Shown here: positions 1 to 64,000 of the stretch, one piece after another
How positions within the stretch are numbered: position 1 is the stretch's first letter
Layout: the number at the start of each line of letters is the position of its first letter
DNA from: Tunturiibacter empetritectus
GTDB taxonomy: Bacteria; Acidobacteriota; Terriglobia; Terriglobales; Acidobacteriaceae
DNA: 64,000 nucleotides
Reading direction: 5' to 3'
Assembly (NCBI RefSeq): GCF_014201375.1
Contig: NZ_JACHDZ010000002.1
Location: 124,001 to 188,000 of the forward strand
Position numbers and translations under genes: made by a program
The notes under the pieces: generated by a model
Told to the model about the DNA's origin: nothing
What the model saw: the letters and a program-made list of their open reading frames with translations, nothing else
The model's database searches: none

Positions 1-60
1 CAAGGCTTTAGCCTTGGCCCTCTATCCCGCCCGCGAAGCGGGGGGCTTTAGCCCCTGGGG
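1..60. repeat. Dispersed hairpin repeat (GGCTTTAGCC type)
   Basis: Two perfect short hairpins with the same TTTA loop lie side by side: CAAGGC-TTTA-GCCTTG at 1-16 and GGGGC-TTTA-GCCCC at 42-55, with a third CCCGC/GCGGG pairing between them. It lies just past the 3' end of the RND permease gene (stop at 107). The structure fits an intergenic repeat or a weak transcription end; no T-tract follows the hairpins. No second copy was seen in this window. Confidence 0.5.
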
Positions 61-106
61 TATGCCTTCCTGTCTCAGACAAAAATGTTGAATCAGCCAA
101 AGACAT

Positions 107-3100
107 TCAATCCCCCGACATCGCGTGCGCATGCAACTCCACATCCTTCGTCCGCCGCGACCTGCGCGCAATCCGGTCGAAGAACAGATAAACCACCGGC
201 GTCGTAAACAGCGTCAACACCTGCGACACAATCAGCCCGCCAACAATCGTGATTCCCAGCGGCCGCCTCAACTCACTTCCCGTGCCCGTACCCAACGCCA
301 GCGGCAGCCCGCCCAGCAGCGCCGCCATCGTCGTCATCATGATCGGCCGAAACCGCAGCAGGCAAGCCTGATAGATCGCCTCCGTCGGCGTCATCCCCTG
401 TTCGCGCTCGGCCTCCAGCGCAAAGTCGATCATCATAATCGCGTTCTTCTTCACAATCCCGATCAGCAGAATAATTCCGATCAGCGCAATCACACTCAGA
501 TCCACATGGAACAGTAGCAGCGCCAGAATCGCGCCAACGCCAGCAGAGGGCAGCGTCGAAAGAATCGTAATCGGATGGATATAGCTCTCGTACAAAACAC
601 CCAGCACGATATAAACCACGATCAGCGCCGCCAGGATCAGAATCGGCTCATTCGCAATCGAAGACTCAAAAGCCTTCGCCGAACCCTGGAACTCCCCCTT
701 CACGCTCGGCGGCATATTCAGCTCTGCCTGGGCCTTGTTCACCGCATCCACCGCATCACCAATCGACTTGCCCGGCGCCAGATTGAACGAGATCGTCACA
801 GCAGGGAACTGTCCCTGGTGATTGATCACAAGCGCTGTGGGCTTCTCTTCAAAGTGCGTAAACGTCGACAGCGGCACCTGCGTTCCGTTCGAACTCTTCA
901 CGTAAATGTTATCGAGCGCCGCCGGATTCCGCTGGTACTTCGGAGCCACCTCCAGCACCACATGATACTGGTTCTGCTGCGTAAAGATCGTCGAAACCTG
1001 CCGCTGCGCAAACGCGTCATCCAGCGTGTCGTCGATATTCTGCGGCGTAATCCCCAGTCGCGAAGCCGTATCACGATCGATCACCAGCTGCGCCTCAAGC
1101 CCGCTCATCTGCTGATCGCTCGCCACATCGCTCAAGATCGGAATCTGGTTGAGCTTCGCGACCAGCCTGCCGGTCCACATCGCCAGCTCGTCAACGTTCG
1201 CGTCCTCGAGCGAATATTGATACTGCGTCCGGCTAACGCGGTCTTCCACCGTCAGATCCTGCAGCGGTTGCAGGAAGCACTGAATCCCATCCACCGCTGC
1301 AACCTTCGGCTCTAGCCGTTGAATCACCTCGAGCGCAGTAGAGCTCCTCTGCTCCCGATCCTTCAAATTGATCTGAATACGCCCGCTGTTCAACGTCGAG
1401 TTCGTCCCATCGATCCCAATGAACGACGAAACGCTCTCAACATCTTTGTCCTGCAGAATAATCCTCGCCAGCGCCTGCTGCCGCGAGCTCATCGCGTTGA
1501 AGCTGATCGTCTGCGGAGCCTCCGTAATCCCCAGCAGCACCCCGGTATCCTGCACCGGGAAGAACCCCTTCGGCACAATCAAAAACAGATACACCGTAAG
1601 CGCAAACGTAGCCAGCGTCACCAGCAGCGTCATCGTCTGATGCCGCAGCACAAACCGCACACCCACCGCATACTTCGCAATCACATACTCGAAAAACTCT
1701 TCGCTCTTCTTGTAGAACGCATTCTGCTCGCTCTCCGGCGTATGCCGCAGCAGCTTCGCCGACATCATCGGAGTCAACGTCAACGAAACCAGTGCCGAGA
1801 CCAGAATTGTAACCGCCAGCGTTACAGCAAACTCGCGAAACAGCCGACCCACAATATCGCCCATGAACAACAGTGGAATCAGCACCGCAATCAAGCTCAC
1901 CGTCAACGAAACAATCGTGAACCCAATCTGTTCCGAACCCTTAAGCGCAGCCTCCAGCGGTGAGTCACCCTGCTCCAGAAACCGCGCAATGTTTTCGATC
2001 ATCACAATCGCGTCATCCACCACAAACCCGGTAGAGATCGTCAACGCCATCAGCGACAGGTTATTCAGGCTGTACCCCAGCAGGTACATCACCCCAAACG
2101 TCCCGACAATCGACAGCGGTACCGCAACCGAAGGAATAATCGTCGCAGCAATCGACCGCAGGAACAGGAAGATCACCATCACCACCAGCCCGATGGTCAG
2201 CACCAGCGAGAACTGCACATCCTTCACCGAAGCCCGAATCGTATTCGTCCGATCCGTCAGCACCTGCAGCTGTACCGTCGCCGGCATCGTCGACCGCAGC
2301 TGCGGCAGAAGCTTCTGCACCTCATCCACCACGCCGATGATGTTCGCCCCCGGCTGCCGCTGGATGTTCACAATCACTGCCGGCCTCAACACCGCCTCGT
2401 GTGCCTGCTGCCCGCCCGTACCAGCCTGCGCCGCAGTCCCCATCCACGCTGCCTGAAACAGGTTCTCCGCACTGTCGACCGCATTCGCCACATCCGACAG
2501 CCGCACCGGCGACCCATTCCGATAAGCAACAATCACATGGTTATAAGCGTCACTCGAAGGCAGCTGATCGTTCGCGCCGATCGTATACGACTGGCTCGCC
2601 CCATTCAGGTTTCCCTTCGCCTGATCCACATTCGTCGTTCCGATCGCCGCACGAATATCCTCAAGGCTCAGCCCATAGTTAGCCAGCGCCGTTGGGTTCG
2701 CCTGAATCCGCACCGCCGGCTTCTGCCCACCATTGATCGACACCAAGCCCACGCCCGAAAGCTGCGAGATCTTCTGCGCGATCACCGTATCCGCCAGGTC
2801 CTCCACCTTCGCCAGCGGCAGCGTATCGCTGGTCAGCGCCAGCGTCATGATCGGCGCATCCGCAGGATTCACCTTGCTATACACCGGCGGATTTGGCAGG
2901 TCCTTCGGCAGATAGCTGAACGCCGCATTGATCGCCGCCTGCACATCCTGCTGCGCAATATCAATCGACTCCGCCAGATCGAACTGCAGCGTAATCACAC
3001 TGCCGCCACCCGAACTCGACGACGTCATCTGGCTCAGCCCCGGTATCTGCCCAAACTGCCGCTCCAGTGGAGCCGTCACCGACGACGCCATCACCTCCGG

Positions 3101-3265
3101 GCTCGCCCCCGGATAAAACGTCTGCACCTGAATCGTCGGATAGTCTACCTGCGGCAGCGCCGACACCGGCAGCTGCTCATACGCGACAAACCCCGCAAGC
3201 AAAATGGCCACCATCAAAAGCGAGGTGGCCACAGGCCGAAGAATAAATGGCTTCGAAGGACTCAC
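107..3265 (-). CDS. RND efflux transporter permease (MdtB/MdtC/AcrB-like)
   Basis: Inner-membrane proton-driven pump of a tripartite drug or small-molecule exporter, 1052 residues, a normal length for the HAE1 class. It begins with the class signature ([12 protein letters not shown] in the first membrane helix) and carries the proton-relay pair in [14 protein letters not shown] within the TM4 region. Two large periplasmic loops and repeated TM blocks follow the usual duplicated layout. The start is GTG; its GTGA overlaps the stop of the adaptor gene by 4 bp, so the two are translationally coupled. No outer-membrane TolC-type gene is visible here, so it probably uses one encoded elsewhere or beyond the left edge. 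Substrate cannot be read from sequence. Confidence 0.93.
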
Positions 3266-4647
3266 GAGGGCTGCCCCGCGTTGCTCGTCATACCCAGCTC
3301 AGCAGTCGTTCCATCTCCAGCCTTCGCCGGTACAGTCTTCGGAAACACCTTGCTTCCGTTCTTCAACTTCTCCTGCCCATCCACCACAATCTGGTCTCCT
3401 GGCTTCACGCCGCCGCTCAGGATCACCTGCGTCCCCTCGGTCAATTGCACGTTCACCGTCTGCGCCACAACATAAAAGTTCGTCTTGTTCTCCGGCAGCT
3501 CAATCGTCGGCCCATCCGCATCCTTCTTCGCTAACGGATCAGCCGGCGGCTGCCCCTGCTTCAGCAGATAGACGAAGTTCCCCTGCGTTCCCGTCTGCAG
3601 CGCCGAAGCTGGAATCACCACCGCATTCCTCTGCTCCTGCAGGATCAACCGAACATTCACAAACTGATTCGGAAACAGCGCCCCATCTTTATTTTCAAAC
3701 ACGGCCTTGGCCTTCACCGTTCCGGTCGTCGTATCAATCTGGTTATCGACCGTCAGCAGACTCCCACTCGCCAGATGTGTCGCAGCAGCCCTGTCATAAG
3801 CCTCCACCACCAGCTTGTCGCCCGCGCGCGTCTTCTTCAAAACCTGCGGCAGCTGATCCTCCGGCAACGTAAAGATCACAGCGATCGGCTGCAGCTGCGT
3901 CACCACCAGCAATCCATTTGTATCCGCTGCATGCACAATATTTCCGGCATCAACCTGCCGCAGCCCAACCACACCATTGATCGGCGAAAAAATCTTCGTA
4001 TACCCCAGATTCACCTTCGCCGCCTCAATCGCCGCGCGGTCCGAGGCAATCGACCCCTCCGCCTGCCCCGCCGTAGAAGCCTGCGCCTGCTGGCTCTCCT
4101 TCGAAACCACACCAGCCGACAGCAGCGCCTCATACCGCGCCGCCTCCGCGCGAGCATTCACCGCGTTCGCCTGGTCCTTCACCAACTGCCCCTGCGCCTG
4201 TTCCAGCGCCGCCTGGTATGGCTTCGGATCGATCTCGGCCAACACCTGCCCTTGCCGCACCGCCTGCCCCTCACGTACCGGCACCTGCATCAACTGCCCA
4301 TCCACACGCGACTTGATCGTCACCGTGTTGTACGCCGTCACCGTCCCCAGCGCCGTCAAAAAAATCGGCATCGTCTTCTGCTGCACCGACGAAACCTGTA
4401 CCGGAGCCGGCCTGTCCGCCTGCGCCGCCATCATCATCTGGACGCCGGTCTGTTGTGCCGTGTTCCGGCGGATCTTCCACACCGCCGCCCCCACCACCGC
4501 CAGAATCACCAGCACCACAATCCACTTCCGCGCCGGCGACCCCTTCGGCTCCTCCGGAATCGGCTCTACCTGGCGCGTGTTCCTCTGCGGCTCATCCACC
4601 GCCGCCCCGTCGTGTCGTTCTCTCTCATTTACTTGCGTTGACAGCAT
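3262..4647 (-). CDS. RND efflux periplasmic adaptor subunit (HlyD/MdtA-like)
   Basis: Membrane-fusion protein of 461 residues linking the permease to an outer-membrane channel. It has a polar N-terminal tail, one membrane anchor at about residues 41-60, then the MFP order: beta-barrel/lipoyl half ([11 protein letters not shown]), alpha-helical hairpin (about 150-220, Ala/Gln-rich), second lipoyl half ([15 protein letters not shown]) and a C-terminal beta-barrel/membrane-proximal domain. It is the first gene of a two-gene minus-strand operon with the permease (4-bp overlap). No strong Shine-Dalgarno precedes the ATG. A 14-bp inverted repeat about 85 bp upstream is a candidate repressor operator. 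Confidence 0.92.
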
Positions 4648-4729
4648 GGAGGTGGTCTCTGCTCTCTCGGGAAAAATTCACTGCACGAACAAATGGAATA
4701 CTGTGCCAGATATCTAAGAATAAATGATA

Positions 4730-4743
4730 ATGACCTTGGTCAT
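4730..4743 (-). promoter_or_regulatory. Candidate repressor operator for the RND operon
   Basis: Perfect inverted repeat ATGACC-TT-GGTCAT in the divergent region between the efflux adaptor and the UbiA gene. On the minus strand it lies between a TTGGAT (plus 4742-4747) and a TATTCT (plus 4717-4722), spaced 19 bp, which could be -35 and -10 elements. A repressor bound here would block pump transcription. The element and spacing are visible; the regulator (TetR or MarR type would be usual) is not in the window and is an inference. Confidence 0.45.
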
Positions 4744-4837
4744 CCAAGCACCTTCATTCCGCTGCCGCCAGGCCGAATGACTGTGCAAGGAGATGCACCA
4801 TATTCGAATATTGGGTTAGACGTACGAAAGGACACTT

Positions 4838-6331
4838 TTGCCTCAACAGGCCACTGAAATCGACACCGCAGCCCTCCCCGTCCTCTGCGTCGACCTCGAC
4901 GGTACCCTCGTCAAGTCAGACACCCTGCACGACTCCGCCCTTGCCGTCGCCCGCCACCACCCCCTGGCCCTCCTCAACCTCCCCTCCTGGCTCCTCCAGG
5001 GCAAAGCCGCCCTCAAGCGCCACCTTGCCGCCACCGTCCAGCTCGACGTCGCCCATCTCCCCTACAACCGCGAACTCCTTCAATATCTTCAGCAGCAGCA
5101 CTCCACCGGCCGCCCCATCTACCTCGCCACCGCAGCCGACGCCGACACCGCCCGCCGCGTCGCCGCCCACCTCGGCTTCTTCACCGGGGTTCTCGCCTCC
5201 GACGGCCAGCTCAACCTCGCCGGCAAAAACAAGCTCGCCGCCTTCCGCTCCCACTTTGGCGACAACTTCACCTACATCGGCAACGCCATGCCCGACCTCC
5301 CCCTCCTCGAAAGCTGCAGGGAGCCCATGGTCGCCAACCCCACCCCTGCCCTCCGCACCGCCCTCCGCAAAGCCGGCGTCACCCCCGCCCGCACCTTCGA
5401 CGAGACCGTCTCCCCCCTCAAAGCCTGGCCCAAAGCCATCCGCCTCCATCAGTGGGCCAAAAACGTCCTCATCTTCCTGCCCCTCCTCCTCGCCCACGCC
5501 TGGGCCCCTGGCGTCCTCGCAGCAGCAGCAATCGCCTTTCTCAGCTTCGGCCTCTGCGCCTCCGCCACCTACATCGTCAACGACCTGCTCGACCTCGAAG
5601 CCGACCGCCAGCACCCCCGCAAGCGCCGCCGTCCCTTCGCCTCAGGCGACCTCTCCGCCCTCTCCGGCGTCATCGTAGTCATCCTCTTGCTGGCCGCCTC
5701 TCTCGTTCTGGCGCTGTCAGTGCCCCGTGTCATCGCCGCCCTGTCGCCTCAACTCGTCTCCCTCATTAAGCCGCATTACTTCCTCGAGTGGCTCGGCATC
5801 TACCTCGTCACCACACTCGCCTACTCGCTGCGCTTCAAGCGCTCCGTCCTGGTCGACGTCATCGTCCTCTCCGGCCTCTACACCATTCGCATCATCGCCG
5901 GCTCCGCTGCCTCGGGCGTGCCCGTATCCACCTGGCTCGGCAGCTTCAGCATCTTCTTCTTTCTCTCGCTCGCTTTGGTCAAACGCTTCGCCGAGCTCGA
6001 AAACCTCAGCGAGCGCGGCGGCTCCACCGTCGGAGGCCGCGGCTACCACGTCTCCGACATCGAGCAGCTTCGCAGCTTCGGCTCCGCTAGCGGCTTCGCC
6101 TCCGTCGTCGTCCTCACCCTCTACATTTCGACTCTCGATGCGGCTCAGCTCTACCAACACACCCGGCGACTCTGGCTTCTCGTTCCCGTCCTTATCCTTT
6201 GGATCATGCGTCTCTGGCTTCTGGCCTCTCGCGGTCAGCTCAACGAAGACCCCGTCGTCTACGCCATCACCGACCGCCGCAGCCTCCTCATGGGCGTCCT
6301 CGTAGCCCTCATCGTCCTCTCCGCCCTCTAG
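4838..6331 (+). CDS. HAD-like phosphatase/UbiA prenyltransferase fusion
   Basis: A 497-residue two-domain protein. The N-terminal ~200 residues are a haloacid-dehalogenase fold with the catalytic DLDGT motif (Asp19, Asp21) and a later GNAMPDLPL acidic motif. The C-terminal ~290 residues are a polytopic UbiA-family prenyltransferase with the first Asp-rich motif NDLLDLEADRQ near residue 248 and a second conserved region DVIVLSGLYTIRIIAG. The closest known chemistry is transfer of a polyprenyl phosphate, as in decaprenyl-phosphate phosphoribosyltransferase; the fused HAD could then remove a phosphate. That coupling is inference. The start is TTG, chosen because AAAGGA (4827-4832) lies 5 bases upstream and no ATG fits. 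Extreme C-ending codon use. Confidence 0.85.
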   Translation: MPQQATEIDTAALPVLCVDLDGTLVKSDTLHDSALAVARHHPLALLNLPSWLLQGKAALKRHLAATVQLDVAHLPYNRELLQYLQQQHSTGRPIYLATAADADTARRVAAHLGFFTGVLASDGQLNLAGKNKLAAFRSHFGDNFTYIGNAMPDLPLLESCREPMVANPTPALRTALRKAGVTPARTFDETVSPLKAWPKAIRLHQWAKNVLIFLPLLLAHAWAPGVLAAAAIAFLSFGLCASATYIVNDLLDLEADRQHPRKRRRPFASGDLSALSGVIVVILLLAASLVLALSVPRVIAALSPQLVSLIKPHYFLEWLGIYLVTTLAYSLRFKRSVLVDVIVLSGLYTIRIIAGSAASGVPVSTWLGSFSIFFFLSLALVKRFAELENLSERGGSTVGGRGYHVSDIEQLRSFGSASGFASVVVLTLYISTLDAAQLYQHTRRLWLLVPVLILWIMRLWLLASRGQLNEDPVVYAITDRRSLLMGVLVALIVLSAL

Positions 6332-6667
6332 TAAAAACCTCGCTGCTGCTGCTGAGTGTTTTTTTTTCGTCATCCTGCGGACGATCGGGTGGGAATGTAT
6401 AACCTTTCCCTGCCTGGCAGTCAAACACCGTCCAACGATCGTCCTCTCCGCTCTCTAGCGCCCATCCGCAAATGATCGGGTGCCCCATCCATCGCAGTCT
6501 CATCGCGATGGGTGGGAATGTATAACCTTCCCCAGCCCCGCTCTTGCCTTTGCTTGTCCTTTTTCTCTGTCATCCACGCGGACAACTTCGCAGAATGGCC
6601 ACGTCCATCCGGTACAGCACCAGCTGCGTCCTGGTCCTCTGCGATACACTTAGGACGTAGAGAATTA
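6332..6667. repeat. Intergenic repeat cluster with imperfect tandem duplication
   Basis: The last ~20 bases of the UbiA gene (6310-6331, ATCGTCCTCTCCGCCCTCTAG) recur at 6439-6459, and GGTGGGAATGTATAACC occurs at both ~6388 and ~6513. Together they indicate an imperfect tandem duplication of roughly 125 bp that copied the gene end. A hairpin module CCCATCCATCGC...GCGATGGGTGGG lies at 6484-6515; a relative recurs at 10021-10066 and degenerate forms sit inside pheT. From 6540 on, a stretch resembling other intergenic 'TTGCCTTTGCTTGTCC...GTCATCC' tails in this window precedes hicA. No gene is apparent. Confidence 0.6.
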
Positions 6668-6855
6668 ATGAAGACGCGGGATATTCTGAGGCTGATTCAC
6701 GAGGATGGCTGGTATCAGGTTGCCCAACGCGGCAGCCACCGTCAGTTCAAGCACCCGACCAAGCCGGGAAGAGTCACCATCGCGGTCATCCCTCAGAAGA
6801 CATGGACGAAGGTACCCGCAAAAGCATCTTCAAGCAGGCAGGTATAAAGCTATGA
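6668..6855 (+). pseudogene. hicA: Frameshifted hicA (mRNA interferase toxin)
   Basis: HicA toxins are ~60-residue double-stranded-RNA-binding-fold mRNA interferases with an essential His. From ATG 6668 the reading frame gives a good HicA N-terminus (MKTRDILRLIHEDGWYQVAQ, then GSHRQFKHPTKPG with the catalytic His). After VTIA (about 6783) it runs into non-HicA sequence and stops at 6847. The missing C-terminus, GHPSEDMDEGTRKSIFKQAG, is present one frame over and ends in TGA at 6853-6855, which forms the classical ATGA overlap with hicB. One lost base (for example GCCGGT to GCGGT) explains this. Either the toxin is dead or the base is a sequencing error. Confidence 0.8.
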
Positions 6856-7067
6856 AAGAGTACGCCGTCATCTTCGAGCAGACCGCCACCGGCTGGAGCG
6901 CCTACGTCCCCGACCTGCCCGGTCTCGGCGTCGCAGGCCCCACCTACGAAGCCACCGAGCAGCTCCTCCGCGAGGGCATCGTCTTCCACATCGAAGGCCT
7001 CCGCGCCGACGGCGACCCCATTCCCGAACCCACCACCCGCGTAGCCCGAATGCCCATCTCCGCCTGA
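6852..7067 (+). CDS. hicB: HicB-family antitoxin
   Basis: 71-residue partial-RNase-H-fold HicB protein. It has the family core: a YAVIFEQTATGWSAYVPDLP start strand, GLGVAGPTYEAT turn, and LLREGIVFHIEGLRADGDPI helix. It lacks a DNA-binding extension, as in the short HicB form, so it would neutralise HicA by binding rather than repress via its own HTH. The start ATG overlaps the ancestral hicA stop by 4 bp. It remains intact although the toxin gene ahead of it is frameshifted, as expected if the toxin was lost first. Nine bases separate it from pheS. Confidence 0.85.
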   Translation: MKEYAVIFEQTATGWSAYVPDLPGLGVAGPTYEATEQLLREGIVFHIEGLRADGDPIPEPTTRVARMPISA

Positions 7068-7076
7068 TCAAAATTC

Positions 7077-8174
7077 ATGAACGAACCCATACCGCAACTC
7101 CCGTCCTACGACGAAGCCTCCCTCGACAACGCCTTCGCCACCCTCGCCGAAGAGGCCCGCACCACGGACACAACCGACCCCGAAGCCTTCCGCCTCCACT
7201 GGCTTGGCCGCAAACAAGGCCGCCTCAAGCTCATCACCGAAGCCTGGCTAAAATCCGCCCCACCCGAAGCCAAAAAAGCCCTTGGCATCCGCTTCAACCA
7301 GCTCAAGCAGCAGATCGAAGCCGCCCTCGACGCCCCCGCCGCAAAACCCACCACAGCAGTGCAGGGAATCGACATCACCCTCCCCGGCACCCTCCGCGCC
7401 CCCGGCATCCCCCACCCCCTCCTCAAGACCATGCACGAGATCGTCTCCGTCTTCCATCATCTCGGCTACAGCACCAACCTCGGCCCCCAGGTCGAGTCCG
7501 ACTTCTACAACTTCGAAGCCCTCAACTTCCCCGAGAACCACCCAGCCCGCGACACACAAGACACACTAGTCATCGCCAACCAGCAATCCCGCCCCAGCCG
7601 CGACCGCCTCCTCATGCGCACCCACACCAGCCCTGTCCAGATCCGCACCATGATCGCGCAAGCCCCACCCATCCGCATCGTCATCCCCGGCAAGGTCCAC
7701 CGCAACGACGCCGCCGACGCCACCCACTCCCCGATCTTCCATCAGATCGAAGGCCTCTGCGTCGACACCAACATCACGTTCTCGGATCTAAAAGGAACGT
7801 TAGACCACGCCATGAAGGCCCTCTTCGGCAGCGACGTAAAAACCCGCTTCTTCCCCAGCTTCTTCCCCTTCACCGAACCCAGCGCCGACGTCCAGATCTC
7901 CTGCATCTTCTGCGGTGGCAAAGGCTGTCGCAAGTGCAAACACTCCGGCTGGATCGAGCTCCTCGGCTGCGGCATGGTCGACCCCGCCGTCTTCGCCGCA
8001 GTCACTGCCGAGCGCCGAAAGATAAATCCCTCCGACGACGCCTACAACCCCGAAAAGATCACCGGCTTCGCCTTCGGCATGGGTGTCGAGCGCATCGCCA
8101 TGATGCTCCACGGCGTCTCCGACATAGGCCACTTCTACTCCGGCGACATGCGCTTCCTCGAGCAATTTGCCTAA
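7077..8174 (+). CDS. pheS: Phenylalanine--tRNA ligase alpha subunit
   Basis: Catalytic subunit of the (alpha-beta)2 enzyme that charges tRNA-Phe, 365 residues, close to the usual ~340. The N-terminal coiled-coil region (1-95) is followed by the class II core: motif 2 region with HRNDAADATHSPIFHQIEG, the Phe-pocket stretch FFPFTEPSADVQ, and motif 3 GFAFGMGVERIAMMLHGV near the C-terminus. A CxFCGGKGCRKCKHSGW zinc-ribbon-like Cys cluster precedes motif 3, as in several bacterial PheS. It is separated from pheT (14149) by about 6 kb containing six unrelated genes, unlike the usual pheST pair. The start ATG lacks a clear Shine-Dalgarno. Confidence 0.97.
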   Translation: MNEPIPQLPSYDEASLDNAFATLAEEARTTDTTDPEAFRLHWLGRKQGRLKLITEAWLKSAPPEAKKALGIRFNQLKQQIEAALDAPAAKPTTAVQGIDITLPGTLRAPGIPHPLLKTMHEIVSVFHHLGYSTNLGPQVESDFYNFEALNFPENHPARDTQDTLVIANQQSRPSRDRLLMRTHTSPVQIRTMIAQAPPIRIVIPGKVHRNDAADATHSPIFHQIEGLCVDTNITFSDLKGTLDHAMKALFGSDVKTRFFPSFFPFTEPSADVQISCIFCGGKGCRKCKHSGWIELLGCGMVDPAVFAAVTAERRKINPSDDAYNPEKITGFAFGMGVERIAMMLHGVSDIGHFYSGDMRFLEQFA

Positions 8175-8223
8175 CTCAATCCCGAGCAACGCGAGGGCCG
8201 CAGAGCCCGCGTCACCCAGACAA

Positions 8224-8278
8224 GGTAAACAAGTCACGAAGTGACCGCGCGCCGCGCAGGCGGCCTGTCCGGCAGGAC
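8224..8278. repeat. Dispersed repeat A, partial copy
   Basis: Sequence GGTAAACAAGTCACGAAGTG followed by a GC-rich block and CTGTCCGGCAGGA. It matches the right half of the longer elements at 16649-16829 and 23430-23583, so it is a truncated copy with only one of the terminal arms. It lies between pheS and the outer-membrane gene and holds no gene. Confidence 0.75.
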
Positions 8279-8385
8279 CCGAAGCACTCGTCCTTACGAG
8301 TTCTTTACGCCGAACCAACGAAATCTTTACGCCATAACAATTTAGATAAGAAGATTGCTGCTTATGGGAGGCGGCAGTTCCCTCC

Positions 8386-9849
8386 ATGCGCGAACGCCCC
8401 CGCCGCCTCATATTTTTGAATGCCGTCCTGATCGTCCTCTCCGCCGCCCCTTCGACAGCCCAGGATCAAATCCAGGATCATATCAACGCTTCCGCCCCCG
8501 CAGCCCCCGCAGCCTCAACTCCAGACGCCCCAAAGCCCTTCCTCGCCGGCCTCACCGACGCGTACAAGGAAGACTGGCACCCAACCCAGCCCGCAGTCCC
8601 GGACCCCGTTCGTCGCGGCTATCCAGCCCCGCTCGACTCCACGCCCTTCCCAAGCAGCGACTACAGCGTAGGCGGAACACCCGTCCTCGGTGCGCCCGAC
8701 ACCCAGACCTACCCCCTCATGCAGGCCATCAACCAGAATCGAACCCGCACAAAGATCTACGGCTGGCTAAACGGCGGCTTCAACGTCAGCACCTCCAACA
8801 AGGGCGACGGCGCAAACTCCCCCGCAGCTTACTACTACAATCCCAATCGCATCACGCCCGACCAGCAGGTCCTCTTCATCGAACGCCTGCCCGACACCGT
8901 CCAGACCGACCACATCGACTATGGCTTCCGCTTCGCCCAGCTCTGGGGGCAGGACTATCGCTACACCACCTCCAAGGGCATCCTCTCCCAGCAACTCCTC
9001 CTTCAAAATCACGAGTACGGCTACGACCCCGTCATGTTCTACTTCGACCTCTACATCCCGCACGTCGCCAAGGGCATGAACATCCGCATGGGCCGCTACA
9101 TCTCCCTACCCGACATCGAGGCCCAACTTGCCCCCAACAACTACACCTACTCCCACTCCCTCCTCTACACCATCGACCCCTACACCCAGACCGGCATCGT
9201 CGCCTCCATCAAGCTCTCCGACCACTGGCTCATCCAGGCCGGCTTCTCCGGTGGCAACGACGTAGCCCCCTGGACCAAAGACGCAACCCCCACCGGCACC
9301 GCCTGCGTCGACTACACCTGGCACAAAGGCGGAGACGCCCTCTACACCTGCGCCAACTCCTTCAACAAAGGCAAGTACGCCTACAACAACCTCCAGGGCT
9401 ACTACGAGACCTGGTACCACAAGATCAACGCCACCTGGCACACCGACACCGAGACCTGGTACATGTACCAGCGCGACGTGCCCAACATCGCCGGCAACGT
9501 AGCCAACCCCATCAAGCCCGAGATCGGCGCCAATGGAGCCTTCTGTTCCTTCGGCGAAAGAACCTGCTTCGCCCCCGAAGTGGCCATCGTCAACTACACG
9601 GAAAAAGAGTTCAATCACAAAAACTATCTCTCCATCCGCAACGAGTTCGTCGACGACATCAAAGGCCAGCGCACCGGCTACACCACCAAATACTCCGAGC
9701 ACCTCATCAGCTACGGCCACTGGATCGGCAGCACCGTCCTCTTCCGCCCCGAGATTCGCCTAGAGCACTCCTACAACCTCCCCGCCTACGACCTGGGCAC
9801 CAAAAAGACCCAGTTCATCGCCGCCGGCGACATCACCTACCACTTCTAG
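8386..9849 (+). CDS. Outer-membrane beta-barrel porin (OmpL/BBP2-like)
   Basis: 487-residue secreted protein. The signal peptide covers about residues 1-25 (LIFLNAVLIVLSAAPSTAQ). A Pro/Ala-rich linker is followed by a long region rich in aromatic residues and alternating strands (for example KIYGWLNGGFNVS, YGFRFAQLWGQDYRYTTSKG, VMFYFDLYIPHVAKGMNIRMGRY). It ends in the terminal aromatic strand ITYHF typical for BAM-dependent barrels. The pattern fits the putative beta-barrel porin-2 family. The start is the ATG before the signal peptide; an upstream extension in the same frame is unlikely. Substrate unknown. It lies between pheS and a minus-strand gene block. Confidence 0.75.
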   Translation: MRERPRRLIFLNAVLIVLSAAPSTAQDQIQDHINASAPAAPAASTPDAPKPFLAGLTDAYKEDWHPTQPAVPDPVRRGYPAPLDSTPFPSSDYSVGGTPVLGAPDTQTYPLMQAINQNRTRTKIYGWLNGGFNVSTSNKGDGANSPAAYYYNPNRITPDQQVLFIERLPDTVQTDHIDYGFRFAQLWGQDYRYTTSKGILSQQLLLQNHEYGYDPVMFYFDLYIPHVAKGMNIRMGRYISLPDIEAQLAPNNYTYSHSLLYTIDPYTQTGIVASIKLSDHWLIQAGFSGGNDVAPWTKDATPTGTACVDYTWHKGGDALYTCANSFNKGKYAYNNLQGYYETWYHKINATWHTDTETWYMYQRDVPNIAGNVANPIKPEIGANGAFCSFGERTCFAPEVAIVNYTEKEFNHKNYLSIRNEFVDDIKGQRTGYTTKYSEHLISYGHWIGSTVLFRPEIRLEHSYNLPAYDLGTKKTQFIAAGDITYHF

Positions 9850-10380
9850 ACCGCAGATCTTTGCCTTCCCCGGCGACCCCCGCGAGTGGGAGCGCACCAA
9901 ATACGAGACCGGCCAACTAACCCCACTGGCCGCAACTCCTTGGCCTCGACCCCTGGTAGACGCGCATCAACGTCCTAAAATAGCCGTTCCAGCAGTTGCT
10001 GTTGCCTAGACCCACACAAATCATCGGGTGCCCCATCCATCGCAGCTTCATCGCGATGGGTGGAAGGAACGCCTCTTCCTAGCCAGTTCTTGTGGTTGCG
10101 GTTGCGGTTGCGGTTGCCGTTGCCGTTGTTGTTGTTGTTGTTGTTGTTGCTGTTGCCGTTGCATCTGCGGTGGTCGTTGTCGTGAAGTTGTTACGCCGTC
10201 ATCCTGAGCGCAGCGAAGGATCCCGAAGAACCCTGACCGCCCCGACCGCTCGTCCCTTTCAACCCACCCTCTTCGCGCGTTGCCGTTGTCTGTTCTTTAG
10301 TCTCTATGCTGTCATCCTGATCTGCTTTGCAGCTGCCTTCTCACTCGAACCCTTGCTTCCCCGGACCTGAACGATTCAAC
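9850..10380. repeat. Intergenic repeat-rich region with GTTGCG/GTT microsatellite
   Basis: No gene is supported. 10021-10066 is a hairpin repeat of the CCCATCCATCGC...GCGATGGGTGG family also seen at 6484-6515. 10091-10163 is a simple repeat of GTTGCG, GTTGCC and GTT units. 10198-10233 carries the GTCATCCTGAGCGCAGCGAA dispersed repeat, ending in GATCCCGAAGAACCC. 10279-10340 resembles the TTGCCGTTGTCTGTTC...GTCATCCTGATCTGC tails near 6550 and 19285. Right after the barrel gene stop, 9852-9960 could be read as a short fragment of some coding sequence in another frame, but I cannot assign it. Confidence 0.65.
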
Positions 10381-11142
10381 CTACTCCGCACCCAGCCCAG
10401 CCCGCAAACTAACCAAATTCTGCGGATGCACCCGAATCACCCCACCACGCGGACTATCAATATCCGCAATCAAAAAGAACGCCACCGCCACCACCACCGG
10501 AAGCACCATGAACAGCCTCGGCTCCATCTGCCGAGCCCCATACCCCAGCAGCCCATTACAAAAAATCGCAATCGCAAACATCAGGCACCACGCCGCCACC
10601 GGAATCCGATTCCACCACGCAGCCTGCGTATACCCCTGCGAGTTCAGTACATCATTCATCCCACCCACCGCCAGCGCAATCACCGGCGAAGGCTGCGCCA
10701 TCGCAGGCTTCCGAGCCGCCGCCCAAAGCTCCCCCTGCAACCGCGCCGTATCCAGATCGATCTGCCGAAGATCCCCCTGGTCCCGCGTCTTGTAAAACCG
10801 AATCCGCAGGTCCGTATACTGCCTCAGCAGCGCCCGCACCTCGGCACCCTCCGCCGCCGGTAGCAGATCCGCCCTCACATACTCAGTCCCAATCGCATTC
10901 GCCTCGGCCTCTTCATACGTCTTGCGCTGGTCGTAGCGCCCCGTCGCCATGGAAAAGCTGAACCCGATAATCAGCCCCAGCAACGTCAGAGTCGCGGCCA
11001 GCACCACGCCAAAGTCGGTCCGCAGCTCATCGGTCAAATCACGCCGCCGCTGGCTGATCCATCCACCCATCCACGCCGCGAACCACAAAAGAACAAATGC
11101 AGTTACAAATACCAGCAAAGGATAGTCCAAAGGATTCCTCAC
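10381..11142 (-). CDS. DUF4239 (bestrophin-like) membrane protein
   Basis: 253-residue integral membrane protein with two N-terminal helices (LLVFVTAFVLLWFAAWMGG and LAATLTLLGLIIGFSFSMA) and two C-terminal helices around residues 185-225. The family signature GFSFSMATGRYDQRK followed by EANAIGTEYVRADLLP matches DUF4239 proteins, which are distantly related to bestrophin-type anion channels. Function is not established. Start is GTG. It is downstream of a holin-like gene on the same strand with a 26-bp gap. Confidence 0.82.
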   Translation of the reverse strand: MRNPLDYPLLVFVTAFVLLWFAAWMGGWISQRRRDLTDELRTDFGVVLAATLTLLGLIIGFSFSMATGRYDQRKTYEEAEANAIGTEYVRADLLPAAEGAEVRALLRQYTDLRIRFYKTRDQGDLRQIDLDTARLQGELWAAARKPAMAQPSPVIALAVGGMNDVLNSQGYTQAAWWNRIPVAAWCLMFAIAIFCNGLLGYGARQMEPRLFMVLPVVVAVAFFLIADIDSPRGGVIRVHPQNLVSLRAGLGAE

Positions 11143-11168
11143 GCTCTACTCTCCAGAATCGTCCCTCC

Positions 11169-11525
11169 CTACGAACGTCTCTTCATAGCCGCACCGAAGA
11201 AACCAAACAGCAGATGCAGCACTGCCAGCGCCAGCGCCCCGAGAAACGCCGCCTTGAACGTCGTCACCGCAAACCCCGGCACAAACTTGCTCGAGAACCA
11301 CAGAATCACCGCATTGATCACCAGAAAAAAGATTCCAAACGAGAGAATCCCCAGCGGCAGCGTAATGATCTTCAGCAGCAATCCCAGCGTTGCGTTGAAC
11401 AACCCAATCACCACCACCGCAATCAGCGCCGACACAAAGTTATTTACGTCGAAACCCTGGACAAAGTGCGCCACCACCAGCAGCGCCACGGCATTCAAAA
11501 CCCAATGTAGAAGCAAGCGAAGCAT
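11169..11525 (-). CDS. Phage-holin-superfamily-IV-like membrane protein
   Basis: 118 residues with four closely spaced hydrophobic segments and almost no loops (LLLHWVLNAVALLVVAHFV, ALIAVVVIGLFNATLGLLL, GILSFGIFFLVINAVILWF, AAFLGALALAVLHLLFGFF), ending in a short basic tail. This is the layout of the 'mycobacterial 4-TMS phage holin' family, which is widespread in bacterial chromosomes without phage genes. No lysin or phage gene is near, so a lysis role is not supported. GAGG lies 7 bases before the ATG. Confidence 0.8.
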   Translation of the reverse strand: MLRLLLHWVLNAVALLVVAHFVQGFDVNNFVSALIAVVVIGLFNATLGLLLKIITLPLGILSFGIFFLVINAVILWFSSKFVPGFAVTTFKAAFLGALALAVLHLLFGFFGAAMKRRS

Positions 11526-11688
11526 CGTCTATCCTCGTCCAAAAAAGATGTTCAAAAAATGTCCAGCGAAAGGTGCAGCGTAAAGTTGATACCGGAGTAG
11601 CGACCAGCATATCCGACGCCACCCGCCCACGCCACAAATTACTCTATCGAAAGCCGAAACTAACCCCGGCTGTCGCGCGCGAGCAGAC

Positions 11689-12612
11689 TCACCGCCCCAC
11701 CGGCGTCACTCCAATCGTCTTCATCCACACATCCACTAAATCCGGCCACCCCGTCACCGGCAGCATCGTCTGCCGCAGTCCATATCCATGCCCGCCCTCG
11801 GCATACACATGCAGCTCCGCCGGAACACCCACGCCCTTCAGCGCCAGAAAGTACTCCACCGCATTCTCCACGTGTACCGGATCATCCTCCGCCTGCACCA
11901 GAAACGTAGGCGGCGTGTCCTTCGTCACCGGAATATCCGCGCTGAACTTCATCCCATTCTCCGCATCCGCCAGATACCCCGGATATACCACCACCGCAAA
12001 GTCCGGCCTGCAACTCAACTCATCAGCCGCATCCACCTTTGCGTAGAGCCGCTTCTCATAGTGCGTACTCACCGCCGCCGCCAGATGCCCACCCGCCGAA
12101 AACCCCAGCACCCCAATCTTCTTCGCATCCACCTTCCACTCTGCCGCATGCTCCCGCACCAACCCCACCGCCCTCTGCGCATCCGCGAGCGCCTCGTCCG
12201 ACTTCGGATAAGGCCCCGTCCCCGGCACCCGATACTTCAGCAGAAAGCACGCCACTCCCCGCGCCGTCAGCCAATCGCAGACCTCGGTCCCCTCGAGATC
12301 CATCGCCAGAATCTTGTACGCGCCCCCCGGAAGCACCACCACCCCAGCCCCATTGCCCGCCCCCTTCGCCGCATACACCGTCAGCGTAGGCACCGAAACA
12401 TTCCCCACCCGCGCCACCCATCTCCCCGCAATCATCGGACTAGCCGCCGTCGAAGTCTCCGCCTCCGGCCCCGTCGTCGTATTAGGCCCAGGCGCCCCCT
12501 GCGGCCAAAGCGTCACCACCGCATGCTCCGGCCCTGCAGGCCAACTCGTAGACTGCGCCAGCGCCACGCCACAGAAAACCACCATCCCCAAACCCAAAAG
12601 AACTCGCCGCAT
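11689..12612 (-). CDS. Secreted alpha/beta-hydrolase (acetyl-xylan-esterase/BD-FAE-like)
   Basis: 307-residue esterase with a signal peptide (residues 1-20, ending ALAQ). Catalytic signature GFSAGGH places the nucleophile at about Ser172; the oxyanion segment LPGGAY is at about 95, an Asp is in AEDDPVH near 245 and the His in EGGHGYGL near 278. This fits carbohydrate-acetyl esterases of the BD-FAE/Axe family that de-acetylate plant polysaccharide. The start is the ATG at 12612, preceded by GGGGAGG; upstream in-frame codons have no ribosome-binding site and would bury the signal peptide. It follows the SnoaL-like gene by 71 bp and may share its transcript. Confidence 0.85.
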   Translation of the reverse strand: MRRVLLGLGMVVFCGVALAQSTSWPAGPEHAVVTLWPQGAPGPNTTTGPEAETSTAASPMIAGRWVARVGNVSVPTLTVYAAKGAGNGAGVVVLPGGAYKILAMDLEGTEVCDWLTARGVACFLLKYRVPGTGPYPKSDEALADAQRAVGLVREHAAEWKVDAKKIGVLGFSAGGHLAAAVSTHYEKRLYAKVDAADELSCRPDFAVVVYPGYLADAENGMKFSADIPVTKDTPPTFLVQAEDDPVHVENAVEYFLALKGVGVPAELHVYAEGGHGYGLRQTMLPVTGWPDLVDVWMKTIGVTPVGR

Positions 12613-12683
12613 CACAAATCCTCCCCGAACCACGCAGCCATCATCGCCACAAACCCCACCCGCCTCCGCCACAACTTCCGCAC

Positions 12684-13184
12684 TCACTTCGCCCCGTGAT
12701 GGTCGTAGCTGATCACCCTCGAAACTTTCCACGCTCCATCCTTGTACTGCCACAGGGTAATAAACTTCGCCTCACCCACCACCCCATGATCCTGCGTCCC
12801 AGGATGGTGAAAGCGATGCACCCCGATCTCCACCGCTCCATACCCATGCAGCGGATACACCTCCAGCGTCCCCGGCACCAGCTCCCGCGTCACCTTCCCG
12901 CAGATATTGTTTTTGATCGCATCTAGAAACACCTGCTTCCCCACCGCAAGCCCCGTCTTGTCGTGATAGAACTCCAGATCATCCGTCACTAGCGTGCCCA
13001 GCATGTCCAGGTTGCAGGTGTTGTAAGCGTCGAACAGTTCTTTATCCAGCATCGTAATCGCCCGCGTCAACTCCTCCTGGCTCTTCATGCTGTCCAAAGA
13101 CTGAACCGCCTGCGCATGAGCTAAAACAAACGCGCCCGAAACCAAAAAGAGCGAAAGCAAAGCCGAAAGCCTCTTCATAAACAT
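12684..13184 (-). CDS. Secreted SnoaL-like/DUF4440 (NTF2-fold) protein
   Basis: 166-residue protein: signal peptide (LSALLSLFLVSGAFVLAHAQ), then a cone-shaped NTF2 fold with ELFDAYNTCNLDMLGTLVTDD, DLEFYHDKTG and the terminal strand WKVSRVISYDHH. Such domains are small ligand-binding or hydrolytic folds; no specific reaction can be assigned. Two ATGs (13184 and 13178) share the AGGAGAGG ribosome-binding site, so the start is uncertain by two codons. Confidence 0.8.
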   Translation of the reverse strand: MFMKRLSALLSLFLVSGAFVLAHAQAVQSLDSMKSQEELTRAITMLDKELFDAYNTCNLDMLGTLVTDDLEFYHDKTGLAVGKQVFLDAIKNNICGKVTRELVPGTLEVYPLHGYGAVEIGVHRFHHPGTQDHGVVGEAKFITLWQYKDGAWKVSRVISYDHHGAK

Positions 13185-13303
13185 CCACCTCTCCTGAAAT
13201 CGCAACACCCACCGCAGTACGCAATCAGCACACGGAATGTTCGTCCAAATCCCGCCCCGTCGCCTCTTTCGGTTTAGCGCTATCTTTCTAGCTGCAGCAA
13301 AGG

Positions 13304-13330
13304 AAAAGCCCCGCCAGAAGGCAGGGGCTT
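13304..13330 (-). terminator. Rho-independent terminator
   Basis: On the minus strand the stem GCCCCTGCC-TTCT-GGCGGGGC is followed by TTTTCC. It lies directly after the stop of the PEP-CTERM gene (13349) and separates it from the SnoaL-like gene. Confidence 0.85.
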
Positions 13331-13348
13331 CACCAGAAGGCAATCGTT

Positions 13349-13879
13349 CTATGCGCGAAAGAACCTGCGCCGTGCTGCTCCAGCCATCCCAAGCAAGCCC
13401 GTTCCGAAAAGAACCAGCGTAGAAGGCTCCGGAGTCGGAGAAGGCGAGCTTAGATCGGTGATATCAAGGATGCCTGGGCCACCTGGGACAATCACGAGAT
13501 TACCCACCACAACCCTGGTTTCAGTTAAGCTGAATTCCCCAAGAAGGAAGGTCGGATGTGCGTCGGTCCCCGTAAAGAGGGTTGGGCCCTGAAATGGAAG
13601 GTTGAGGTGACCTGGAGCGGAAATCTCAAGGAAGCCGGTATTACCGAATGAGACACCACCCGCGCCGGTCGAGCCGTCCGCTGTTACGCTTGTACCAAGT
13701 TGGAAAAAATTGGTGGTAGAGAAGATGGCAGTTGGTGACGAAGGCAACTGAAAGCTGAAAGAGTCGGCACTGCTGCCGGCTGACGGCGTAAATGTAAACT
13801 GGTACGTGTCGGCGTGGGAGACCATGGCGGGTCCAACCATGAGAGCGAGAAATGCGATCGAGCGAACAGCAAAACGCAT
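13349..13879 (-). CDS. PEP-CTERM sorting-signal protein
   Basis: 176-residue exported protein. Signal peptide at 1-23 (ends VSHAD), Ser/Gly/Phe-rich beta domain, then a C-terminal tripartite sorting tag: PEPSTLVLFGTGLLGMAG plus a basic RRRFFRA end. PEP-CTERM proteins are processed by an exosortase and are linked to exopolysaccharide; the exosortase is not in this window. GGAGG lies 7 bases before the ATG. It is the first gene of the minus-strand block, isolated by its own terminator. Confidence 0.88.
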   Translation of the reverse strand: MRFAVRSIAFLALMVGPAMVSHADTYQFTFTPSAGSSADSFSFQLPSSPTAIFSTTNFFQLGTSVTADGSTGAGGVSFGNTGFLEISAPGHLNLPFQGPTLFTGTDAHPTFLLGEFSLTETRVVVGNLVIVPGGPGILDITDLSSPSPTPEPSTLVLFGTGLLGMAGAARRRFFRA

Positions 13880-14148
13880 CGTAACCTCCAGGGGTCACAA
13901 AATAGATTTTCCTGCATCCTGATCAGGGGCCGCGCTAACAATATCTGCACGACACGGGCCAATTGAGATTAAGCACAAACCCAACGATTCGCTCTCTTTC
14001 TAACCCATCGCAGATTTGACCATGCACCACGTTGCGCACAAGCTAGCACCGTGCGGTAATCATCCTTTCGCTTCGACCCGCGCTCGCTTGTCCCCGGGGA
14101 AACCCCCAGTCATCTGTTTGCCACCATTTAGACTGGAAACCGTCCATC

Positions 14149-16644
14149 ATGAATATCCTCACCACCTGGCTCCGCCACTATCTCCCTGCACTCCCCATTG
14201 ATGATCGGCAGTTAGCCGACGACCTGACCCTCCGCGGCATCGCAGTCGAAGGCGTCCACCCCCTCGGTCCCAACAACGGTCACCTCTTCGAGATGGACAT
14301 CACCACCAACCGCGTCGACGCCATGAACCACTACGGCATCGCCCGCGAGGCCGCCACCATCTACAACCTGCCGCTGGCCGACCTCAACCCCAAACTCCCC
14401 ATCGGCACACTCGTCGACGCACCCTTCTCCGTCCGTATCGCCCCCGAAGCCAAAGGCCTCTGCGGCCGTTTCACCGCCCAGGTCATCCGCAACGTCACCA
14501 TCGCCCCCAGCTCGGCCCACGTCGCCGCCTACTTCACCCTCCTCGGTCAGAAACAGATCTCGAACGCCGTCGACGCCTCCAACTTCGTCCTCCTCGGCAT
14601 GGGCCATCCCACCCACGCCTTCGACCTCGACCAGATCGAAGGAGGCATCGTCGTCCGCCTCGCACACAAAGGCGAAAAGTTAAAACTCCTCGACGGCACC
14701 GACCGCACCCTTGAAGCCGACGACCTCGTAGTAGCCGACGAAAAGAAGGCCCTCGCGCTGGCCGGAGTCATGGGCGGCTGGGACTCCATGATCACCCCCG
14801 AGACAAAAAACATCCTCGTCGAAGCCGCATGGTTCGATCCCGCCACTGTCCGCCGCAGCTCACGCCGCCACGGCCTCCACACCGACGCCTCCCACCGCTT
14901 CGAGCGCGGAGCAGACTTCAACGCCGCACCCATCGCCAACGCCCTCGTCACGCAAATCATCCTCGAGCACGGAGGCAAACCCGAAGGCGAACTCATCGAC
15001 CTCCTCGACCCCGAGGTAGCCGCCCGCACCGCAAATCGTCCACCCATCGACCTCTCCGTCAAACAAGTCCAGCGCCACCTCGGCACCACCATCGACCCCC
15101 AGGGCATCACCTCCGAGATCGTCGCCCAGTACCTCACCTCGCTAGGCTGCGAGCTCCTCCTCCACGGTCTGCGTGACGATCAAGCCGTCTACTCCACCAA
15201 ACTCCCAAGCTGGCGTCTCGACCTCGAGCGCGAGATCGACCTCATCGAAGAAGTCGCCCGCGTCTACGGCTACAACCGCTTCGCCAACACCCTCCCCGCA
15301 CCCGGCGTAGTCCTCACCCAACCCAACCAAGCCAAAGAGACCGCCGTCCGCACCCGCCTCCTCGCCCTCGGCTTCAGCGAATCCATCTCCAGCACCTTCG
15401 CCTCTCAACAAGACTCCGACCTCTTCTACGCAACCGCGCGAGCACAAAATCCGGGTGCTAAAGAACCGGATGCCAATGAACCGGGTGCTCCATCCTTTGC
15501 AATCTCATCGCAAAGGGTGGGTTCTTCGCAAATCGGACAAAGTGCCTCAAATCCGAGTGCCCCATACGTGACAGCCTCACCGTCACGTGTGGGCCATCGC
15601 GACAGCGATCCGTCTTCTATTGGAGCGGCAATCGTCCCCATGGAGAACCCCCTCTCCGAAGAGGCCTCCCTCCTCCGCCCCTCACTCATCCCCGGCATGG
15701 TCACCATGCTCGCCCACAACCTCAACCGCGACGTCCGCGAGGTCCGCCTCTTCGAGCAGGGCCAAATCTTCACCGCCACCATCCGCGCCGACGCCAACTA
15801 CATCTCCGACGTCCACGAGTCCCCCCAGCTCTCCTTCGGCCTCACCACCGCCGCGTCTCAACCCACGGCCCCACTCCAAATCGCCGCCGACGCTCCCTTC
15901 TTCGAACTCAAGGGCGCCATCGAATCCCTCCTCTCCCTCTTCGACCTGAACGCGGACAGTCAAAAAAATCCAGACAGTGGAAAGAATCCGTCATTTCGAT
16001 CAGAGGCGGCAAGGGGCGCCTTTCCTCCCGACGTTCTAGCGTCGTCAAAAGAATCGTCATCTCGACCGGAGGCGGCGTTTTTGCCGCCGGAGCGGAGAGA
16101 CCCCCGTATCTCGTCCGTACAGCCGCTTACCTTCTCGGCGGTCGCTCCAGCGTGGCTCCAGCCAGGCCGTAGCGCGACAGCACTGTTGAACAACCACCCC
16201 ATCGCCCACTTCGGCGAGCTAGTCCACACGCAAAAAGAATCCCGCAAACTCCGCCAGCCCCTCTACCTCGCGCAGCTTGACCTCGCCGCCCTCTACGCGC
16301 TCCCCCTCAAAAAAATCACCGCCCACGATCTCTCCCGCTACCAGGCCGTCGAGCGCGATTTCTCCTTCGTCTTTCCCGACGCCACCCAATGGCAAACCGT
16401 CTCCGACGCCATCCACGCGCTGTCGATCTCCGAGCTGCAAAGCCTCAAACCAATAGAAGTCTGGCGCGACGCGAAGAAGTACCCCGGCGTCTACTCGCTC
16501 CTCCTCCGCACGGTCTTCCAGTCCAACGAACGCACCCTCCGCGAAGACGAGCTCACCGACTGGTGGACCCGCATCATAGCCGCCCTCACCGCGCTCGGAG
16601 GCACCATCCGCGACGGCGCAGAGAGCCCCGCCAAAACAAGCTGA
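14149..16644 (+). CDS. pheT: Phenylalanine--tRNA ligase beta subunit with repeat-derived insertions
   Basis: Partner of PheS, 831 residues. The N-terminal MNILTTWLRHYLPALP start, B3/B4 editing domain (EMDITTNRVDAMNHYGIARE), B5 (DLSVKQVQRHLG), the class-II-like core (DLEREIDLIEEVARVYGYN, AIVPMENPLSEEASLLRPSL) and the C-terminal anticodon-binding domain are all present. Two low-complexity inserts, about residues 432-484 and 604-655, coincide with copies of genomic dispersed repeats (15443-15600 and 15986-16113) and keep the frame. Without them it would be ~725 residues. The short 125-residue N-terminal tRNA-binding (EMAP-like) domain of long PheT forms is absent. It is far from pheS and has its own upstream region. 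Confidence 0.95.
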   Translation: MNILTTWLRHYLPALPIDDRQLADDLTLRGIAVEGVHPLGPNNGHLFEMDITTNRVDAMNHYGIAREAATIYNLPLADLNPKLPIGTLVDAPFSVRIAPEAKGLCGRFTAQVIRNVTIAPSSAHVAAYFTLLGQKQISNAVDASNFVLLGMGHPTHAFDLDQIEGGIVVRLAHKGEKLKLLDGTDRTLEADDLVVADEKKALALAGVMGGWDSMITPETKNILVEAAWFDPATVRRSSRRHGLHTDASHRFERGADFNAAPIANALVTQIILEHGGKPEGELIDLLDPEVAARTANRPPIDLSVKQVQRHLGTTIDPQGITSEIVAQYLTSLGCELLLHGLRDDQAVYSTKLPSWRLDLEREIDLIEEVARVYGYNRFANTLPAPGVVLTQPNQAKETAVRTRLLALGFSESISSTFASQQDSDLFYATARAQNPGAKEPDANEPGAPSFAISSQRVGSSQIGQSASNPSAPYVTASPSRVGHRDSDPSSIGAAIVPMENPLSEEASLLRPSLIPGMVTMLAHNLNRDVREVRLFEQGQIFTATIRADANYISDVHESPQLSFGLTTAASQPTAPLQIAADAPFFELKGAIESLLSLFDLNADSQKNPDSGKNPSFRSEAARGAFPPDVLASSKESSSRPEAAFLPPERRDPRISSVQPLTFSAVAPAWLQPGRSATALLNNHPIAHFGELVHTQKESRKLRQPLYLAQLDLAALYALPLKKITAHDLSRYQAVERDFSFVFPDATQWQTVSDAIHALSISELQSLKPIEVWRDAKKYPGVYSLLLRTVFQSNERTLREDELTDWWTRIIAALTALGGTIRDGAESPAKTS
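15443..15600. repeat. Dispersed hairpin repeats inside pheT (insert 1)
   Basis: Contains CCGGGTGC-type words three times and two hairpins: CATCCTTTGC...GCAAAGGGTG (15491-15520) and CCCATACGTGAC...GTCACGTGTGGG (15561-15593). They belong to the same 'GGGTGCCCCATCC-stem-GGGTGGG' class as the intergenic repeats at 6484-6515 and 10021-10066. Translated in frame as a Pro/Ser/Ala-rich segment of about 52 residues. Confidence 0.8.
15986..16113. repeat. Dispersed repeat C inside pheT (insert 2)
   Basis: Carries GTCATTTCGATCAGAGGCGG and then GTCATCTCGACCGGAGGCGG with a GGCGGCGTTTTTGCCGCC hairpin and GGAGAGACCCCCGTAT. This is the same unit as the intergenic copy at 22639-22702 (GTCATCTCGACC...GGAGAGACCCCCGCAT). 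It is tandemly present here and read through as ~52 residues of coding sequence. Confidence 0.8.
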
Positions 16645-16648
16645 TCAA

Positions 16649-16829
16649 CTGTCCTGCCGGACGGGCCCACTACGCGTGGAGCGGGAGTTCGCACGCCTTT
16701 TTAGAGCTTCGCGTGGTCCTCCGATGGTCGGAATCATCTTTCCTTGCGACCAACGGGAGCGCCAACCGAAGGGGTATACAAGTCACGAAGTGACCGCCGC
16801 CCGCGCAGGGCGCCCGTCCGGCAGGACAG
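16649..16829. repeat. Dispersed repeat A, full element with 18-bp terminal inverted repeats
   Basis: 181-bp element bounded by perfect inverted repeats CTGTCCTGCCGGACGGGC (16649-16666) and GCCCGTCCGGCAGGACAG (16812-16829). The interior holds GACCAACGGGAGCGCCAACC and GTATACAAGTCACGAAGTGA, shared with 23430-23583 and (in part) 8224-8278. No reading frame is convincing. The shape is that of a non-autonomous, MITE-like or REP-like element; no flanking target duplication was obvious. Confidence 0.8.
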
Positions 16830-17100
16830 TCTCTGCACCCAAAAAATAAATCCCAAAACCCTGTCACTTTTTTCGCCCCCGAAAACATGACGGCAAAGAA
16901 CCACACTCAGCCACACAAATCACCACAACCGCACCACAAATTCACCACATCAAAACCACCCAAAATCTCAAAAACCCCCTGAAAAACCGCCACTCCACCA
17001 CAAACAGAAAATAATCCGCAAAAAACCCGCACCCAAATAGATTCCACCCCGTTTTTCCCCAGCAAATATCCTCGTCTCCGCCGTCTATACTGAAATCAAT
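16830..17100. other. AC-rich intergenic stretch upstream of zapB-like gene
   Basis: From about 16900 to 17040 the plus strand is almost devoid of G runs and built from CCACA, CACCACA and AAAACC words (ACCACAAATTCACCACATCA and similar). No gene, hairpin or T-tract is seen. A possible promoter ends in TATACT (17087-17092) just before the ATG at 17101, which would give a very short 5' leader. Confidence 0.5.
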
Positions 17101-17358
17101 ATGAGCACCTCCACAATCAGCGTCGATGAATTTCAGGCCCTCGAACAAAAAGTCCTCCGCGCCGTAGAAGTCGTCAAGCGCGAACGCGAAGCCCGCGCCA
17201 CCGCCGAAGCCGAAGTAGCCACCCTCCGCGCTCAGTTAGCCGAGCAGCAAACCCTCTCCACCATGGTCGAATCCGAGCTCACCACCCTCACCAAAGAGCG
17301 TGAAGCCGTCCGCCAGCGCGTCGAAAAGATGCTCCAGCAGATGGACGAACTCCTCTAA
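17101..17358 (+). CDS. Small coiled-coil protein (ZapB-like)
   Basis: 85 residues, almost entirely one heptad-repeat helix rich in Glu, Arg, Ala and Leu (LEQKVLRAVEVVKREREARA, then LRAQLAEQQTLSTMVESEL), ending QQMDELL. Length and composition match ZapB-type division proteins, and it lies 19 bp ahead of zapA on the same strand, supporting a role in Z-ring organisation. Sequence identity to E. coli ZapB cannot be judged by eye, so no symbol is given. Confidence 0.7.
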   Translation: MSTSTISVDEFQALEQKVLRAVEVVKREREARATAEAEVATLRAQLAEQQTLSTMVESELTTLTKEREAVRQRVEKMLQQMDELL

Positions 17359-17377
17359 CCCACCGCCAGGAGACCCG

Positions 17378-17764
17378 ATGAACCAGACTCTCGAAGCTCA
17401 GACTCGCGAAGCCCCCCAGGCCACGCAATCACCCGCAGCCGAGCCCACGCAGAGCCAGTCCATCGCCGTCGAAATCTATGACCAGATCTATCACCTCCGC
17501 GGCACCGACCCCGTCTACATCGAGCGTCTCGCCGCCATGGTCGACGCCAAGATGCGTGCCGTCTCCGCCCACGGCAACACCGTCGACTCACTCCGCGTAG
17601 CCGTCCTCGCCGCCCTCAACATCGCCGACGAGCTCTGCTGCGCCCGCGACCGCAGCGACAACCTAGCCGGTAGCCTCCAATCCTCACAGCAGTCCGTCCG
17701 CTCCCGTGCCGGCAACCTATCCCACCTCCTCGACGAACTCCTAGAAGACCGCAAAGTCGGCTAG
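17378..17764 (+). CDS. zapA: Cell division protein ZapA
   Basis: 128 residues. After a ~28-residue variable N-terminal tail comes the ZapA core: VEIYDQIYHLRGTDPVYIER, LAAMVDAKMR, then a helical dimerisation half (DSLRVAVLAALNIADELC). ZapA cross-links FtsZ filaments at midcell. GGAG lies 6 bases before the ATG. Downstream at ~19.0 kb is a 6S RNA candidate; zapA-ssrS proximity is a well-known arrangement in other phyla. Confidence 0.88.
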   Translation: MNQTLEAQTREAPQATQSPAAEPTQSQSIAVEIYDQIYHLRGTDPVYIERLAAMVDAKMRAVSAHGNTVDSLRVAVLAALNIADELCCARDRSDNLAGSLQSSQQSVRSRAGNLSHLLDELLEDRKVG

Positions 17765-17906
17765 CCTCCAGGTCGAATCCTTCGCGAGCTCGAAAAGCCA
17801 GCTCTGGTCCGGCCCAGGCAGCACCCCCTCTTGCATTTTTCACTTGAGCGCAAGACCTTGGCCTGTAATGATCGGTGCGCCACCATCATCGTTCCGGAGC
17901 CCTTCG

Positions 17907-18956
17907 ATGCGCCGATGCATCCTTCCTGCCACTATTCTCCTTGTTAGCTTCCTCTCTCTGCCTGTTCTGGGCGAACAACCCTCCGCAGACTACAAATCAA
18001 ATCCAAAGTTCCAATCTGCGATCACCGAAGGCAAACAACTCGCGCAGCACCGGCAGCTCTCCTTCGCGCTTGACGCCTACAAAAAAGCCAACAAAATTGC
18101 AGACGGAAAAGACATCGATACCCTCAACGAAATCTTCGCCCTGCAGATCCAAACTGGCAGGTATAAGGATGCAGTCTCCTCTGCCTCTTCGCTTGAGTCC
18201 GCCGCAACCACGCCCGCGCTCAAGTCCCGAGCCGAGGTCAATCACGGCTACACCCTCTTTCTCCAGGCCGGTGACAAACACAAACCCGAACTCATGCACG
18301 CAGCAGACGTAGAGCTAAAGGCTGCTCTCGTCGACAATCCCCAAAACGCCAGCGCCTTTTATCTCGACGGCAAAATCCTCGCGTATCTCGGCAACATGGA
18401 TGCGGCCCGCGACCAGTTCAAAGGCTGCCTCACTTGCATCAGCCCGAAGGACCCCAGTTATCTTCGCGCCCAGCATTTTGCCGACGACCCAGCTCTCGTC
18501 CTACACAAGATGGCCCCTGCCTTCGAGGTCACCGCGCTCGACGGTTCGAAGTTCAACCTCGACGCCATGGGCGGTCGCGTCGTCCTCATCGACTTCTGGG
18601 CCACATGGTGCGGCCCATGCAACGAGGAGCTTCCGCACGTCAAGAAGATAGCAAAAGAGTTCGCCGGACAGCCCTTGGTTATCATCAGCGTCAGCTGGGA
18701 CTCCGACGAGACCAAGTGGAAGAACTTCATCAACAAGAACGAGATGACCTGGGTCCAGTACCGTGATGCCGATCACTCTCTCAGCAGAGAATTCGGCGTC
18801 GAATCCATCCCTCATTACTTCACCATCGACTCAGACGGCGTCCTCACTGCGGAGATGCTCGGCTCAGGCTCCGATGTAGAGGGAAAACTCAAAAAACTCA
18901 TCGCCCGCGCGAAATCGGCTCCGCAGCCACAAACCGCAAGCCATTCGGGAAACTAG
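17907..18956 (+). CDS. Exported TlpA/ResA-type thioredoxin with N-terminal TPR-like region
   Basis: 349-residue periplasmic protein. Signal peptide (ILPATILLVSFLSLPVLGEQ), then ~170 residues of helical TPR-like repeats, then a TlpA-like thioredoxin domain with the redox motif WATWCGPCNEELPHV (Cys235, Cys238) and the cis-Pro loop VESIPHYFTIDSDG. It would reduce or transfer electrons to periplasmic thiols or act as a chaperone-type reductase. The ATG at 17907 is preferred over a TTG at 17844 because it puts the signal peptide at the N-terminus and has CGGAG upstream. Confidence 0.85.
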   Translation: MRRCILPATILLVSFLSLPVLGEQPSADYKSNPKFQSAITEGKQLAQHRQLSFALDAYKKANKIADGKDIDTLNEIFALQIQTGRYKDAVSSASSLESAATTPALKSRAEVNHGYTLFLQAGDKHKPELMHAADVELKAALVDNPQNASAFYLDGKILAYLGNMDAARDQFKGCLTCISPKDPSYLRAQHFADDPALVLHKMAPAFEVTALDGSKFNLDAMGGRVVLIDFWATWCGPCNEELPHVKKIAKEFAGQPLVIISVSWDSDETKWKNFINKNEMTWVQYRDADHSLSREFGVESIPHYFTIDSDGVLTAEMLGSGSDVEGKLKKLIARAKSAPQPQTASHSGN

Positions 18957-19029
18957 AGATAAGTGCTTTAGCAACGCCGTCGAGTTGCGAATCTCCCCAC
19001 ATCCCGATAGCATCCAAACTAAGAACGCC

Positions 19030-19215
19030 GGCCTGCAAAGCAGGTACGCGAACAACGCTGGTTGAACCAACATTCATTGAACAGGGGCCTGGCTCGTAGA
19101 CATGGTTCGGTGTGCAGTCCTCCAGTCAGGAACGCCTAAAGAGCCACGGCAGGGTCCCGCCGTCTTAGGACGGGTTCACCAGCGCTTCGACGTACGGCCC
19201 AGTGGGTCGGTCTTC
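19030..19215 (+). ncRNA. ssrS: 6S RNA candidate
   Basis: A long hairpin with the layout of 6S RNA: outer stem AACGCTGGTTGAACC (19054-19068) pairs with GGTTCACCAGCGCTT (19173-19187), flanked by GTACG/CGTAC (19044-19048 with 19191-19195). Inside, TGGCTC pairs with GAGCCA, and a terminal hairpin TCCT-CCAGTC-AGGA is followed by ACGCCTAAAG, resembling the apical part of E. coli 6S (terminal stem then AAGCCTTAAA). 6S mimics an open promoter and binds the housekeeping RNA polymerase holoenzyme. The 1.3 kb distance to zapA supports the call. Ends are approximate. Confidence 0.62.
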
Positions 19216-19239
19216 TTCTCTTGAAACCCGTCCCAGACG

Positions 19240-19414
19240 TACGCATTTAAAATGAAGCCACTATTTGGGGTTGCAAGCAGTCGTAATTGCCGCTGCCGTT
19301 GCCTGTCCTTTTGTTTGTCATCCCGTAGGGATCTGCGGTTGTCCTTGCATTGCGTGCTCTTCTAATCCGTATTCGCAACACCTCCTGAATTAGAACTTTG
19401 AGTTCGCCCAGAAC
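19240..19414. repeat. Intergenic tail with dispersed repeat words
   Basis: GCCGCTGCCGTTGCCTGTCC and GTTTGTCATCCCGTAGGGAT (19287-19332) are a unit whose relatives occur near 6550, 10279 and 22690. No gene is seen between the RNA and the GTG start at 19415. Confidence 0.45.
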
Positions 19415-20164
19415 GTGCACCCCTACCTCCTCCACTCCGGCCATCTCCTCCTCCCCACCTTCGGCGTCCTCGCCGCCCTTGGCCTCATGGCCGCGCTCTC
19501 TCTCAGCCTGCGCACCGCCGCCCTCGTCGGTCTTAACTCCGACAGCCTCTGGAACGCCGGCCTCTTCACCCTCCTCTCCGCCTTCGCACTCTCCCGCATC
19601 CTTCTGATCGCCACCAATCTCCACAACTTCCTCGCCTACCCCATCCTTCTACTCACCGTACCCTCCCTCACCTCCACCGGAATCCTCCTCACTCTTCTCG
19701 CCACCCTGCTCTATCTCCGCATCCGCAACCTCCCGCTCCTCGACACCCTCGACGCCTGGAGTCCCCCCGCCTCGCTCATCTGGGCCTTCCTCGCCCTCGG
19801 CCACTTCTCCGAAGGCAGCGACGCCGGCCTCCCCACCACCCTCTCCTGGGGCCTCCGCATCCCGCCTAGCCACACCCGCCTCCACGCCGTCGCACTCTAC
19901 GCCGCCATCATCGCCGCAATCCTCACCCTGCTCCTCCTCCGTCAACTCAAACACCGCCGCCAACCCGGAGAAACCGTCGCCCTGGCCCTGGCCTCCGCAG
20001 GCACCCTCCAGTTCCTTCTAACCTTCTTCCGCCAGCCCTACCCCTACACCACCAGCACCCTCTACACCGCGCTCGACCCCATCCAATGGATCTCCCTCGG
20101 TATGATCGTTGTAGCAGTCGTCCTCGTACTGTTGCCAGGAAAGCTGGTCACCCATGCCGTCTAA
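19415..20164 (+). CDS. Lgt-like membrane protein (divergent prolipoprotein diacylglyceryl transferase family)
   Basis: 249 residues, about seven hydrophobic segments in the order of Lgt (HLLLPTFGVLAALGLMAALS at the start; FTLLSAFALSRILLIATNL; a final ISLGMIVVAVVLVLLPGKL). The hallmark catalytic boxes of Lgt are not recognisable: the HGGLIG segment is replaced by VPSLTSTGILLTLL, and the GRxGNFxNGE box by LALGHFSEGSDAGLPTTLSW, which keeps only part of the pattern. It may be a substrate-shifted or inactive paralogue; a full lgt would be expected elsewhere. The GTG start fits the N-terminal alignment. It overlaps rluD by 11 bp. Confidence 0.65.
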   Translation: MHPYLLHSGHLLLPTFGVLAALGLMAALSLSLRTAALVGLNSDSLWNAGLFTLLSAFALSRILLIATNLHNFLAYPILLLTVPSLTSTGILLTLLATLLYLRIRNLPLLDTLDAWSPPASLIWAFLALGHFSEGSDAGLPTTLSWGLRIPPSHTRLHAVALYAAIIAAILTLLLLRQLKHRRQPGETVALALASAGTLQFLLTFFRQPYPYTTSTLYTALDPIQWISLGMIVVAVVLVLLPGKLVTHAV

Positions 20165-21266
20165 GAACATGCTCCCCAAGGGCCAGCGCCGCCGCACCGT
20201 AAAACCCGAGTACCGCGCCACCCGCGGCGTAGAAGAGACTGCCGCGCCACCCGTCCCGGTCCTCGAATTCGACGAAGCCGAGGACTCCGATGCAGTCCGC
20301 ACCTTCCTCGCCGACCCCGCCGCCGCCAACCTCCGCCTCGATCTCTACCTCGCCCAGGCCCTCCCCGACATCTCCCGCGCCCGCGTCCAGCTCCTCATCG
20401 AAGCTGGCCAGGTCCGCGTCGACGGCAACCCCGCCAAGCCCAAACAAAAGCTCCACGGCGGTGAATCCATCGAGATCGAAGGCTCGCCCCAGCCCGCACC
20501 CCTCCACGCCGTCCCCGAAGACATCCCCCTCCATATCCTCCACGAAGACAAGTACCTCGCCGTCATCAACAAGCCCGCCGGCATGATGGTCCACGCCGGA
20601 GCCGGCACCACGGACGACGCCCGCAACCGCGGCACCCTCGTCAACGCTCTCCTCTTCCACTTCGCCAAGCTCTCCGACGTCGGCGGCGACCTCCGCCCGG
20701 GCATCGTCCATCGCCTCGACAAGCTCACCAGCGGCCTCATCCTCGTCGCCAAAGACGACAGCACCCACCGCAAGTTAGGCGACATGTTCTCCCGCCGCCA
20801 GGTCACCAAAACCTACGTAGCCCTCCTCCACGGCCACATCAAAAAAGACGACACCACCGTCAACCTCCCCATCGCCCGCGACCTCATCCGCCGCACCCGC
20901 ATGACCACTCGCCGCGCCGATGGCCGCACCGCCGTCTCCCACTTCCACGTCCTCGAACGTCTTGCCACCCCCTACGTCCCGTTCACCTTGGTCGAGGTCC
21001 GCATCGAAACCGGCCGCACCCACCAGATCCGCGTCCACGCCCAATCCCTCGGCCATCCCGTCGTCGGCGACACGCTCTACGGAGCACCGCACCTCATCCC
21101 CGGCCTAGCCCCCGCCCTCAACCTCGAGCGAAACTTCCTCCACGCCGCGCATCTCTCCTTCACCCACCCGCAGACCGGTAAACCGATGGATCTCGCCGCA
21201 CCCCTCCCTGTCGAACTAGAGACGTTTTTGCAAGCAATTCGCACCAATTCGTCCACAATTGAGTAG
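20154..21266 (+). CDS. RluD-family 23S rRNA pseudouridine synthase
   Basis: 370 residues. A basic ~45-residue N-terminal tail precedes the S4 RNA-binding domain (LRLDLYLAQALPDISRARVQ, then VRVDGNPAKP), then the pseudouridine synthase core with the catalytic Asp189 in GIVHRLDKLTSGLILVAKD and the motif III segment ETGRTHQIRVHAQSLGHPVVGD. Closest to RluD/RluC, which modify 23S rRNA; exact target sites cannot be read. Translationally coupled to the Lgt-like gene by overlap. Confidence 0.93.
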   Translation: MPSKNMLPKGQRRRTVKPEYRATRGVEETAAPPVPVLEFDEAEDSDAVRTFLADPAAANLRLDLYLAQALPDISRARVQLLIEAGQVRVDGNPAKPKQKLHGGESIEIEGSPQPAPLHAVPEDIPLHILHEDKYLAVINKPAGMMVHAGAGTTDDARNRGTLVNALLFHFAKLSDVGGDLRPGIVHRLDKLTSGLILVAKDDSTHRKLGDMFSRRQVTKTYVALLHGHIKKDDTTVNLPIARDLIRRTRMTTRRADGRTAVSHFHVLERLATPYVPFTLVEVRIETGRTHQIRVHAQSLGHPVVGDTLYGAPHLIPGLAPALNLERNFLHAAHLSFTHPQTGKPMDLAAPLPVELETFLQAIRTNSSTIE

Positions 21267-21294
21267 AATCATCCGAGTGACCGCCCCCAACCGA

Positions 21295-22563
21295 ATGAAC
21301 CACGCCTCAAGGGTTAAACTCCCCGTGTTTTTACGATCCGCCCTGCTCCTCCTCCTCCTCGCCGCCCCGTCTCTCCATGCGCAGACTACGCTGACTCAAA
21401 GGCCCAACTGGCTACACCGCCTCTTCGTCTCCTCCAGCGACTCCGCCGCCCCATCCTCCGCTGAAGTCGCCCAGTCTGCGACCACACCAGCACCCGCATC
21501 AACACCAGCACCCTCATCCACACCAGCGCCCGCATCCACATCGGTGCCAGCGTCAGCGACACCAACCCCGGCAGCCCAGAGTCCGCAGCCGCCCCCCTCT
21601 TCGCTCCAGCCCGCGGCGACTGCAACCCAGACTCCCGCGACCCAAACCCCCGCAACCACAACGCCAACCCAGACCCCAGGTCAGGCCACCCCACCCGCTG
21701 CCGACACCCCCCAGGACCAGCCCGTCGAGACCCTCAGGGTTCAGGTCAACGAAGTCAATCTCATCTTCACCGTTACCGACAAGCACGGAAAGTTCATCAC
21801 AGGCCTCAAGCGCGAAAACTTCGGCCTCCTCGACGACGGCCGTCCTCCCACCGCCGTCCTCCGCTTCACCCAGCAAACCAATCTCCCCCTGCGCGTCGGC
21901 ATCATGCTCGACACCTCAAGCTCCATCCGCCAGCGCTTTCAGTTCGAGCAGGACTCCGCCATTGAGTTCCTCCTCCAGATCCTGCACCTCAACGACCGCG
22001 CCTTCGTCGAGGGCTTCGACATCGAAACCGACGTCGCCCAGGACTTCACCAACAACGTCGATCTCCTCAACCAGGGCATCCGCAAGCTCCGCCCCGGCGG
22101 CGGTACCGCCCTCTTCGACGCCCTCTACAAGACCTGCAAAGACCAGATGCTCCCGCTGCAAGAGACCGGAGCCGTCCGCCGCGCCCTCATCCTCGTCTCC
22201 GACGGCGACGACAACTACTCCCGCGTCCAGGAATCCGACGCCATCAAGATGTGCCAGCGCGCCGACACCATCGTCTACACCATCAGCACCAACATCAGCC
22301 CCAGCAAAGACAAGGGCGACGACGTCCTCAAAGCCATCTCCGACGCCACCGGCGGCCAGGCCTTCTACCCCACCAAGCTCGAAGACGTAGCCATCGGTTT
22401 CCGCAACATCGAAGAGGAGCTGCGCAGCCAGTACCACCTCGTCTACCGCCCCGCCGATCTCCGCATGGACGGCTCCTTCCGCACTATCTACCTCCAGGCC
22501 AACGACCCCCGCTTCAAGGTCCGCGCCCAGAAGGGCTACTTCTCCCCCCGCCCACCCCAATAG
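21295..22563 (+). CDS. Secreted VWFA-related (acidobacterial) protein
   Basis: 422 residues. Signal peptide (LRSALLLLLLAAPSLHAQ), a long Pro/Ala/Thr-rich linker with repeated PAPAST/PTQTP units (about residues 55-135), a beta domain (VNEVNLIFTVTDKHGKFITG) and then a von Willebrand A domain with an intact MIDAS: DTSSS, and FDALYKT/SDGDD segments. This matches the 'VWFA-related domain' family expanded in Acidobacteria, thought to mediate metal-dependent adhesion outside the cytoplasm. No good ribosome-binding site decides between the ATG at 21295 and a GTG at 21277. Confidence 0.85.
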   Translation: MNHASRVKLPVFLRSALLLLLLAAPSLHAQTTLTQRPNWLHRLFVSSSDSAAPSSAEVAQSATTPAPASTPAPSSTPAPASTSVPASATPTPAAQSPQPPPSSLQPAATATQTPATQTPATTTPTQTPGQATPPAADTPQDQPVETLRVQVNEVNLIFTVTDKHGKFITGLKRENFGLLDDGRPPTAVLRFTQQTNLPLRVGIMLDTSSSIRQRFQFEQDSAIEFLLQILHLNDRAFVEGFDIETDVAQDFTNNVDLLNQGIRKLRPGGGTALFDALYKTCKDQMLPLQETGAVRRALILVSDGDDNYSRVQESDAIKMCQRADTIVYTISTNISPSKDKGDDVLKAISDATGGQAFYPTKLEDVAIGFRNIEEELRSQYHLVYRPADLRMDGSFRTIYLQANDPRFKVRAQKGYFSPRPPQ

Positions 22564-22638
22564 GCCTTCTCACCGCAGACCCAAACCGTCGCCGTCGCGG
22601 TTGCCTTTGTCCTATCTCACTCTCTCCACGAAAAGTGC

Positions 22639-22702
22639 GTCATCTCGACCGAAGCAGCTCACAGTCTCATCGGGAGCTGCGCAGTGGAGAGACCCCCGCA
22701 TT
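22639..22702. repeat. Dispersed repeat C, intergenic copy
   Basis: GTCATCTCGACCGAAGCAGC, then a hairpin (GCAGCTC...GAGCTGC) and GGAGAGACCCCCGCATTTG. Same unit as in pheT insert 2. The surrounding 22564-22835 holds no gene; 22590-22620 and 22703-22730 carry 'GTTGCC' tail words. Confidence 0.75.
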
Positions 22703-22835
22703 TGTCTTTGCTGTTGCCCGTTCTGCAATAGCTAAAAAGCCGGAAGACTTGCGCGCCCACCCCAACAAGCAAATAATAGTGCACCGGGGAGAACTCCCCA
22801 CCGAAATCCGGGTCCAATCAATCAGGGAGACATCC

Positions 22836-23432
22836 ATGAAACTGCGTCCCGTCCTATTCACTCTCGCCCTCTTTACCGCAGTGGCTATCGCGCAACCACC
22901 CGGCCCGCCACCCGCCGGTCCACCGCCCCCGCCGCTCGACCTCCACGGCGCGCTCATGAACCTCGCCGACCAGCCCGCCACCCACACCTCCTTCAGCTTC
23001 GACCGCAGCATGATTCAGATCGCGCAGAATCTCCTCGAGTCCAACGGCCTCGACGCCAACCGCGCTCCCGCCGCCCTCACCGGCATCTCGATCGACAACT
23101 ACCGTTATCCCCGCCCGGCCTTCTACACCCCTGAGGCCATGGACGCCATCATCGCCTCCTACAACGCCGCCGGCTGGAAGCATCTCGTCAACGCCAACCA
23201 GAACTCCGCCAACACCGCCCAGCCCCGCAACACTGTCACCGATCTCTGGCTCCACTTCGCCGGCGCGGACATCACCGGAGTCACCGTCATCAACCGCTCT
23301 GCGCGCGATATGAGCGTCATCCAGATCGCGTGCGAGCTTCGTCCACTCGACCTCGTCCATCTCAGTGGACACTTCGGCATCCCCAGGGTCGACCCTGGAG
23401 CCGTAATGGTCCCCGCGCCCCCAGGCCGCTAA
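22836..23432 (+). CDS. Secreted protein of unknown function
   Basis: 198 residues. Signal peptide (PVLFTLALFTAVAIAQ), then a Pro-rich stretch PPGPPPAGPPPPP, and a globular domain of ~160 residues (ALMNLADQPATHTSFSFDRS; DNYRYPRPAFYTPEAMDAII; VTDLWLHFAGADITGVTVIN). I do not recognise the family. The distribution of amphipathic helices and a final beta section suggests a small folded periplasmic domain. GGGAGA precedes the ATG. Its TAA stop is the first three bases of a dispersed repeat element. Confidence 0.7.
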   Translation: MKLRPVLFTLALFTAVAIAQPPGPPPAGPPPPPLDLHGALMNLADQPATHTSFSFDRSMIQIAQNLLESNGLDANRAPAALTGISIDNYRYPRPAFYTPEAMDAIIASYNAAGWKHLVNANQNSANTAQPRNTVTDLWLHFAGADITGVTVINRSARDMSVIQIACELRPLDLVHLSGHFGIPRVDPGAVMVPAPPGR

Positions 23433-23583
23433 GTCACTTCGTGACGTGTTTACCCCTTCGGTTGGCACTCCCGTTGGTCGCGAAGAAAGATCTTGTGCCG
23501 ACCATCGGGAGGCCTGGGGCGAAGCCGGTATACAAGTCACGAAGTGAACGCCCCACGCGCAGTGGGCCCGTCCGGCAGGACAG
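23430..23583. repeat. Dispersed repeat A, inverted composite copy
   Basis: Two copies face each other. 23430-23515 is the reverse complement of the interior of the element at 16649-16829 (AAGTCACTTCGTGAC, CCTTCGGTTGGCACTCCCGT). 23527-23583 is a direct copy of its right end (GTATACAAGTCACGAAGTGA ... GGGCCCGTCCGGCAGGACAG). It begins exactly at the stop codon of the preceding gene and ends 42 bp before the next start. Confidence 0.75.
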
Positions 23584-23624
23584 TCCCCGGACAGCATAGG
23601 TTATCTTGGGTTTAGCGAACACCC

Positions 23625-26312
23625 ATGCCCACCCGCCCCCACCTGGCCGTACTCCTTGACGACTTCCGTCGCTTCGGCCACCAGACAGCCATCGTCCAGT
23701 ACACCGGCAACCGCCGCAAGGCGACCACCTACGAACAGATCGCAACCCGAGCCGGACGCTTCGCCGCACTCCTGGCCTCCCACAACCTCCAGCCGGGCGA
23801 CCGCCTCATCCTCTGGGCGCAGAACAGCGCCGAGTGGGTCGCCGCCTTCTACGGCTGTATCCTGCGCGGAGTCATAGCCGTCCCACTCGACGCCTACGGC
23901 ACCCCCGACTTCGCTGCCCGCGTAGCGGCAGACGTAAAGCCACCCCTCATAGTCGGCGACGCCACCCTTCTCCAAACCCTGAACAACGACTTCCCACGTC
24001 TCGCCTTCGAAGACTGGCCCACCACGCTACCAACCAACCAAGCCCCTCCCATCCCCACCCTCACCCACGACACACCCCTCCAGATACTCTTCACCTCCGG
24101 CACCACCGGCGACCCCAAAGGCATCGTCCACACCCACGGCAACATCCTCGCCAGCTTCGAACCCATCCGCCACGCCGCCCAGCCCTACCTCTGCTACGAG
24201 CGCATCGTCCACCCCCTGCGCTTCCTCCACACCCTCCCCCTCAGCCACGTCTTCGGCCAGATGATGGGTCTCTGGGTCCCCTCCATCTTCGCCGCCGAGG
24301 TTCACTTCGAATCCCGCCTCACCGCCCCGCGCCTCATCGAAACCATCCACCGCGAACGCATCTCCGTCCTCGCCGGAGTTCCCCGAGTCCTCGCCCTCCT
24401 CAAAACCCACCTGGAAACCGAACACCCAAACCTGACTCAGCGCATCGAAGCCGCCCAAGGCATCTCCGCGTTCAAACGTTGGGTCCGCTTCCGCGACATC
24501 CACTCCCTCTTCGGCTTCAAATACTGGGCCTTCGTCACCGGCGGCGGCGCCCTCCCCGCACCCATCGAGCAGTTCTGGAACGCCCTCGGCTTCGTCCTCG
24601 TCCAGGGCTACGGCATGACCGAGACCTCCGCCCTCATCACCCTCAACCACCCCTTCAAGGTCGCTCGCGGCACCATGGGCAAGCCCCTCCCCGGTCGCGA
24701 CGTCAAAATCCAGCCCGACGGCGAAGTCCTCGTCCGCGGCCCCATGATCTCCCCCGCCACCTGGTCCGGCGGCGCCCTCCAACCCCGCACCGGCGAGTGG
24801 CTCGCCACCGGCGACCTCGCCGAAGCCCAGCCCACCGGCGAGCTCCGCTTCCTCGGCCGCAAGAGCGAGACCATCGTCACCGCCACCGGCGTCAACCTCC
24901 ACCCCGAAGACCTCGAAGCCGCCTTCGAGCCAGAGCCCGAGGTCACAGCCTGCGCCGTAGTCCCCATCGACACCCCCACCGGCCCCGAACCCTGCGCTAT
25001 CCTCGCCCTCCGCGCCGCACCCGACCACGCCCCCGCCATTCTGCAACGTGCCAACACCCGCCTCGCCGAGTTCCAGCGCATTCGCCGCCAGGCCGTCTGG
25101 CCCGAGCCCGACCTTCCCCGCACCTCCACCGGCAAGATCAAACGCGCAGCCGTAGCCAATTGGCTGGCCAGCAGGGAAGCCAACAACGGAAGAGCCGCTG
25201 CCGCAGCTGGTACCGACTGGCTCCTAACCCTCATCACTCAAATCACCGGCGAAGGCCTACCCACCGAGCCGTCCCAAAATCCCGTAGCCAAAGATCAAGA
25301 CCTCCGCCTGGCCGAAGACCTCCGCCTCGACAGCCTCGGCCGCATACAGCTCCAAGAGGCGCTCGAAGACAAGCTCGGCATAGCGTTTCCTCAAGAGCAA
25401 TACGACAAGGTAGAGACGCTCATCGAGCTACGCCAACTCATAGCGAACTCTGGCAACAGAGGGGTCTCCGAAGATCAATCGCTCCCGCATCCGGAACACC
25501 CCGAATTCGCTGAAACCGCCGACCTCACCGCGCAAACAAAAAGGCCACAGGCGACCCAACAGCACGGAACCCAAATCCCGCCAGGGGCAACACAATATAT
25601 CTATCCTCACTGGCCCTGGCTGTCACTCATCCGCTGGATTCGTGCCGTCTTCATCGAGTGCGTAGAGCAACCGCTTGTCTGGCTGCTGGCTGCGCCCCGC
25701 GTCGCCTTTCCCTCTCCGGGGACAACAGAAACAATCAAAACAACCGAACCCCTCCTGATCATCGCCAACCACGTCACCGCCTACGATCTCCCCCTCCTCC
25801 TCTACGCCCTCCCGCGCCCCATCCGCCGCCGCACCGCCGTCGCCATGTCCGGCGAGATGCTCGAAGACTTCCGCCACGCCCGCAACCAGCAGCCCCTTTG
25901 GCTCAACCCCCTCGGCCCACCCACCTGGCTCCTCCTCACCGCGCTCTTCAACGTCTTTCCCCTCCCCCGCCTGCGCGACTTCCAGCGCAGCTTCGCCCAC
26001 GCCGGCAACGCCCTCGACCACGGCTTCCACGTCGTCGTCTTCCCCGAAGGCACCCGCTCCCCCGAAGGCACCCTCGCCCCCTTCCGACCCGGAATCGGCC
26101 TCCTTGTAAAGCAATCCCAGACGGCAGTCCTGCCCATGGCCCTCCAGGGCTTAGGCGAACTCAAGACCCGCCGCCGCCCATGGTTCCGCTCCGGCACCCT
26201 CCAGATCCATATGGGTCAACCCATCCGCTTCACCCCAGACGCCACCGAAGCCGCCATCACCGCCCGCCTCCACGCCGAGGTAGAAACGCTCCTCGCAAAA
26301 AATCAACTATAA
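23625..26312 (+). CDS. Acyl-CoA/ACP synthetase - carrier - PlsC acyltransferase fusion
   Basis: 895 residues in three parts. (1) AMP-forming acyl ligase, about 1-515, with LFTSGTTGDPKGIVHTHGN near 155 and the adenylate motif GYGMTETSALITL, then TGDLAEA. (2) Phosphopantetheine carrier domain, about 525-610, with DLRLDSLGRIQLQEAL (modifiable Ser570). (3) PlsC-type acyltransferase, about 690-890, with NHVTAYD (His716, Asp721) and FPEGTRSPEGTLAPF. It resembles Aas-type acyl-ACP synthetase/lysophospholipid acyltransferase but with the order reversed and a built-in carrier. Expected role: activate a free fatty acid, hold it on the carrier and pass it to a lysophospholipid or other acceptor. The acceptor is inference. 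Confidence 0.88.
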   Translation: MPTRPHLAVLLDDFRRFGHQTAIVQYTGNRRKATTYEQIATRAGRFAALLASHNLQPGDRLILWAQNSAEWVAAFYGCILRGVIAVPLDAYGTPDFAARVAADVKPPLIVGDATLLQTLNNDFPRLAFEDWPTTLPTNQAPPIPTLTHDTPLQILFTSGTTGDPKGIVHTHGNILASFEPIRHAAQPYLCYERIVHPLRFLHTLPLSHVFGQMMGLWVPSIFAAEVHFESRLTAPRLIETIHRERISVLAGVPRVLALLKTHLETEHPNLTQRIEAAQGISAFKRWVRFRDIHSLFGFKYWAFVTGGGALPAPIEQFWNALGFVLVQGYGMTETSALITLNHPFKVARGTMGKPLPGRDVKIQPDGEVLVRGPMISPATWSGGALQPRTGEWLATGDLAEAQPTGELRFLGRKSETIVTATGVNLHPEDLEAAFEPEPEVTACAVVPIDTPTGPEPCAILALRAAPDHAPAILQRANTRLAEFQRIRRQAVWPEPDLPRTSTGKIKRAAVANWLASREANNGRAAAAAGTDWLLTLITQITGEGLPTEPSQNPVAKDQDLRLAEDLRLDSLGRIQLQEALEDKLGIAFPQEQYDKVETLIELRQLIANSGNRGVSEDQSLPHPEHPEFAETADLTAQTKRPQATQQHGTQIPPGATQYIYPHWPWLSLIRWIRAVFIECVEQPLVWLLAAPRVAFPSPGTTETIKTTEPLLIIANHVTAYDLPLLLYALPRPIRRRTAVAMSGEMLEDFRHARNQQPLWLNPLGPPTWLLLTALFNVFPLPRLRDFQRSFAHAGNALDHGFHVVVFPEGTRSPEGTLAPFRPGIGLLVKQSQTAVLPMALQGLGELKTRRRPWFRSGTLQIHMGQPIRFTPDATEAAITARLHAEVETLLAKNQL

Positions 26313-26421
26313 GGTTGTCGCTCCGTCAGAGAGGACTGGTCGAAGGTCGCGACTATCCCATAGTGCGCAGATCGTCGCATAATGTCTTGGCGCATTGTCG
26401 GACCGGGCATAGGAGTTGCGA

Positions 26422-27978
<1,557 letters not shown>

Positions 27979-28089
27979 CCGATCAACCAGAACACGGTCG
28001 ATCGAAGTTGTTTGCGTGTCGTTAAAAATGAATCGCCGAGGTAGACCACGAGGCGCCCTCGCAGGCGTCTCCGATACTACGAAACATGC

Positions 28090-28500
28090 CTATCTGGAAG
28101 CCGTGTCGCTTCCGATAGCAGCCGGTAGCGGCGCACCTTGCAGTGTTACGAACCTCTGAGGTTCACAACAGGCTTGCCCCAACCGCACAAGGTCAGCTTG
28201 CATGTTCCGGTCTGTCTCGAATGATTTGAACGTCGCGTCGAGAATTGAGGCTGCTCTCGCGTCCTCAGGCCGCTCGATACGGTAATGCATCCACTTGCCA
28301 TCGCGACGGGCCTCAACGATTCCCGCACGTCGTAGATACGCTAGATGACGAGATATCTTAGGCTGCCCCAGCTTCAAAATCTCCACAAAGTAGCAGACGC
28401 ACACCTCACGTCCATCCATCAGATTCAACAAGCGTAATCGCGTCGGGTCTGCGAGAGCCGCGAATAAAGCAACCAAGTCGAATTTCACCGTCCGTCTCAT
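28090..28500 (-). CDS. arsR: ArsR-family arsenic-responsive repressor
   Basis: 136-residue winged-helix repressor: FAALADPTRLRLLNLMDGRE, metal-site CVCYF (Cys pair in the alpha-3 region, as in arsenite-sensing ArsR), LGQPKISRHLAYLRRAGIV recognition helix, and a wing DGKWMHYRI. A third Cys pair (ACCEPQRF) is near the C-terminus. Binding of As(III) would release the operator. It is divergent from arsM-arsC-aqpS. The start at 28500 sits only 6 bp from a TATACT (plus 28507-28512) that can serve as its -10, so its message is probably leaderless. Confidence 0.88.
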   Translation of the reverse strand: MRRTVKFDLVALFAALADPTRLRLLNLMDGREVCVCYFVEILKLGQPKISRHLAYLRRAGIVEARRDGKWMHYRIERPEDARAASILDATFKSFETDRNMQADLVRLGQACCEPQRFVTLQGAPLPAAIGSDTASR

Positions 28501-28501
28501 C

Positions 28502-28544
28502 TGTAAAGTATACGCCTTGACAGATATGTTCATTGCGTTATACA
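28502..28544. promoter_or_regulatory. Divergent ars promoter/operator region
   Basis: Plus strand: TTGACA (28517-28522), 16-bp spacer, TATACA (28539-28544), a near-consensus sigma-70 promoter for arsM. An imperfect inverted repeat TGTAAAG-N7-CTTGACA (28502-28508 and 28516-28522) overlaps this -35 and the minus-strand -10 of arsR, so a single ArsR dimer there would control both directions. Confidence 0.65.
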
Positions 28545-28574
28545 TTCGTTTTGGCGCATACGAGGACGCCGACA

Positions 28575-29432
28575 ATGGCAACCCAAACCGATATCAGCGA
28601 CAAATACGGCGCAATCGCTAGAAGCGTCACAGACTCCGGACTAACCGCCTGTTGCGATCCTGCCATGCGATGCTGCGACCCAATTACCAAAAATTTATAC
28701 GGCGATCTTGAGAGAGACGGTCTACCAGAGAAGGCTTTACTCGCCTCTTTGGGATGCGGCAATCCTACGGCGCTCACGGAGCTCAAGCCGGGCGAGATCG
28801 TGCTTGATTTAGGCTCTGGCGGCGGTATTGATGTGTTGCTGTCTGCGAAGCGCGTAGGGCCAACCGGTAAGGCCTACGGCCTCGATATGACCGATGACAT
28901 GCTGTCCCTTGCGCGAGAGAATCAGCGTAAGGCGGGAGCAATCAACGTGGAGTTTCTGAAGGGCGAGATTGAAAACATCCCTCTGCCCGACAACTCAGTC
29001 GATGTCATCATCTCGAATTGCGTCATCAACCTCTCCGCCGATAAATCCCGCGTCCTCAGGGAAGCCTTTCGGGTACTCCGTCCTGGCGGTCGCTTCGCCG
29101 TCTCTGACGTTGTAGTGCGCGGCGAGGTGCCGGATGCCGTTCGCAAAAGCATGTTGCTTTGGGTGGGCTGCATCGCCGGAGCTTTGGAGGAGTCTGACTA
29201 TCAGGCTAAGCTACGAGCCGCCGGATTTGAGTCTATAGACCTTGAGCCAACCCGCGTGTATGACATCGAAGACGCCCGCGTGTTTCTCACGGAGGCTGGG
29301 ATTTCGGTTGACGAGATTGCGCCTCAAGTCGAAGGCAAATTCCTAAGCGCGTTCATTCGCGCTACCAAGCCCGCGGCGCCTTGCTGTGCGCCGGGATGCT
29401 GCACACCCGGCGCCATCCCCGGGAGAGTCTGA
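28575..29432 (+). CDS. arsM: Arsenite S-adenosylmethionine methyltransferase
   Basis: 285 residues. Class I SAM methyltransferase with IVLDLGSGGGIDVLLSAKRV (SAM motif I) and GLDMTDDML. The arsenite-binding cysteines expected of ArsM are present in SLGCGNP, SNCVINLS and WVGCIAG, plus an N-terminal CCDPAMRCCDP cluster and a C-terminal CCAPGCC cluster. It methylates As(III) to mono-, di- and trimethyl species that can volatilise. ATG 28575 has GAGG nine bases upstream. First gene of arsM-arsC-aqpS; its stop is 1 bp from arsC. Confidence 0.93.
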   Translation: MATQTDISDKYGAIARSVTDSGLTACCDPAMRCCDPITKNLYGDLERDGLPEKALLASLGCGNPTALTELKPGEIVLDLGSGGGIDVLLSAKRVGPTGKAYGLDMTDDMLSLARENQRKAGAINVEFLKGEIENIPLPDNSVDVIISNCVINLSADKSRVLREAFRVLRPGGRFAVSDVVVRGEVPDAVRKSMLLWVGCIAGALEESDYQAKLRAAGFESIDLEPTRVYDIEDARVFLTEAGISVDEIAPQVEGKFLSAFIRATKPAAPCCAPGCCTPGAIPGRV

Positions 29433-29433
29433 C

Positions 29434-29937
29434 ATGACCTCTCCCACTGCTAACCACTACAACGTTCTATTCCTTTGCACTGGCAACTCCGCCCGCTCCA
29501 TTATGGCTGAGGCAATTTTGAAGCATAGAGGCAAAGGCATATTCACCGCCTACAGTGCGGGCAGTCATCCATTCGGTACAGTCCGGCCCGAAGCACTACA
29601 ACAGATCGAAGCTTCTGGACTTTCCACCGAAGGACTGCGGAGCAAGTCGTGGGACGAGTTTTCAGCGCCCGACGCCCCACACATAAATTTCATCTTCACC
29701 GTCTGTGACGACGCGGCCAACGAAGTCTGCCCTCTCTGGCCGGGGCATCCCATCACGGCTCACTGGGGTATCCCCGATCCCGCAGCAGTGCAGGGTACGC
29801 CCAAAGAGAAGGCCCGCGCCTTCTGCGACGCCTTCACCGTCTTAGACCGTCGAATCAGCCTCTTCCTATCCCTCCCCCTCTCCCGCCTGGAGAGCCTTGC
29901 AATTCAGAGAGAACTCGACAACATCGGCAAACAATGA
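29434..29937 (+). CDS. arsC: Arsenate reductase (LMW-phosphatase fold, thioredoxin type)
   Basis: 167 residues. P-loop VLFLCTGNSARSIMAEAIL gives the CX5R active site, and VCDDAANEVCPLWPG supplies the two further Cys of the relay; HWGIPDPA is the usual Asp loop. It reduces As(V) to As(III), the substrate of ArsM and of the aquaglyceroporin channel that follows. GGGAGAG precedes the ATG; the end overlaps aqpS by an ATGA. Confidence 0.93.
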   Translation: MTSPTANHYNVLFLCTGNSARSIMAEAILKHRGKGIFTAYSAGSHPFGTVRPEALQQIEASGLSTEGLRSKSWDEFSAPDAPHINFIFTVCDDAANEVCPLWPGHPITAHWGIPDPAAVQGTPKEKARAFCDAFTVLDRRISLFLSLPLSRLESLAIQRELDNIGKQ

Positions 29938-30638
29938 AGCCCACACTCTTACGAAAGATCGTTGCAGAGTTCATCGGAACGCTCATGCTACTTGCAGCCG
30001 TTGTCGGCTCTGGGATCATGGGAGAAAGGTTGGCCGCGGGCAACGTCGCTCTCGCTCTCCTGGCCAACACCATCGCGACCGGCGCTGCGTTGGTAGCAAT
30101 CATCCTTGCATTCGGGTCCACTTCTGGGGCACACCTCAATCCAGCCGTAACGCTTGCCGACGCGTGGCAGGGCGGTCTCGCATGGCGCGAAACTCCGGCT
30201 TATATTGCAGCACAGATAGCCGGAGCATTTGCCGGGGTTGCAACCGCTCATCGTATGTTCGGGCTCGCTCTATTCACTGCTTCGACGCACGTCCGCACCG
30301 GCCCCGCTCAGCTCTTTAGTGAATTCATCGCTACCTTCGGTCTGCTCTCTGTCATCTGGGGATGCGCCAAACATCGGCCATCCGCCGTTCCTTTCGCGGT
30401 GGGTGCCTATATCACCGCCGCCTATTGGTTTACCGCATCTACTTCCTTTGCCAACCCAGCCGTGACCGTTGCCCGATCCGTGACCAACACGTTTGCCGGG
30501 ATCAGACCAGCCGATACAGCCGGATTTGTCGCCGCCCAGTTGTCCGGGGCAGCCGTGGCAACTTTGCTCTTCCGTTGGCTCATCCCTTCACTGAGAACTG
30601 AGGCTTCAGCCGTTATGGTGGAGCATGACATTCAGTGA
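29934..30638 (+). CDS. Aquaglyceroporin of the ars operon (AqpS-like)
   Basis: 234-residue major intrinsic protein with the two half-helix motifs SGAHLNPAVTLAD and SFANPAVTVARSVTN, and six membrane helices beginning FIGTLMLLAAVVGSGIMGE. In some bacteria such a channel replaces ArsB/Acr3: ArsC makes As(III), which leaves down its gradient through the channel. No ArsB or Acr3 gene is present here, consistent with that. Start ATG is coupled to arsC by a 4-bp overlap. Confidence 0.9.
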   Translation: MKPTLLRKIVAEFIGTLMLLAAVVGSGIMGERLAAGNVALALLANTIATGAALVAIILAFGSTSGAHLNPAVTLADAWQGGLAWRETPAYIAAQIAGAFAGVATAHRMFGLALFTASTHVRTGPAQLFSEFIATFGLLSVIWGCAKHRPSAVPFAVGAYITAAYWFTASTSFANPAVTVARSVTNTFAGIRPADTAGFVAAQLSGAAVATLLFRWLIPSLRTEASAVMVEHDIQ

Positions 30639-30758
30639 CGGCTGAGCGTCAGAGTTAAAAACTTGTCAAGCCCCATAATCGCGAAAACCCACGCCAATCC
30701 ACCAGATTCGCGTGGCGTATGAGTTATGGTCAAACCTCTATACTAGATACAGATCAAG

Positions 30759-30792
30759 AAGCCCCCTGCGAACTCCGGGGCTTTATTGTTTT
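30759..30792 (+). terminator. Rho-independent terminator of the ars operon
   Basis: GCCCC (30761-30765) pairs with GGGGC (30777-30781), preceded by A-rich and followed by TTTATTGTTTT. It lies 120 bp past aqpS. The rest of 30639-30938 shows no gene; a run of nine G (about 30921-30929) adjoins the adenosine deaminase end. Confidence 0.85.
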
Positions 30793-30938
30793 AAAAGGAG
30801 AGAACTAACCCGTAACCCCTTTGTTTGCTCGAATCTGCAGGCAAGTCCTTTGGAATCTGGTCTTTGCAGCTAACGACAGCCCGTAAACCGTTAATAATAA
30901 ATAGCTTATGCGCGTGTAAGGGGGGGGGACTCACGGAA

Positions 30939-31979
30939 TCAGTACCTGTACTGCTCCACCTGCCGCAGCAGCTCCAGCTTCCGCTCCGGCGGAAGAAAGC
31001 TGGCCTCCACCGCATTGGCCGCCAACTCCCGCATCTGCTCCAGCGAAAACTCGAACCGGCTCTGCACAAGCACATACTCCTCCAGCAGATTGCTCCCAAA
31101 CATCGGAGGATCATCGGAGTTGATCGTCACCATCAGCCCTGTCTCGAAGTAGTGCTTCACCGGATGCTCGTCGAAACTCTTGCAACAGCCCGTTCGGATG
31201 TTGCTGGTCACATTCAGCTCCAGCGGAATCTGTCGCTCCGCCAGCACCTCGAGCAGCTCCGCATCATGTTGAGCGGACAAGGCATGACCCACCCGCTCCG
31301 CCCCGATGTTGATCGCCGCCCAGATGCTCTCCGGCCCGATCGTCTCACCTGCATGAGCCGTCAGCCGCAACCCGGCCGTCTTGGCCTCCGCATACGACTC
31401 CTTGAACAGATCCGCACTCCCCCGCGCCTCATCCCCGCCGATCCCGATCCCAACGATGCTCGGATACAGTCTCCGCAACTCGGCCGCCTTGCGAAACACC
31501 TTCACCGCCTCCTCCGCCCCGAAGTGCCGCACCGCATCGATCAGCCAGTAGACAGTAGTCCTAAAGTCCTTCTCGCCCCGAACCCGCCCCCGCTCGATCG
31601 CCTCGACGTAGGGTTCCACCTCAGCGTTCTTCCAGTAGTAGATAATCCCGAACGAGATATACACCTCGGCATGAACCACCCCCTGTGCCGCCAGGTCCCG
31701 AACCATGTTGTAAGTAATCAACTCATAGTCGTCCGGCCCCACCAGACGAGCCGAAACCGCCTTGAACGAGTCCATGAATCCAAGAAAATTCTCATAGACA
31801 TAGAGCTTCTTCGCCGCCTCGCTCGTCAGCGGCTCCGCATCATGCCGCTTGCTCAACTCCAGCAGCGTATCGAGTTGAATTGTTCCTTCGAGATGCAGAT
31901 GCAGCTCAACCTTCGGCAGCTTTCGCAGCCAATCAACCACATCGATCTCAGCGTCTTGTCTAGTCTGTTTTCGCGCCAT
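30939..31979 (-). CDS. add: Adenosine deaminase
   Basis: 346 residues. Metal-dependent amidohydrolase of the adenosine/AMP deaminase family: zinc ligands in ELHLHLEGT at the N-terminus, LTAHAGETIGPE mid-protein, and the catalytic end TINSDDPPMFG. Converts adenosine to inosine; adenine-deaminase-type relatives cannot be excluded by eye. It is 58 bp downstream of an amino-acid permease gene on the same strand and may be its operon partner. No signal peptide. Confidence 0.9.
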   Translation of the reverse strand: MARKQTRQDAEIDVVDWLRKLPKVELHLHLEGTIQLDTLLELSKRHDAEPLTSEAAKKLYVYENFLGFMDSFKAVSARLVGPDDYELITYNMVRDLAAQGVVHAEVYISFGIIYYWKNAEVEPYVEAIERGRVRGEKDFRTTVYWLIDAVRHFGAEEAVKVFRKAAELRRLYPSIVGIGIGGDEARGSADLFKESYAEAKTAGLRLTAHAGETIGPESIWAAINIGAERVGHALSAQHDAELLEVLAERQIPLELNVTSNIRTGCCKSFDEHPVKHYFETGLMVTINSDDPPMFGSNLLEEYVLVQSRFEFSLEQMRELAANAVEASFLPPERKLELLRQVEQYRY

Positions 31980-32037
31980 CTATCTATCTTAGACTTCTTG
32001 GACCTACTTCTTCGCCCAACTCGTTGCACAGACTTGC

Positions 32038-33645
32038 CTAAACCTTCGGGGCGTAAAACTCACTCCGCTTTCGGCTGTAGAAGAAGTAGATCAACAAACC
32101 AATTCCAAGCCACACGAAGAAGCGCATCCACGTGATAATCGGCAGTCCCATCATCAGCAGCACACAGAAGAACACCGAAAGCATCGGAATCACAGGCCCA
32201 AAAGGAACCCGGAACCTGCGCCGTCGCTCCGGCTCGCGATACCGCAGAATGATTACGCCAATCGAGACCAGAGCGAACGCGAAGAGCGTCCCAATGTTCG
32301 ACAGATCCGTCAAGGTACCGATATCAAATAACCCAGCAGGAACGCCGACCACGATTCCAGCCACCCAGGTTGCAACCGCAGGCGTCCGGAACTTGGGATG
32401 TACCTTCCCGAAGAACGCAGGCAGAAGCCTATCCCGCGACATGGCGAACCAAACCCGCGACTGCCCCAGCTGGAACACCAGGATCGAGGAGATCATGCCC
32501 ATCATCGCACCCAGCAGAACCGCAAGCCTCACCCAGTGCAAACTGTGTCCGCCCGGCTGCAACGACAGCTTCTTGAGCGCATTCACCACCGGAGCAGCAT
32601 CATCGACCATGCTCTGCCATGGCACCAGCCCAGTCAGAATCGTCGCCACACCGATGTACAGGATCGTGCACACAACCAGCGTCGCGATGATCCCGATCGG
32701 AACGTCTTTCTGGGGGTTCCTGCACTCTTCTGCCGCGGTCGATACCGAATCGAACCCGATATAGGTGAAGAAGATGATCGAGCCGCCCGTCAGCACACCC
32801 GACCAGCCGTTCGGCGAGTAAGGATGATAGAGCGCAGGTTTGATGAAGTGCGCGCCAGCGAAGATGAACAGCAGAATCGCGGCGAGCTTCAGCAGCACCA
32901 TGATGTTGTTGGTTCGCGCCGACTCCCGAATCCCACGCACCAACACCACAGTGAGCAACATAACCACCAGAAAGGCTGGCCAATCGAAGCCGAAGTGCCA
33001 TCCCGGGAGATAGAGATCATGTCCCTGAAGGTCCTGTAGTCCGCCGGGAAGAAATGCAGGCGAGATCCACCGCAGGGCAGGATGGAATCCGAACCAGTCG
33101 AGCAGATCCACCATATGAGCTGCGAAGCCCACCGAAACAGCCATATTGCTGCCGGCATACTCCAGGATCAAGTCCCACCCGATGATCCAGGCAACGAGCT
33201 CCCCCAGCGTCGCATAGGTATAGGTGTACGCTGACCCCGCAATAGGAATCATCGAAGCCAGCTCTGCATAGCAAAGTCCCGTCAGACCGCAGACGATCGC
33301 AACCAGCACCAGCGAGATCGCGAGCGCTGGCCCCGCTCCTGGTCGTCCCGCCAGTGCCGAGTGGTGAATCAGATAGTCCAGTACAGGGGCACGCAGGATC
33401 GAAGTAGTGTCGAACTTCTCGCCCGCAATTGCGGTTCCTACGACCGTAAATATGCCTGAACCAATCACCGCGCCAATACCCAGCGCAGTCAGCGAGACAG
33501 GGCCCAGCGTTTTCTTCAGCGCGTGCTCCGGCCTCTCCGATTCTGAGATCAGCTTGTCGATCGACTTGGTTGCAAAGATTTGCCTGGCCAGCGCGCTCGC
33601 TCCTGCTTGCAGATGAATTGGTGCGGGGCGTTTCCGACTGCACAA
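32038..33645 (-). CDS. APC-family amino-acid permease (cationic amino acid transporter, YfnA-like)
   Basis: 535 residues, about 12 or more membrane helices. Starts with IFATKSIDKLISESERPEH and ALKKTLGPVSLTALGIGAVI, a signature of the CAT/YfnA group, followed by GSGIFTVVGTAIAG (unwound TM1 substrate site). A charged C-terminal tail ends EFYAPKV. The family's usual N-terminus is close to the ATKSIDK segment; the TTG at 33645 is the upstream limit, and a CTG at 33591 with AGGAG eight bases before it is an alternative start. Substrate specificity is uncertain. Confidence 0.9.
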   Translation of the reverse strand: MCSRKRPAPIHLQAGASALARQIFATKSIDKLISESERPEHALKKTLGPVSLTALGIGAVIGSGIFTVVGTAIAGEKFDTTSILRAPVLDYLIHHSALAGRPGAGPALAISLVLVAIVCGLTGLCYAELASMIPIAGSAYTYTYATLGELVAWIIGWDLILEYAGSNMAVSVGFAAHMVDLLDWFGFHPALRWISPAFLPGGLQDLQGHDLYLPGWHFGFDWPAFLVVMLLTVVLVRGIRESARTNNIMVLLKLAAILLFIFAGAHFIKPALYHPYSPNGWSGVLTGGSIIFFTYIGFDSVSTAAEECRNPQKDVPIGIIATLVVCTILYIGVATILTGLVPWQSMVDDAAPVVNALKKLSLQPGGHSLHWVRLAVLLGAMMGMISSILVFQLGQSRVWFAMSRDRLLPAFFGKVHPKFRTPAVATWVAGIVVGVPAGLFDIGTLTDLSNIGTLFAFALVSIGVIILRYREPERRRRFRVPFGPVIPMLSVFFCVLLMMGLPIITWMRFFVWLGIGLLIYFFYSRKRSEFYAPKV

Positions 33646-33670
33646 TGCGATTTAGAAGACTTCAATCTAG

Positions 33671-33709
33671 GCCGGGGTCAGGGCGCAATACCATTCGAGT
33701 GACCCCGGC
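33671..33709. repeat. Strong hairpin in gap between permease and small basic protein genes
   Basis: Perfect 10-bp inverted repeat GCCGGGGTCA / TGACCCCGGC with a 19-base loop. On the minus strand it follows the small basic protein gene, but no T-run follows, so a terminator role is uncertain. Confidence 0.5.
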
Positions 33710-33716
33710 AGGGGGG

Positions 33717-33872
33717 CTACCGCTTGCTTTGACCGCGAGCTGCCTTCTTAACCGTTTGCTTGTTCTCGCCACGAGCACCGGTGCGCGGACCCTTCGCTGG
33801 TGCGGCTTTGCGTGCTGCGCGTTTTACTTTCTTGCGCTCCTGTGTGTCGGTGATGCTCTTGGTGTTTGCCAT
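33717..33872 (-). CDS. Small very basic protein of unknown function
   Basis: 51 residues, about one-third Lys/Arg, no hydrophobic segment: MANTKSITDTQERKKVKRAA, then Lys/Ala/Gly-rich with GPRTGARGENK and a QSKR end. It is likely a nucleic-acid-binding or ribosome-associated small protein by composition only. Located just after the uvrD stop. Start chosen as ATG 33872, preceded by an AAAGA-like site; an in-frame upstream extension to 33938 would overlap uvrD. Confidence 0.6.
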   Translation of the reverse strand: MANTKSITDTQERKKVKRAARKAAPAKGPRTGARGENKQTVKKAARGQSKR

Positions 33873-33915
33873 GTATCTTTGCCAATCTTTCTTATAGACG
33901 CGATTTTTCGAAACT

Positions 33916-36732
33916 TTAGAGGCGCTCCAGCTGGGCAAACTTCTCCACCAGCTTCTTTACGCCGTGCTGTTGGAATTGTACTGTAATCTTCGCATCATCC
34001 CCATCGCCTTCGCGACGAAACACCGTGCCTTCCCCATACTTAGGATGCCTGACCCGCGAACCCTGCTTTAGCCCAGTCTTCCCAGTCTGCTCCTGAACTT
34101 CAGGTTTCGGGCGCGAAATCTTCTGTCCCCGTGCGGCGAAGAAGCTGGCAATGTTATCCATTGATTGCCCCGGCGGCGCGGTTTTAGCGGTGTATCCGGA
34201 GCGACGGTTCACACTGGAAAGCCCAGAAGGCCGTGCCGGAGCTCGCTCACCGCTTTGATCTTCGTCTTCATAGCTATAGTGCTGATCGCCCTGCTCGGTA
34301 CTGGGACGGCCGAACCTGTTTGCCTTGGGATAGGGCGTAGCGTACGCCCCACCGTAACCCGAACCATAATCCGATCCAGAAAACTGCGGTGGCGCAGGCG
34401 GGCTTCCCAAATCTTCCACAAGTCGGCTTGGAACCTCTTCCAGAAATCGCGAAGCGATACTCGATTCCGGCATATCGCTTCCGTATCGCCGTCGATATCT
34501 GGCGCGAGTCATTATCAGCGTATCCATCGCCCTTGTCATTCCGACGTAGCAAAGGCGGCGCTCTTCCTCTAGCCCGGTTGGATCGGTCAGCGTCCGAGAG
34601 TGAGGAAACAGACCCTCCTCCATTCCACTCAAAAAGACCAGCGGAAACTCCAAACCTTTGGCAGCATGCAACGTCATAAGCGTTACCCTGGCCTCTTCGC
34701 TGTAACTATCTGCATCGCTGACCAGCGCGGCGTGATCCAGAAATTCATGCAGTGTTTCACCACGCTCCTGTGCGTCCTGTGCTGCGTTGGCAAGTTCCTT
34801 CAGGTTTTCGATCCGCGAGAAAGACTCGGGTGTAGCCTCCTCCTCCAGTGCTCGAATGTATCCACTCCGGTCGTTCAGAAACTTGATAAGCTCGGGCAGC
34901 GTGGCGGCATCCCCGGGTTTGCGAAACGCCGGTTTCTCGTCAGCCATCTTGATTTCAGCGGCTCGTTCCATTGTCGCCGCGGACTTCTTGAGTACCACCG
35001 GTGCAAACGGATTGAAACTCGCTGAATCAATACCGTGCGCAGCATCAGAGTCTAAAGAGTTTTCAGCTGCGATCGTGGAGAACTCTTCGCTCGGACCAAA
35101 GTCGAAGCCGAAGTTAAAACTCGTGTCGAACGAAGTATTCGCGCCCTTGTCGTCAGATTCTGGATCTCCAAACCTGAACGAAACATCGGCTTCAGCTTCT
35201 TCGGTCGCATCGGAGAGCAGAGAAGCACCGCTATCGTGCGCGAGATCTTCCGTTAGCTTCTCTGCAAATCCCGGTCCCAGCATTGCCCGCGCGTCCTCAA
35301 TCAGCCGTCGGAAGCTGCCCAGAGCCTGCAAGCCACGCGCAGGTAGTAGCTTATCTTCAATGGCGCGTCCTATCGCGTCCCAAGTGCTGATACCGCTTGA
35401 CAGAGCCATCCGCTCCAGCGTCTCCATCGTTGTTTTGCCAATTCCGCGAGGCGGCGAGTTCACCACCCGTCCCAGCGCGACCGAGTCATGCACATTCTGC
35501 ACCAGCTTCAGGTAGCTCAGAATGTCTTTCACCTCAGCGCGGTCATAAAAGCTGAATCCGCCCACCATGTGGTACTGAATCTGGTACCGGCGCAGAGCTT
35601 CTTCAACGAGCCGGGACTGAGAGTTGGTTCGGTATAGTACGGCGCATCTCGGCAGATCTACCTGTCCCCCAGCCTCGCGCAGATACCGCTGAATTCGATC
35701 GGCAATAAACAGCGCCTCGTTCTCGCCATCGGGAGCTTCGTAGTAGCCGATCAGACTTCCACCCTCTCGCGTGGTGAACAGATTCTTGCCCTTCCGCTGC
35801 GTATTCTGCGCAACAACCGCTCCCGCACCTTCCAGGATTACCTGCGTTGAACGGTAGTTCTGCTCGAGCCGGATCGTCTTTGTCTCGGGAAAGTCCTTCT
35901 CAAACTCCAATATGTTTTTAATATCTGCGCCACGCCAGCTATAGATCGACTGATCCTCGTCTCCCACCACGCAGACGTTGGCGTCCGGTCCGGCCAGCAG
36001 CTTCATCAACTCATATTGAGGTCGGTTCGTGTCCTGGTACTCGTCGATTAAAAGATATTTGTAGCGTCGGTTGTATCTTTCTCTAGTTTCCTCAGACGAC
36101 TTCAGCAGGCGGACAGTTTCCAGGAGTAGATCGTCGAAGTCCAGTGCATTCGCTTTAAATAGCTCCTTCTTATAAATCTCAAAGATGTGAGCAATTTTCT
36201 CCTCCATCGGGTTAGTGCTCGCAAGAAAATATTCCTGCGGGTCAATCATGTGGTTCTTCGCCCAAGAGATTCGCCCAAGCGCAACACGCGGCTTCAGAGT
36301 CTTGTCGTCAATGGCAAGCCGCTTCAGTGCCTGCTTCACTACCGCCTGTTGATCGGTCTCGTCGTAGATGGCGAAGGTCTTTGTCAACCCAACGCCTCCT
36401 ACGCGGAGCGCCTCAATATCTCGCCGGAGCACGCGGACACAAAAGCTATGGAATGTGGCCAGCATTGGTTTAGCCAGACTGCTGTGCCCTAGGATCCTAT
36501 CCACTCTCTCGGCCATTTCCTTGGCGGCCTTGTTCGTAAAGGTCACAGCGAGAATCGCGTCGGCCGGTACACCCCGCTCCTGAATCAGATAGGCAATGCG
36601 ATGTGTAATGACGCGCGTCTTACCAGATCCAGCTCCTGCCAGCAGCAACACCGGCCCATCCACCGATCGGATGCCTTCCTGCTGTTGCGGATTCATATTC
36701 TCTAAAAGTCGACTCAACTGCACACGCTCCAA
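33916..36732 (-). CDS. ATP-dependent DNA helicase, UvrD/PcrA type
   Basis: 938-residue superfamily 1A helicase, longer than PcrA (~725). Motif I GAGSGKTRVITHRIAYL near residue 34, motif II DEYQDTNRPQYEL, motif III VVGDEDQSIYSWRGADI, motif IV LEQNYRST, motif V/VI TLHAAKGLEFPLVFLSGMEE and YVGMTRAMDTL are all intact. An Asp/Glu/Ser-rich insertion (about 500-590) lies in the 2B region and a long low-complexity Tyr/Gly/Ser linker precedes a C-terminal Tudor-like domain (GSRVRHPKYGEGTVFRREGD). Works in nucleotide-excision and mismatch repair and in removal of recombinase. TTG start at 36732; a GTG at 36723 is nearly equivalent. Confidence 0.93.
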   Translation of the reverse strand: MERVQLSRLLENMNPQQQEGIRSVDGPVLLLAGAGSGKTRVITHRIAYLIQERGVPADAILAVTFTNKAAKEMAERVDRILGHSSLAKPMLATFHSFCVRVLRRDIEALRVGGVGLTKTFAIYDETDQQAVVKQALKRLAIDDKTLKPRVALGRISWAKNHMIDPQEYFLASTNPMEEKIAHIFEIYKKELFKANALDFDDLLLETVRLLKSSEETRERYNRRYKYLLIDEYQDTNRPQYELMKLLAGPDANVCVVGDEDQSIYSWRGADIKNILEFEKDFPETKTIRLEQNYRSTQVILEGAGAVVAQNTQRKGKNLFTTREGGSLIGYYEAPDGENEALFIADRIQRYLREAGGQVDLPRCAVLYRTNSQSRLVEEALRRYQIQYHMVGGFSFYDRAEVKDILSYLKLVQNVHDSVALGRVVNSPPRGIGKTTMETLERMALSSGISTWDAIGRAIEDKLLPARGLQALGSFRRLIEDARAMLGPGFAEKLTEDLAHDSGASLLSDATEEAEADVSFRFGDPESDDKGANTSFDTSFNFGFDFGPSEEFSTIAAENSLDSDAAHGIDSASFNPFAPVVLKKSAATMERAAEIKMADEKPAFRKPGDAATLPELIKFLNDRSGYIRALEEEATPESFSRIENLKELANAAQDAQERGETLHEFLDHAALVSDADSYSEEARVTLMTLHAAKGLEFPLVFLSGMEEGLFPHSRTLTDPTGLEEERRLCYVGMTRAMDTLIMTRARYRRRYGSDMPESSIASRFLEEVPSRLVEDLGSPPAPPQFSGSDYGSGYGGAYATPYPKANRFGRPSTEQGDQHYSYEDEDQSGERAPARPSGLSSVNRRSGYTAKTAPPGQSMDNIASFFAARGQKISRPKPEVQEQTGKTGLKQGSRVRHPKYGEGTVFRREGDGDDAKITVQFQQHGVKKLVEKFAQLERL

Positions 36733-36992
36733 TACCTATTTTAAGCTCTCAGGGCTGGCTCGTTTTGCAACCGCCAGAACGCTATCGAATGTCCATTCTG
36801 TTGTTCATTTGCGAACAGCTTGTCCACTCTTGGACATTGGTCGAATCAAATTAAGACTAGATGGTTAATTCGAAAACCAAATTGATTTTTCGGGGAACTA
36901 GCATCGTCTAACTTGCGTAACTCAATTCACGACGGGCTCCCTGATCCATGGCAGAGAACTTCAGTCGAAATCTTGAAGTAATGGAGCGTAGT

Positions 36993-37337
36993 ATGAAACG
37001 TCACAATCTCTTGACCGTCGCAGTTGTCGCTACCTCTCTTGTTGCAGTTCCGGCCATATATGCGACTCCCACAAGCATCTCATCTCCTGTTTATGCAATG
37101 TTCGGCAAAACAAAGACCAATACGGTCAAACTGAATCTTCGCAATGACACCGGCGCTTCTCTGCAAGTCCTGGTAGGGGATAAGCCTATGACGCTTGAGC
37201 CCGGCAAACTAGTTAACCTCGATGTTCCAGTGGGAACACGCATCGTCGCCAATAGTGCCACACCAAACCACGCGGTAGGATCTCTCATCGAAGAGGTCAT
37301 TAAAGATCATAACGGTGCCACGATCGCAATTCGTTAG
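36993..37337 (+). CDS. Small secreted protein of unknown function
   Basis: 114 residues. Signal peptide (LLTVAVVATSLVAVPAIYA), then a small all-beta domain (KLNLRNDTGASLQVLVGDKP, TLEPGKLVNLDVPVGTRIVA) that resembles a sugar-binding or Ig-like fold in strand pattern; family not recognised. GGAG six bases before the ATG. A terminator-like hairpin follows at 37369-37401. Confidence 0.65.
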   Translation: MKRHNLLTVAVVATSLVAVPAIYATPTSISSPVYAMFGKTKTNTVKLNLRNDTGASLQVLVGDKPMTLEPGKLVNLDVPVGTRIVANSATPNHAVGSLIEEVIKDHNGATIAIR

Positions 37338-37368
37338 CCAGGAGACGATATCAGCTAAATGACTCCAA

Positions 37369-37401
37369 AGGCCGATCGCTACTATCAAGTCCGGTCGGCC
37401 T
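37369..37401 (+). terminator. Possible terminator hairpin
   Basis: AGGCCGA (37369-37375) pairs with TCGGCCT (37395-37401) after the small secreted gene; the following GCAATTCTTTCCCC is only weakly T-rich, so the call is tentative. Confidence 0.4.
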
Positions 37402-37469
37402 GCAATTCTTTCCCCATTTGATTGATCAACTCAGACTTTCTATGTGACGCGCTTGATATCCTCAGCAGT

Positions 37470-38042
37470 ATGATTCGCAATGTCGCCGTCTTTTGTGCTT
37501 CCACCAATGGTTTTCATTCTGCCTACCGAGCCGCCGCCGAGGATCTCGGGCTTGCCCTTGCTGCTCGCAATATTGGCGTAATTTATGGAGGCGCAAACGT
37601 CGGCCTGATGGAGGCCGTTGCCGAGGCTGCCCTATCCGCTGACGGCAAAGTTATAGGTGTTATTCCGGAGGTACTCGTCGATCTCGAAGTGGCCCATCGC
37701 GGTATCACCGAGCTTCACATCACCAGCACCATGCACACCCGTAAGGCGCTGATTGGAGAAAAGGCCGACGCGTTCATCGCGCTACCGGGCGGATTCGGTA
37801 CCCTCGAGGAACTCTTCGAAGTCCTCGCCTGGCACACCCTCAAGCTCCACGCGAAACCTATCCTCTTGCTCAATACGCACGGCTTCTACGACAAACTCCT
37901 TACCTTTCTTGATCACTGCGTAACCGAGGGGATGCTGAAGCCGAAGAACCGCCAACTCCTTCTCGTCGCAGATACTGTTGAAGAGGCGCTTACCATGTTG
38001 AAGTTAGACCACCAGAGAGCGTCTGCAGACAAACTCGACTGA
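37470..38042 (+). CDS. LOG-family phosphoribohydrolase (TIGR00730)
   Basis: 190 residues, Rossmann-like. Carries the family signatures GGANVGLMEAVAEAAL and LPGGFGTLEELFEVLAW (the PGGxGTxxE nucleotide loop). Members hydrolyse nucleoside 5'-monophosphates such as cytokinin ribotides; in bacteria the physiological substrate is often unknown. The ATG at 37470 begins just before the first beta strand (NVAVFCAST), so the 16 upstream codons are not needed. Confidence 0.85.
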   Translation: MIRNVAVFCASTNGFHSAYRAAAEDLGLALAARNIGVIYGGANVGLMEAVAEAALSADGKVIGVIPEVLVDLEVAHRGITELHITSTMHTRKALIGEKADAFIALPGGFGTLEELFEVLAWHTLKLHAKPILLLNTHGFYDKLLTFLDHCVTEGMLKPKNRQLLLVADTVEEALTMLKLDHQRASADKLD

Positions 38043-38053
38043 GTCTCGACAGG

Positions 38054-38858
38054 CTACGGAACCAACGACATCGTTCGTACAGTTTTCAATCTATCCGCAA
38101 TTCCATCCCACAGGGCAAGCCTTGCTCTCAGGGCGATCTCTGCGGCTTCGCCGGCCTCACCCCACTTCGCGTTGTCATTCCCGCAGAGCTCGGCGATCAT
38201 TCGCAGTGCCATCGGCCCATGTTCTTCGCTATCCACCTCGATATGTCGCTCCATATACCAGCGCATCAGTTCAAGCGTTCCATAGCCGCTCGTTTTGGTC
38301 GCGAATGAAACCGCGGAACATATCCGGAATCAGGTCTTCACGACCGAACGTAAACGCTGCCGCTGTGGCGTGCAGCTTGCCACCGTCAATGATCAAGAAT
38401 GTGTTTCGCACAAACCGCTGCGCGGCCTCGGGAGCGCCGCTAAGCGCCAGTGCTGGTTCCCAGGGCGAACCATCGCGTAGCCTGGCTATCAGGGCTTCAA
38501 TTGCTGTTGTCGATGCCCCGCATTCCCTCACGGCCCTCAAATATAGTTCGAAGTGGCTCACGGTCTCCGTTCCGTACACGTCGCTTTCTTCGCCAGGCAC
38601 GATCTCATTCATCAGTCGGCGGCTCGCGGCAAATTTGCTCGGCACCCATGGTACTTCTACACAGGTGAGTTCGCACTGTAGAGTCTTTAGTAGTGACATA
38701 AAATCCTAAATAGCAAATACGTGTAACTCCATAAAGACATGAAGGTCTTCTACGGTCTCGAACGATCCATATAACGTGTGGCTCGCCAAGCGGTCATACA
38801 AGGGACGCAACCGCTCTGCCAGAATCTGTAACTGCTCTGTCTGTTTCAAAAGAATCAT
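38054..38858 (-). pseudogene. DUF3050 (heme-oxygenase-like fold) gene broken by a nonsense codon and a frameshift
   Basis: Three pieces join into one ~268-residue DUF3050 protein. Piece 1 starts at ATG 38858 (MILLKQTEQLQILAERLRPL) and reads ...FMELHVFAI, then TAG at 38706-38708 where the family has Trp (TGG). It resumes in the same frame as DFMSLLKTLQCELTCVEVPW and continues to FRGFIRDQNER. There the frame slips: the continuation YGTLELMRWYMERHIEVD (about 38285 downward) lies one frame over and runs to the stop at 38054. The length, 805 bp, is 268 codons plus one base, consistent with a single inserted base. Two independent lesions make a true pseudogene more likely than a sequencing error. 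Confidence 0.8.
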
Positions 38859-38866
38859 TGACCTCG

Positions 38867-39304
38867 CTACAGCCCTTGCTTTGCCATACAGCTTTCACAA
38901 TGGCACATCCGGCGCAGATATTCCCAGGAGTAGATTCCACTTTCGTGGCCATCATTCCACTTGAACTTCAGCGCATATTTGCCAATCGGCGTCACCTCCA
39001 GCGGTTTCACCGGAGCCTCATACATCTTCAGCAGAGCCTTGTCTTTGGCTTTCGCCTCCCCCGGTAACCTGCCTGTCTTCTCCCGATCTTCGTGGCATGT
39101 GGCGCACGGACAAGCATTCCGCAACCATGCGAAGCTCCACGCGCTTCGGTGCCCGTCCTGCCATTCGATCTCAACGCCGGTCCCCTCGGTCTTCTTCACC
39201 CGCACTTTTCTCGGAGTCACCGAGCTCGTGGGCATCTGCTCGTGCTCCGTGTCTTCCCGGCGCGCCTGCTCTGTGCTGACAATACGAATTCCTTCATGAC
39301 TCAT
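38867..39304 (-). CDS. DUF971 / gamma-butyrobetaine hydroxylase-like N-terminal domain protein
   Basis: 145 residues. Contains the DUF971 core: VEIEWQDGHRSAWSFAWLRN, CPCATCHEDREKTGR, and a second half with FKWNDGHESGIYSWEYLRRMCHCESC. The paired CxCxxC clusters suggest metal or Fe-S binding; relatives lie next to Fe-S or carnitine genes. AAGGAG precedes the ATG. It is oriented with, and 8 bp upstream of, the DUF3050 pseudogene. Confidence 0.85.
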   Translation of the reverse strand: MSHEGIRIVSTEQARREDTEHEQMPTSSVTPRKVRVKKTEGTGVEIEWQDGHRSAWSFAWLRNACPCATCHEDREKTGRLPGEAKAKDKALLKMYEAPVKPLEVTPIGKYALKFKWNDGHESGIYSWEYLRRMCHCESCMAKQGL

Positions 39305-39370
39305 AGCGCACGCTCCTTATGCCGTAGTCACCGAATGACATCTTCAAAACTCTCCACTCTGACACGCTGG

Positions 39371-40150
39371 TTAGCCATTTCTCCAGAAGAAATAAGCAGC
39401 CATCATGCATCCTGTAATCACAACGATCGTTCGCAGTACATTCGCATTCATACGCCGAGCATATTGTGCTCCAACATACCCGCCAACGCCGGCAAATATC
39501 ATTGAGATCAGGCAATAACGCCATATGACTGCGCCACTCACTACAAACGTAACCACGGCGCAAAAGTTGGACAAACACGCCGCAAGCACCTTCAGTGAGT
39601 TCAACGCGTTCATCTCCTCTACTCCAAATAACGCCAGCGCGCTCATGATCAAAAAGCCAGCACCGGCTCCAAAGTAGCCAATGTAAAAGCATACCGGCAG
39701 CAGCACAAAAAACAGCGGCTTCACCGCAGGGGATCTCTTGATATGAGGCTCAGACGACCGCTTCCGCAGCCACTGTGAAACCGGGCCACTAATTCCAAAC
39801 AAGAGAGAAGCGACCAGCAGCAGCCACGGAACCATATGCAGAAACGTGATTTGCCGGGTATTCAGCAGTACCGCAGCTCCGCTTACTCCTCCTAGAACTG
39901 AAGCCGCACAGACAACCGGCAAGAGTTCCCGGGTTAGGTCTCCTCGTAACGCAGCAACCGAGGTCAGCTGTCCCGGCCATAGCGCGACGGTATTCGTCGC
40001 ATTTGCCTGAATAGGGGCTACCCCAATGGAGAGCATAGCCGGAAAGGATACGAACGATCCTCCACCAGCCATAGCATTCATCACGCCAGCGACAAGAGAT
40101 GCTGTGACCAGCCAAACGTAATGCCAATGCGAACTAAGATTCGAGATCAT
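39371..40150 (-). CDS. TSUP-family permease (TauE/SafE)
   Basis: 259 residues, about eight membrane helices. AGVMNAMAGGGSFVSFPAML and IGYFGAGAGFLIMSALALFG are the paired conserved motifs of the TauE/SafE family, each in one half of the protein. Family members move sulfite, sulfonates or other organic anions. It is separated from the cys operon by the ABC ATPase gene and may be independent of it. Confidence 0.88.
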   Translation of the reverse strand: MISNLSSHWHYVWLVTASLVAGVMNAMAGGGSFVSFPAMLSIGVAPIQANATNTVALWPGQLTSVAALRGDLTRELLPVVCAASVLGGVSGAAVLLNTRQITFLHMVPWLLLVASLLFGISGPVSQWLRKRSSEPHIKRSPAVKPLFFVLLPVCFYIGYFGAGAGFLIMSALALFGVEEMNALNSLKVLAACLSNFCAVVTFVVSGAVIWRYCLISMIFAGVGGYVGAQYARRMNANVLRTIVVITGCMMAAYFFWRNG

Positions 40151-40211
40151 CCATCTTCCATTGTATCGACTGGCAGTTGGCTGTTAATCCTGAGCCTTAA
40201 CCTCTTAGGGG

Positions 40212-40991
40212 TTACATTGTCGCTGGCATCTCCGGAGTCGCCGCAATCAAGCGGCGGGTATATTCTTCTCGTGGCGTATCGCAAACCTGTTCGCACTCCC
40301 CCAACTCCACCAACCGTCCGCGTTGCATCACTGCGACCCTGTCGCACAAGTACCGCACCAGCGGCATAGAATGCGAGATAAACAGATACGTCAGCCCATA
40401 TTTTCTCTGTAACTCGCGTAGCAAATTCACAACCTGCGCGCCTACGCGTACATCAAGTGCGCTCACTGGCTCATCCAACACCACGAACTCGGGCCTGAGC
40501 GCCAACGCGCGGGCAATATTAATTCTTTGTCGTTGCCCACCGCTGAATTCATGAGGAAATCGCTCCAACGCCGACTCATCCAAACCAACCGTCCGCAACA
40601 TCTCGTTCAGCCGGGAGGCCAGACCGGCCGATGGTCTCTCCCCGTGGATTTCAAACGGCTCGGTCAGAATCTGTTTCACCCGCATCCTCGGATTCAACGC
40701 CGCGTAGGGGTCTTGAAATACGATCTGCATGCGTCGTCGCATGCCTCGCATCTCGTGCGAAGTCATGGACAGTAGGTCCCGACCTTTGTATCTTACTTCG
40801 CCTGCAGAAGGTTCTTCCAATCGAAGCAAAAGACGCGCAACAGTGCTCTTCCCTGATCCAGATTCGCCGACCAATCCCAACGTCTGTCCCGGCCGAATCA
40901 CGAACGAAACGTCGTCCACCACTCGGCGTCCTCTCACGAACTCTTTCGTTAGGCCTCGAGCCTGCACCAGCGCCGTCTCATTGATTGGCAT
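40212..40991 (-). CDS. ABC transporter ATPase, OppF/DppF-like
   Basis: 259-residue nucleotide-binding subunit of the peptide/nickel uptake type: Walker A GLVGESGSGKST, Q-loop QIVFQDPYAALNPR, signature EFSGGQRQRINIARALAL, Walker B FVVLDEPVSALD and the H-loop ISHSM. The C-terminal peptide-transporter extension is nearly absent. The ATG at 40991 is chosen because conservation begins there; an in-frame extension to 41261 has no such character. No permease or binding-protein gene is near, so it stands alone in this window. Confidence 0.85.
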   Translation of the reverse strand: MPINETALVQARGLTKEFVRGRRVVDDVSFVIRPGQTLGLVGESGSGKSTVARLLLRLEEPSAGEVRYKGRDLLSMTSHEMRGMRRRMQIVFQDPYAALNPRMRVKQILTEPFEIHGERPSAGLASRLNEMLRTVGLDESALERFPHEFSGGQRQRINIARALALRPEFVVLDEPVSALDVRVGAQVVNLLRELQRKYGLTYLFISHSMPLVRYLCDRVAVMQRGRLVELGECEQVCDTPREEYTRRLIAATPEMPATM

Positions 40992-41115
40992 AGCCGGATG
41001 GTAGCATCCGAAGTCGGGGCGCTCCGCACGGTTATGCGCTGATAGGTGCAAAACCCTACTGCGCGGAATGGTAGAAACAAAAAACGCACGAACAAGTGGA
41101 CAAAGTGCGGAAGCT

Positions 41116-41880
41116 CTAATGGTGCGATGCGGCAAAAGCGTTCGTGTAGATGAACTGCGATCCGACAACCAGAAGCCACACCCAAAGAGCGAATCGCAGG
41201 GGTCTCTTGGGTATCCACCGCACGGCAACTGTTCCAAGAGCAACGCCCGCAAGGCCTCCAAGAATCAAGTGCTGAAGAAGAGTTGAGTTAGTCCCATGAA
41301 AGAAGCCATGGGCACCGCTACCGATGAGCGAGAGGAGAAAGCCAAAGACAATATCGGTTCCAACCACTTGCGCCGGTGTGAGAGAAGTCAGACTGAGCAG
41401 AGCCGCGGTGCCCAACGCTCCAGCTCCTGCAGAAGAAAAGCCCACCTCAACTCCAAGAGGCAGCATCAGAAAAGGGAGTAGGCGACTGCGATCCTTTGGC
41501 GGAGCTTCGGTTCTCGCCGGTCGAAAGGAGAAAAAAATCTGCCAGAGTGCCGTTAGAACCAGTACGCCCCCCAGAAGGCCGTTCAGCAGAAGTTGCGGTC
41601 CGTGAACGTCCAGGTGACGGAGCACAAGCGAGCCAATAAGAACCCCCGGCAAACCGCCGACCAGCATCAGGCTAAGAACACGCCATGAAACCTGCTTACG
41701 AGCGATCTGCGATGGCACCAGAACAAGTTTGACGGCAGCAGAAAACATGAGCCCCGTGGCCACAGCCATCGGCGCTGGAACTCCAAGAAACAAAATGAGC
41801 AGCGGTGTTGTGATCGTACCAGCACCGACGCCGGTCAAAGCGATGAAGACGGCGATAATAAATCCGATGGCGTATTCCAT
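41116..41880 (-). CDS. TSUP-family permease of the cys operon
   Basis: 254 residues, about eight helices, with ALTGVGAGTITTPLLILFLG and VEVGFSSAGAGALGTAALLS as the two TauE/SafE motifs. Last gene of cysD-cysN-cysH-TSUP (33 bp after cysH), so probably a sulfate or sulfite transporter feeding or relieving the pathway; no ABC-type sulfate importer is in the window. Confidence 0.85.
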   Translation of the reverse strand: MEYAIGFIIAVFIALTGVGAGTITTPLLILFLGVPAPMAVATGLMFSAAVKLVLVPSQIARKQVSWRVLSLMLVGGLPGVLIGSLVLRHLDVHGPQLLLNGLLGGVLVLTALWQIFFSFRPARTEAPPKDRSRLLPFLMLPLGVEVGFSSAGAGALGTAALLSLTSLTPAQVVGTDIVFGFLLSLIGSGAHGFFHGTNSTLLQHLILGGLAGVALGTVAVRWIPKRPLRFALWVWLLVVGSQFIYTNAFAASHH

Positions 41881-41913
41881 GAGTCTTCCTTTCGGCGACC
41901 GTATCGACGCGGC

Positions 41914-42618
41914 TCACCGGTTTGGAGCGGCCTGAATGTGAATGCCGCACTCGACCTTGCGGCCAGCCCAGCGACCAGACCGTGGGTCGTTGGGATCTGT
42001 AGGGATCGAGGTGCAGGGTTTGCAGCCGATGCTGGTGTAGCCGACGTCGTAGAGCGGCAGGAGAGGGATGTCGTAGAAAGCGCACACCTGCCAGATGTCC
42101 CGCGTAGTCCAGTCGGCGAAGGGGCTAAGCTTGCGAACGGTGATGCCGCCGGGCAGCGTGAAGTCTGTAATCTCTTCAAGCGCAGTGCGGCTACGCGCCT
42201 GTTCGCGGCGGAGACCCGTAAGCCAGATCTTGTAGTTGCCGACCGCAGAGAAAAGCGGCTCGACTTTGCGTAAGGCACAACAGCGGTCCGGTGCGGTCTG
42301 GTAGAGCAGTCCGTGCTCAAGCTCCTGTTCCGCCACTGTACGGGTTGGAAGAAGATTCGTAAGGTTCAGCTTCCAGTCGACTGCAATCCGGTCGCGGTAG
42401 GCATATGTTTCCGGGAAATGGTAGCCCGTGTCCAGAAAGAGGACCGGGATATCAGGCCACAGTTCGCGAACGAGATGGAGGAGAAGAACATCCTCGGCCT
42501 GAAAGCTGCAGGTAAGGCAAGCATCATTCTCGATAGGTGTTTCTGGCAACTCTCGAACGAGGAGTTCGCGGACGTGTGCGAGTTTGGCATCAGGCATGGG
42601 GGACTGGAGAGTAGTCAT
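41914..42618 (-). CDS. cysH: Adenylylsulfate (APS) reductase
   Basis: 234 residues. The PP-loop-like fold is followed by the catalytic C-terminus GRKVECGIHIQ. Two Cys pairs that bind a 4Fe-4S cluster, RCCALRK and GCKPCTS, mark it as the APS-reducing type rather than the cluster-free PAPS reductase. It reduces APS to sulfite and AMP using thioredoxin, so no APS kinase is required. ATG overlaps the cysN stop by one base (TAATG). Confidence 0.9.
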   Translation of the reverse strand: MTTLQSPMPDAKLAHVRELLVRELPETPIENDACLTCSFQAEDVLLLHLVRELWPDIPVLFLDTGYHFPETYAYRDRIAVDWKLNLTNLLPTRTVAEQELEHGLLYQTAPDRCCALRKVEPLFSAVGNYKIWLTGLRREQARSRTALEEITDFTLPGGITVRKLSPFADWTTRDIWQVCAFYDIPLLPLYDVGYTSIGCKPCTSIPTDPNDPRSGRWAGRKVECGIHIQAAPNR

Positions 42619-44294
42619 TATCGGTTTCCTCCCGCAATGACGGCTTGGGTCTCGAGAAAACGAAGGAGATCATCAACGTCGGATAGGACGGCCTGCCTTG
42701 AGCCGAAACGAACTGTCTTCTCCTCAGATGTATCGTGAGTCAAGACGAGGGCTCCTCCAGCGGTAAGCACGGCAATGGATTCCTCAGAGGGGAACTCAGG
42801 GCGAACGAGGAAAGCACCCCGAAGAAAGAGAGTTCGTTCCACCGCATCGGCGAAATGAAGTGGACCGAAGAGATGAATGTGCGCTCCAGAGTGGCCCCAA
42901 CGCTCGCGTCGGTCAGCCTCTGTCACTACGTTTGTCGCCTTGGCAATCGTTTCAACGCCGACAGACCGGATCATTCCTGCAGCGACGGTCAGATTCGTTA
43001 CAGAATCGATCAGAACGAAGCTTCCGGTGATGCGGTTTGTGGAGTAGCTGTCAACAGAGAGCGGCAGAACAGATTCAATTTTTACCAGGCCGATATCGTT
43101 AAACTTCAGTGTTTCGACTGCGTCTTGTTTCAGGGTTTCTACGTCAAGCCGATATCGAATATCAGTGATCTGAACCTGAACGGTCCTGCTGGTATGCTTC
43201 AGTAAGTAGCGGCGTGCAAGGTCGAGAGGCTTCTCATCCATCCAAACAAGGGAAGCAGTGAAGTTCCTTGTCGTGATCGCCGGAGATTCGGGAGCGACGA
43301 TCAAGTCGCCTCTACTAATGTCAAGTTCATCTGTAAGAGTAAGGGTTACAGATTGGGGAGTCTGTGCCTGAGCAAGATCGCCATCGAAGGTAACGATACT
43401 GCGCACGCGGTTTATTCGGCGGGACGGGAGCACCATGATGGCATCCCCAGGGCGGATTGTTCCCGCCGCGATCTGTCCGGAAAATCCACGAAAGTCCTGG
43501 TTGGGGCGAAGGACACGCTGGACCGCGAAACGAAAAGGGTGGGCGACTCCGGCCTCCGCAGCGGGGACCGATTCAAGTAGTTCGAGCAGCGAAGGTCCTT
43601 CGTACCAAGGCATGGCAGCGGTTGGGCGAACGACATTGTCGCCGGTCAGCGCGCTGACTGGAACGAAGTAGAGGTGCGGCGGACGCATATCACCCAGTTC
43701 GTCAAAAAATGCGGTGAAGTCAGCACCGATCGCGCTAAATGCCTGCTTCTCATAGTTGACGAGATCCATCTTATTGACGGCGACGACGATGTGGCGAACG
43801 CCAAGGAGCGCGGTTATGCAGGCGTGGCGGCGAGACTGAGTGAGCACACCCTTTCGCGCATCGACAAGAACGATGGCAAGAGAAGCAGTTGAGGCGCCAG
43901 TAGCCATATTGCGGGTGTACTGCTCGTGGCCTGGCGTGTCGGCGATGATGAATTTGCGGTTGGCGGTGGAAAAATAACGATAGGCCACGTCGATGGTTAT
44001 GCCCTGCTCGCGCTCGGCACGGAGCCCATCTGTCAGAAGAGCAAGATCGACGCTGTCCGCGCCCGTGGTGCCCTTGCCCGTAATCGAATGGACCTGATCT
44101 TCGTAGACGCTCTGCGTGTCGTAGAGTAATCGGCCGATGAGGGTCGACTTCCCATCATCGACTGAACCGGCAGTGGCGAAGCGGAGCAGATCACGGCCAT
44201 GCTCATTCGCAAGAAAATTGGCGAGAGAAAACGTTGAGTCTTCTTTGAGCTGTGTGTCTACATCCAGCTTCGGAATGAATTCGCTGGTAGGCAT
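42618..44294 (-). CDS. cysN: Sulfate adenylyltransferase large subunit (GTPase)
   Basis: 558 residues. GTPase P-loop TAGSVDDGKSTLIGRLLYD, switch II DTPGHEQYTRN and NKMD specificity motif, then the EF-Tu-like beta domains. GTP hydrolysis drives APS formation by CysD. About 80 residues remain beyond the usual end (~475); they contain no P-loop and are not a working APS kinase (see findings). Its ATG follows the cysD TAA without a gap. Confidence 0.92.
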   Translation of the reverse strand: MPTSEFIPKLDVDTQLKEDSTFSLANFLANEHGRDLLRFATAGSVDDGKSTLIGRLLYDTQSVYEDQVHSITGKGTTGADSVDLALLTDGLRAEREQGITIDVAYRYFSTANRKFIIADTPGHEQYTRNMATGASTASLAIVLVDARKGVLTQSRRHACITALLGVRHIVVAVNKMDLVNYEKQAFSAIGADFTAFFDELGDMRPPHLYFVPVSALTGDNVVRPTAAMPWYEGPSLLELLESVPAAEAGVAHPFRFAVQRVLRPNQDFRGFSGQIAAGTIRPGDAIMVLPSRRINRVRSIVTFDGDLAQAQTPQSVTLTLTDELDISRGDLIVAPESPAITTRNFTASLVWMDEKPLDLARRYLLKHTSRTVQVQITDIRYRLDVETLKQDAVETLKFNDIGLVKIESVLPLSVDSYSTNRITGSFVLIDSVTNLTVAAGMIRSVGVETIAKATNVVTEADRRERWGHSGAHIHLFGPLHFADAVERTLFLRGAFLVRPEFPSEESIAVLTAGGALVLTHDTSEEKTVRFGSRQAVLSDVDDLLRFLETQAVIAGGNR

Positions 44295-45206
44295 TTAGAA
44301 ATAACCCTCGTGCTTCTTAAGTTCCATTGACCCTTCCTGATCGTGATCGATCACACGATTCGCGCGCTCCGACGAACGGAAGGAAAGCAGTTCCTCGATA
44401 ATCTTGGGCAGCGTATCGGCATCCGAGCGAATCGCTCCGGTGCACGGACTGCAGCCGAGAGAACGAAGCCTGGAGAGCACCATCTGCCGTTGCTCCCCAA
44501 GCCGGGCAACGAAGCTCTGTTCAACCGGAAGAAGCGCACCTTCGCGGACATACATCGGCCGTTCTTTTGCAAAGTAAAGATCGACGATGGGAATGTCTTC
44601 CTGCAGGATGTACTGCCAGACGTCCATCTCGGTCCAGTTCGAGAGCGGAAAGACACGGATCGACTCACCGGGGTGAATCCGCGAGTTGTAGAGGTTCCAG
44701 AGCTCAGGACGCTGGGCCTTCGGGTCCCATTGGCCAGCCTTGTCGCGAAATGAGTAGATGCGTTCCTTCGCGCGAGACTTCTCTTCATCGCGACGTGCAC
44801 CACCAAACGCAGCATCAAAACCGTAATGATTAAGGCCATCGAGCAACGCCTGCGTTTTAAGCAGGCCACAGCATCGTTTGGTGTCGAGCGCTATCGGATT
44901 CGTGCCTGAAGCAATGGCAGGCTCGTTTCGCCAGACAAGAAGTTCAGCTTCAACTTCAGCTGCCATGCGATCGCGAAACTCGATCATCTCGCGGAATTTG
45001 AACCCAGTATCGATATGGAGGAGAGGAAACGGGATCGGAGCCGGAAAGAAGGCTTTTTGCGCAAGCCGCAGCATCACAGAGGAGTCTTTCCCGATCGAGT
45101 AGAGCATGACGGGGCGTTCAAACTCGGACGCAACCTCGCGAAGGATATGAATGCTCTCGGCTTCGAGAAGCTGCAGATGCGTAAGTGCCGTTGCGGCCAA
45201 TGCCAT
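44295..45206 (-). CDS. cysD: Sulfate adenylyltransferase small subunit
   Basis: 303 residues, same as E. coli CysD. PP-loop [56 protein letters not shown] and [15 protein letters not shown] are the ATP and sulfate site segments. Start at 45206: GGAG six bases upstream and the family N-terminus [19 protein letters not shown]. First structural gene of cysDNH-TSUP, preceded by a cysteine-rich leader reading frame on the same strand. Confidence 0.93.
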
Positions 45207-45211
45207 GACAG

Positions 45212-45225
45212 ACTCCAGAGGGAGT
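45212..45225 (-). promoter_or_regulatory. Hairpin covering the cysD ribosome-binding site
   Basis: On the minus strand ACTCC-CTCT-GGAGT folds back so that the GGAG ribosome-binding site is paired. A TCCTCCAC directly after the leader stop codon (plus 45289-45296) can also pair with that GGAG. Both fit translational control by leader-peptide translation. Confidence 0.55.
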
Positions 45226-45268
45226 TTCGGATGCAACTTACCCAAAGCACAAAGCTCAGGAAAAGTGT

Positions 45269-45287
45269 CTGAAAAACAGTTTTTTAG
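45269..45287. repeat. Near-palindrome in the cysD leader
   Basis: CTGAAAAAC-A-GTTTTTTAG, an almost perfect 19-bp inverted repeat between the leader stop and cysD. Possible protein site or weak RNA hairpin. Confidence 0.4.
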
Positions 45288-45296
45288 AGTGGAGGA

Positions 45297-45368
45297 CTAG
45301 CGCGTGAGTCGACACGCCTGCTCGACGTTAAAAGGGCAACAACAACGGAGCTGGCATGAGATGCGCAT
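45297..45368 (-). CDS. Cysteine-rich leader peptide upstream of cysD
   Basis: 23 codons, five of them Cys, with SCQLRCCCPF in the first half and QACRLTR at the end. The ATG follows TGCTATTCT (extended -10, plus 45379-45387) by ten bases, with TTGCCT (plus 45402-45407) as -35 at 17 bp, so the start of translation lies only about 3-4 bases from the predicted transcript start. It has no ribosome-binding site, as expected for leaderless translation. The position ahead of the sulfate-activation operon and the CCC run suggest that ribosome speed at Cys codons controls cysD. Too short for domain evidence; the call rests on position, promoter and composition. Confidence 0.7.
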   Translation of the reverse strand: MRISCQLRCCCPFNVEQACRLTR

Positions 45369-45488
45369 TTCTATCCCCAGAATAGCAAAGCGCAGAAGCA
45401 GAGGCAAGTCTTGGTGGTCGGTTCGGGAGTCTTGTCACTCAAAAAGCGAGCTGCGATCCGGCTGGATAAAAAAGTCTTGTGCTACTAT
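45369..45488. promoter_or_regulatory. Divergent promoter region with three AGTCTTG copies
   Basis: Minus promoter: TTGCCT-N17-TATTCT (plus 45402-45407 and 45379-45384). Plus promoter: extended -10 TGCTACTAT (45480-45488) with a poor -35. AGTCTTG occurs at 45407-45413, 45428-45434 and 45473-45479; the first two are 21 bp apart (two helical turns) and the first touches the minus -35, while the third abuts the plus extended -10. These are candidate binding sites for a sulfur regulator acting on both operons. Confidence 0.5.
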
Positions 45489-45495
45489 TCGGTTT

Positions 45496-45576
45496 ATGGC
45501 TCTGACCTTCCACTATGCCGTTACTGGCTGTCGTTGTTGTGAAGCAGGTCTGCGCCTCTCGCCGTCGCGAAACTAG
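45496..45576 (+). CDS. Cysteine-rich leader peptide upstream of the TonB receptor
   Basis: 26 codons with GCRCCEAG in the middle and LSPSRN at the end. The ATG is 7 bases after the -10 TACTAT, so the transcript is predicted to start at or next to the ATG (leaderless). Stop codon TAG at 45574. It precedes the TonB-dependent receptor by 231 bases. Its Cys cluster, leaderless layout and divergent partner upstream of cysD argue for a cysteine-sensing leader rather than chance. A longer in-frame reading from 45304 is possible but has no promoter support. Confidence 0.65.
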   Translation: MALTFHYAVTGCRCCEAGLRLSPSRN

Positions 45577-45807
45577 TCTCCTTCAAAGCAAACTCACATC
45601 GATCAGTTGTCAGAGCGGGTCATCGTTCTTTCGAGAATTCAATGTATTCAAGAATTTCAAGGCAGTTCCGGCAGGCCAGCATCATAGTTTCCTCTCTGGA
45701 AACGATGCCAATCTGTTGTCGACGCTAGTCTTTCTACTCCTCGCAACTTTATAAAGCCATCCCTACCTGCATACGTGTCCTTCCCGAAGGCACTTGGAGA
45801 TATCTTC
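45577..45807 (+). promoter_or_regulatory. Leader region of the TonB receptor mRNA with two hairpins
   Basis: Hairpin 1: GCATC-ATA-GTTTCC / GGAAAC-GATGC (45679-45708). Hairpin 2: GTGTCCTT-CCCG-AAGGCAC (45775-45793), directly before the ribosome-binding site TTGGAGA (45794-45800). No T-tract follows either, so translational rather than transcriptional attenuation is the better guess. Confidence 0.5.
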
Positions 45808-48800
45808 ATGTTCCGCCGATCAATTTTTCTCATAGCCCCATTTCTACTTGCAACGGTTTCCAGCGCCCAGATCGTAGGTGGAACGATCGGCGGTATTATC
45901 ACGGATCCCTCAGGTGCAGTCGTTCCCGATGTCCAGATCACGATTCGTAATCAAGAGACAGGCGGGGAGCGCCACCTCATCTCCGACGCTGCCGGAGCAT
46001 ATGCTGCACCCTCGATTCCCGTTGGTGTTTATGCGATCTCGGTGGTGCGCGAGGGCTTCGCTCCGCAGACACGCGCCGGGATTTCTCTCACCGTAGGTCA
46101 AGCCACGCGCATCGATCTCACGCTGCATCCGGGTAATATCACAGAACAGATCACCGTTACGGATGTGCCCTCGTCTGTCAATCTTTCCACCCAGCAGATC
46201 TCCGGTCTCGTCAACGAGCGCCAAGTCAAAGATCTTCCGCTCAATGGCCGCTCTTACGATCAACTCATCACGCTGAATCCTGCGGCGGTGAACTACACAG
46301 CGCAGCGCAGCGGATCGGTTGGAACCTCCAACTCCTCCGTGGGCAGTATGTTTGCGATCTCTGGTCGACGCCCGCAGGACAATCTCTACCTGCTCAACGG
46401 CATCGAATACACCGGCGCATCGCTGATCAACATCACCCCGGGCGGCACCAGCGGTCAGCTTCTCGGTGTCGATGCGGTACGTGAGTTCAATGTCGTCAGT
46501 GACACATACTCTGCAAGTTATGGAAAGCGTCAGGGAGCCCAGATCTCCATCGTAACGGCCTCGGGCACCAATAACGTCCACGGTTCTGCGTACGAGTTTC
46601 TTCGTAACTCTTTCTTCGATGCACGCAATTATTTCGACCAGACCCACATTCCGAACTTTCAGCGCAATAACTATGGTGCCTCTCTCGGCGGCCCCATTCG
46701 CACCAATCGGCTTTTTCTCTTTGGCAACTACGAAGGCTATAGGCAGAACCTTGGGATCACCGACGTCACGCTCGTCCCTGATACTCAAGCTCGACAAGGC
46801 CTGCTTCCCGACCCGGCTAATCCCGGCGGAACTCGCAAAAATTATGGCGTTGCAAACGGAGTTAGACCTTTGCTTAACCTCTGGCCTGCACAAAACGGCC
46901 CAGAACTCCTCGATGCCAAGGGCCACCCGACCGGAATTGGTGAAGCTTTCTCGAATCCCACCCAGCACATCCGCGAGGACTTCGGCACCGCGCGTTTTGA
47001 CGCCAACCTTACCTCGCGTGACCTCCTCTTTGCTGTCTACACTGCGGATGATTCCACCGCCAACACGCCTACGCAAAACCCCTTCTCGCTCATCAACGAA
47101 TCGCTGCGAGAACAAGTCGTCAGCATCCAGGAGCAACACGTCTTCTCCGCGCACCTGTTAAACACCGCCCGCGTTGGCTACTCCCGCGCTAGCTTTTTCT
47201 TCCTCGGCAATATTCCCTCTTCCATCCAGACCGACACCCCTGGCTTCCTCGCGGGCAAGCCGACTGGAGCTATCGTGATCGCGGGTTCTACCGCCTCCAA
47301 TGGCTCATCGCAGATCACCGGCGCCGGTGCCAACGTTGGATCGAACAATGCCACGGCGCGCAACCTCTATACCTTCGATGACCACGTCTTCTACTCACGC
47401 TCGCGTCACCAGATTGAGGTCGGCCTTTGGCTTCAGTCACTTCAGTCGAACGATAATCTCGCCCAGAACCAGTACGGCCAAGCCTCCTTCGCTTCACTCA
47501 CTACATTCCTACAAGGAACTGTCAAGACCTTCACCGTTGTTCCCAATCCCACGCCTCTGAATTGGAGGAGCTTCATGAGCGCAGTTTATCTCGAAAATAC
47601 CTGGCAACTTACGCCAGTGTTTGAGATTCGCGGCGGGATTCGCTTCGAATCCACCAATGGCTGGAACGAATCCCACGGTCGTGCCTCGCAATATGGCTTT
47701 ACGAATGGCATCATCAATACCACTCCAACGACAGGAACCTCCGCCCTGTCGAACAATCGCGCGAAGATTCTCTCCGAACCGCGAGTCGGCATTGCATGGA
47801 ACGTCTTCGGCAATGGCAAAACCTCGCTTCGCTCCAGTGTTGGCCTTCATCACTCTCTTCTCGACAATCTCGACTATCGCCTCGACCAGGCCGCGCCCTA
47901 CAACACAACTCTCTCCTACTCCAACGTATCTATTGCAAGCCCGATAAGCGGCGCTCCAGGGCTCATCTCTCCTTCTAATATCCAACCCGATATCTCGACT
48001 CCGGCCGTAGTCTCTTACGCACTCAGCATCGAACAGCAGCTTGATCAAACGACCTCAATTACCGTTGGCTATGTAGGCTCTCATGGTTATCACCAGATCC
48101 TTTCGGAGGATCAAAACGAACCCGGTTCCATCATCTGCTCTCCGAACTCAAGCTGCCCTCTAGGTACTTCGACCGGAACGATCTACTATCCTACGACGGT
48201 CAAAGCGAACCCTCTGGTAGCCAACACCACGTCATGGACCTCCGGCGGCTCCAGCAACTACAACGCCCTCGAGGTTGACCTTCGCCGCAACCTGGCACAC
48301 GGCTTGCAACTTCGAGCCAACTACACCTTCGCCAAAAATCTCGACGACGGCTCTGCCTGGAATACGAGCGTCTCGGCCAACACTCCGGCGTTTGTTTCTT
48401 ATCCGGGGAATCCTTCGCTGGATTACGGCCCCGCGGCGACTGATATTCGCCACCTCGCTACCTTCAACGCGACATACGAGCTACCCGTTGGTCGTGGCCA
48501 CTTTCTCTTATCCACTGTACCGCCGTTGATCAACCACGCGGTATCTGGATGGAGTCTCAGCACCATCGCAACACTCCAAACCGGATTTTCCTTCAGCCCT
48601 CAACTCGGCTATAACCCTACAGGATCAGGTGACACCCGAAACCCCGTCCGCCCCAACCTCAATCCCGACTTCCATGGGAGGCTTTACGCTAGCGGCAGCA
48701 CCTCTACTCGCGTTGCGCAATTCTTCTCGCCTGCCGCCTTCTCCGCACCTGCATATGGCACCATCGGGAGCCTCGGCCGCGACACTCTTACTGGCCCAGG

Positions 48801-49059
48801 TTATGCAGACTGGGATCTCTCACTTCTAGAATCTACCGTGCTGACTGAGGCGACCAGACTCCAGTTTCGCGCCGAGTTCTTCAACGTTCTCAACCACACC
48901 AACCTACAAACACCCAACGAAGTCGTTTACACAAGTGGCCCTACTCAGGGCACAACCGCTAATCAGACTGCCGCCGCTGTTCAAAGCCCCACTGCCGGTG
49001 TCGTCACCGCAGCCTCCACCAGTCGTCAGATCCAACTCGCGCTCAAGCTCATCTTCTAG
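45808..49059 (+). CDS. TonB-dependent receptor, Oar-like, with N-terminal carboxypeptidase-regulatory-like domain
   Basis: 1083 residues. Signal peptide (FLIAPFLLATVSSAQ), a CarboxypepD_reg-like beta-sandwich (about 22-105: GGTIGGIITDPSGAVVPDVQ, then FAPQTRAGISLTVGQATRID), a plug domain with DLPLNGRSYDQLITLNPAAVNYTAQ and DNLYLLNGIEYTGASL, and a large barrel ending QIQLALKLIF. Typical of acidobacterial SusC/Oar-type outer-membrane importers. ATG 45808 follows GGAG by eight bases. Located beyond a Cys-rich leader and divergent from the cys operon, so a sulfur-containing substrate is a reasonable inference. The GH3 gene follows on the same strand. Confidence 0.92.
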   Translation: MFRRSIFLIAPFLLATVSSAQIVGGTIGGIITDPSGAVVPDVQITIRNQETGGERHLISDAAGAYAAPSIPVGVYAISVVREGFAPQTRAGISLTVGQATRIDLTLHPGNITEQITVTDVPSSVNLSTQQISGLVNERQVKDLPLNGRSYDQLITLNPAAVNYTAQRSGSVGTSNSSVGSMFAISGRRPQDNLYLLNGIEYTGASLINITPGGTSGQLLGVDAVREFNVVSDTYSASYGKRQGAQISIVTASGTNNVHGSAYEFLRNSFFDARNYFDQTHIPNFQRNNYGASLGGPIRTNRLFLFGNYEGYRQNLGITDVTLVPDTQARQGLLPDPANPGGTRKNYGVANGVRPLLNLWPAQNGPELLDAKGHPTGIGEAFSNPTQHIREDFGTARFDANLTSRDLLFAVYTADDSTANTPTQNPFSLINESLREQVVSIQEQHVFSAHLLNTARVGYSRASFFFLGNIPSSIQTDTPGFLAGKPTGAIVIAGSTASNGSSQITGAGANVGSNNATARNLYTFDDHVFYSRSRHQIEVGLWLQSLQSNDNLAQNQYGQASFASLTTFLQGTVKTFTVVPNPTPLNWRSFMSAVYLENTWQLTPVFEIRGGIRFESTNGWNESHGRASQYGFTNGIINTTPTTGTSALSNNRAKILSEPRVGIAWNVFGNGKTSLRSSVGLHHSLLDNLDYRLDQAAPYNTTLSYSNVSIASPISGAPGLISPSNIQPDISTPAVVSYALSIEQQLDQTTSITVGYVGSHGYHQILSEDQNEPGSIICSPNSSCPLGTSTGTIYYPTTVKANPLVANTTSWTSGGSSNYNALEVDLRRNLAHGLQLRANYTFAKNLDDGSAWNTSVSANTPAFVSYPGNPSLDYGPAATDIRHLATFNATYELPVGRGHFLLSTVPPLINHAVSGWSLSTIATLQTGFSFSPQLGYNPTGSGDTRNPVRPNLNPDFHGRLYASGSTSTRVAQFFSPAAFSAPAYGTIGSLGRDTLTGPGYADWDLSLLESTVLTEATRLQFRAEFFNVLNHTNLQTPNEVVYTSGPTQGTTANQTAAAVQSPTAGVVTAASTSRQIQLALKLIF

Positions 49060-49263
49060 TGAAAAATCTTCGGAGATCCACAGAAGCATGGAGAAGTAAG
49101 ATGGCAATGCGAAACTGTAGATGAGCGGTAGGTAGTAGCGGAACTCTTAGCGCACGATCTATAGATATACTTGCTCCGAAGGAATGAATCAGTCATTTCC
49201 TTCCTGTGGAAATGCAAAAAGTTTCTGCGAGAACCCAATTCACTCAGGCCGGAGCTCCTCGAA

Positions 49264-51849
49264 ATGTTTATGCGCAACCGTCCCCTCTTCACATGCCACG
49301 CCATCGTAGTTGGCGCTCTCTTTCTGACGAGTCTTTCCAGTTCCGCACAGTTCGTTGGCACCGACCCGCAAGCTGTCGACAAGCGCGTCGACGATCTCCT
49401 TGCCAGGATGACGCTCGATGAAAAAATCGACCTCATCGGTGGCGACACCCCTTTTCGGACCCACTCCATTCCGCGACTGGATATCCCCTACTTCCAAATG
49501 GCGGACGGTCCTGTGGGCGCACACATCCCTGCGCCCACTATTGCGTATGCCGCAGGCATTGGTCTCGCGGCTTCGTGGGACAGGGCGCTCGCTCTTAGCG
49601 TCGGCCAGCAACTGGGTCGCGATTCACGCTCTCGTGGCGCGGCCTTTCTCCTCGGCCCAGGCGTAAATATCTATCGTGCGCCTATGAATGGTCGTAGCTT
49701 CGAATACTTCGGCGAGGATCCCTTTCTGGCCAGTGCGATCGCCGTTGGTTACATACAAGGCGTCCAGCAGGAAGGAGTTTCGGCGACCGTCAAGCACTAC
49801 CTGGGTAACAACTCCGAGTATCTTCGCCACGATTCAGACTCGGTCATCGATGAACGAACACTTCGTGAGATCTACATGCCCGTCTTTGAGGCTGCCGTGA
49901 AGACGGCCAAGGTAGGCGCGATCATGGACTCCTACAACATTACCAATGGCGAGCACATGACGCAGAACGGGCGTCTCAATATCACCGTCGCAAAGGATCA
50001 GTGGCATTTTCCGGGGATCATTATGTCGGATTGGGTCTCAACCTACGACACCGCTGCTGCCGTCAAAGGCGGTCTTGATCTCGAGATGCCCTTTGGCGTC
50101 TACTTCTCCAAAGAAAAAATACTCCCACTACTGAAAGATGGCACCATCACTCAGGCTGAGATCGATGAGAAGGTGCGCCGAATCCTCCGTGTAGCAGTCG
50201 ACTTCGGCTGGCTCGACCGACCACAGATGGACACCAGTATCCCTCGCTACAATCTCGAGGGCCGCGCGGCGTCTTTGCAGGCCGCGCTTGAAGGGGCAGT
50301 CCTGCTCAAGAATGACAACAACGCTCTCCCTCTTAACAAAGCCGTGCTCAAAACGATCGCAGTCATTGGACCCACGGCAACCCAGACCGTCACTACCGGC
50401 GGCGGCAGCGGCGAGGTAGTCAGCTTTGCCAACACCAATCTCCTGGTAGGCATCAGCAACTTCGTTGGCCCCCAGACAAAAGTTCTCTACGCTCGCGGCC
50501 TCCATAGCGTCAATCAGATGTCACGTTTGACGCGCTTCACAACCGATGCGCAGGGTACAACACCGGGAGTTACCCACATTACCTTCGCGAAAGCGAACCT
50601 CGAAGGAGAGATCACTGGAACCGTCACGGAGACGGCGATGCTGACCGCTGGTTCCACTCGCCGCGAACCTGAAGAGCAAGAGCTCAATGCGCTTACCTCC
50701 CACAAGAGCGCATCTCCCTATGTACGCACCACAACCAGCAGCCGTTGGACCGGTTATTACACCCCCGCCGAGGCAGGCAAGTTCGTGATCTTCGTCCAGA
50801 CCGATGGGAAATATCGGCTTCTTGTGGACGACGCGATCGTCTTCGACAGCTCCGTAGTCCCCAAATACATCCTCAACCAAACAACTTTGGACCTCACCCA
50901 GGCTCCGCATAAGGTGGTTCTGGAGCAACTCTCCCAGCAGATCGGTTCCGTCTCCGGTATGCGAGTCGGCATTGCTCCTCTCAAGACGATCGTAGAGAAA
51001 GATTCCATAGAGATGGCTTCGCACGCCGACGCGGTCATCCTTGCCGTGGGTTTCAATGCATCCTCCGAGTCGGAAGGTGGAGACCGCACCTTCGAGCTTC
51101 CCGTCGGCCAGGAGCAGCTTATCCAGCAAATTACCGCCCTCGGCAAAAAGACAATCGTCTTCATCACCTCGGGTGGCAGCGTCGATATTTCAAACTGGAA
51201 AGATAAGGTTCAGGGAATCTTCGAGACCTGGTATGCAGGGGAGGAGGGTGGTACTGCAGCGGCTCGCCTCCTCTTCGGCGAAGATAATCCTTCCGGCCAT
51301 TTGCCCATCAGCTGGGAAAAAAAGATCACGGATAATCCTAGCTATCGCAATTATTATCCGGACGCCGGCACCAACAAAATCGTCTATCGAGAGGGGATCT
51401 TTATGGGCTACCGCGGTTATGAGCACAATCACGTAGAGCCACAGTACGCGTTTGGATTTGGCCTCTCCTATACGACCTTCTCTTTCAGCAAGCTAAAGAG
51501 CACTGCGTCGGTCGATGGCCACATGACGGTAACGTGCGATGTCACAAATACGGGAAGTCGTTCAGGCGCAACTGTGGCCCAGCTTTATGTTGGTCAGGCT
51601 TCAGCCACGGTTGAGCGCCCGTCAAAGGAACTAAAAGGGTTCGAACGGATTGTTTTGCAACCCGGCGAGACAGGACACGTCTCGTTTGGCCTTGACCCTC
51701 GCAGCTTCAGTTACTTTGACGTCAAGTCTTCAAGCTGGCGGGCAGACGCTGGAGCATATGATCTAACGTTGGGCGATTCCTCACAAGACAGCCGGCAGAA
51801 GATTACAGTCAGACTTGAAAAGCCTTTGACATCATCCATCAGCGAGTAG
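49264..51849 (+). CDS. Secreted GH3 beta-glucosidase with PA14 insertion
   Basis: 861 residues. Signal peptide (AIVVGALFLTSLSSSAQ), GH3 N-terminal barrel (VDDLLARMTLDEKIDLIGGD, KHYLGNNSEY), nucleophile Asp256 in IIMSDWVSTYD, second GH3 domain (VLLKNDNNALPL), a PA14 sugar-binding insert (about 490-590, RWTGYYTPAEAGKFVIFVQT), and a C-terminal fibronectin-like domain (VTCDVTNTGSRSGATVAQLY). Cleaves terminal beta-linked glucose or xylose. ATG 49264 has GGAG nine bases upstream; an ATG two codons later is possible. 204 bp after the TonB receptor, consistent with a shared uptake unit. Confidence 0.92.
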   Translation: MFMRNRPLFTCHAIVVGALFLTSLSSSAQFVGTDPQAVDKRVDDLLARMTLDEKIDLIGGDTPFRTHSIPRLDIPYFQMADGPVGAHIPAPTIAYAAGIGLAASWDRALALSVGQQLGRDSRSRGAAFLLGPGVNIYRAPMNGRSFEYFGEDPFLASAIAVGYIQGVQQEGVSATVKHYLGNNSEYLRHDSDSVIDERTLREIYMPVFEAAVKTAKVGAIMDSYNITNGEHMTQNGRLNITVAKDQWHFPGIIMSDWVSTYDTAAAVKGGLDLEMPFGVYFSKEKILPLLKDGTITQAEIDEKVRRILRVAVDFGWLDRPQMDTSIPRYNLEGRAASLQAALEGAVLLKNDNNALPLNKAVLKTIAVIGPTATQTVTTGGGSGEVVSFANTNLLVGISNFVGPQTKVLYARGLHSVNQMSRLTRFTTDAQGTTPGVTHITFAKANLEGEITGTVTETAMLTAGSTRREPEEQELNALTSHKSASPYVRTTTSSRWTGYYTPAEAGKFVIFVQTDGKYRLLVDDAIVFDSSVVPKYILNQTTLDLTQAPHKVVLEQLSQQIGSVSGMRVGIAPLKTIVEKDSIEMASHADAVILAVGFNASSESEGGDRTFELPVGQEQLIQQITALGKKTIVFITSGGSVDISNWKDKVQGIFETWYAGEEGGTAAARLLFGEDNPSGHLPISWEKKITDNPSYRNYYPDAGTNKIVYREGIFMGYRGYEHNHVEPQYAFGFGLSYTTFSFSKLKSTASVDGHMTVTCDVTNTGSRSGATVAQLYVGQASATVERPSKELKGFERIVLQPGETGHVSFGLDPRSFSYFDVKSSSWRADAGAYDLTLGDSSQDSRQKITVRLEKPLTSSISE

Positions 51850-52439
51850 CCGACTGATCAAGGTCGCATCAAAATTTACTGAGAAGAAAAGCTGCCTGCA
51901 ATCGTTCGTCGTAATGGGGAACGGTTGCAGACGATGTAGTTGTAGTTGAAGTCGCACCATAAGTCTCCCTGATCACTTTTGGCCACAGATGAAACCTCTC
52001 CACTGCTCTGCAGTAGCTAAACAGACATTCTGAATACGCGGCAGAAAGCGGACTTGGATCGGTTAGAGAGAACGAATCGACCGATGCGCCAAGAAAGCTG
52101 ATAAAAAGATCACAATGTGGGTGACGTGTGAGAGATGCCGCGTGGCTGAATCTGTTCCAAAAGAGCGAATTGTAAAATTTATGTCTTCACTCTGGCAAAT
52201 TGCGGTGCAGAGGTAGTACAGTACCCTCCAAACACTGCACGACCGTAAATCTTTTGATCAAAGTGTTGAGGCATAGCCGGATAGGGGATCTGCCTCCCCG
52301 TAGATTTGCGAATCAACGCGATTTAGTGTAAAGTCCCATTTCTTAGTTTTACATCCAAGTCAATTTCGCTCTTTGATTGGGTTTACGCCCGTTGTCATCG
52401 GCACCATTAGTCTTCCAGCTTCTTAGAAGGTGTCCAGCG
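51850..52439. other. Intergenic region, no gene seen
   Basis: 590 bp. A hairpin TGCAATCGTTC/GAACGGTTGCA (51897-51929) lies 48 bp after the GH3 stop and may end its transcript, though no T-run follows. 52320-52350 (TTTAGTGTAAAGTCCC and following) could hold a promoter for the next gene. Otherwise nothing was recognised, in either strand. Confidence 0.45.
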
Positions 52440-55400
52440 ATGAAATCTCCGTTCTGTCTGTCGCCCATTTCTCTAGCGGGATGGCTATGTCTATGTATCT
52501 ATTGCCTGATTCACCCCGGCAGTACGATCCAGGCGGTGTCCACAGCGGCTTCGGCGGACACCCAGTCGCTGGCTACAAAGACGCCAGCTTCTCAAAGAGA
52601 TAATGTCACCATCCCCGGCCCTCTTCGATCTTTTCTCCGCATGGCCGGTATCAGTCAGAAGGTCTCCAAGGACGATGTGCTGGCTCTACTAGCCCGAAAC
52701 GTCTATCTTCGTGGCTATCAGCAGAGCAGCCCGACCGAATTCCTTATCTTGATTGATCGTTATGTGAATCAGGCGAGAGAGCTTCAAGTTCTGGCAGGCG
52801 CGAGCAGTACGATCCGGGTCGCCGGCTGCGACGACGCTGGTACCCTCGTTCATATCCTCGGCTATCGTCTTCGGGAAGGGTGCGGTCAGAAAAACTTCAC
52901 GTTAGAGACGGCAAACCCGGAGAGAGCTTTTCTTACGATCGATTCGGGCTTTCCTCTGGTCGAACTAGAAGAAGCTCTCCAGAAAGGCACTCCATTCACG
53001 TATCCGTATCAAGCTTCTCGAGTTCCGGCCCTTTTCCACGAAGGCGATTGGATTGGGTTAAGCCAAAATGCGAAGACAAGCTCGGGGAGCCTGTTAGACG
53101 TGCTACTCAGCGATCCTTCCGTGGCCCGCCTGTATTGGGCCCTAGCTAAAACAGACGACGAGACCAGCCTCGCATTGCGGAATTCGCCGGGCCTCAGGAA
53201 ACTGCTTCCGTTTGGAAGCATCCTGGATTTTTATGGGAGCCAGATATGTATCCGCTCTGGGCGCGTAGTTGTCCCCGGAGGGGAGATTGTCAACGCGGAT
53301 TGGAAGGAACTGGTCGGTGCTAGTCCAGAGAAGTCGGGAGAGTTCGTCACCAACTTGCTTGCAAAGGATAACGGCTGGCTTGCTGCCTACTTCGATACCT
53401 TGTCCCGTGTCAGCCGGACGCAGCAGGTGCACCTTACAGAACCTCCGCGCCTGAAGCAACTTTACGACGTCTTTCGCAAAGGGGCCAATGGCACCAATGC
53501 GGTTAGCGGAGTATTCCCAAAAGCCCCCGACCTGTTAGTGCTCTTTACGCGTATTCAATGGGAGTCCAACGGCGACCCACACGTACCGGGAAATCTCGAG
53601 GTTTGGAAAGAGATTCTTCTCCAAAAGTCCGACTCCAAAACCGTTCGTAGCTGGGTCAAGCGAGCCCGGAGCTGGGATCGCCCGGAACAGCTCCTTGAGA
53701 CGATGACTGCACTCTCCTCAATAGACAGTGATAACGGACCGCTCCAGATTTATCTCACGTTGAGTGAATTAGACCGCGGACGACAGCCGGCGAACCGCTT
53801 ATCTCCCGAGACAGTGCGTCAACTGGCCGATCGATTTTCAAAACTGAACAACTGGTATCTGATGTTCGCTGAGTTTCCGGCCCTGAACGACGCAGGCATC
53901 GCCAGCTTCATGAAATCTACGGACGTGATCGAAAAAATTTCAAATCAGACACTGCGTGGGAATGCCCTGGGAGCATTTCAAGCAACCGTCGGGCTCTGGC
54001 AGATCCTTGCCCGGCAAGGACAAATTCCCGAGACCGAACTGAACACGTCCTGGCAGAAAGTGATCGAGCCATTCACCGCGATCTCTTCCTCTACTCAACT
54101 CTTCGACAGTACTCAAAAATCCCTTCAGGAACTTCTGCTTGCGGCTGGCTCGAAGGTGGACTCCTCTCAAGAAGAACTCGTTGAGTTGCTTGCAGGCCCG
54201 AGTCAAGCGACCCCGGACGGACTACGCGAGCACATCGCGTTGGCTGCAAGAATCAATTCGGTTCTAGAAGACCAGCGGCTGGTTTCTCTTGATACGTTAT
54301 TCGCCCTTAGTAAAGGCCTTGCAGAGATGGCGCAGGGGAAAGGCAAAAGCGACGCTCTGCTTCCACTTGCAGCAGAGCTCCGGGAATTTGACCTGCCACG
54401 CCCGATCTTCACCAACAGCGAAAAAATCAGTTGGGCACCTCCGAACTACACCGCCCATCACGCGGAACTGCAGGTACGCACGGATTTGACGAAGGTCATT
54501 AAAGAGAAAAGTTCGCACGCGCAGCTCGAAACAGCTCGTGGCCAGCTCATGCCGTTTTTGAGGGACACTCTGGTTGGTTTGAACTACGCGTACTATGAAC
54601 CCCCCGGCGCTCAAATGCTTCACCATAATCCGCTCTTCGTCCGTTCGCACGACTTTCTTGGGATTTCGATACAGAGCCCGGATCGACTCTGGAGTGCTCC
54701 CATACTGTTGGGTGCGGGATCGCCTGCCGGCGGTGGAGCGTATCTCGTCGGATCTCTAGTCGATCTATCTTATGCCTTGGCAACGACGGAGCAGGACTTC
54801 ATCGCTCCAGAAAATATACAAGCGCTGATTTGGAAAGATTTAGTGCCGGAACTTCTGGTCGGCGCCACGCTTCCGCGTTGGTGGAGCGTGACCCCGGTTG
54901 AACTTCATGCCGCCACACTTTATCAGAAGTCTGGAGAAGAGTTGTTGACAGCCTCTGCAGGAAACGCCCAGATCAGGGAGAAAGTTATCGCCATCCTCTC
55001 TGATCGTTTGACATCGCAACGGCTGGAACGAGTTCAGCAGTCACTGTTTCGTGCGGAAGATGTAGCTGGGGTGCTTCCGCAAATGACGCCAGCCGAGACT
55101 GCCTACGTTGCTGCCGAGTATGAAAGTAGGTTTCCCGAAGAAAATAGCTCGTGGGGGCCGGCAGGTCAACAACTTCAGGAGCTGCAACGACAATACCCAG
55201 CCGAGGTAAGCTGGGAGCATCTCTCAAGAGACTTCGGCGTGCCCCATCCTACGATGGCCCGAACGAACGCATGCCAGCTGCTGAATGTAAAACCCTTTCC
55301 CTTCTTTGGCTCCTACTCCAGCCGCCTGTTTGGAGAGTCTTGGGAGTCCAGCAACTTATATTGGGCTCGCCTGGCAGATGAGATGGGTTATTCCCCTGTG

Positions 55401-55604
55401 GCGCTAAACAGCCTTGTCCCGGAGCTGAGCCGACGTGCGGTCAGTAAGATATTTGCGACCGAGCCCGACGATTGGCCTGCAATCCTTCGTGCCATTCAAG
55501 AAACAGGAGATGAGTTTCGACAGAGCAAAACTGCCGGGGTCCCAGGGGTCAATATTACTTCTACTCTGTCGGAGCGGACGGGAACCGATGCCAACACACA
55601 TTAG
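52440..55604 (+). CDS. Large secreted protein of unknown function
   Basis: 1054 residues. Signal peptide-like start (LAGWLCLCIYCLIHPGSTIQ) and then a long mainly helical protein without obvious repeats or known motifs. The first part includes VTIPGPLRSFLRMAGISQKV and YLRGYQQSSPTEFLILIDRY; the middle is rich in charged helices; the C-terminus ends GTDANTH. Chosen start ATG 52440 has AAGG nine bases upstream and puts the hydrophobic segment at the N-terminus. A VWFA-related gene follows 7 bp later on the same strand, so the two are likely one transcript and may act together outside the cytoplasm. I do not recognise the family. Confidence 0.7.
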   Translation: MKSPFCLSPISLAGWLCLCIYCLIHPGSTIQAVSTAASADTQSLATKTPASQRDNVTIPGPLRSFLRMAGISQKVSKDDVLALLARNVYLRGYQQSSPTEFLILIDRYVNQARELQVLAGASSTIRVAGCDDAGTLVHILGYRLREGCGQKNFTLETANPERAFLTIDSGFPLVELEEALQKGTPFTYPYQASRVPALFHEGDWIGLSQNAKTSSGSLLDVLLSDPSVARLYWALAKTDDETSLALRNSPGLRKLLPFGSILDFYGSQICIRSGRVVVPGGEIVNADWKELVGASPEKSGEFVTNLLAKDNGWLAAYFDTLSRVSRTQQVHLTEPPRLKQLYDVFRKGANGTNAVSGVFPKAPDLLVLFTRIQWESNGDPHVPGNLEVWKEILLQKSDSKTVRSWVKRARSWDRPEQLLETMTALSSIDSDNGPLQIYLTLSELDRGRQPANRLSPETVRQLADRFSKLNNWYLMFAEFPALNDAGIASFMKSTDVIEKISNQTLRGNALGAFQATVGLWQILARQGQIPETELNTSWQKVIEPFTAISSSTQLFDSTQKSLQELLLAAGSKVDSSQEELVELLAGPSQATPDGLREHIALAARINSVLEDQRLVSLDTLFALSKGLAEMAQGKGKSDALLPLAAELREFDLPRPIFTNSEKISWAPPNYTAHHAELQVRTDLTKVIKEKSSHAQLETARGQLMPFLRDTLVGLNYAYYEPPGAQMLHHNPLFVRSHDFLGISIQSPDRLWSAPILLGAGSPAGGGAYLVGSLVDLSYALATTEQDFIAPENIQALIWKDLVPELLVGATLPRWWSVTPVELHAATLYQKSGEELLTASAGNAQIREKVIAILSDRLTSQRLERVQQSLFRAEDVAGVLPQMTPAETAYVAAEYESRFPEENSSWGPAGQQLQELQRQYPAEVSWEHLSRDFGVPHPTMARTNACQLLNVKPFPFFGSYSSRLFGESWESSNLYWARLADEMGYSPVALNSLVPELSRRAVSKIFATEPDDWPAILRAIQETGDEFRQSKTAGVPGVNITSTLSERTGTDANTH

Positions 55605-55611
55605 GAAGAGT

Positions 55612-56691
55612 ATGGTGAAACGACATCTTCTATTTCTCTGGTTACTTTTATTCCCTCTCTATGGCGACGGTTCTGGCGCTGCCCAGAATGATACCTCGCG
55701 CATTCGCGTAAGCGTCGTTCTTGTGCAGCTGAATGTTGCCGTGACTGACGGAAAGGGGAACTATGTTAGCGGTCTCAGTCCAGAAGACTTCTCTATAACC
55801 GAAGATAAAATTTCTGAAAAAACTGCCACCTTCGAGGAGGGGAACGAACCACCTCGGAGACTGATTGACGTTTCTCCGGCTGGCGGTCACCCTTCCCAGG
55901 ACACTGGCAAAGGTGCGGTAACGATAGTCCAGAAATCCACTACCGGAGATCAAGGGAAGACTCCAGACTTGTGGTCGGCGGGGGCTAACGTTTTTATTCT
56001 CTTTGACACCAGCAACTACATGTACCGGGGATTTGTATTCGCTCAGGATTCCATCGCAGATTTCATTCGATCTCTCGAGGGCGTTAGCAAGGTGGCCCTT
56101 TATTCCTATAGTCGAGATCTTTCCCGCGTATCTACACTTACGTCCGATCGGTCGCAAGTCTTGCGTGGCGTTCGCAACACGGTTGCTGGTGATGACGCTG
56201 CACTCTATAACTCCCTCTTGCTGACGGTAAAGGATGCCGCTCGTTTGACCGGAAAAAAAGCTATCGTTGTCTTTTCTAATGGTCCAGACAATGCGAGCCT
56301 GGTGCCGCCCGAGGACGTAGCGGAATTGGCTCAATCCACCGGCACAATTATTTACATGATCAGCACTCAGCAAGCCGAAGATGAACCAGTTTCTACCGCT
56401 GTCTTTGAGCGAATGAGCAAGGTCACAGGTGGTAAAGCTTATTTCTCGAAGAGTTGGAGAGACGAGAAACAGGCGTTTGCCTCCATCCGGGATGACCTGG
56501 CTCATCTCTACACTCTCAGCTACTATCCCCAACCCAATCCAAATCGGGGCTGGCGCACGATAACGGTAAAGCTCGTTGGCAAAAACCTGCAAAAGTATCA
56601 CATCCGGACTCGGGATGGGTATCGCTTCCTTCAGCAGACACCGTCTACTGACAATCTACCGTTGCCTGGGCTGGACCCTGTTTCGCAGTGA
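55612..56691 (+). CDS. Secreted VWFA-related protein, partner of the upstream unknown gene
   Basis: 359 residues. Signal peptide (LLFLWLLLFPLYGDGSGAA), beta domain (LVQLNVAVTDGKGNYVSGLS, PEDFSITEDKISEKTATFEE), then a von Willebrand A domain with DTSNYMYRGFVFAQDSIADF. The MIDAS reads DTSNY instead of the usual DxSxS, so metal binding may be altered. ATG 55612 follows AGGA by five bases. Same family as the protein at 21295-22563, but shorter and without the Pro/Ala/Thr linker. Confidence 0.8.
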   Translation: MVKRHLLFLWLLLFPLYGDGSGAAQNDTSRIRVSVVLVQLNVAVTDGKGNYVSGLSPEDFSITEDKISEKTATFEEGNEPPRRLIDVSPAGGHPSQDTGKGAVTIVQKSTTGDQGKTPDLWSAGANVFILFDTSNYMYRGFVFAQDSIADFIRSLEGVSKVALYSYSRDLSRVSTLTSDRSQVLRGVRNTVAGDDAALYNSLLLTVKDAARLTGKKAIVVFSNGPDNASLVPPEDVAELAQSTGTIIYMISTQQAEDEPVSTAVFERMSKVTGGKAYFSKSWRDEKQAFASIRDDLAHLYTLSYYPQPNPNRGWRTITVKLVGKNLQKYHIRTRDGYRFLQQTPSTDNLPLPGLDPVSQ

Positions 56692-56872
56692 TCCAGTCGG
56701 AGAACACGGATCGTCCTGCACGCGGTTATGGAAAAGCTCGCCATCTTGTGGGCAAATGCGTGAGTCCAGTGAAATTTCTACTAAACACAGCGTTGTGTAC
56801 ATCTGGCCTTTCCAAGGCGGCGTAATCCGTTTGTAGGATCGAACTACACAGCGCGAGGGGTAGATTGGCCTG

Positions 56873-59800
56873 ATGAGCGATCGAGTAATTCGTGTGGCGC
56901 TGCTGACCGCAACGGTGGCCTTTGCTTCGGCCTGGGGTTGGAGTCAGGTTGGCGTAGCGGCGGAGACGACGGCGGCCAAACGGCCGATAAAATTCGAGGA
57001 CTTGGCGCGGATGAAGCAGGTGAGCGATCCTCAGATTTCTTCATCGGGCAAGTGGGTGGTGTTCTCGGTGGCAGAGACAGATCTTGACAGAAATGTGATC
57101 GTCAACCATCTCTGGGTGGTGCCGCTGGAAGCCGCGACTGCAGCTACGGCGTCTGAATCGCATGAGCGGCAGATCACGTTTACCAAGGATGGAGAATCCG
57201 GAGGCAGGTTATCGCCGGATGGGAAGACGCTGCTGTTCGTGGCGAACGACGAGCAGACGGGTCATTCGCAGATCTTTGTCGCACCCTGGGACGATAGGGC
57301 AGGCAAGCCCGGCACGCCGAAGCGCCTGACGAATGTGATCACAGGGGCCGATGGGGCCATATGGTCCCCGGACTCGCAACGGATACTGTTTACGTCGCAG
57401 GTATATCCGGAATGTAGTGATGAAGCGGCGTGGGCAACCGAAGAGGCATGCGATAAAGCCAGGGATGAGGCTACTGGAGTGAGCCCCACGAAGGCGCAGG
57501 CTTTAGACCATTTGCAGTACCTGCGCCAGGATCACGAGGTTGGGCCGAAACGCAGCCACATGTTAGTGGTGTTTGCCGCGAATGCCGCCGCGATACGCGA
57601 CCTGACGCCGCACCGAAGCATCGGGAACGCGGACGTTGCTGCGTTTTCGTCGGATGGACGAATCGGCTATGCGTGGGCTCCTGATTCGATGGAGGTTGTT
57701 TTTGTCACCAGCTCGAACAGGTTCTCTGCTGCGACCACAAACAACGAGGTCTTTATATTGAGACTGAATAACGCGGGGTCGCGGCCGGAGAAGGTTTCGA
57801 GACCGGCAGAAAATGATGATGCGCCAGCCTACTCACCCGATGGTAAATGGCTGGCGTTTCGTTCGCAGGCGCGTGCGGAATACAGCAGCGCCCAGTTTCG
57901 ATTGATGCTCCTCGATCGCCAGATGGGGACAACTAGCGTTGTTCTGCCGCACTTCGATCGCTCGATCAATGAATTTACTTGGGCATCCGATTCGGCATCG
58001 ATCTTCTTTGCAATCCATGATCGTGGAGAGGGACAAATTTATTCCGCCGCGGTGGCAGACGAAAACACGATCCACTACGTCGCCGTACCGACCGGCCATC
58101 TGACTCTGCTGGTGTCGGAGGCGAAATCCAACTTCAGCGAATTGCAGATCTCAAATGATGGAACGTGGCTCGTTTCGAGTGCAATGAATGTCGAGCGGCC
58201 GTCTGAGATATTTCGTACCAGCCTCAGAATCCTCGCCGACGAAGACCCTGAGGTAAAAAAGAGGACAATAGGTCTAAAGCTAGCGATGGCGGCGGACAAG
58301 ACGGCTCCACCGATAGATAGTGCTGTCCCTGTTGTGCCCGAAGCTTTGACTCATTTGAACAATAAATTGCTGGACAGAATTGCACTCGAGAAGATGGAGT
58401 CGTTCTGGTTTACGGGAGCAGACGGCGCGAAAGTGCAGGGATTTGTGATTCGCCCCCCGGGGTTCGACTCCGCACGGAGGTACCCGGTAAAGTTTTTGAT
58501 TCATGAGAATCCGTATCGGTCGTGGGGTGATAACTGGGATTACCGGTGGAACCCGGAACTAATGGCGGCGAGTGGTTACGTTGTTGTGATGGTGAATCCT
58601 CGCGGATCCGTCGGATACGGCCACGCATTTATCGACGGGATGAACGGGGATTGGGGCGGGAAGGCGTACGTCGACCTGATGAAAGGGATGGACTACGCGG
58701 AGCAGCACTATGGCTTCATTGACAAGACGCGGGAGTGCGCTCTTGGCGCAGGCTTCGGCGGGTTCATGGCGGATTGGATCCTAACGCACACAAACAGATT
58801 TGCATGTATCGTGACGCAGGATGGGATATTCAATCCCGACGCCGAATACGGGACGTCGGCGGAGCCGCGGCTCAACGTGGAGAATTCTCCTGCGAAAGAC
58901 GCAAAGGACGTGAAGAGCGCACGGAATGAATCTTCGGCGCATGATCCTTCCCAAAAGTGGTCACCGATGTTGTCGATCCGAAACGCGAAGACGCCAACGC
59001 TGATAGTTCATTCTGGCAACCGCTTGGATGTGTCAGAGTCGACCCAGTTGTTTAAGGCACTCCAGCAGTTGAACGTGCAGAGCAGCATACTGTCTCTACC
59101 TGAGACGGGGCATTGGCTAAATCGGCCTCAAGACTCAAGGCTGTGGTACGAGTCAGTGGCAGACTGGTGCGATCGGTGGACGAGAACAAATAGATATGCA
59201 GCGGGCTCTTCCCAGCCTGCGTTGACGGCAACCGTCTCCGAGCCAAAGACGTTACAACTGAAACCCCAGCCCATCCGGGCCTTATCTCAGTCTGCAGCAT
59301 CGACTATGACGGGACCTGCGAAGCCCCAGCCGAAGTCCTCCTTATCAGTCGAGCCAGCGGAATTGAAGATTCAACTGGCACCTACGCCTATGCCAGCTGC
59401 ACCCGCGTGGGTGACAACCGCACCTCGGGATATGCATTCGAGTTCGCACGCCGTGCCTCCCCCGATTGCTCCCGCAGGTACGCCTGACGCGCTTGTGACA
59501 CCGAAGCCGCAACCTGATCTTCATGCAACAAATCCGGTCATTCCGAGGATCATGACAGCAGCCCCTCTAAAGTCGGAGACGGCTCCGGCTACAGTTGCGT
59601 CTGCGATCCACAACAGGTCGCAGGGATCGTTTGCGATTACGATCAACGCTCCTGCTGACGAGCTACGGGTTGGAGAAGATGCACGCGTGTTGATTACTTT
59701 GACGAATGTCTCAGATCATCCAATCCCGTTTTCTCATCGAGTGGGAACAGACAATCCAGAGTTCTCGTTTATTTTCCTGGTGCGGAATTCGGCGGGCCGC

Positions 59801-60031
59801 CTGATGGGAGAGAATATCGCTGGTGGTCTACGTACTTCAGACCCTCTCAAAGTGGACCAGGTACCGTCAGGCGGAACGTTGACACAGACCGCTCATTTGT
59901 CGAGGTTGGTAAACTTGAGCCAACCAGGTCGGTACACGGTGCGAGTGTATCGCAGAGACGTCGACACTAATCAGGTGGTGCAGTCGAACGAGGTCATGTT
60001 GAACATTGGTACGTCAATGCATAGCCGGTGA
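56873..60031 (+). CDS. S9-family (dipeptidyl-peptidase-like) protein lacking the catalytic Ser and Asp; C-terminal extension
   Basis: 1052 residues. Signal peptide, a WD40-like beta-propeller (about 40-430: PQISSSGKWVVFSVAETDLD, SPDGKTLLFVAN, WSPDSQRILFTSQ), and an alpha/beta-hydrolase domain (about 490-780: VKFLIHENPYRSWGDNWDYR, YVVVMVNPRGSVGYGHAFID). At the nucleophile elbow the family's S-Y-G-G becomes LGAGFGGFM, with Gly627 where Ser is expected (codon GGC). The Asp-loop region reads IVHSGNRLDVSES: two residues, including the usual catalytic Asp, are missing, while His747 (ETGHW) remains. After ~780 comes a Pro/Ala/Gln-rich linker and an Ig-like domain ending NEVMLNIGTS. Probably a non-peptidase binding protein. 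Confidence 0.78.
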   Translation: MSDRVIRVALLTATVAFASAWGWSQVGVAAETTAAKRPIKFEDLARMKQVSDPQISSSGKWVVFSVAETDLDRNVIVNHLWVVPLEAATAATASESHERQITFTKDGESGGRLSPDGKTLLFVANDEQTGHSQIFVAPWDDRAGKPGTPKRLTNVITGADGAIWSPDSQRILFTSQVYPECSDEAAWATEEACDKARDEATGVSPTKAQALDHLQYLRQDHEVGPKRSHMLVVFAANAAAIRDLTPHRSIGNADVAAFSSDGRIGYAWAPDSMEVVFVTSSNRFSAATTNNEVFILRLNNAGSRPEKVSRPAENDDAPAYSPDGKWLAFRSQARAEYSSAQFRLMLLDRQMGTTSVVLPHFDRSINEFTWASDSASIFFAIHDRGEGQIYSAAVADENTIHYVAVPTGHLTLLVSEAKSNFSELQISNDGTWLVSSAMNVERPSEIFRTSLRILADEDPEVKKRTIGLKLAMAADKTAPPIDSAVPVVPEALTHLNNKLLDRIALEKMESFWFTGADGAKVQGFVIRPPGFDSARRYPVKFLIHENPYRSWGDNWDYRWNPELMAASGYVVVMVNPRGSVGYGHAFIDGMNGDWGGKAYVDLMKGMDYAEQHYGFIDKTRECALGAGFGGFMADWILTHTNRFACIVTQDGIFNPDAEYGTSAEPRLNVENSPAKDAKDVKSARNESSAHDPSQKWSPMLSIRNAKTPTLIVHSGNRLDVSESTQLFKALQQLNVQSSILSLPETGHWLNRPQDSRLWYESVADWCDRWTRTNRYAAGSSQPALTATVSEPKTLQLKPQPIRALSQSAASTMTGPAKPQPKSSLSVEPAELKIQLAPTPMPAAPAWVTTAPRDMHSSSHAVPPPIAPAGTPDALVTPKPQPDLHATNPVIPRIMTAAPLKSETAPATVASAIHNRSQGSFAITINAPADELRVGEDARVLITLTNVSDHPIPFSHRVGTDNPEFSFIFLVRNSAGRLMGENIAGGLRTSDPLKVDQVPSGGTLTQTAHLSRLVNLSQPGRYTVRVYRRDVDTNQVVQSNEVMLNIGTSMHSR

Positions 60032-60271
60032 TAAGTACTTCCTTCGTAGCGACGATTACAAATAACGCAAATTGACGGGGTTTCTGCCGTTCGCCGAAAG
60101 TTTTTGCACCGGATACTTCTCGCGTCGCTCGCGAGGGGAGACGCCTTTCCCAAACGTGTTCCGGATCCACGTGTCCTGGCCTTTACTTTCCTCCGGCGGG
60201 TTGCTATCGTCACCCAAACCTTCATGCGCAAATTTTTTTGCGGGGAAGTTAGTATTCGAATGTAGGTGAAG

Positions 60272-61126
60272 ATGACAAATACCAATCAACGCCCTGTCGA
60301 ACCAAACATCGTAAGCGACTTCTCTGACAGACTGAGCTACTCGGGCTACCTATCCCTTGACGGCCTGCTGTCGCAACAGCGCCCGCTATCACAACCGCCG
60401 CATCATGATGAGATGTTGTTTATCGTTCAGCACCAGGTTTCAGAGCTATGGATTAAGCTGGTGATTCACGAGCTTACTGCTGCGATCGACCACATACGCC
60501 ATGACCAACTTCCACCCACCCTCAAAACTCTGTCGCGCGTGAAGCTCATTCAGATGCAGCTCTTCGAGCAGTGGTCCGTGCTCGAAACTCTCACGCCATC
60601 TGAGTATATGGAGTTTAGATCCGTCCTTGGAAGTGCTTCGGGCTTTCAATCATTTCAATATCGCAAACTTGAATTTCTACTGGGCAATAAGAACGTCGAT
60701 AATATCAAAGTCTTCGCGCACGACAAGACGATCCACGACGACCTCAAGCGCACCCTTGAATCTCCCAGCTTGTATGACGAATTCTTACGGTATCTTGCTC
60801 GTCATGGCTATAGCATTCCCGACGAATGCCGCGCCCGCGACTGGTCTAAGCCCCACAGCAGGAATGAGGCTCTCGTAGAAGTCTTCCGCGAAATATATCG
60901 CAACCCAAAACAACACTGGGCGGCGTATGAGATGTGCGAGAAGCTGGTAGACGTAGAGGAATACTTTCAACTCTGGCGCTTCCGTCATCTCAAAACCGTC
61001 GAACGCATCATCGGCTTTCGGCACGGCACTGGCGGTTCCTCGGGCGTAGGCTTTCTACGCCAGGCGTTGGAGCTAACTTTCTTTCCTGAACTTCTGGCTT
61101 CGCGGACCGAGGCACCACGGGAATGA
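60272..61126 (+). CDS. kynA: Tryptophan 2,3-dioxygenase
   Basis: 284 residues. Heme enzyme opening the indole ring of L-tryptophan to N-formylkynurenine. The substrate and heme segments [37 protein letters not shown] and [16 protein letters not shown] are all present and in order. ATG 60272 is preferred over GTG 60266 because AGG lies five bases before it. Coupled to kynU by an ATGA overlap. Confidence 0.95.
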
Positions 61127-62325
61127 GTCTTACAGATGCTCTCGCAGCCATAGGCCCAGGTGCGCTCACAGAAGATGCTCTGCGCCTTCATGTCTTTCCG
61201 CTCTTCTCCAACACACTCGCAGCACCCGGTATTTATCTGGCGAATCATTCGTTGGGCCGTCCACTCAATCAAACAGAGGAGGATCTTCGCGAAGGCTTTC
61301 ACCTCTGGCAAACTAAGCTTGGAGAGGCGTGGGACCCTTGGCTCGAAGAAGAGCATGCACATCGCGCGCGACTCGCTCAACTCATTGGCGCTTCCAGGCC
61401 CGACTGTATAGTCCCAAAAACTTCAGCAGGACAAGGACTGCGAACAGTTCTCAACGCGCTTCCCGGTATTCCCCGCGTCGTCTCTACGACAGGAGAGTTC
61501 GATTCAATTGATGTAATTCTCAAGCATTATGCAGCCTTAGGAAGAATCAACCTTGAGTTCGTCTCTTGTGAAGCGCCTGATGGTGCCATGGATCTTTCGC
61601 AACTGATCCAGAAAGTCCACCATGGGGCGGATCTCGTCGTCATCTCTCAGGTTATGTTTATGACCGGGCAAGTCGTTCCGAATCTTGATCTTCTCGCCGA
61701 CCAATGTCATGCGGCGGGCGCTCGCCTCCTTGTGGACGCTTACCACGCCGTCGGGGTATTCCCAGTCGCTGTCACCGACATGAAGGCCGACTTCATGATC
61801 GGGGGCAGTTACAAATATCTACGCGGCGGCCCTGGGGCGGCGTTTCTCTATCTATCTCCGGACGCTCTCTCAAGCGGTCTAAGGCCGATCGACATCGGCT
61901 GGTTCGCCAAAGACGAACCGTTTCTCTATGATCGACCCGATCCACCGCGCTTTGCACACGGCGGAGATGCGTTCCTTGAATCAACCCCACCGATTCTGAC
62001 CTACTATCAGGCAAGGGCTGGTCAACAACTCGCTCTTCAGATGGGAGTGGCCCGAATCCGGGAATATTGCATCGACCGCCTCAGTCATCTCAAACGATAT
62101 CTTGCCGATGTCGGAATTACCGCGGAAGGCGCGGACGACCTGCACGGTGGATTCCTCACGATAGAAAGCCCTGCAGCGGTGTCGCTGGCAGAAACACTCG
62201 AGCGCACCGGCATTACGGCAGATGCACGCGGTAATCGGTTGAGGCTCTCACCCGACTACCTCACGCCAGACAGCGCGTTACGCAAAGTGGCAACCACCCT
62301 GTCATCCATCTGCGCAGCAGTCTAA
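61123..62325 (+). CDS. kynU: Kynureninase
   Basis: 400 residues. PLP-dependent fold-type I enzyme: substrate and phosphate segments in [60 protein letters not shown], and the PLP Lys in [15 protein letters not shown]. Cleaves kynurenine to anthranilate and alanine. With kynA it forms a short operon; the formamidase (kynB) that links the two steps is not in this window. Confidence 0.93.
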
Positions 62326-62378
62326 GCAAACAATTCAAAAGGCTGTGTTCGGCTCTGAATCGATGCTCTCGCTTAAGC

Positions 62379-63035
62379 TTAATTGACGTGAAAGGAGTAT
62401 CGAGCAACTGTCGTGAAGGAATCTTTTTCTTCTGACCTGCCCAGAATCTGTAGGCTATATTCTCCCCTGATCAGGATCCAGGGAGAAATCAGGAACGGTA
62501 CAGTGTTTTGCGCGATTTTATCCGGCACCTCATCTGCGAATACTTCGACCCCGGCTGCATTTGAAATTACAAAGCGGATGCGGTAACGCTCGTCGTGAGG
62601 TGGAATATCAACCAGCAGAAGATAAGGCTTTCCCGCAACGGGCGAGATGGCTGTCTGCGCCCCACCCCGGGATTCGGCATTAGTTATCGGAAAGACTTCG
62701 ACCGCCTGAGGAGCAGCAGCTGTCTTGAGTCGTGGAATGACGACCAGATTTTGATAGAGCATGAAAGAGAGGCAAGCGACGGAGGCCGCAATTGCATACC
62801 TCGCAGAGCGCCATCGTGAGAGGGGGGATTTCTTAACGGACGCTTGGCCGACGATCTTATCTTCCTTTATTACCGTTCTCGTAACATCAAGAAACAAGGA
62901 AGTCATCTTCAGATCTTCGGCACATTCTGTGCATGAGAAAAAGTGTGCAGCAAAGTCTTCCTGCGACGCAGCAGGCATGTCACCCAGCAGATATCTTTCT
63001 ACCGCTTGGCTTTTGACTGAGCCTTCGTGGTCCAT
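62379..63035 (-). CDS. Single-pass membrane protein with zinc-finger-like anti-sigma domain
   Basis: 218 residues. N-terminal ZAS-like helix pair (VERYLLGDMPAASQEDFAAH) with HFFSCTECAED, the His-x3-Cys-x2-Cys zinc site of anti-sigma factors, then a membrane helix (ARYAIAASVACLSFMLYQNL) and a ~115-residue extracytoplasmic beta domain (YLLLVDIPPHDERYRIRFVI). Layout of a membrane-bound sensor or anti-sigma protein, but no sigma-factor gene is adjacent on this side. Start at ATG 63035 with GGGAG five bases upstream. It is followed upstream by a CHAT-domain gene on the same strand. Confidence 0.72.
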   Translation of the reverse strand: MDHEGSVKSQAVERYLLGDMPAASQEDFAAHFFSCTECAEDLKMTSLFLDVTRTVIKEDKIVGQASVKKSPLSRWRSARYAIAASVACLSFMLYQNLVVIPRLKTAAAPQAVEVFPITNAESRGGAQTAISPVAGKPYLLLVDIPPHDERYRIRFVISNAAGVEVFADEVPDKIAQNTVPFLISPWILIRGEYSLQILGRSEEKDSFTTVARYSFHVN

Positions 63036-63084
63036 TCTGACTCCCGCCTTCATATTAGATGGTGACACGCAGAATCTAAACGTT

Positions 63085-64000
63085 TCAGTGATTGAAGGTT
63101 ATCTTTTGTGTTGAAGGGTACTTATAGGATGATCCGGCACCCTCGTATAGGACGAAAGGGGCCCAAAAGAAAGGCCGGCTATAAGCGCTTTGGGAGTGCA
63201 ATAGCGATAGTTTTGCAGAGCGAAGAGCCAGTTCTGGCTCCTCCCCTCGGGCGATAGCGGCATAGAAAACATCCATCAGCTTAGGAGTCGAAGCGTCGTT
63301 GACTTCCCATAAGGAGGCGACAACATTATGCGCGCCAGCGCGCAGGAACGCCCACGAGAGTCCGACCAACCCTTCCGAGGAGTAGATTCTTTTGCCGGCG
63401 CTATCACAAGCAGAAATCGTTACCAGCTTGGCATACAACCTCGTACTGGCAATATCGCGGGCGAGCAGGTTCGGAGAATTGGCCTGCCCTGAAAGTAAAA
63501 TGGCTGAGTTGAGAGGGGTTACCCGGTCTGCTTTGCCATGAGCGACAAAGTGTATGAGATCGTATTGCTCTGGCTTTGCCCTAAAGTAAGCCTCAGGAGT
63601 GGCTTTTCCGCCAGAGACAATGGTCTCCTGCTCAGGTGCAAAGTGACTTTTGATCAGCATGATCTCTTCCTCTGCATGAGGAAGAGGCGGATAGTACGCA
63701 AGTGGCAAAGGGTCCCCGATCAAAAGCAATTTCCTTTGTTTCTGCCTTATTACCTCTCTCTCTTGATGACCCCCGTAAGCCAGTAACGCAGCAGAACTTG
63801 CAGTTGTAACCGACACGTCTTCAATCCAGTAGTGCGGAACTTTCGATGTCGTTATGAGAGTCTCGAAGTTCACGCCACATAGCTCTTCGTCCGGAACGAT
63901 GACGACTCTTGACTGCGGCGCAATCAGGGATTCAACCGGAGCGATCAGGATCTGGTACAACTCCTTGCCTTCTTCATCACCTTTATCCAGCGAGCTGAAC
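63085..64000 (-). CDS. CHAT-domain protein, 5' end beyond the window
   Basis: The C-terminal ~305 residues are visible; the reading frame stays open to the window edge at 64000. Caspase-like CHAT fold: SRVVIVPDEELCGVNFETLI, YDLIHFVAHGKADRV (catalytic His), KLVTISACDSAGKRIYSSEG (catalytic Cys), GLSWAFLRAGAHNVVASLWE and DVFYAAIARGEEPELALRSA. CHAT proteins are cysteine peptidases of the caspase clan, usually with N-terminal TPR repeats that must lie outside this window. Next gene on the strand is the anti-sigma-like protein (50 bp). Confidence 0.88.
   Translation of the reverse strand, partial: FSSLDKGDEEGKELYQILIAPVESLIAPQSRVVIVPDEELCGVNFETLITTSKVPHYWIEDVSVTTASSAALLAYGGHQEREVIRQKQRKLLLIGDPLPLAYYPPLPHAEEEIMLIKSHFAPEQETIVSGGKATPEAYFRAKPEQYDLIHFVAHGKADRVTPLNSAILLSGQANSPNLLARDIASTRLYAKLVTISACDSAGKRIYSSEGLVGLSWAFLRAGAHNVVASLWEVNDASTPKLMDVFYAAIARGEEPELALRSAKLSLLHSQSAYSRPFFWAPFVLYEGAGSSYKYPSTQKITFNH

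Follow-up and report, generated by a model that had tools for sequence, protein, structure and literature searches.

A cysteine-codon leader peptide upstream of cysD, a putative member of a cysteine regulon in Acidobacteriaceae

The sulfate-assimilation operon in the 64,000-nt stretch of DNA analysed here (the window) raises the question of what purpose is served by a short, Cys-rich frame that begins only a few bases past the promoter 5' of cysD. The frame, on the minus strand, has 23 codons, five of them for Cys, and runs from an ATG at 45368 to a stop ending at 45297; the boxes of the promoter are separated by 17 nt (TTGCCT-N17-TATTCT), and the leader stop is followed after 90 nt by the cysD ATG (45206). 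The coordinates, the Cys count, the promoter boxes, the 90-bp gap and a hairpin over the cysD Shine-Dalgarno (SD) sequence had all been given in the initial annotation of the window and agree with the sequence and its translation. The best explanation, and one that we consider likely, is that the frame encodes a leader peptide which senses cysteine and belongs to a group that would make up a cysteine regulon in this clade.

The cysD leader, its promoter and its operon

The features of the locus, from the promoter to the last gene considered, are the following (window coordinates):

45402..45407, minus strand: -35 box TTGCCT of the cysD leader transcript (sequence; TTG in 14 of 15 aligned loci)
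45379..45384, minus strand: -10 box TATTCT, extended (TGC before it), 10 nt 5' of the ATG (sequence, alignment)
45297..45368, minus strand: leader peptide 1, MRISCQLRCCCPFNVEQACRLTR, stop included (sequence, translation, comparison with relatives)
45336..45344, minus strand: Cys codons 9-11 (TGT TGT TGC), presumed sensing tract (conserved in the nearest loci, see below)
45242..45296, minus strand: C-rich, G-poor stretch 3' of the leader stop, possible Rho loading region (from composition)
45212..45225, minus strand: small hairpin ACTCC-CTCT-GGAGT over the cysD SD sequence, covering GGAG (sequence; 8 of 10 near loci)
44295..45206, minus strand: cysD, sulfate adenylyltransferase subunit 2 (PAPS_reduct domain)
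42618..44294, minus strand: cysN-type GTPase subunit (EF-Tu-like domains)
41914..42618, minus strand: cysH-type APS/PAPS reductase (PAPS_reduct domain)
41116..41880, minus strand: TauE/SafE-family (TSUP) transporter (domain scan)

The names cysD, cysN-type and cysH-type are those which we take to apply, judging from the domains and the order of genes in the operon. The leader has no match in Rfam (at gathering level), NCBIfam or Pfam. Downstream of cysDNH, a second TauE/SafE-family transporter (39371-40150, minus strand) is present besides the one listed, and a frame between both transporters resembles, by eye, a peptide-type ABC ATPase. Elsewhere in the window, a 6S RNA is found at 19027-19212 on the plus strand (Rfam RF00013, 49 bits).

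Recurrence of Cys leaders in relatives and at other genes

Regions upstream of cysD were taken from the first 21 of 80 loci in one contig collection and from 130 loci (30 + 100) of same-class genomes, of which 173 of 299 contain cysD at E <= 1e-60; family labels were assigned to 129 of these 130 loci. According to a loose rule (a short frame with at least three Cys in eight residues), 54 of 59 loci from the family to which the window belongs have a Cys-cluster frame ahead of cysD, and 43 of the 59 combine such a frame with a start-proximal -10 box. The corresponding counts are 14 and 11 of 16 loci in the sister family, and 4 and 1 of 52 loci in a third family; neither of two further same-class cysD loci has a Cys-cluster frame. 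Among 59 cysD loci from other phyla (L022-L080) we found no -10-positioned Cys leader, and Cys clusters without such a box occur in three.

A lone frame of 23 codons is weak evidence, and it could have arisen by chance beside a cysD promoter that is governed by a transcription factor. A strict rule (TANNNT 5-11 nt 5' of the start and at least three Cys in eight residues), applied to 400-nt cysD upstream regions, gave sense matches in 62 of 147 regions, compared to four in antisense, and 20 dinucleotide shuffles averaged 0.8; when identical regions were collapsed into one, the numbers became 57 of 140 in sense and four in antisense. Three of the four antisense matches (in the window, L084 and L090) are the genuine divergent leader of a receptor gene described below. 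The loose rule matched 12.7 of 147 regions in shuffles, and the entire window holds four strict-rule frames, two of which are the cysD/receptor pair. The cysD leader frame is not a product of chance: the sense excess over antisense and shuffles, the distribution among families, the -10 spacing and the recurrence at several unrelated genes all speak against a coincidental frame under other control, to which we assign a negligible probability.

Outside the Cys residues the leader peptides vary widely (e.g. MVFAAQRMCCCCRMLPCPCVRCCC, MKGVYCCCQCFSCCCC and MRRVFTDRCCCLL), and in the alignment of near relatives it is the -35 TTG, the extended -10 box, the ATG and the Cys core that stand out. The initial annotation had proposed that an alignment upstream of cysD be inspected for the Cys codons and for the SD hairpin. 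The CCC run is kept in the window and in all nine nearest loci, with one additional in-frame Cys codon in the leader of L089; of the 10 nearest loci, 8 have the hairpin (L087 in a shorter form), and L089 and L090 lack it.

The position of the start was assessed in 65 distinct leaders from the own and the sister family, with the most upstream ATG or GTG taken as the start. TANNNT occurs 5-11 nt 5' of the start in 38 of them, compared to seven at 12-18 nt and five at 19-25 nt, and an SD-like word was seen in two of the 65. In 51 distinct cysD leaders the distance from the -10 box to the start is 6-11 nt, under a rule that allowed 5-11. Transcription in the window would begin at 45372, 7 nt past the -10 box, which would leave a leader of 4 nt and make the message near-leaderless rather than leaderless. 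Acidobacteria are among the groups with predicted leaderless genes in the available part of the analysis by Zheng et al. (2011, PMC3160421). The idea, already contained in the initial annotation, of a leaderless or nearly leaderless Cys-rich leader in front of sulfate-assimilation genes thus gains support from recurrence, -10 spacing and the conserved Cys codons.

Translation of the leader might merely aid initiation at cysD, by reinitiation or as a ribosome antenna, with no sensing of cysteine involved. Leader genes have been proposed as reinitiation aids, with a distance peak also in Acidobacteria, in the portion of PMC4833913 available to us, but this proposal concerns gaps of about 10 bp, whereas the leader stop and cysD are at least 78 nt apart in 62 loci. 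Such a role would also leave the Cys codons unexplained, and we regard it as highly improbable.

On the other side of the intergenic region, a second Cys-rich frame points towards a receptor gene:

45483..45488, plus strand: -10 box TACTAT, 7 nt 5' of the divergent leader ATG (sequence)
45496..45576, plus strand: leader peptide 2, divergent, MALTFHYAVTGCRCCEAGLRLSPSRN (window and 6 of 10 other near loci examined)
45808..49059, plus strand: TonB-type outer-membrane receptor, CarboxypepD_reg and OMP_b-brl_4 (domain scan)

The divergent leader of three relatives contains GCCCC. The genome to which the window belongs has 55 matches to this receptor family, and among the 30 best, which were examined, a Cys leader was found at one, the gene in the window. 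The divergent leader suggests that this receptor may serve sulfur uptake. In a relative, another CarboxypepD_reg/OMP receptor (L310, minus strand) is preceded by a leader starting with MRQSHSGRCCC.

Cys leaders were also found at sulfite reductase-type genes (cysI), where they occur at 22 of 30 NIR_SIR loci from 29 genomes of the genus; the remaining eight loci may be paralogues. The start lies 6-7 nt past the -10 box in 20 of the 22, and these 20 would be leaderless. In the genome of the window, the cysI leader is MVSSTQLTPMACRTCCHDCVRRCLCLSCRLTR (L232, C1 around 1336129-1337884, minus strand), with a terminator behind it, ahead of the sulfite reductase gene. Another leader in this genome, MHLHHSFFCCCRRSPLA, stands ahead of an AhpC-TSA/redoxin (thioredoxin-like) gene (L316 1513-1566, C1 near 1262000); it recurs in two relatives that were fetched, and similar pattern matches are found in two more. 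A Cys leader is therefore a feature that cysD, the receptor, cysI and the redoxin gene share within one genome. All five long-frame cysteine-dioxygenase (CDO) genes (L281, L282, L283, L284 and L287) have leaders, e.g. MAFSLFHCCCCDQPFVG; the sole long CDO gene scanned is a CDO-rhodanese fusion, and the 11 loci with shorter CDO frames yielded one weak leader candidate (L276). A Cys leader is odd before a catabolic enzyme such as CDO, unless CDO frees sulfur from other thiols.

No convincing Cys leader was found at the cysKM (30 loci, some cut by contig ends), cysE-like (four) and SulP (one) loci scanned, the candidate at L361 being a poor one. Of the 29 genus genomes, 28 give no match to the sulfate-binding-protein family TIGR00971, and the other gives a weak one. 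The two pattern searches are noisy, with a reversed-pattern control giving comparable numbers, and single matches were therefore used only where the leader frame recurs or precedes a sulfur gene. Two further loci were noted: in L261 (minus strand) a Cys-rich leader is followed by a strong terminator (AAAGCCCGCC...GGCGGGCTTTTTTT) and then by a secreted protein whose rhodanese match falls below threshold, and in L397, near 1453 on the plus strand, a Cys-rich leader and a terminator precede a membrane protein that presumably resembles YeiH-type transporters.

Clusters of Cys are able to bind metals, and one of the leaders is followed by a redoxin gene; the peptides might accordingly be metal- or redox-binding small proteins, or nascent-chain sensors (e.g. 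of copper), instead of sensors of Cys-tRNA. On the other hand, the number and spacing of the Cys residues vary, from CCC to CCCCC to CRTCC, the downstream genes are mainly those of sulfur assimilation and thiols, and the antiterminator discussed below starts past the Cys codons, as stalling on codons needs. A binding peptide is, in our opinion, quite improbable.

Terminators, antiterminators and the output at cysD

A terminator-like hairpin, typically GCCCAC-loop-GTGGGC with a U-rich tail, follows 20 of the 21 cysI leaders given. A terminator-like hairpin is also found after 22 of 62 cysD leaders, and in 21 of these the distance from the leader stop to the T run is 58-74 nt; by family, these 22 matches comprise 13 from the sister family (two contigs having been fetched twice), six from the own family and three at loci with no family assigned. 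In both sets, pairing is possible between the stretch just 3' of the Cys codons and the spacer together with the terminator's 5' arm. Both antiterminators were picked by eye from the same sequences on which they were tested, which favours them, and the pair statistics ignore relatedness; read in this light, the cysI antiterminator has 81.3% of cells paired, compared to 75.4% in shuffled alignments (0 of 500) and 28-48% in slid ones, two-sided change in 8 of 12 pairs compared to 4.2 (4 of 500) and a covariation of 0.242 compared to 0.170 (0 of 500), while its pair types are no better than shuffled (133 of 500). With the same reservations, the cysD antiterminator, aligned in 14 rows (11 from the sister family, one from the own family and two unassigned), has 73.7% of cells paired compared to 67.5% shuffled (0 of 500) and 35-49% slid, and a covariation of 0.232 compared to 0.154 (5 of 500); its counts of two-sided-change pairs and of pair types do not exceed the shuffled level (263 and 230 of 500), and on some measures one of the slid versions is close to the real one. 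Pair counts and covariation support the view that antiterminator and terminator would be mutually exclusive at cysI and at the terminator-bearing cysD.

A covariance model built from the cysI set (R1), in which only eight terminator pairs were retained, gave 15 matches in 14 of 121 genomes. Twelve lie directly upstream of cysI, six of these at loci outside the set used for building the model; of the others, one precedes another gene with a Cys leader and a terminator, and two are plain terminators.

In a model of co-transcriptional folding, a ribosome stalled at the Cys codons leaves the antiterminator stretch free, and a ribosome at the stop covers it. The stalled value is that of whichever of two stall sites performed better; on this basis, the terminator's 5' arm was sequestered at 0.58 when stalled vs 0.24 at the stop for cysI (n = 20), and at 0.74 vs 0.37 for cysD (n = 18). 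When the leader part was shuffled, the comparison of real with shuffled sequences was 0.57 vs 0.44 (cysI) and 0.72 vs 0.56 (cysD), and the median fraction of shuffles that reached or exceeded the real value was 0.20 and 0.15, respectively. Much of the modelled contrast between stalled and unstalled states is generic, and the case was therefore rested on the pair counts and the constant layout. At equilibrium, the terminator prevails in most states, and for this reason folding did not tell stalled from unstalled ribosomes apart at most loci; the argument thus requires folding to be co-transcriptional.

At the cysD of the window itself, no intrinsic terminator was found between leader and structural gene, while the cysI of the same genome has one, and no mutually exclusive structure comparable to the antiterminators of cysI and of the terminator-bearing cysD was seen. 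Terminator-free cysD leaders folded with the ribosome at the stall and at the stop gave no common switch among the results listed. Here, translational attenuation in the mycobacterial style, with the leader peptide controlling access to the cysD ribosome-binding site and not transcription, is a serious rival. The hairpin at 45212-45225, which covers the SD sequence and recurs in most near loci, would suit it, and the mycobacterial systems have been described as translational in the excerpts available. The initial annotation had gone further and suggested that stalling at CCC opens this hairpin. In folding of the eight near loci that keep it, the SD sequence was paired both when no ribosome was present and when one was stalled at CCC or stood at the stop, with an unpaired probability of at most 0.05 in all modelled states; since the hairpin stays closed throughout, the opening mechanism is unsupported by the model. 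That the SD remains paired wherever the ribosome stands, that L089 and L090 lack the hairpin and that related leaders have terminators also make translational control as such rather unlikely. What stands of the earlier interpretation is the Cys leader, without the opening of the SD; the divergent second leader and the wider regulon were not part of it.

A different output is suggested by the RNA between leader and gene. In terminator-free leaders, the 55 nt past the leader stop have a mean C content of 0.343 and a mean G content of 0.166, and a C/G ratio of at least 2 is found in 27 of 44 of them, compared to 2 of 18 terminator-bearing leaders. The same ratio occurs in 3 of 128 control intervals upstream of promoters and in 11 of 106 from cysD loci taken as having no leader, mostly of the third family. 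C-rich, G-poor RNA 3' of the leader, as expected of Rho-dependent leaders, is thus present as judged by composition alone, and we consider it about as likely as not that Rho acts on the interval past the leader stop of the window's cysD. Rho has been suggested for mycobacterial cys leaders from polypyrimidine motifs, in the part of Seliverstov et al. (2005, PMC1262725) at our disposal.

For the leader as a cysteine sensor, we propose the following course of events. Transcription would start at the leader ATG or a few bases 5' of it, and the ribosome would load on the 5' end without an SD sequence, as the promoter spacing implies. With Cys-tRNA plentiful, the ribosome would reach the leader stop and the message would end before the structural genes; with Cys-tRNA scarce, the ribosome would stall on the Cys run, the downstream RNA would change, and transcription would proceed to cysDNH and to the gene for the transporter. 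At cysI, at the cysD of the sister family and in a few lineages of the own family, the message would be ended by an intrinsic terminator, and a stalled ribosome would free the end of the leader frame for the antiterminator to form. At the cysD of the window, the message would be ended by Rho acting on the C-rich stretch past the leader stop. We lean, with moderate confidence, towards an Acidobacteriaceae regulon built from leaderless peptides that would combine terminator attenuation (cysI, sister-family cysD) with Rho-type control (own cysD, perhaps the divergent receptor).

Relation to known leader systems and biological meaning

Polycysteine leaderless short ORFs of mycobacteria were reportedly described by Canestrari et al. 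in 2020. As far as that description reaches us, the acidobacterial frames resemble them as short frames of leaderless type with runs of Cys codons, associated with cysteine metabolism genes and present in several copies per genome; a small frame ahead of the gene with Cys codons in direct succession, one mark of the mycobacterial type, is found here too. They differ in occurring in another phylum, in having terminators and antiterminators at cysI and some cysD, in including TonB-type receptor and long CDO genes among the members, and, at the window, in that SD unmasking is unsupported, as judged by folding.

Ribosome-mediated transcription attenuators of the trp type comprise regulatory codons, an antiterminator and a terminator, and counterparts of all three are seen at cysI and some cysD. 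Unlike in the trp-type systems, it is Cys that would be sensed and the start has no SD sequence, and the cysD of the window has no terminator. Should the proposed regulon be real, we know of no earlier one with leaderless initiation feeding terminators of the trp type.

In the sections of Seliverstov et al. (2005, PMC1262725) that we could consult, Cys leader peptides are given for Mycobacterium, Propionibacterium acnes and Bifidobacterium longum, together with actinobacterial examples of trp-type attenuators. As at the cysD of the window, Cys codons there come in runs ahead of cys operons, and no conserved terminator is present; those leaders differ in belonging to Actinobacteria and in the place of the Cys run, which is near the stop there and 12 codons before the stop in the window. 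The uORFC-8-2 motif upstream of cysS in Rhodobacterales (PMC8632094) likewise has tandem Cys codons in a leader frame, then a terminator-like end, but, as far as the accessible text goes, it is alphaproteobacterial, concerns one gene (cysS) and is presented with no reference to a leaderless start. Among the open-licence literature matches listed, we found none that reports Cys leader peptides from Acidobacteria or leaderless peptides that feed intrinsic-terminator attenuators.

These comparisons suggest that leader peptides which read cysteine are not a speciality of actinobacteria. If our interpretation is true, genes for an outer-membrane receptor and for thiol dioxygenases would be under the charging level of one tRNA. 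The leaders may also help to recognise genes for sulfur scavenging in a phylum that is common in soil, for example by singling out, from dozens of TonB-type receptors, the one that serves sulfur supply. Furthermore, one kind of sensor coupled to outputs with and without a terminator would provide a natural comparison, by which the question of how terminator-free Cys leaders work becomes testable.
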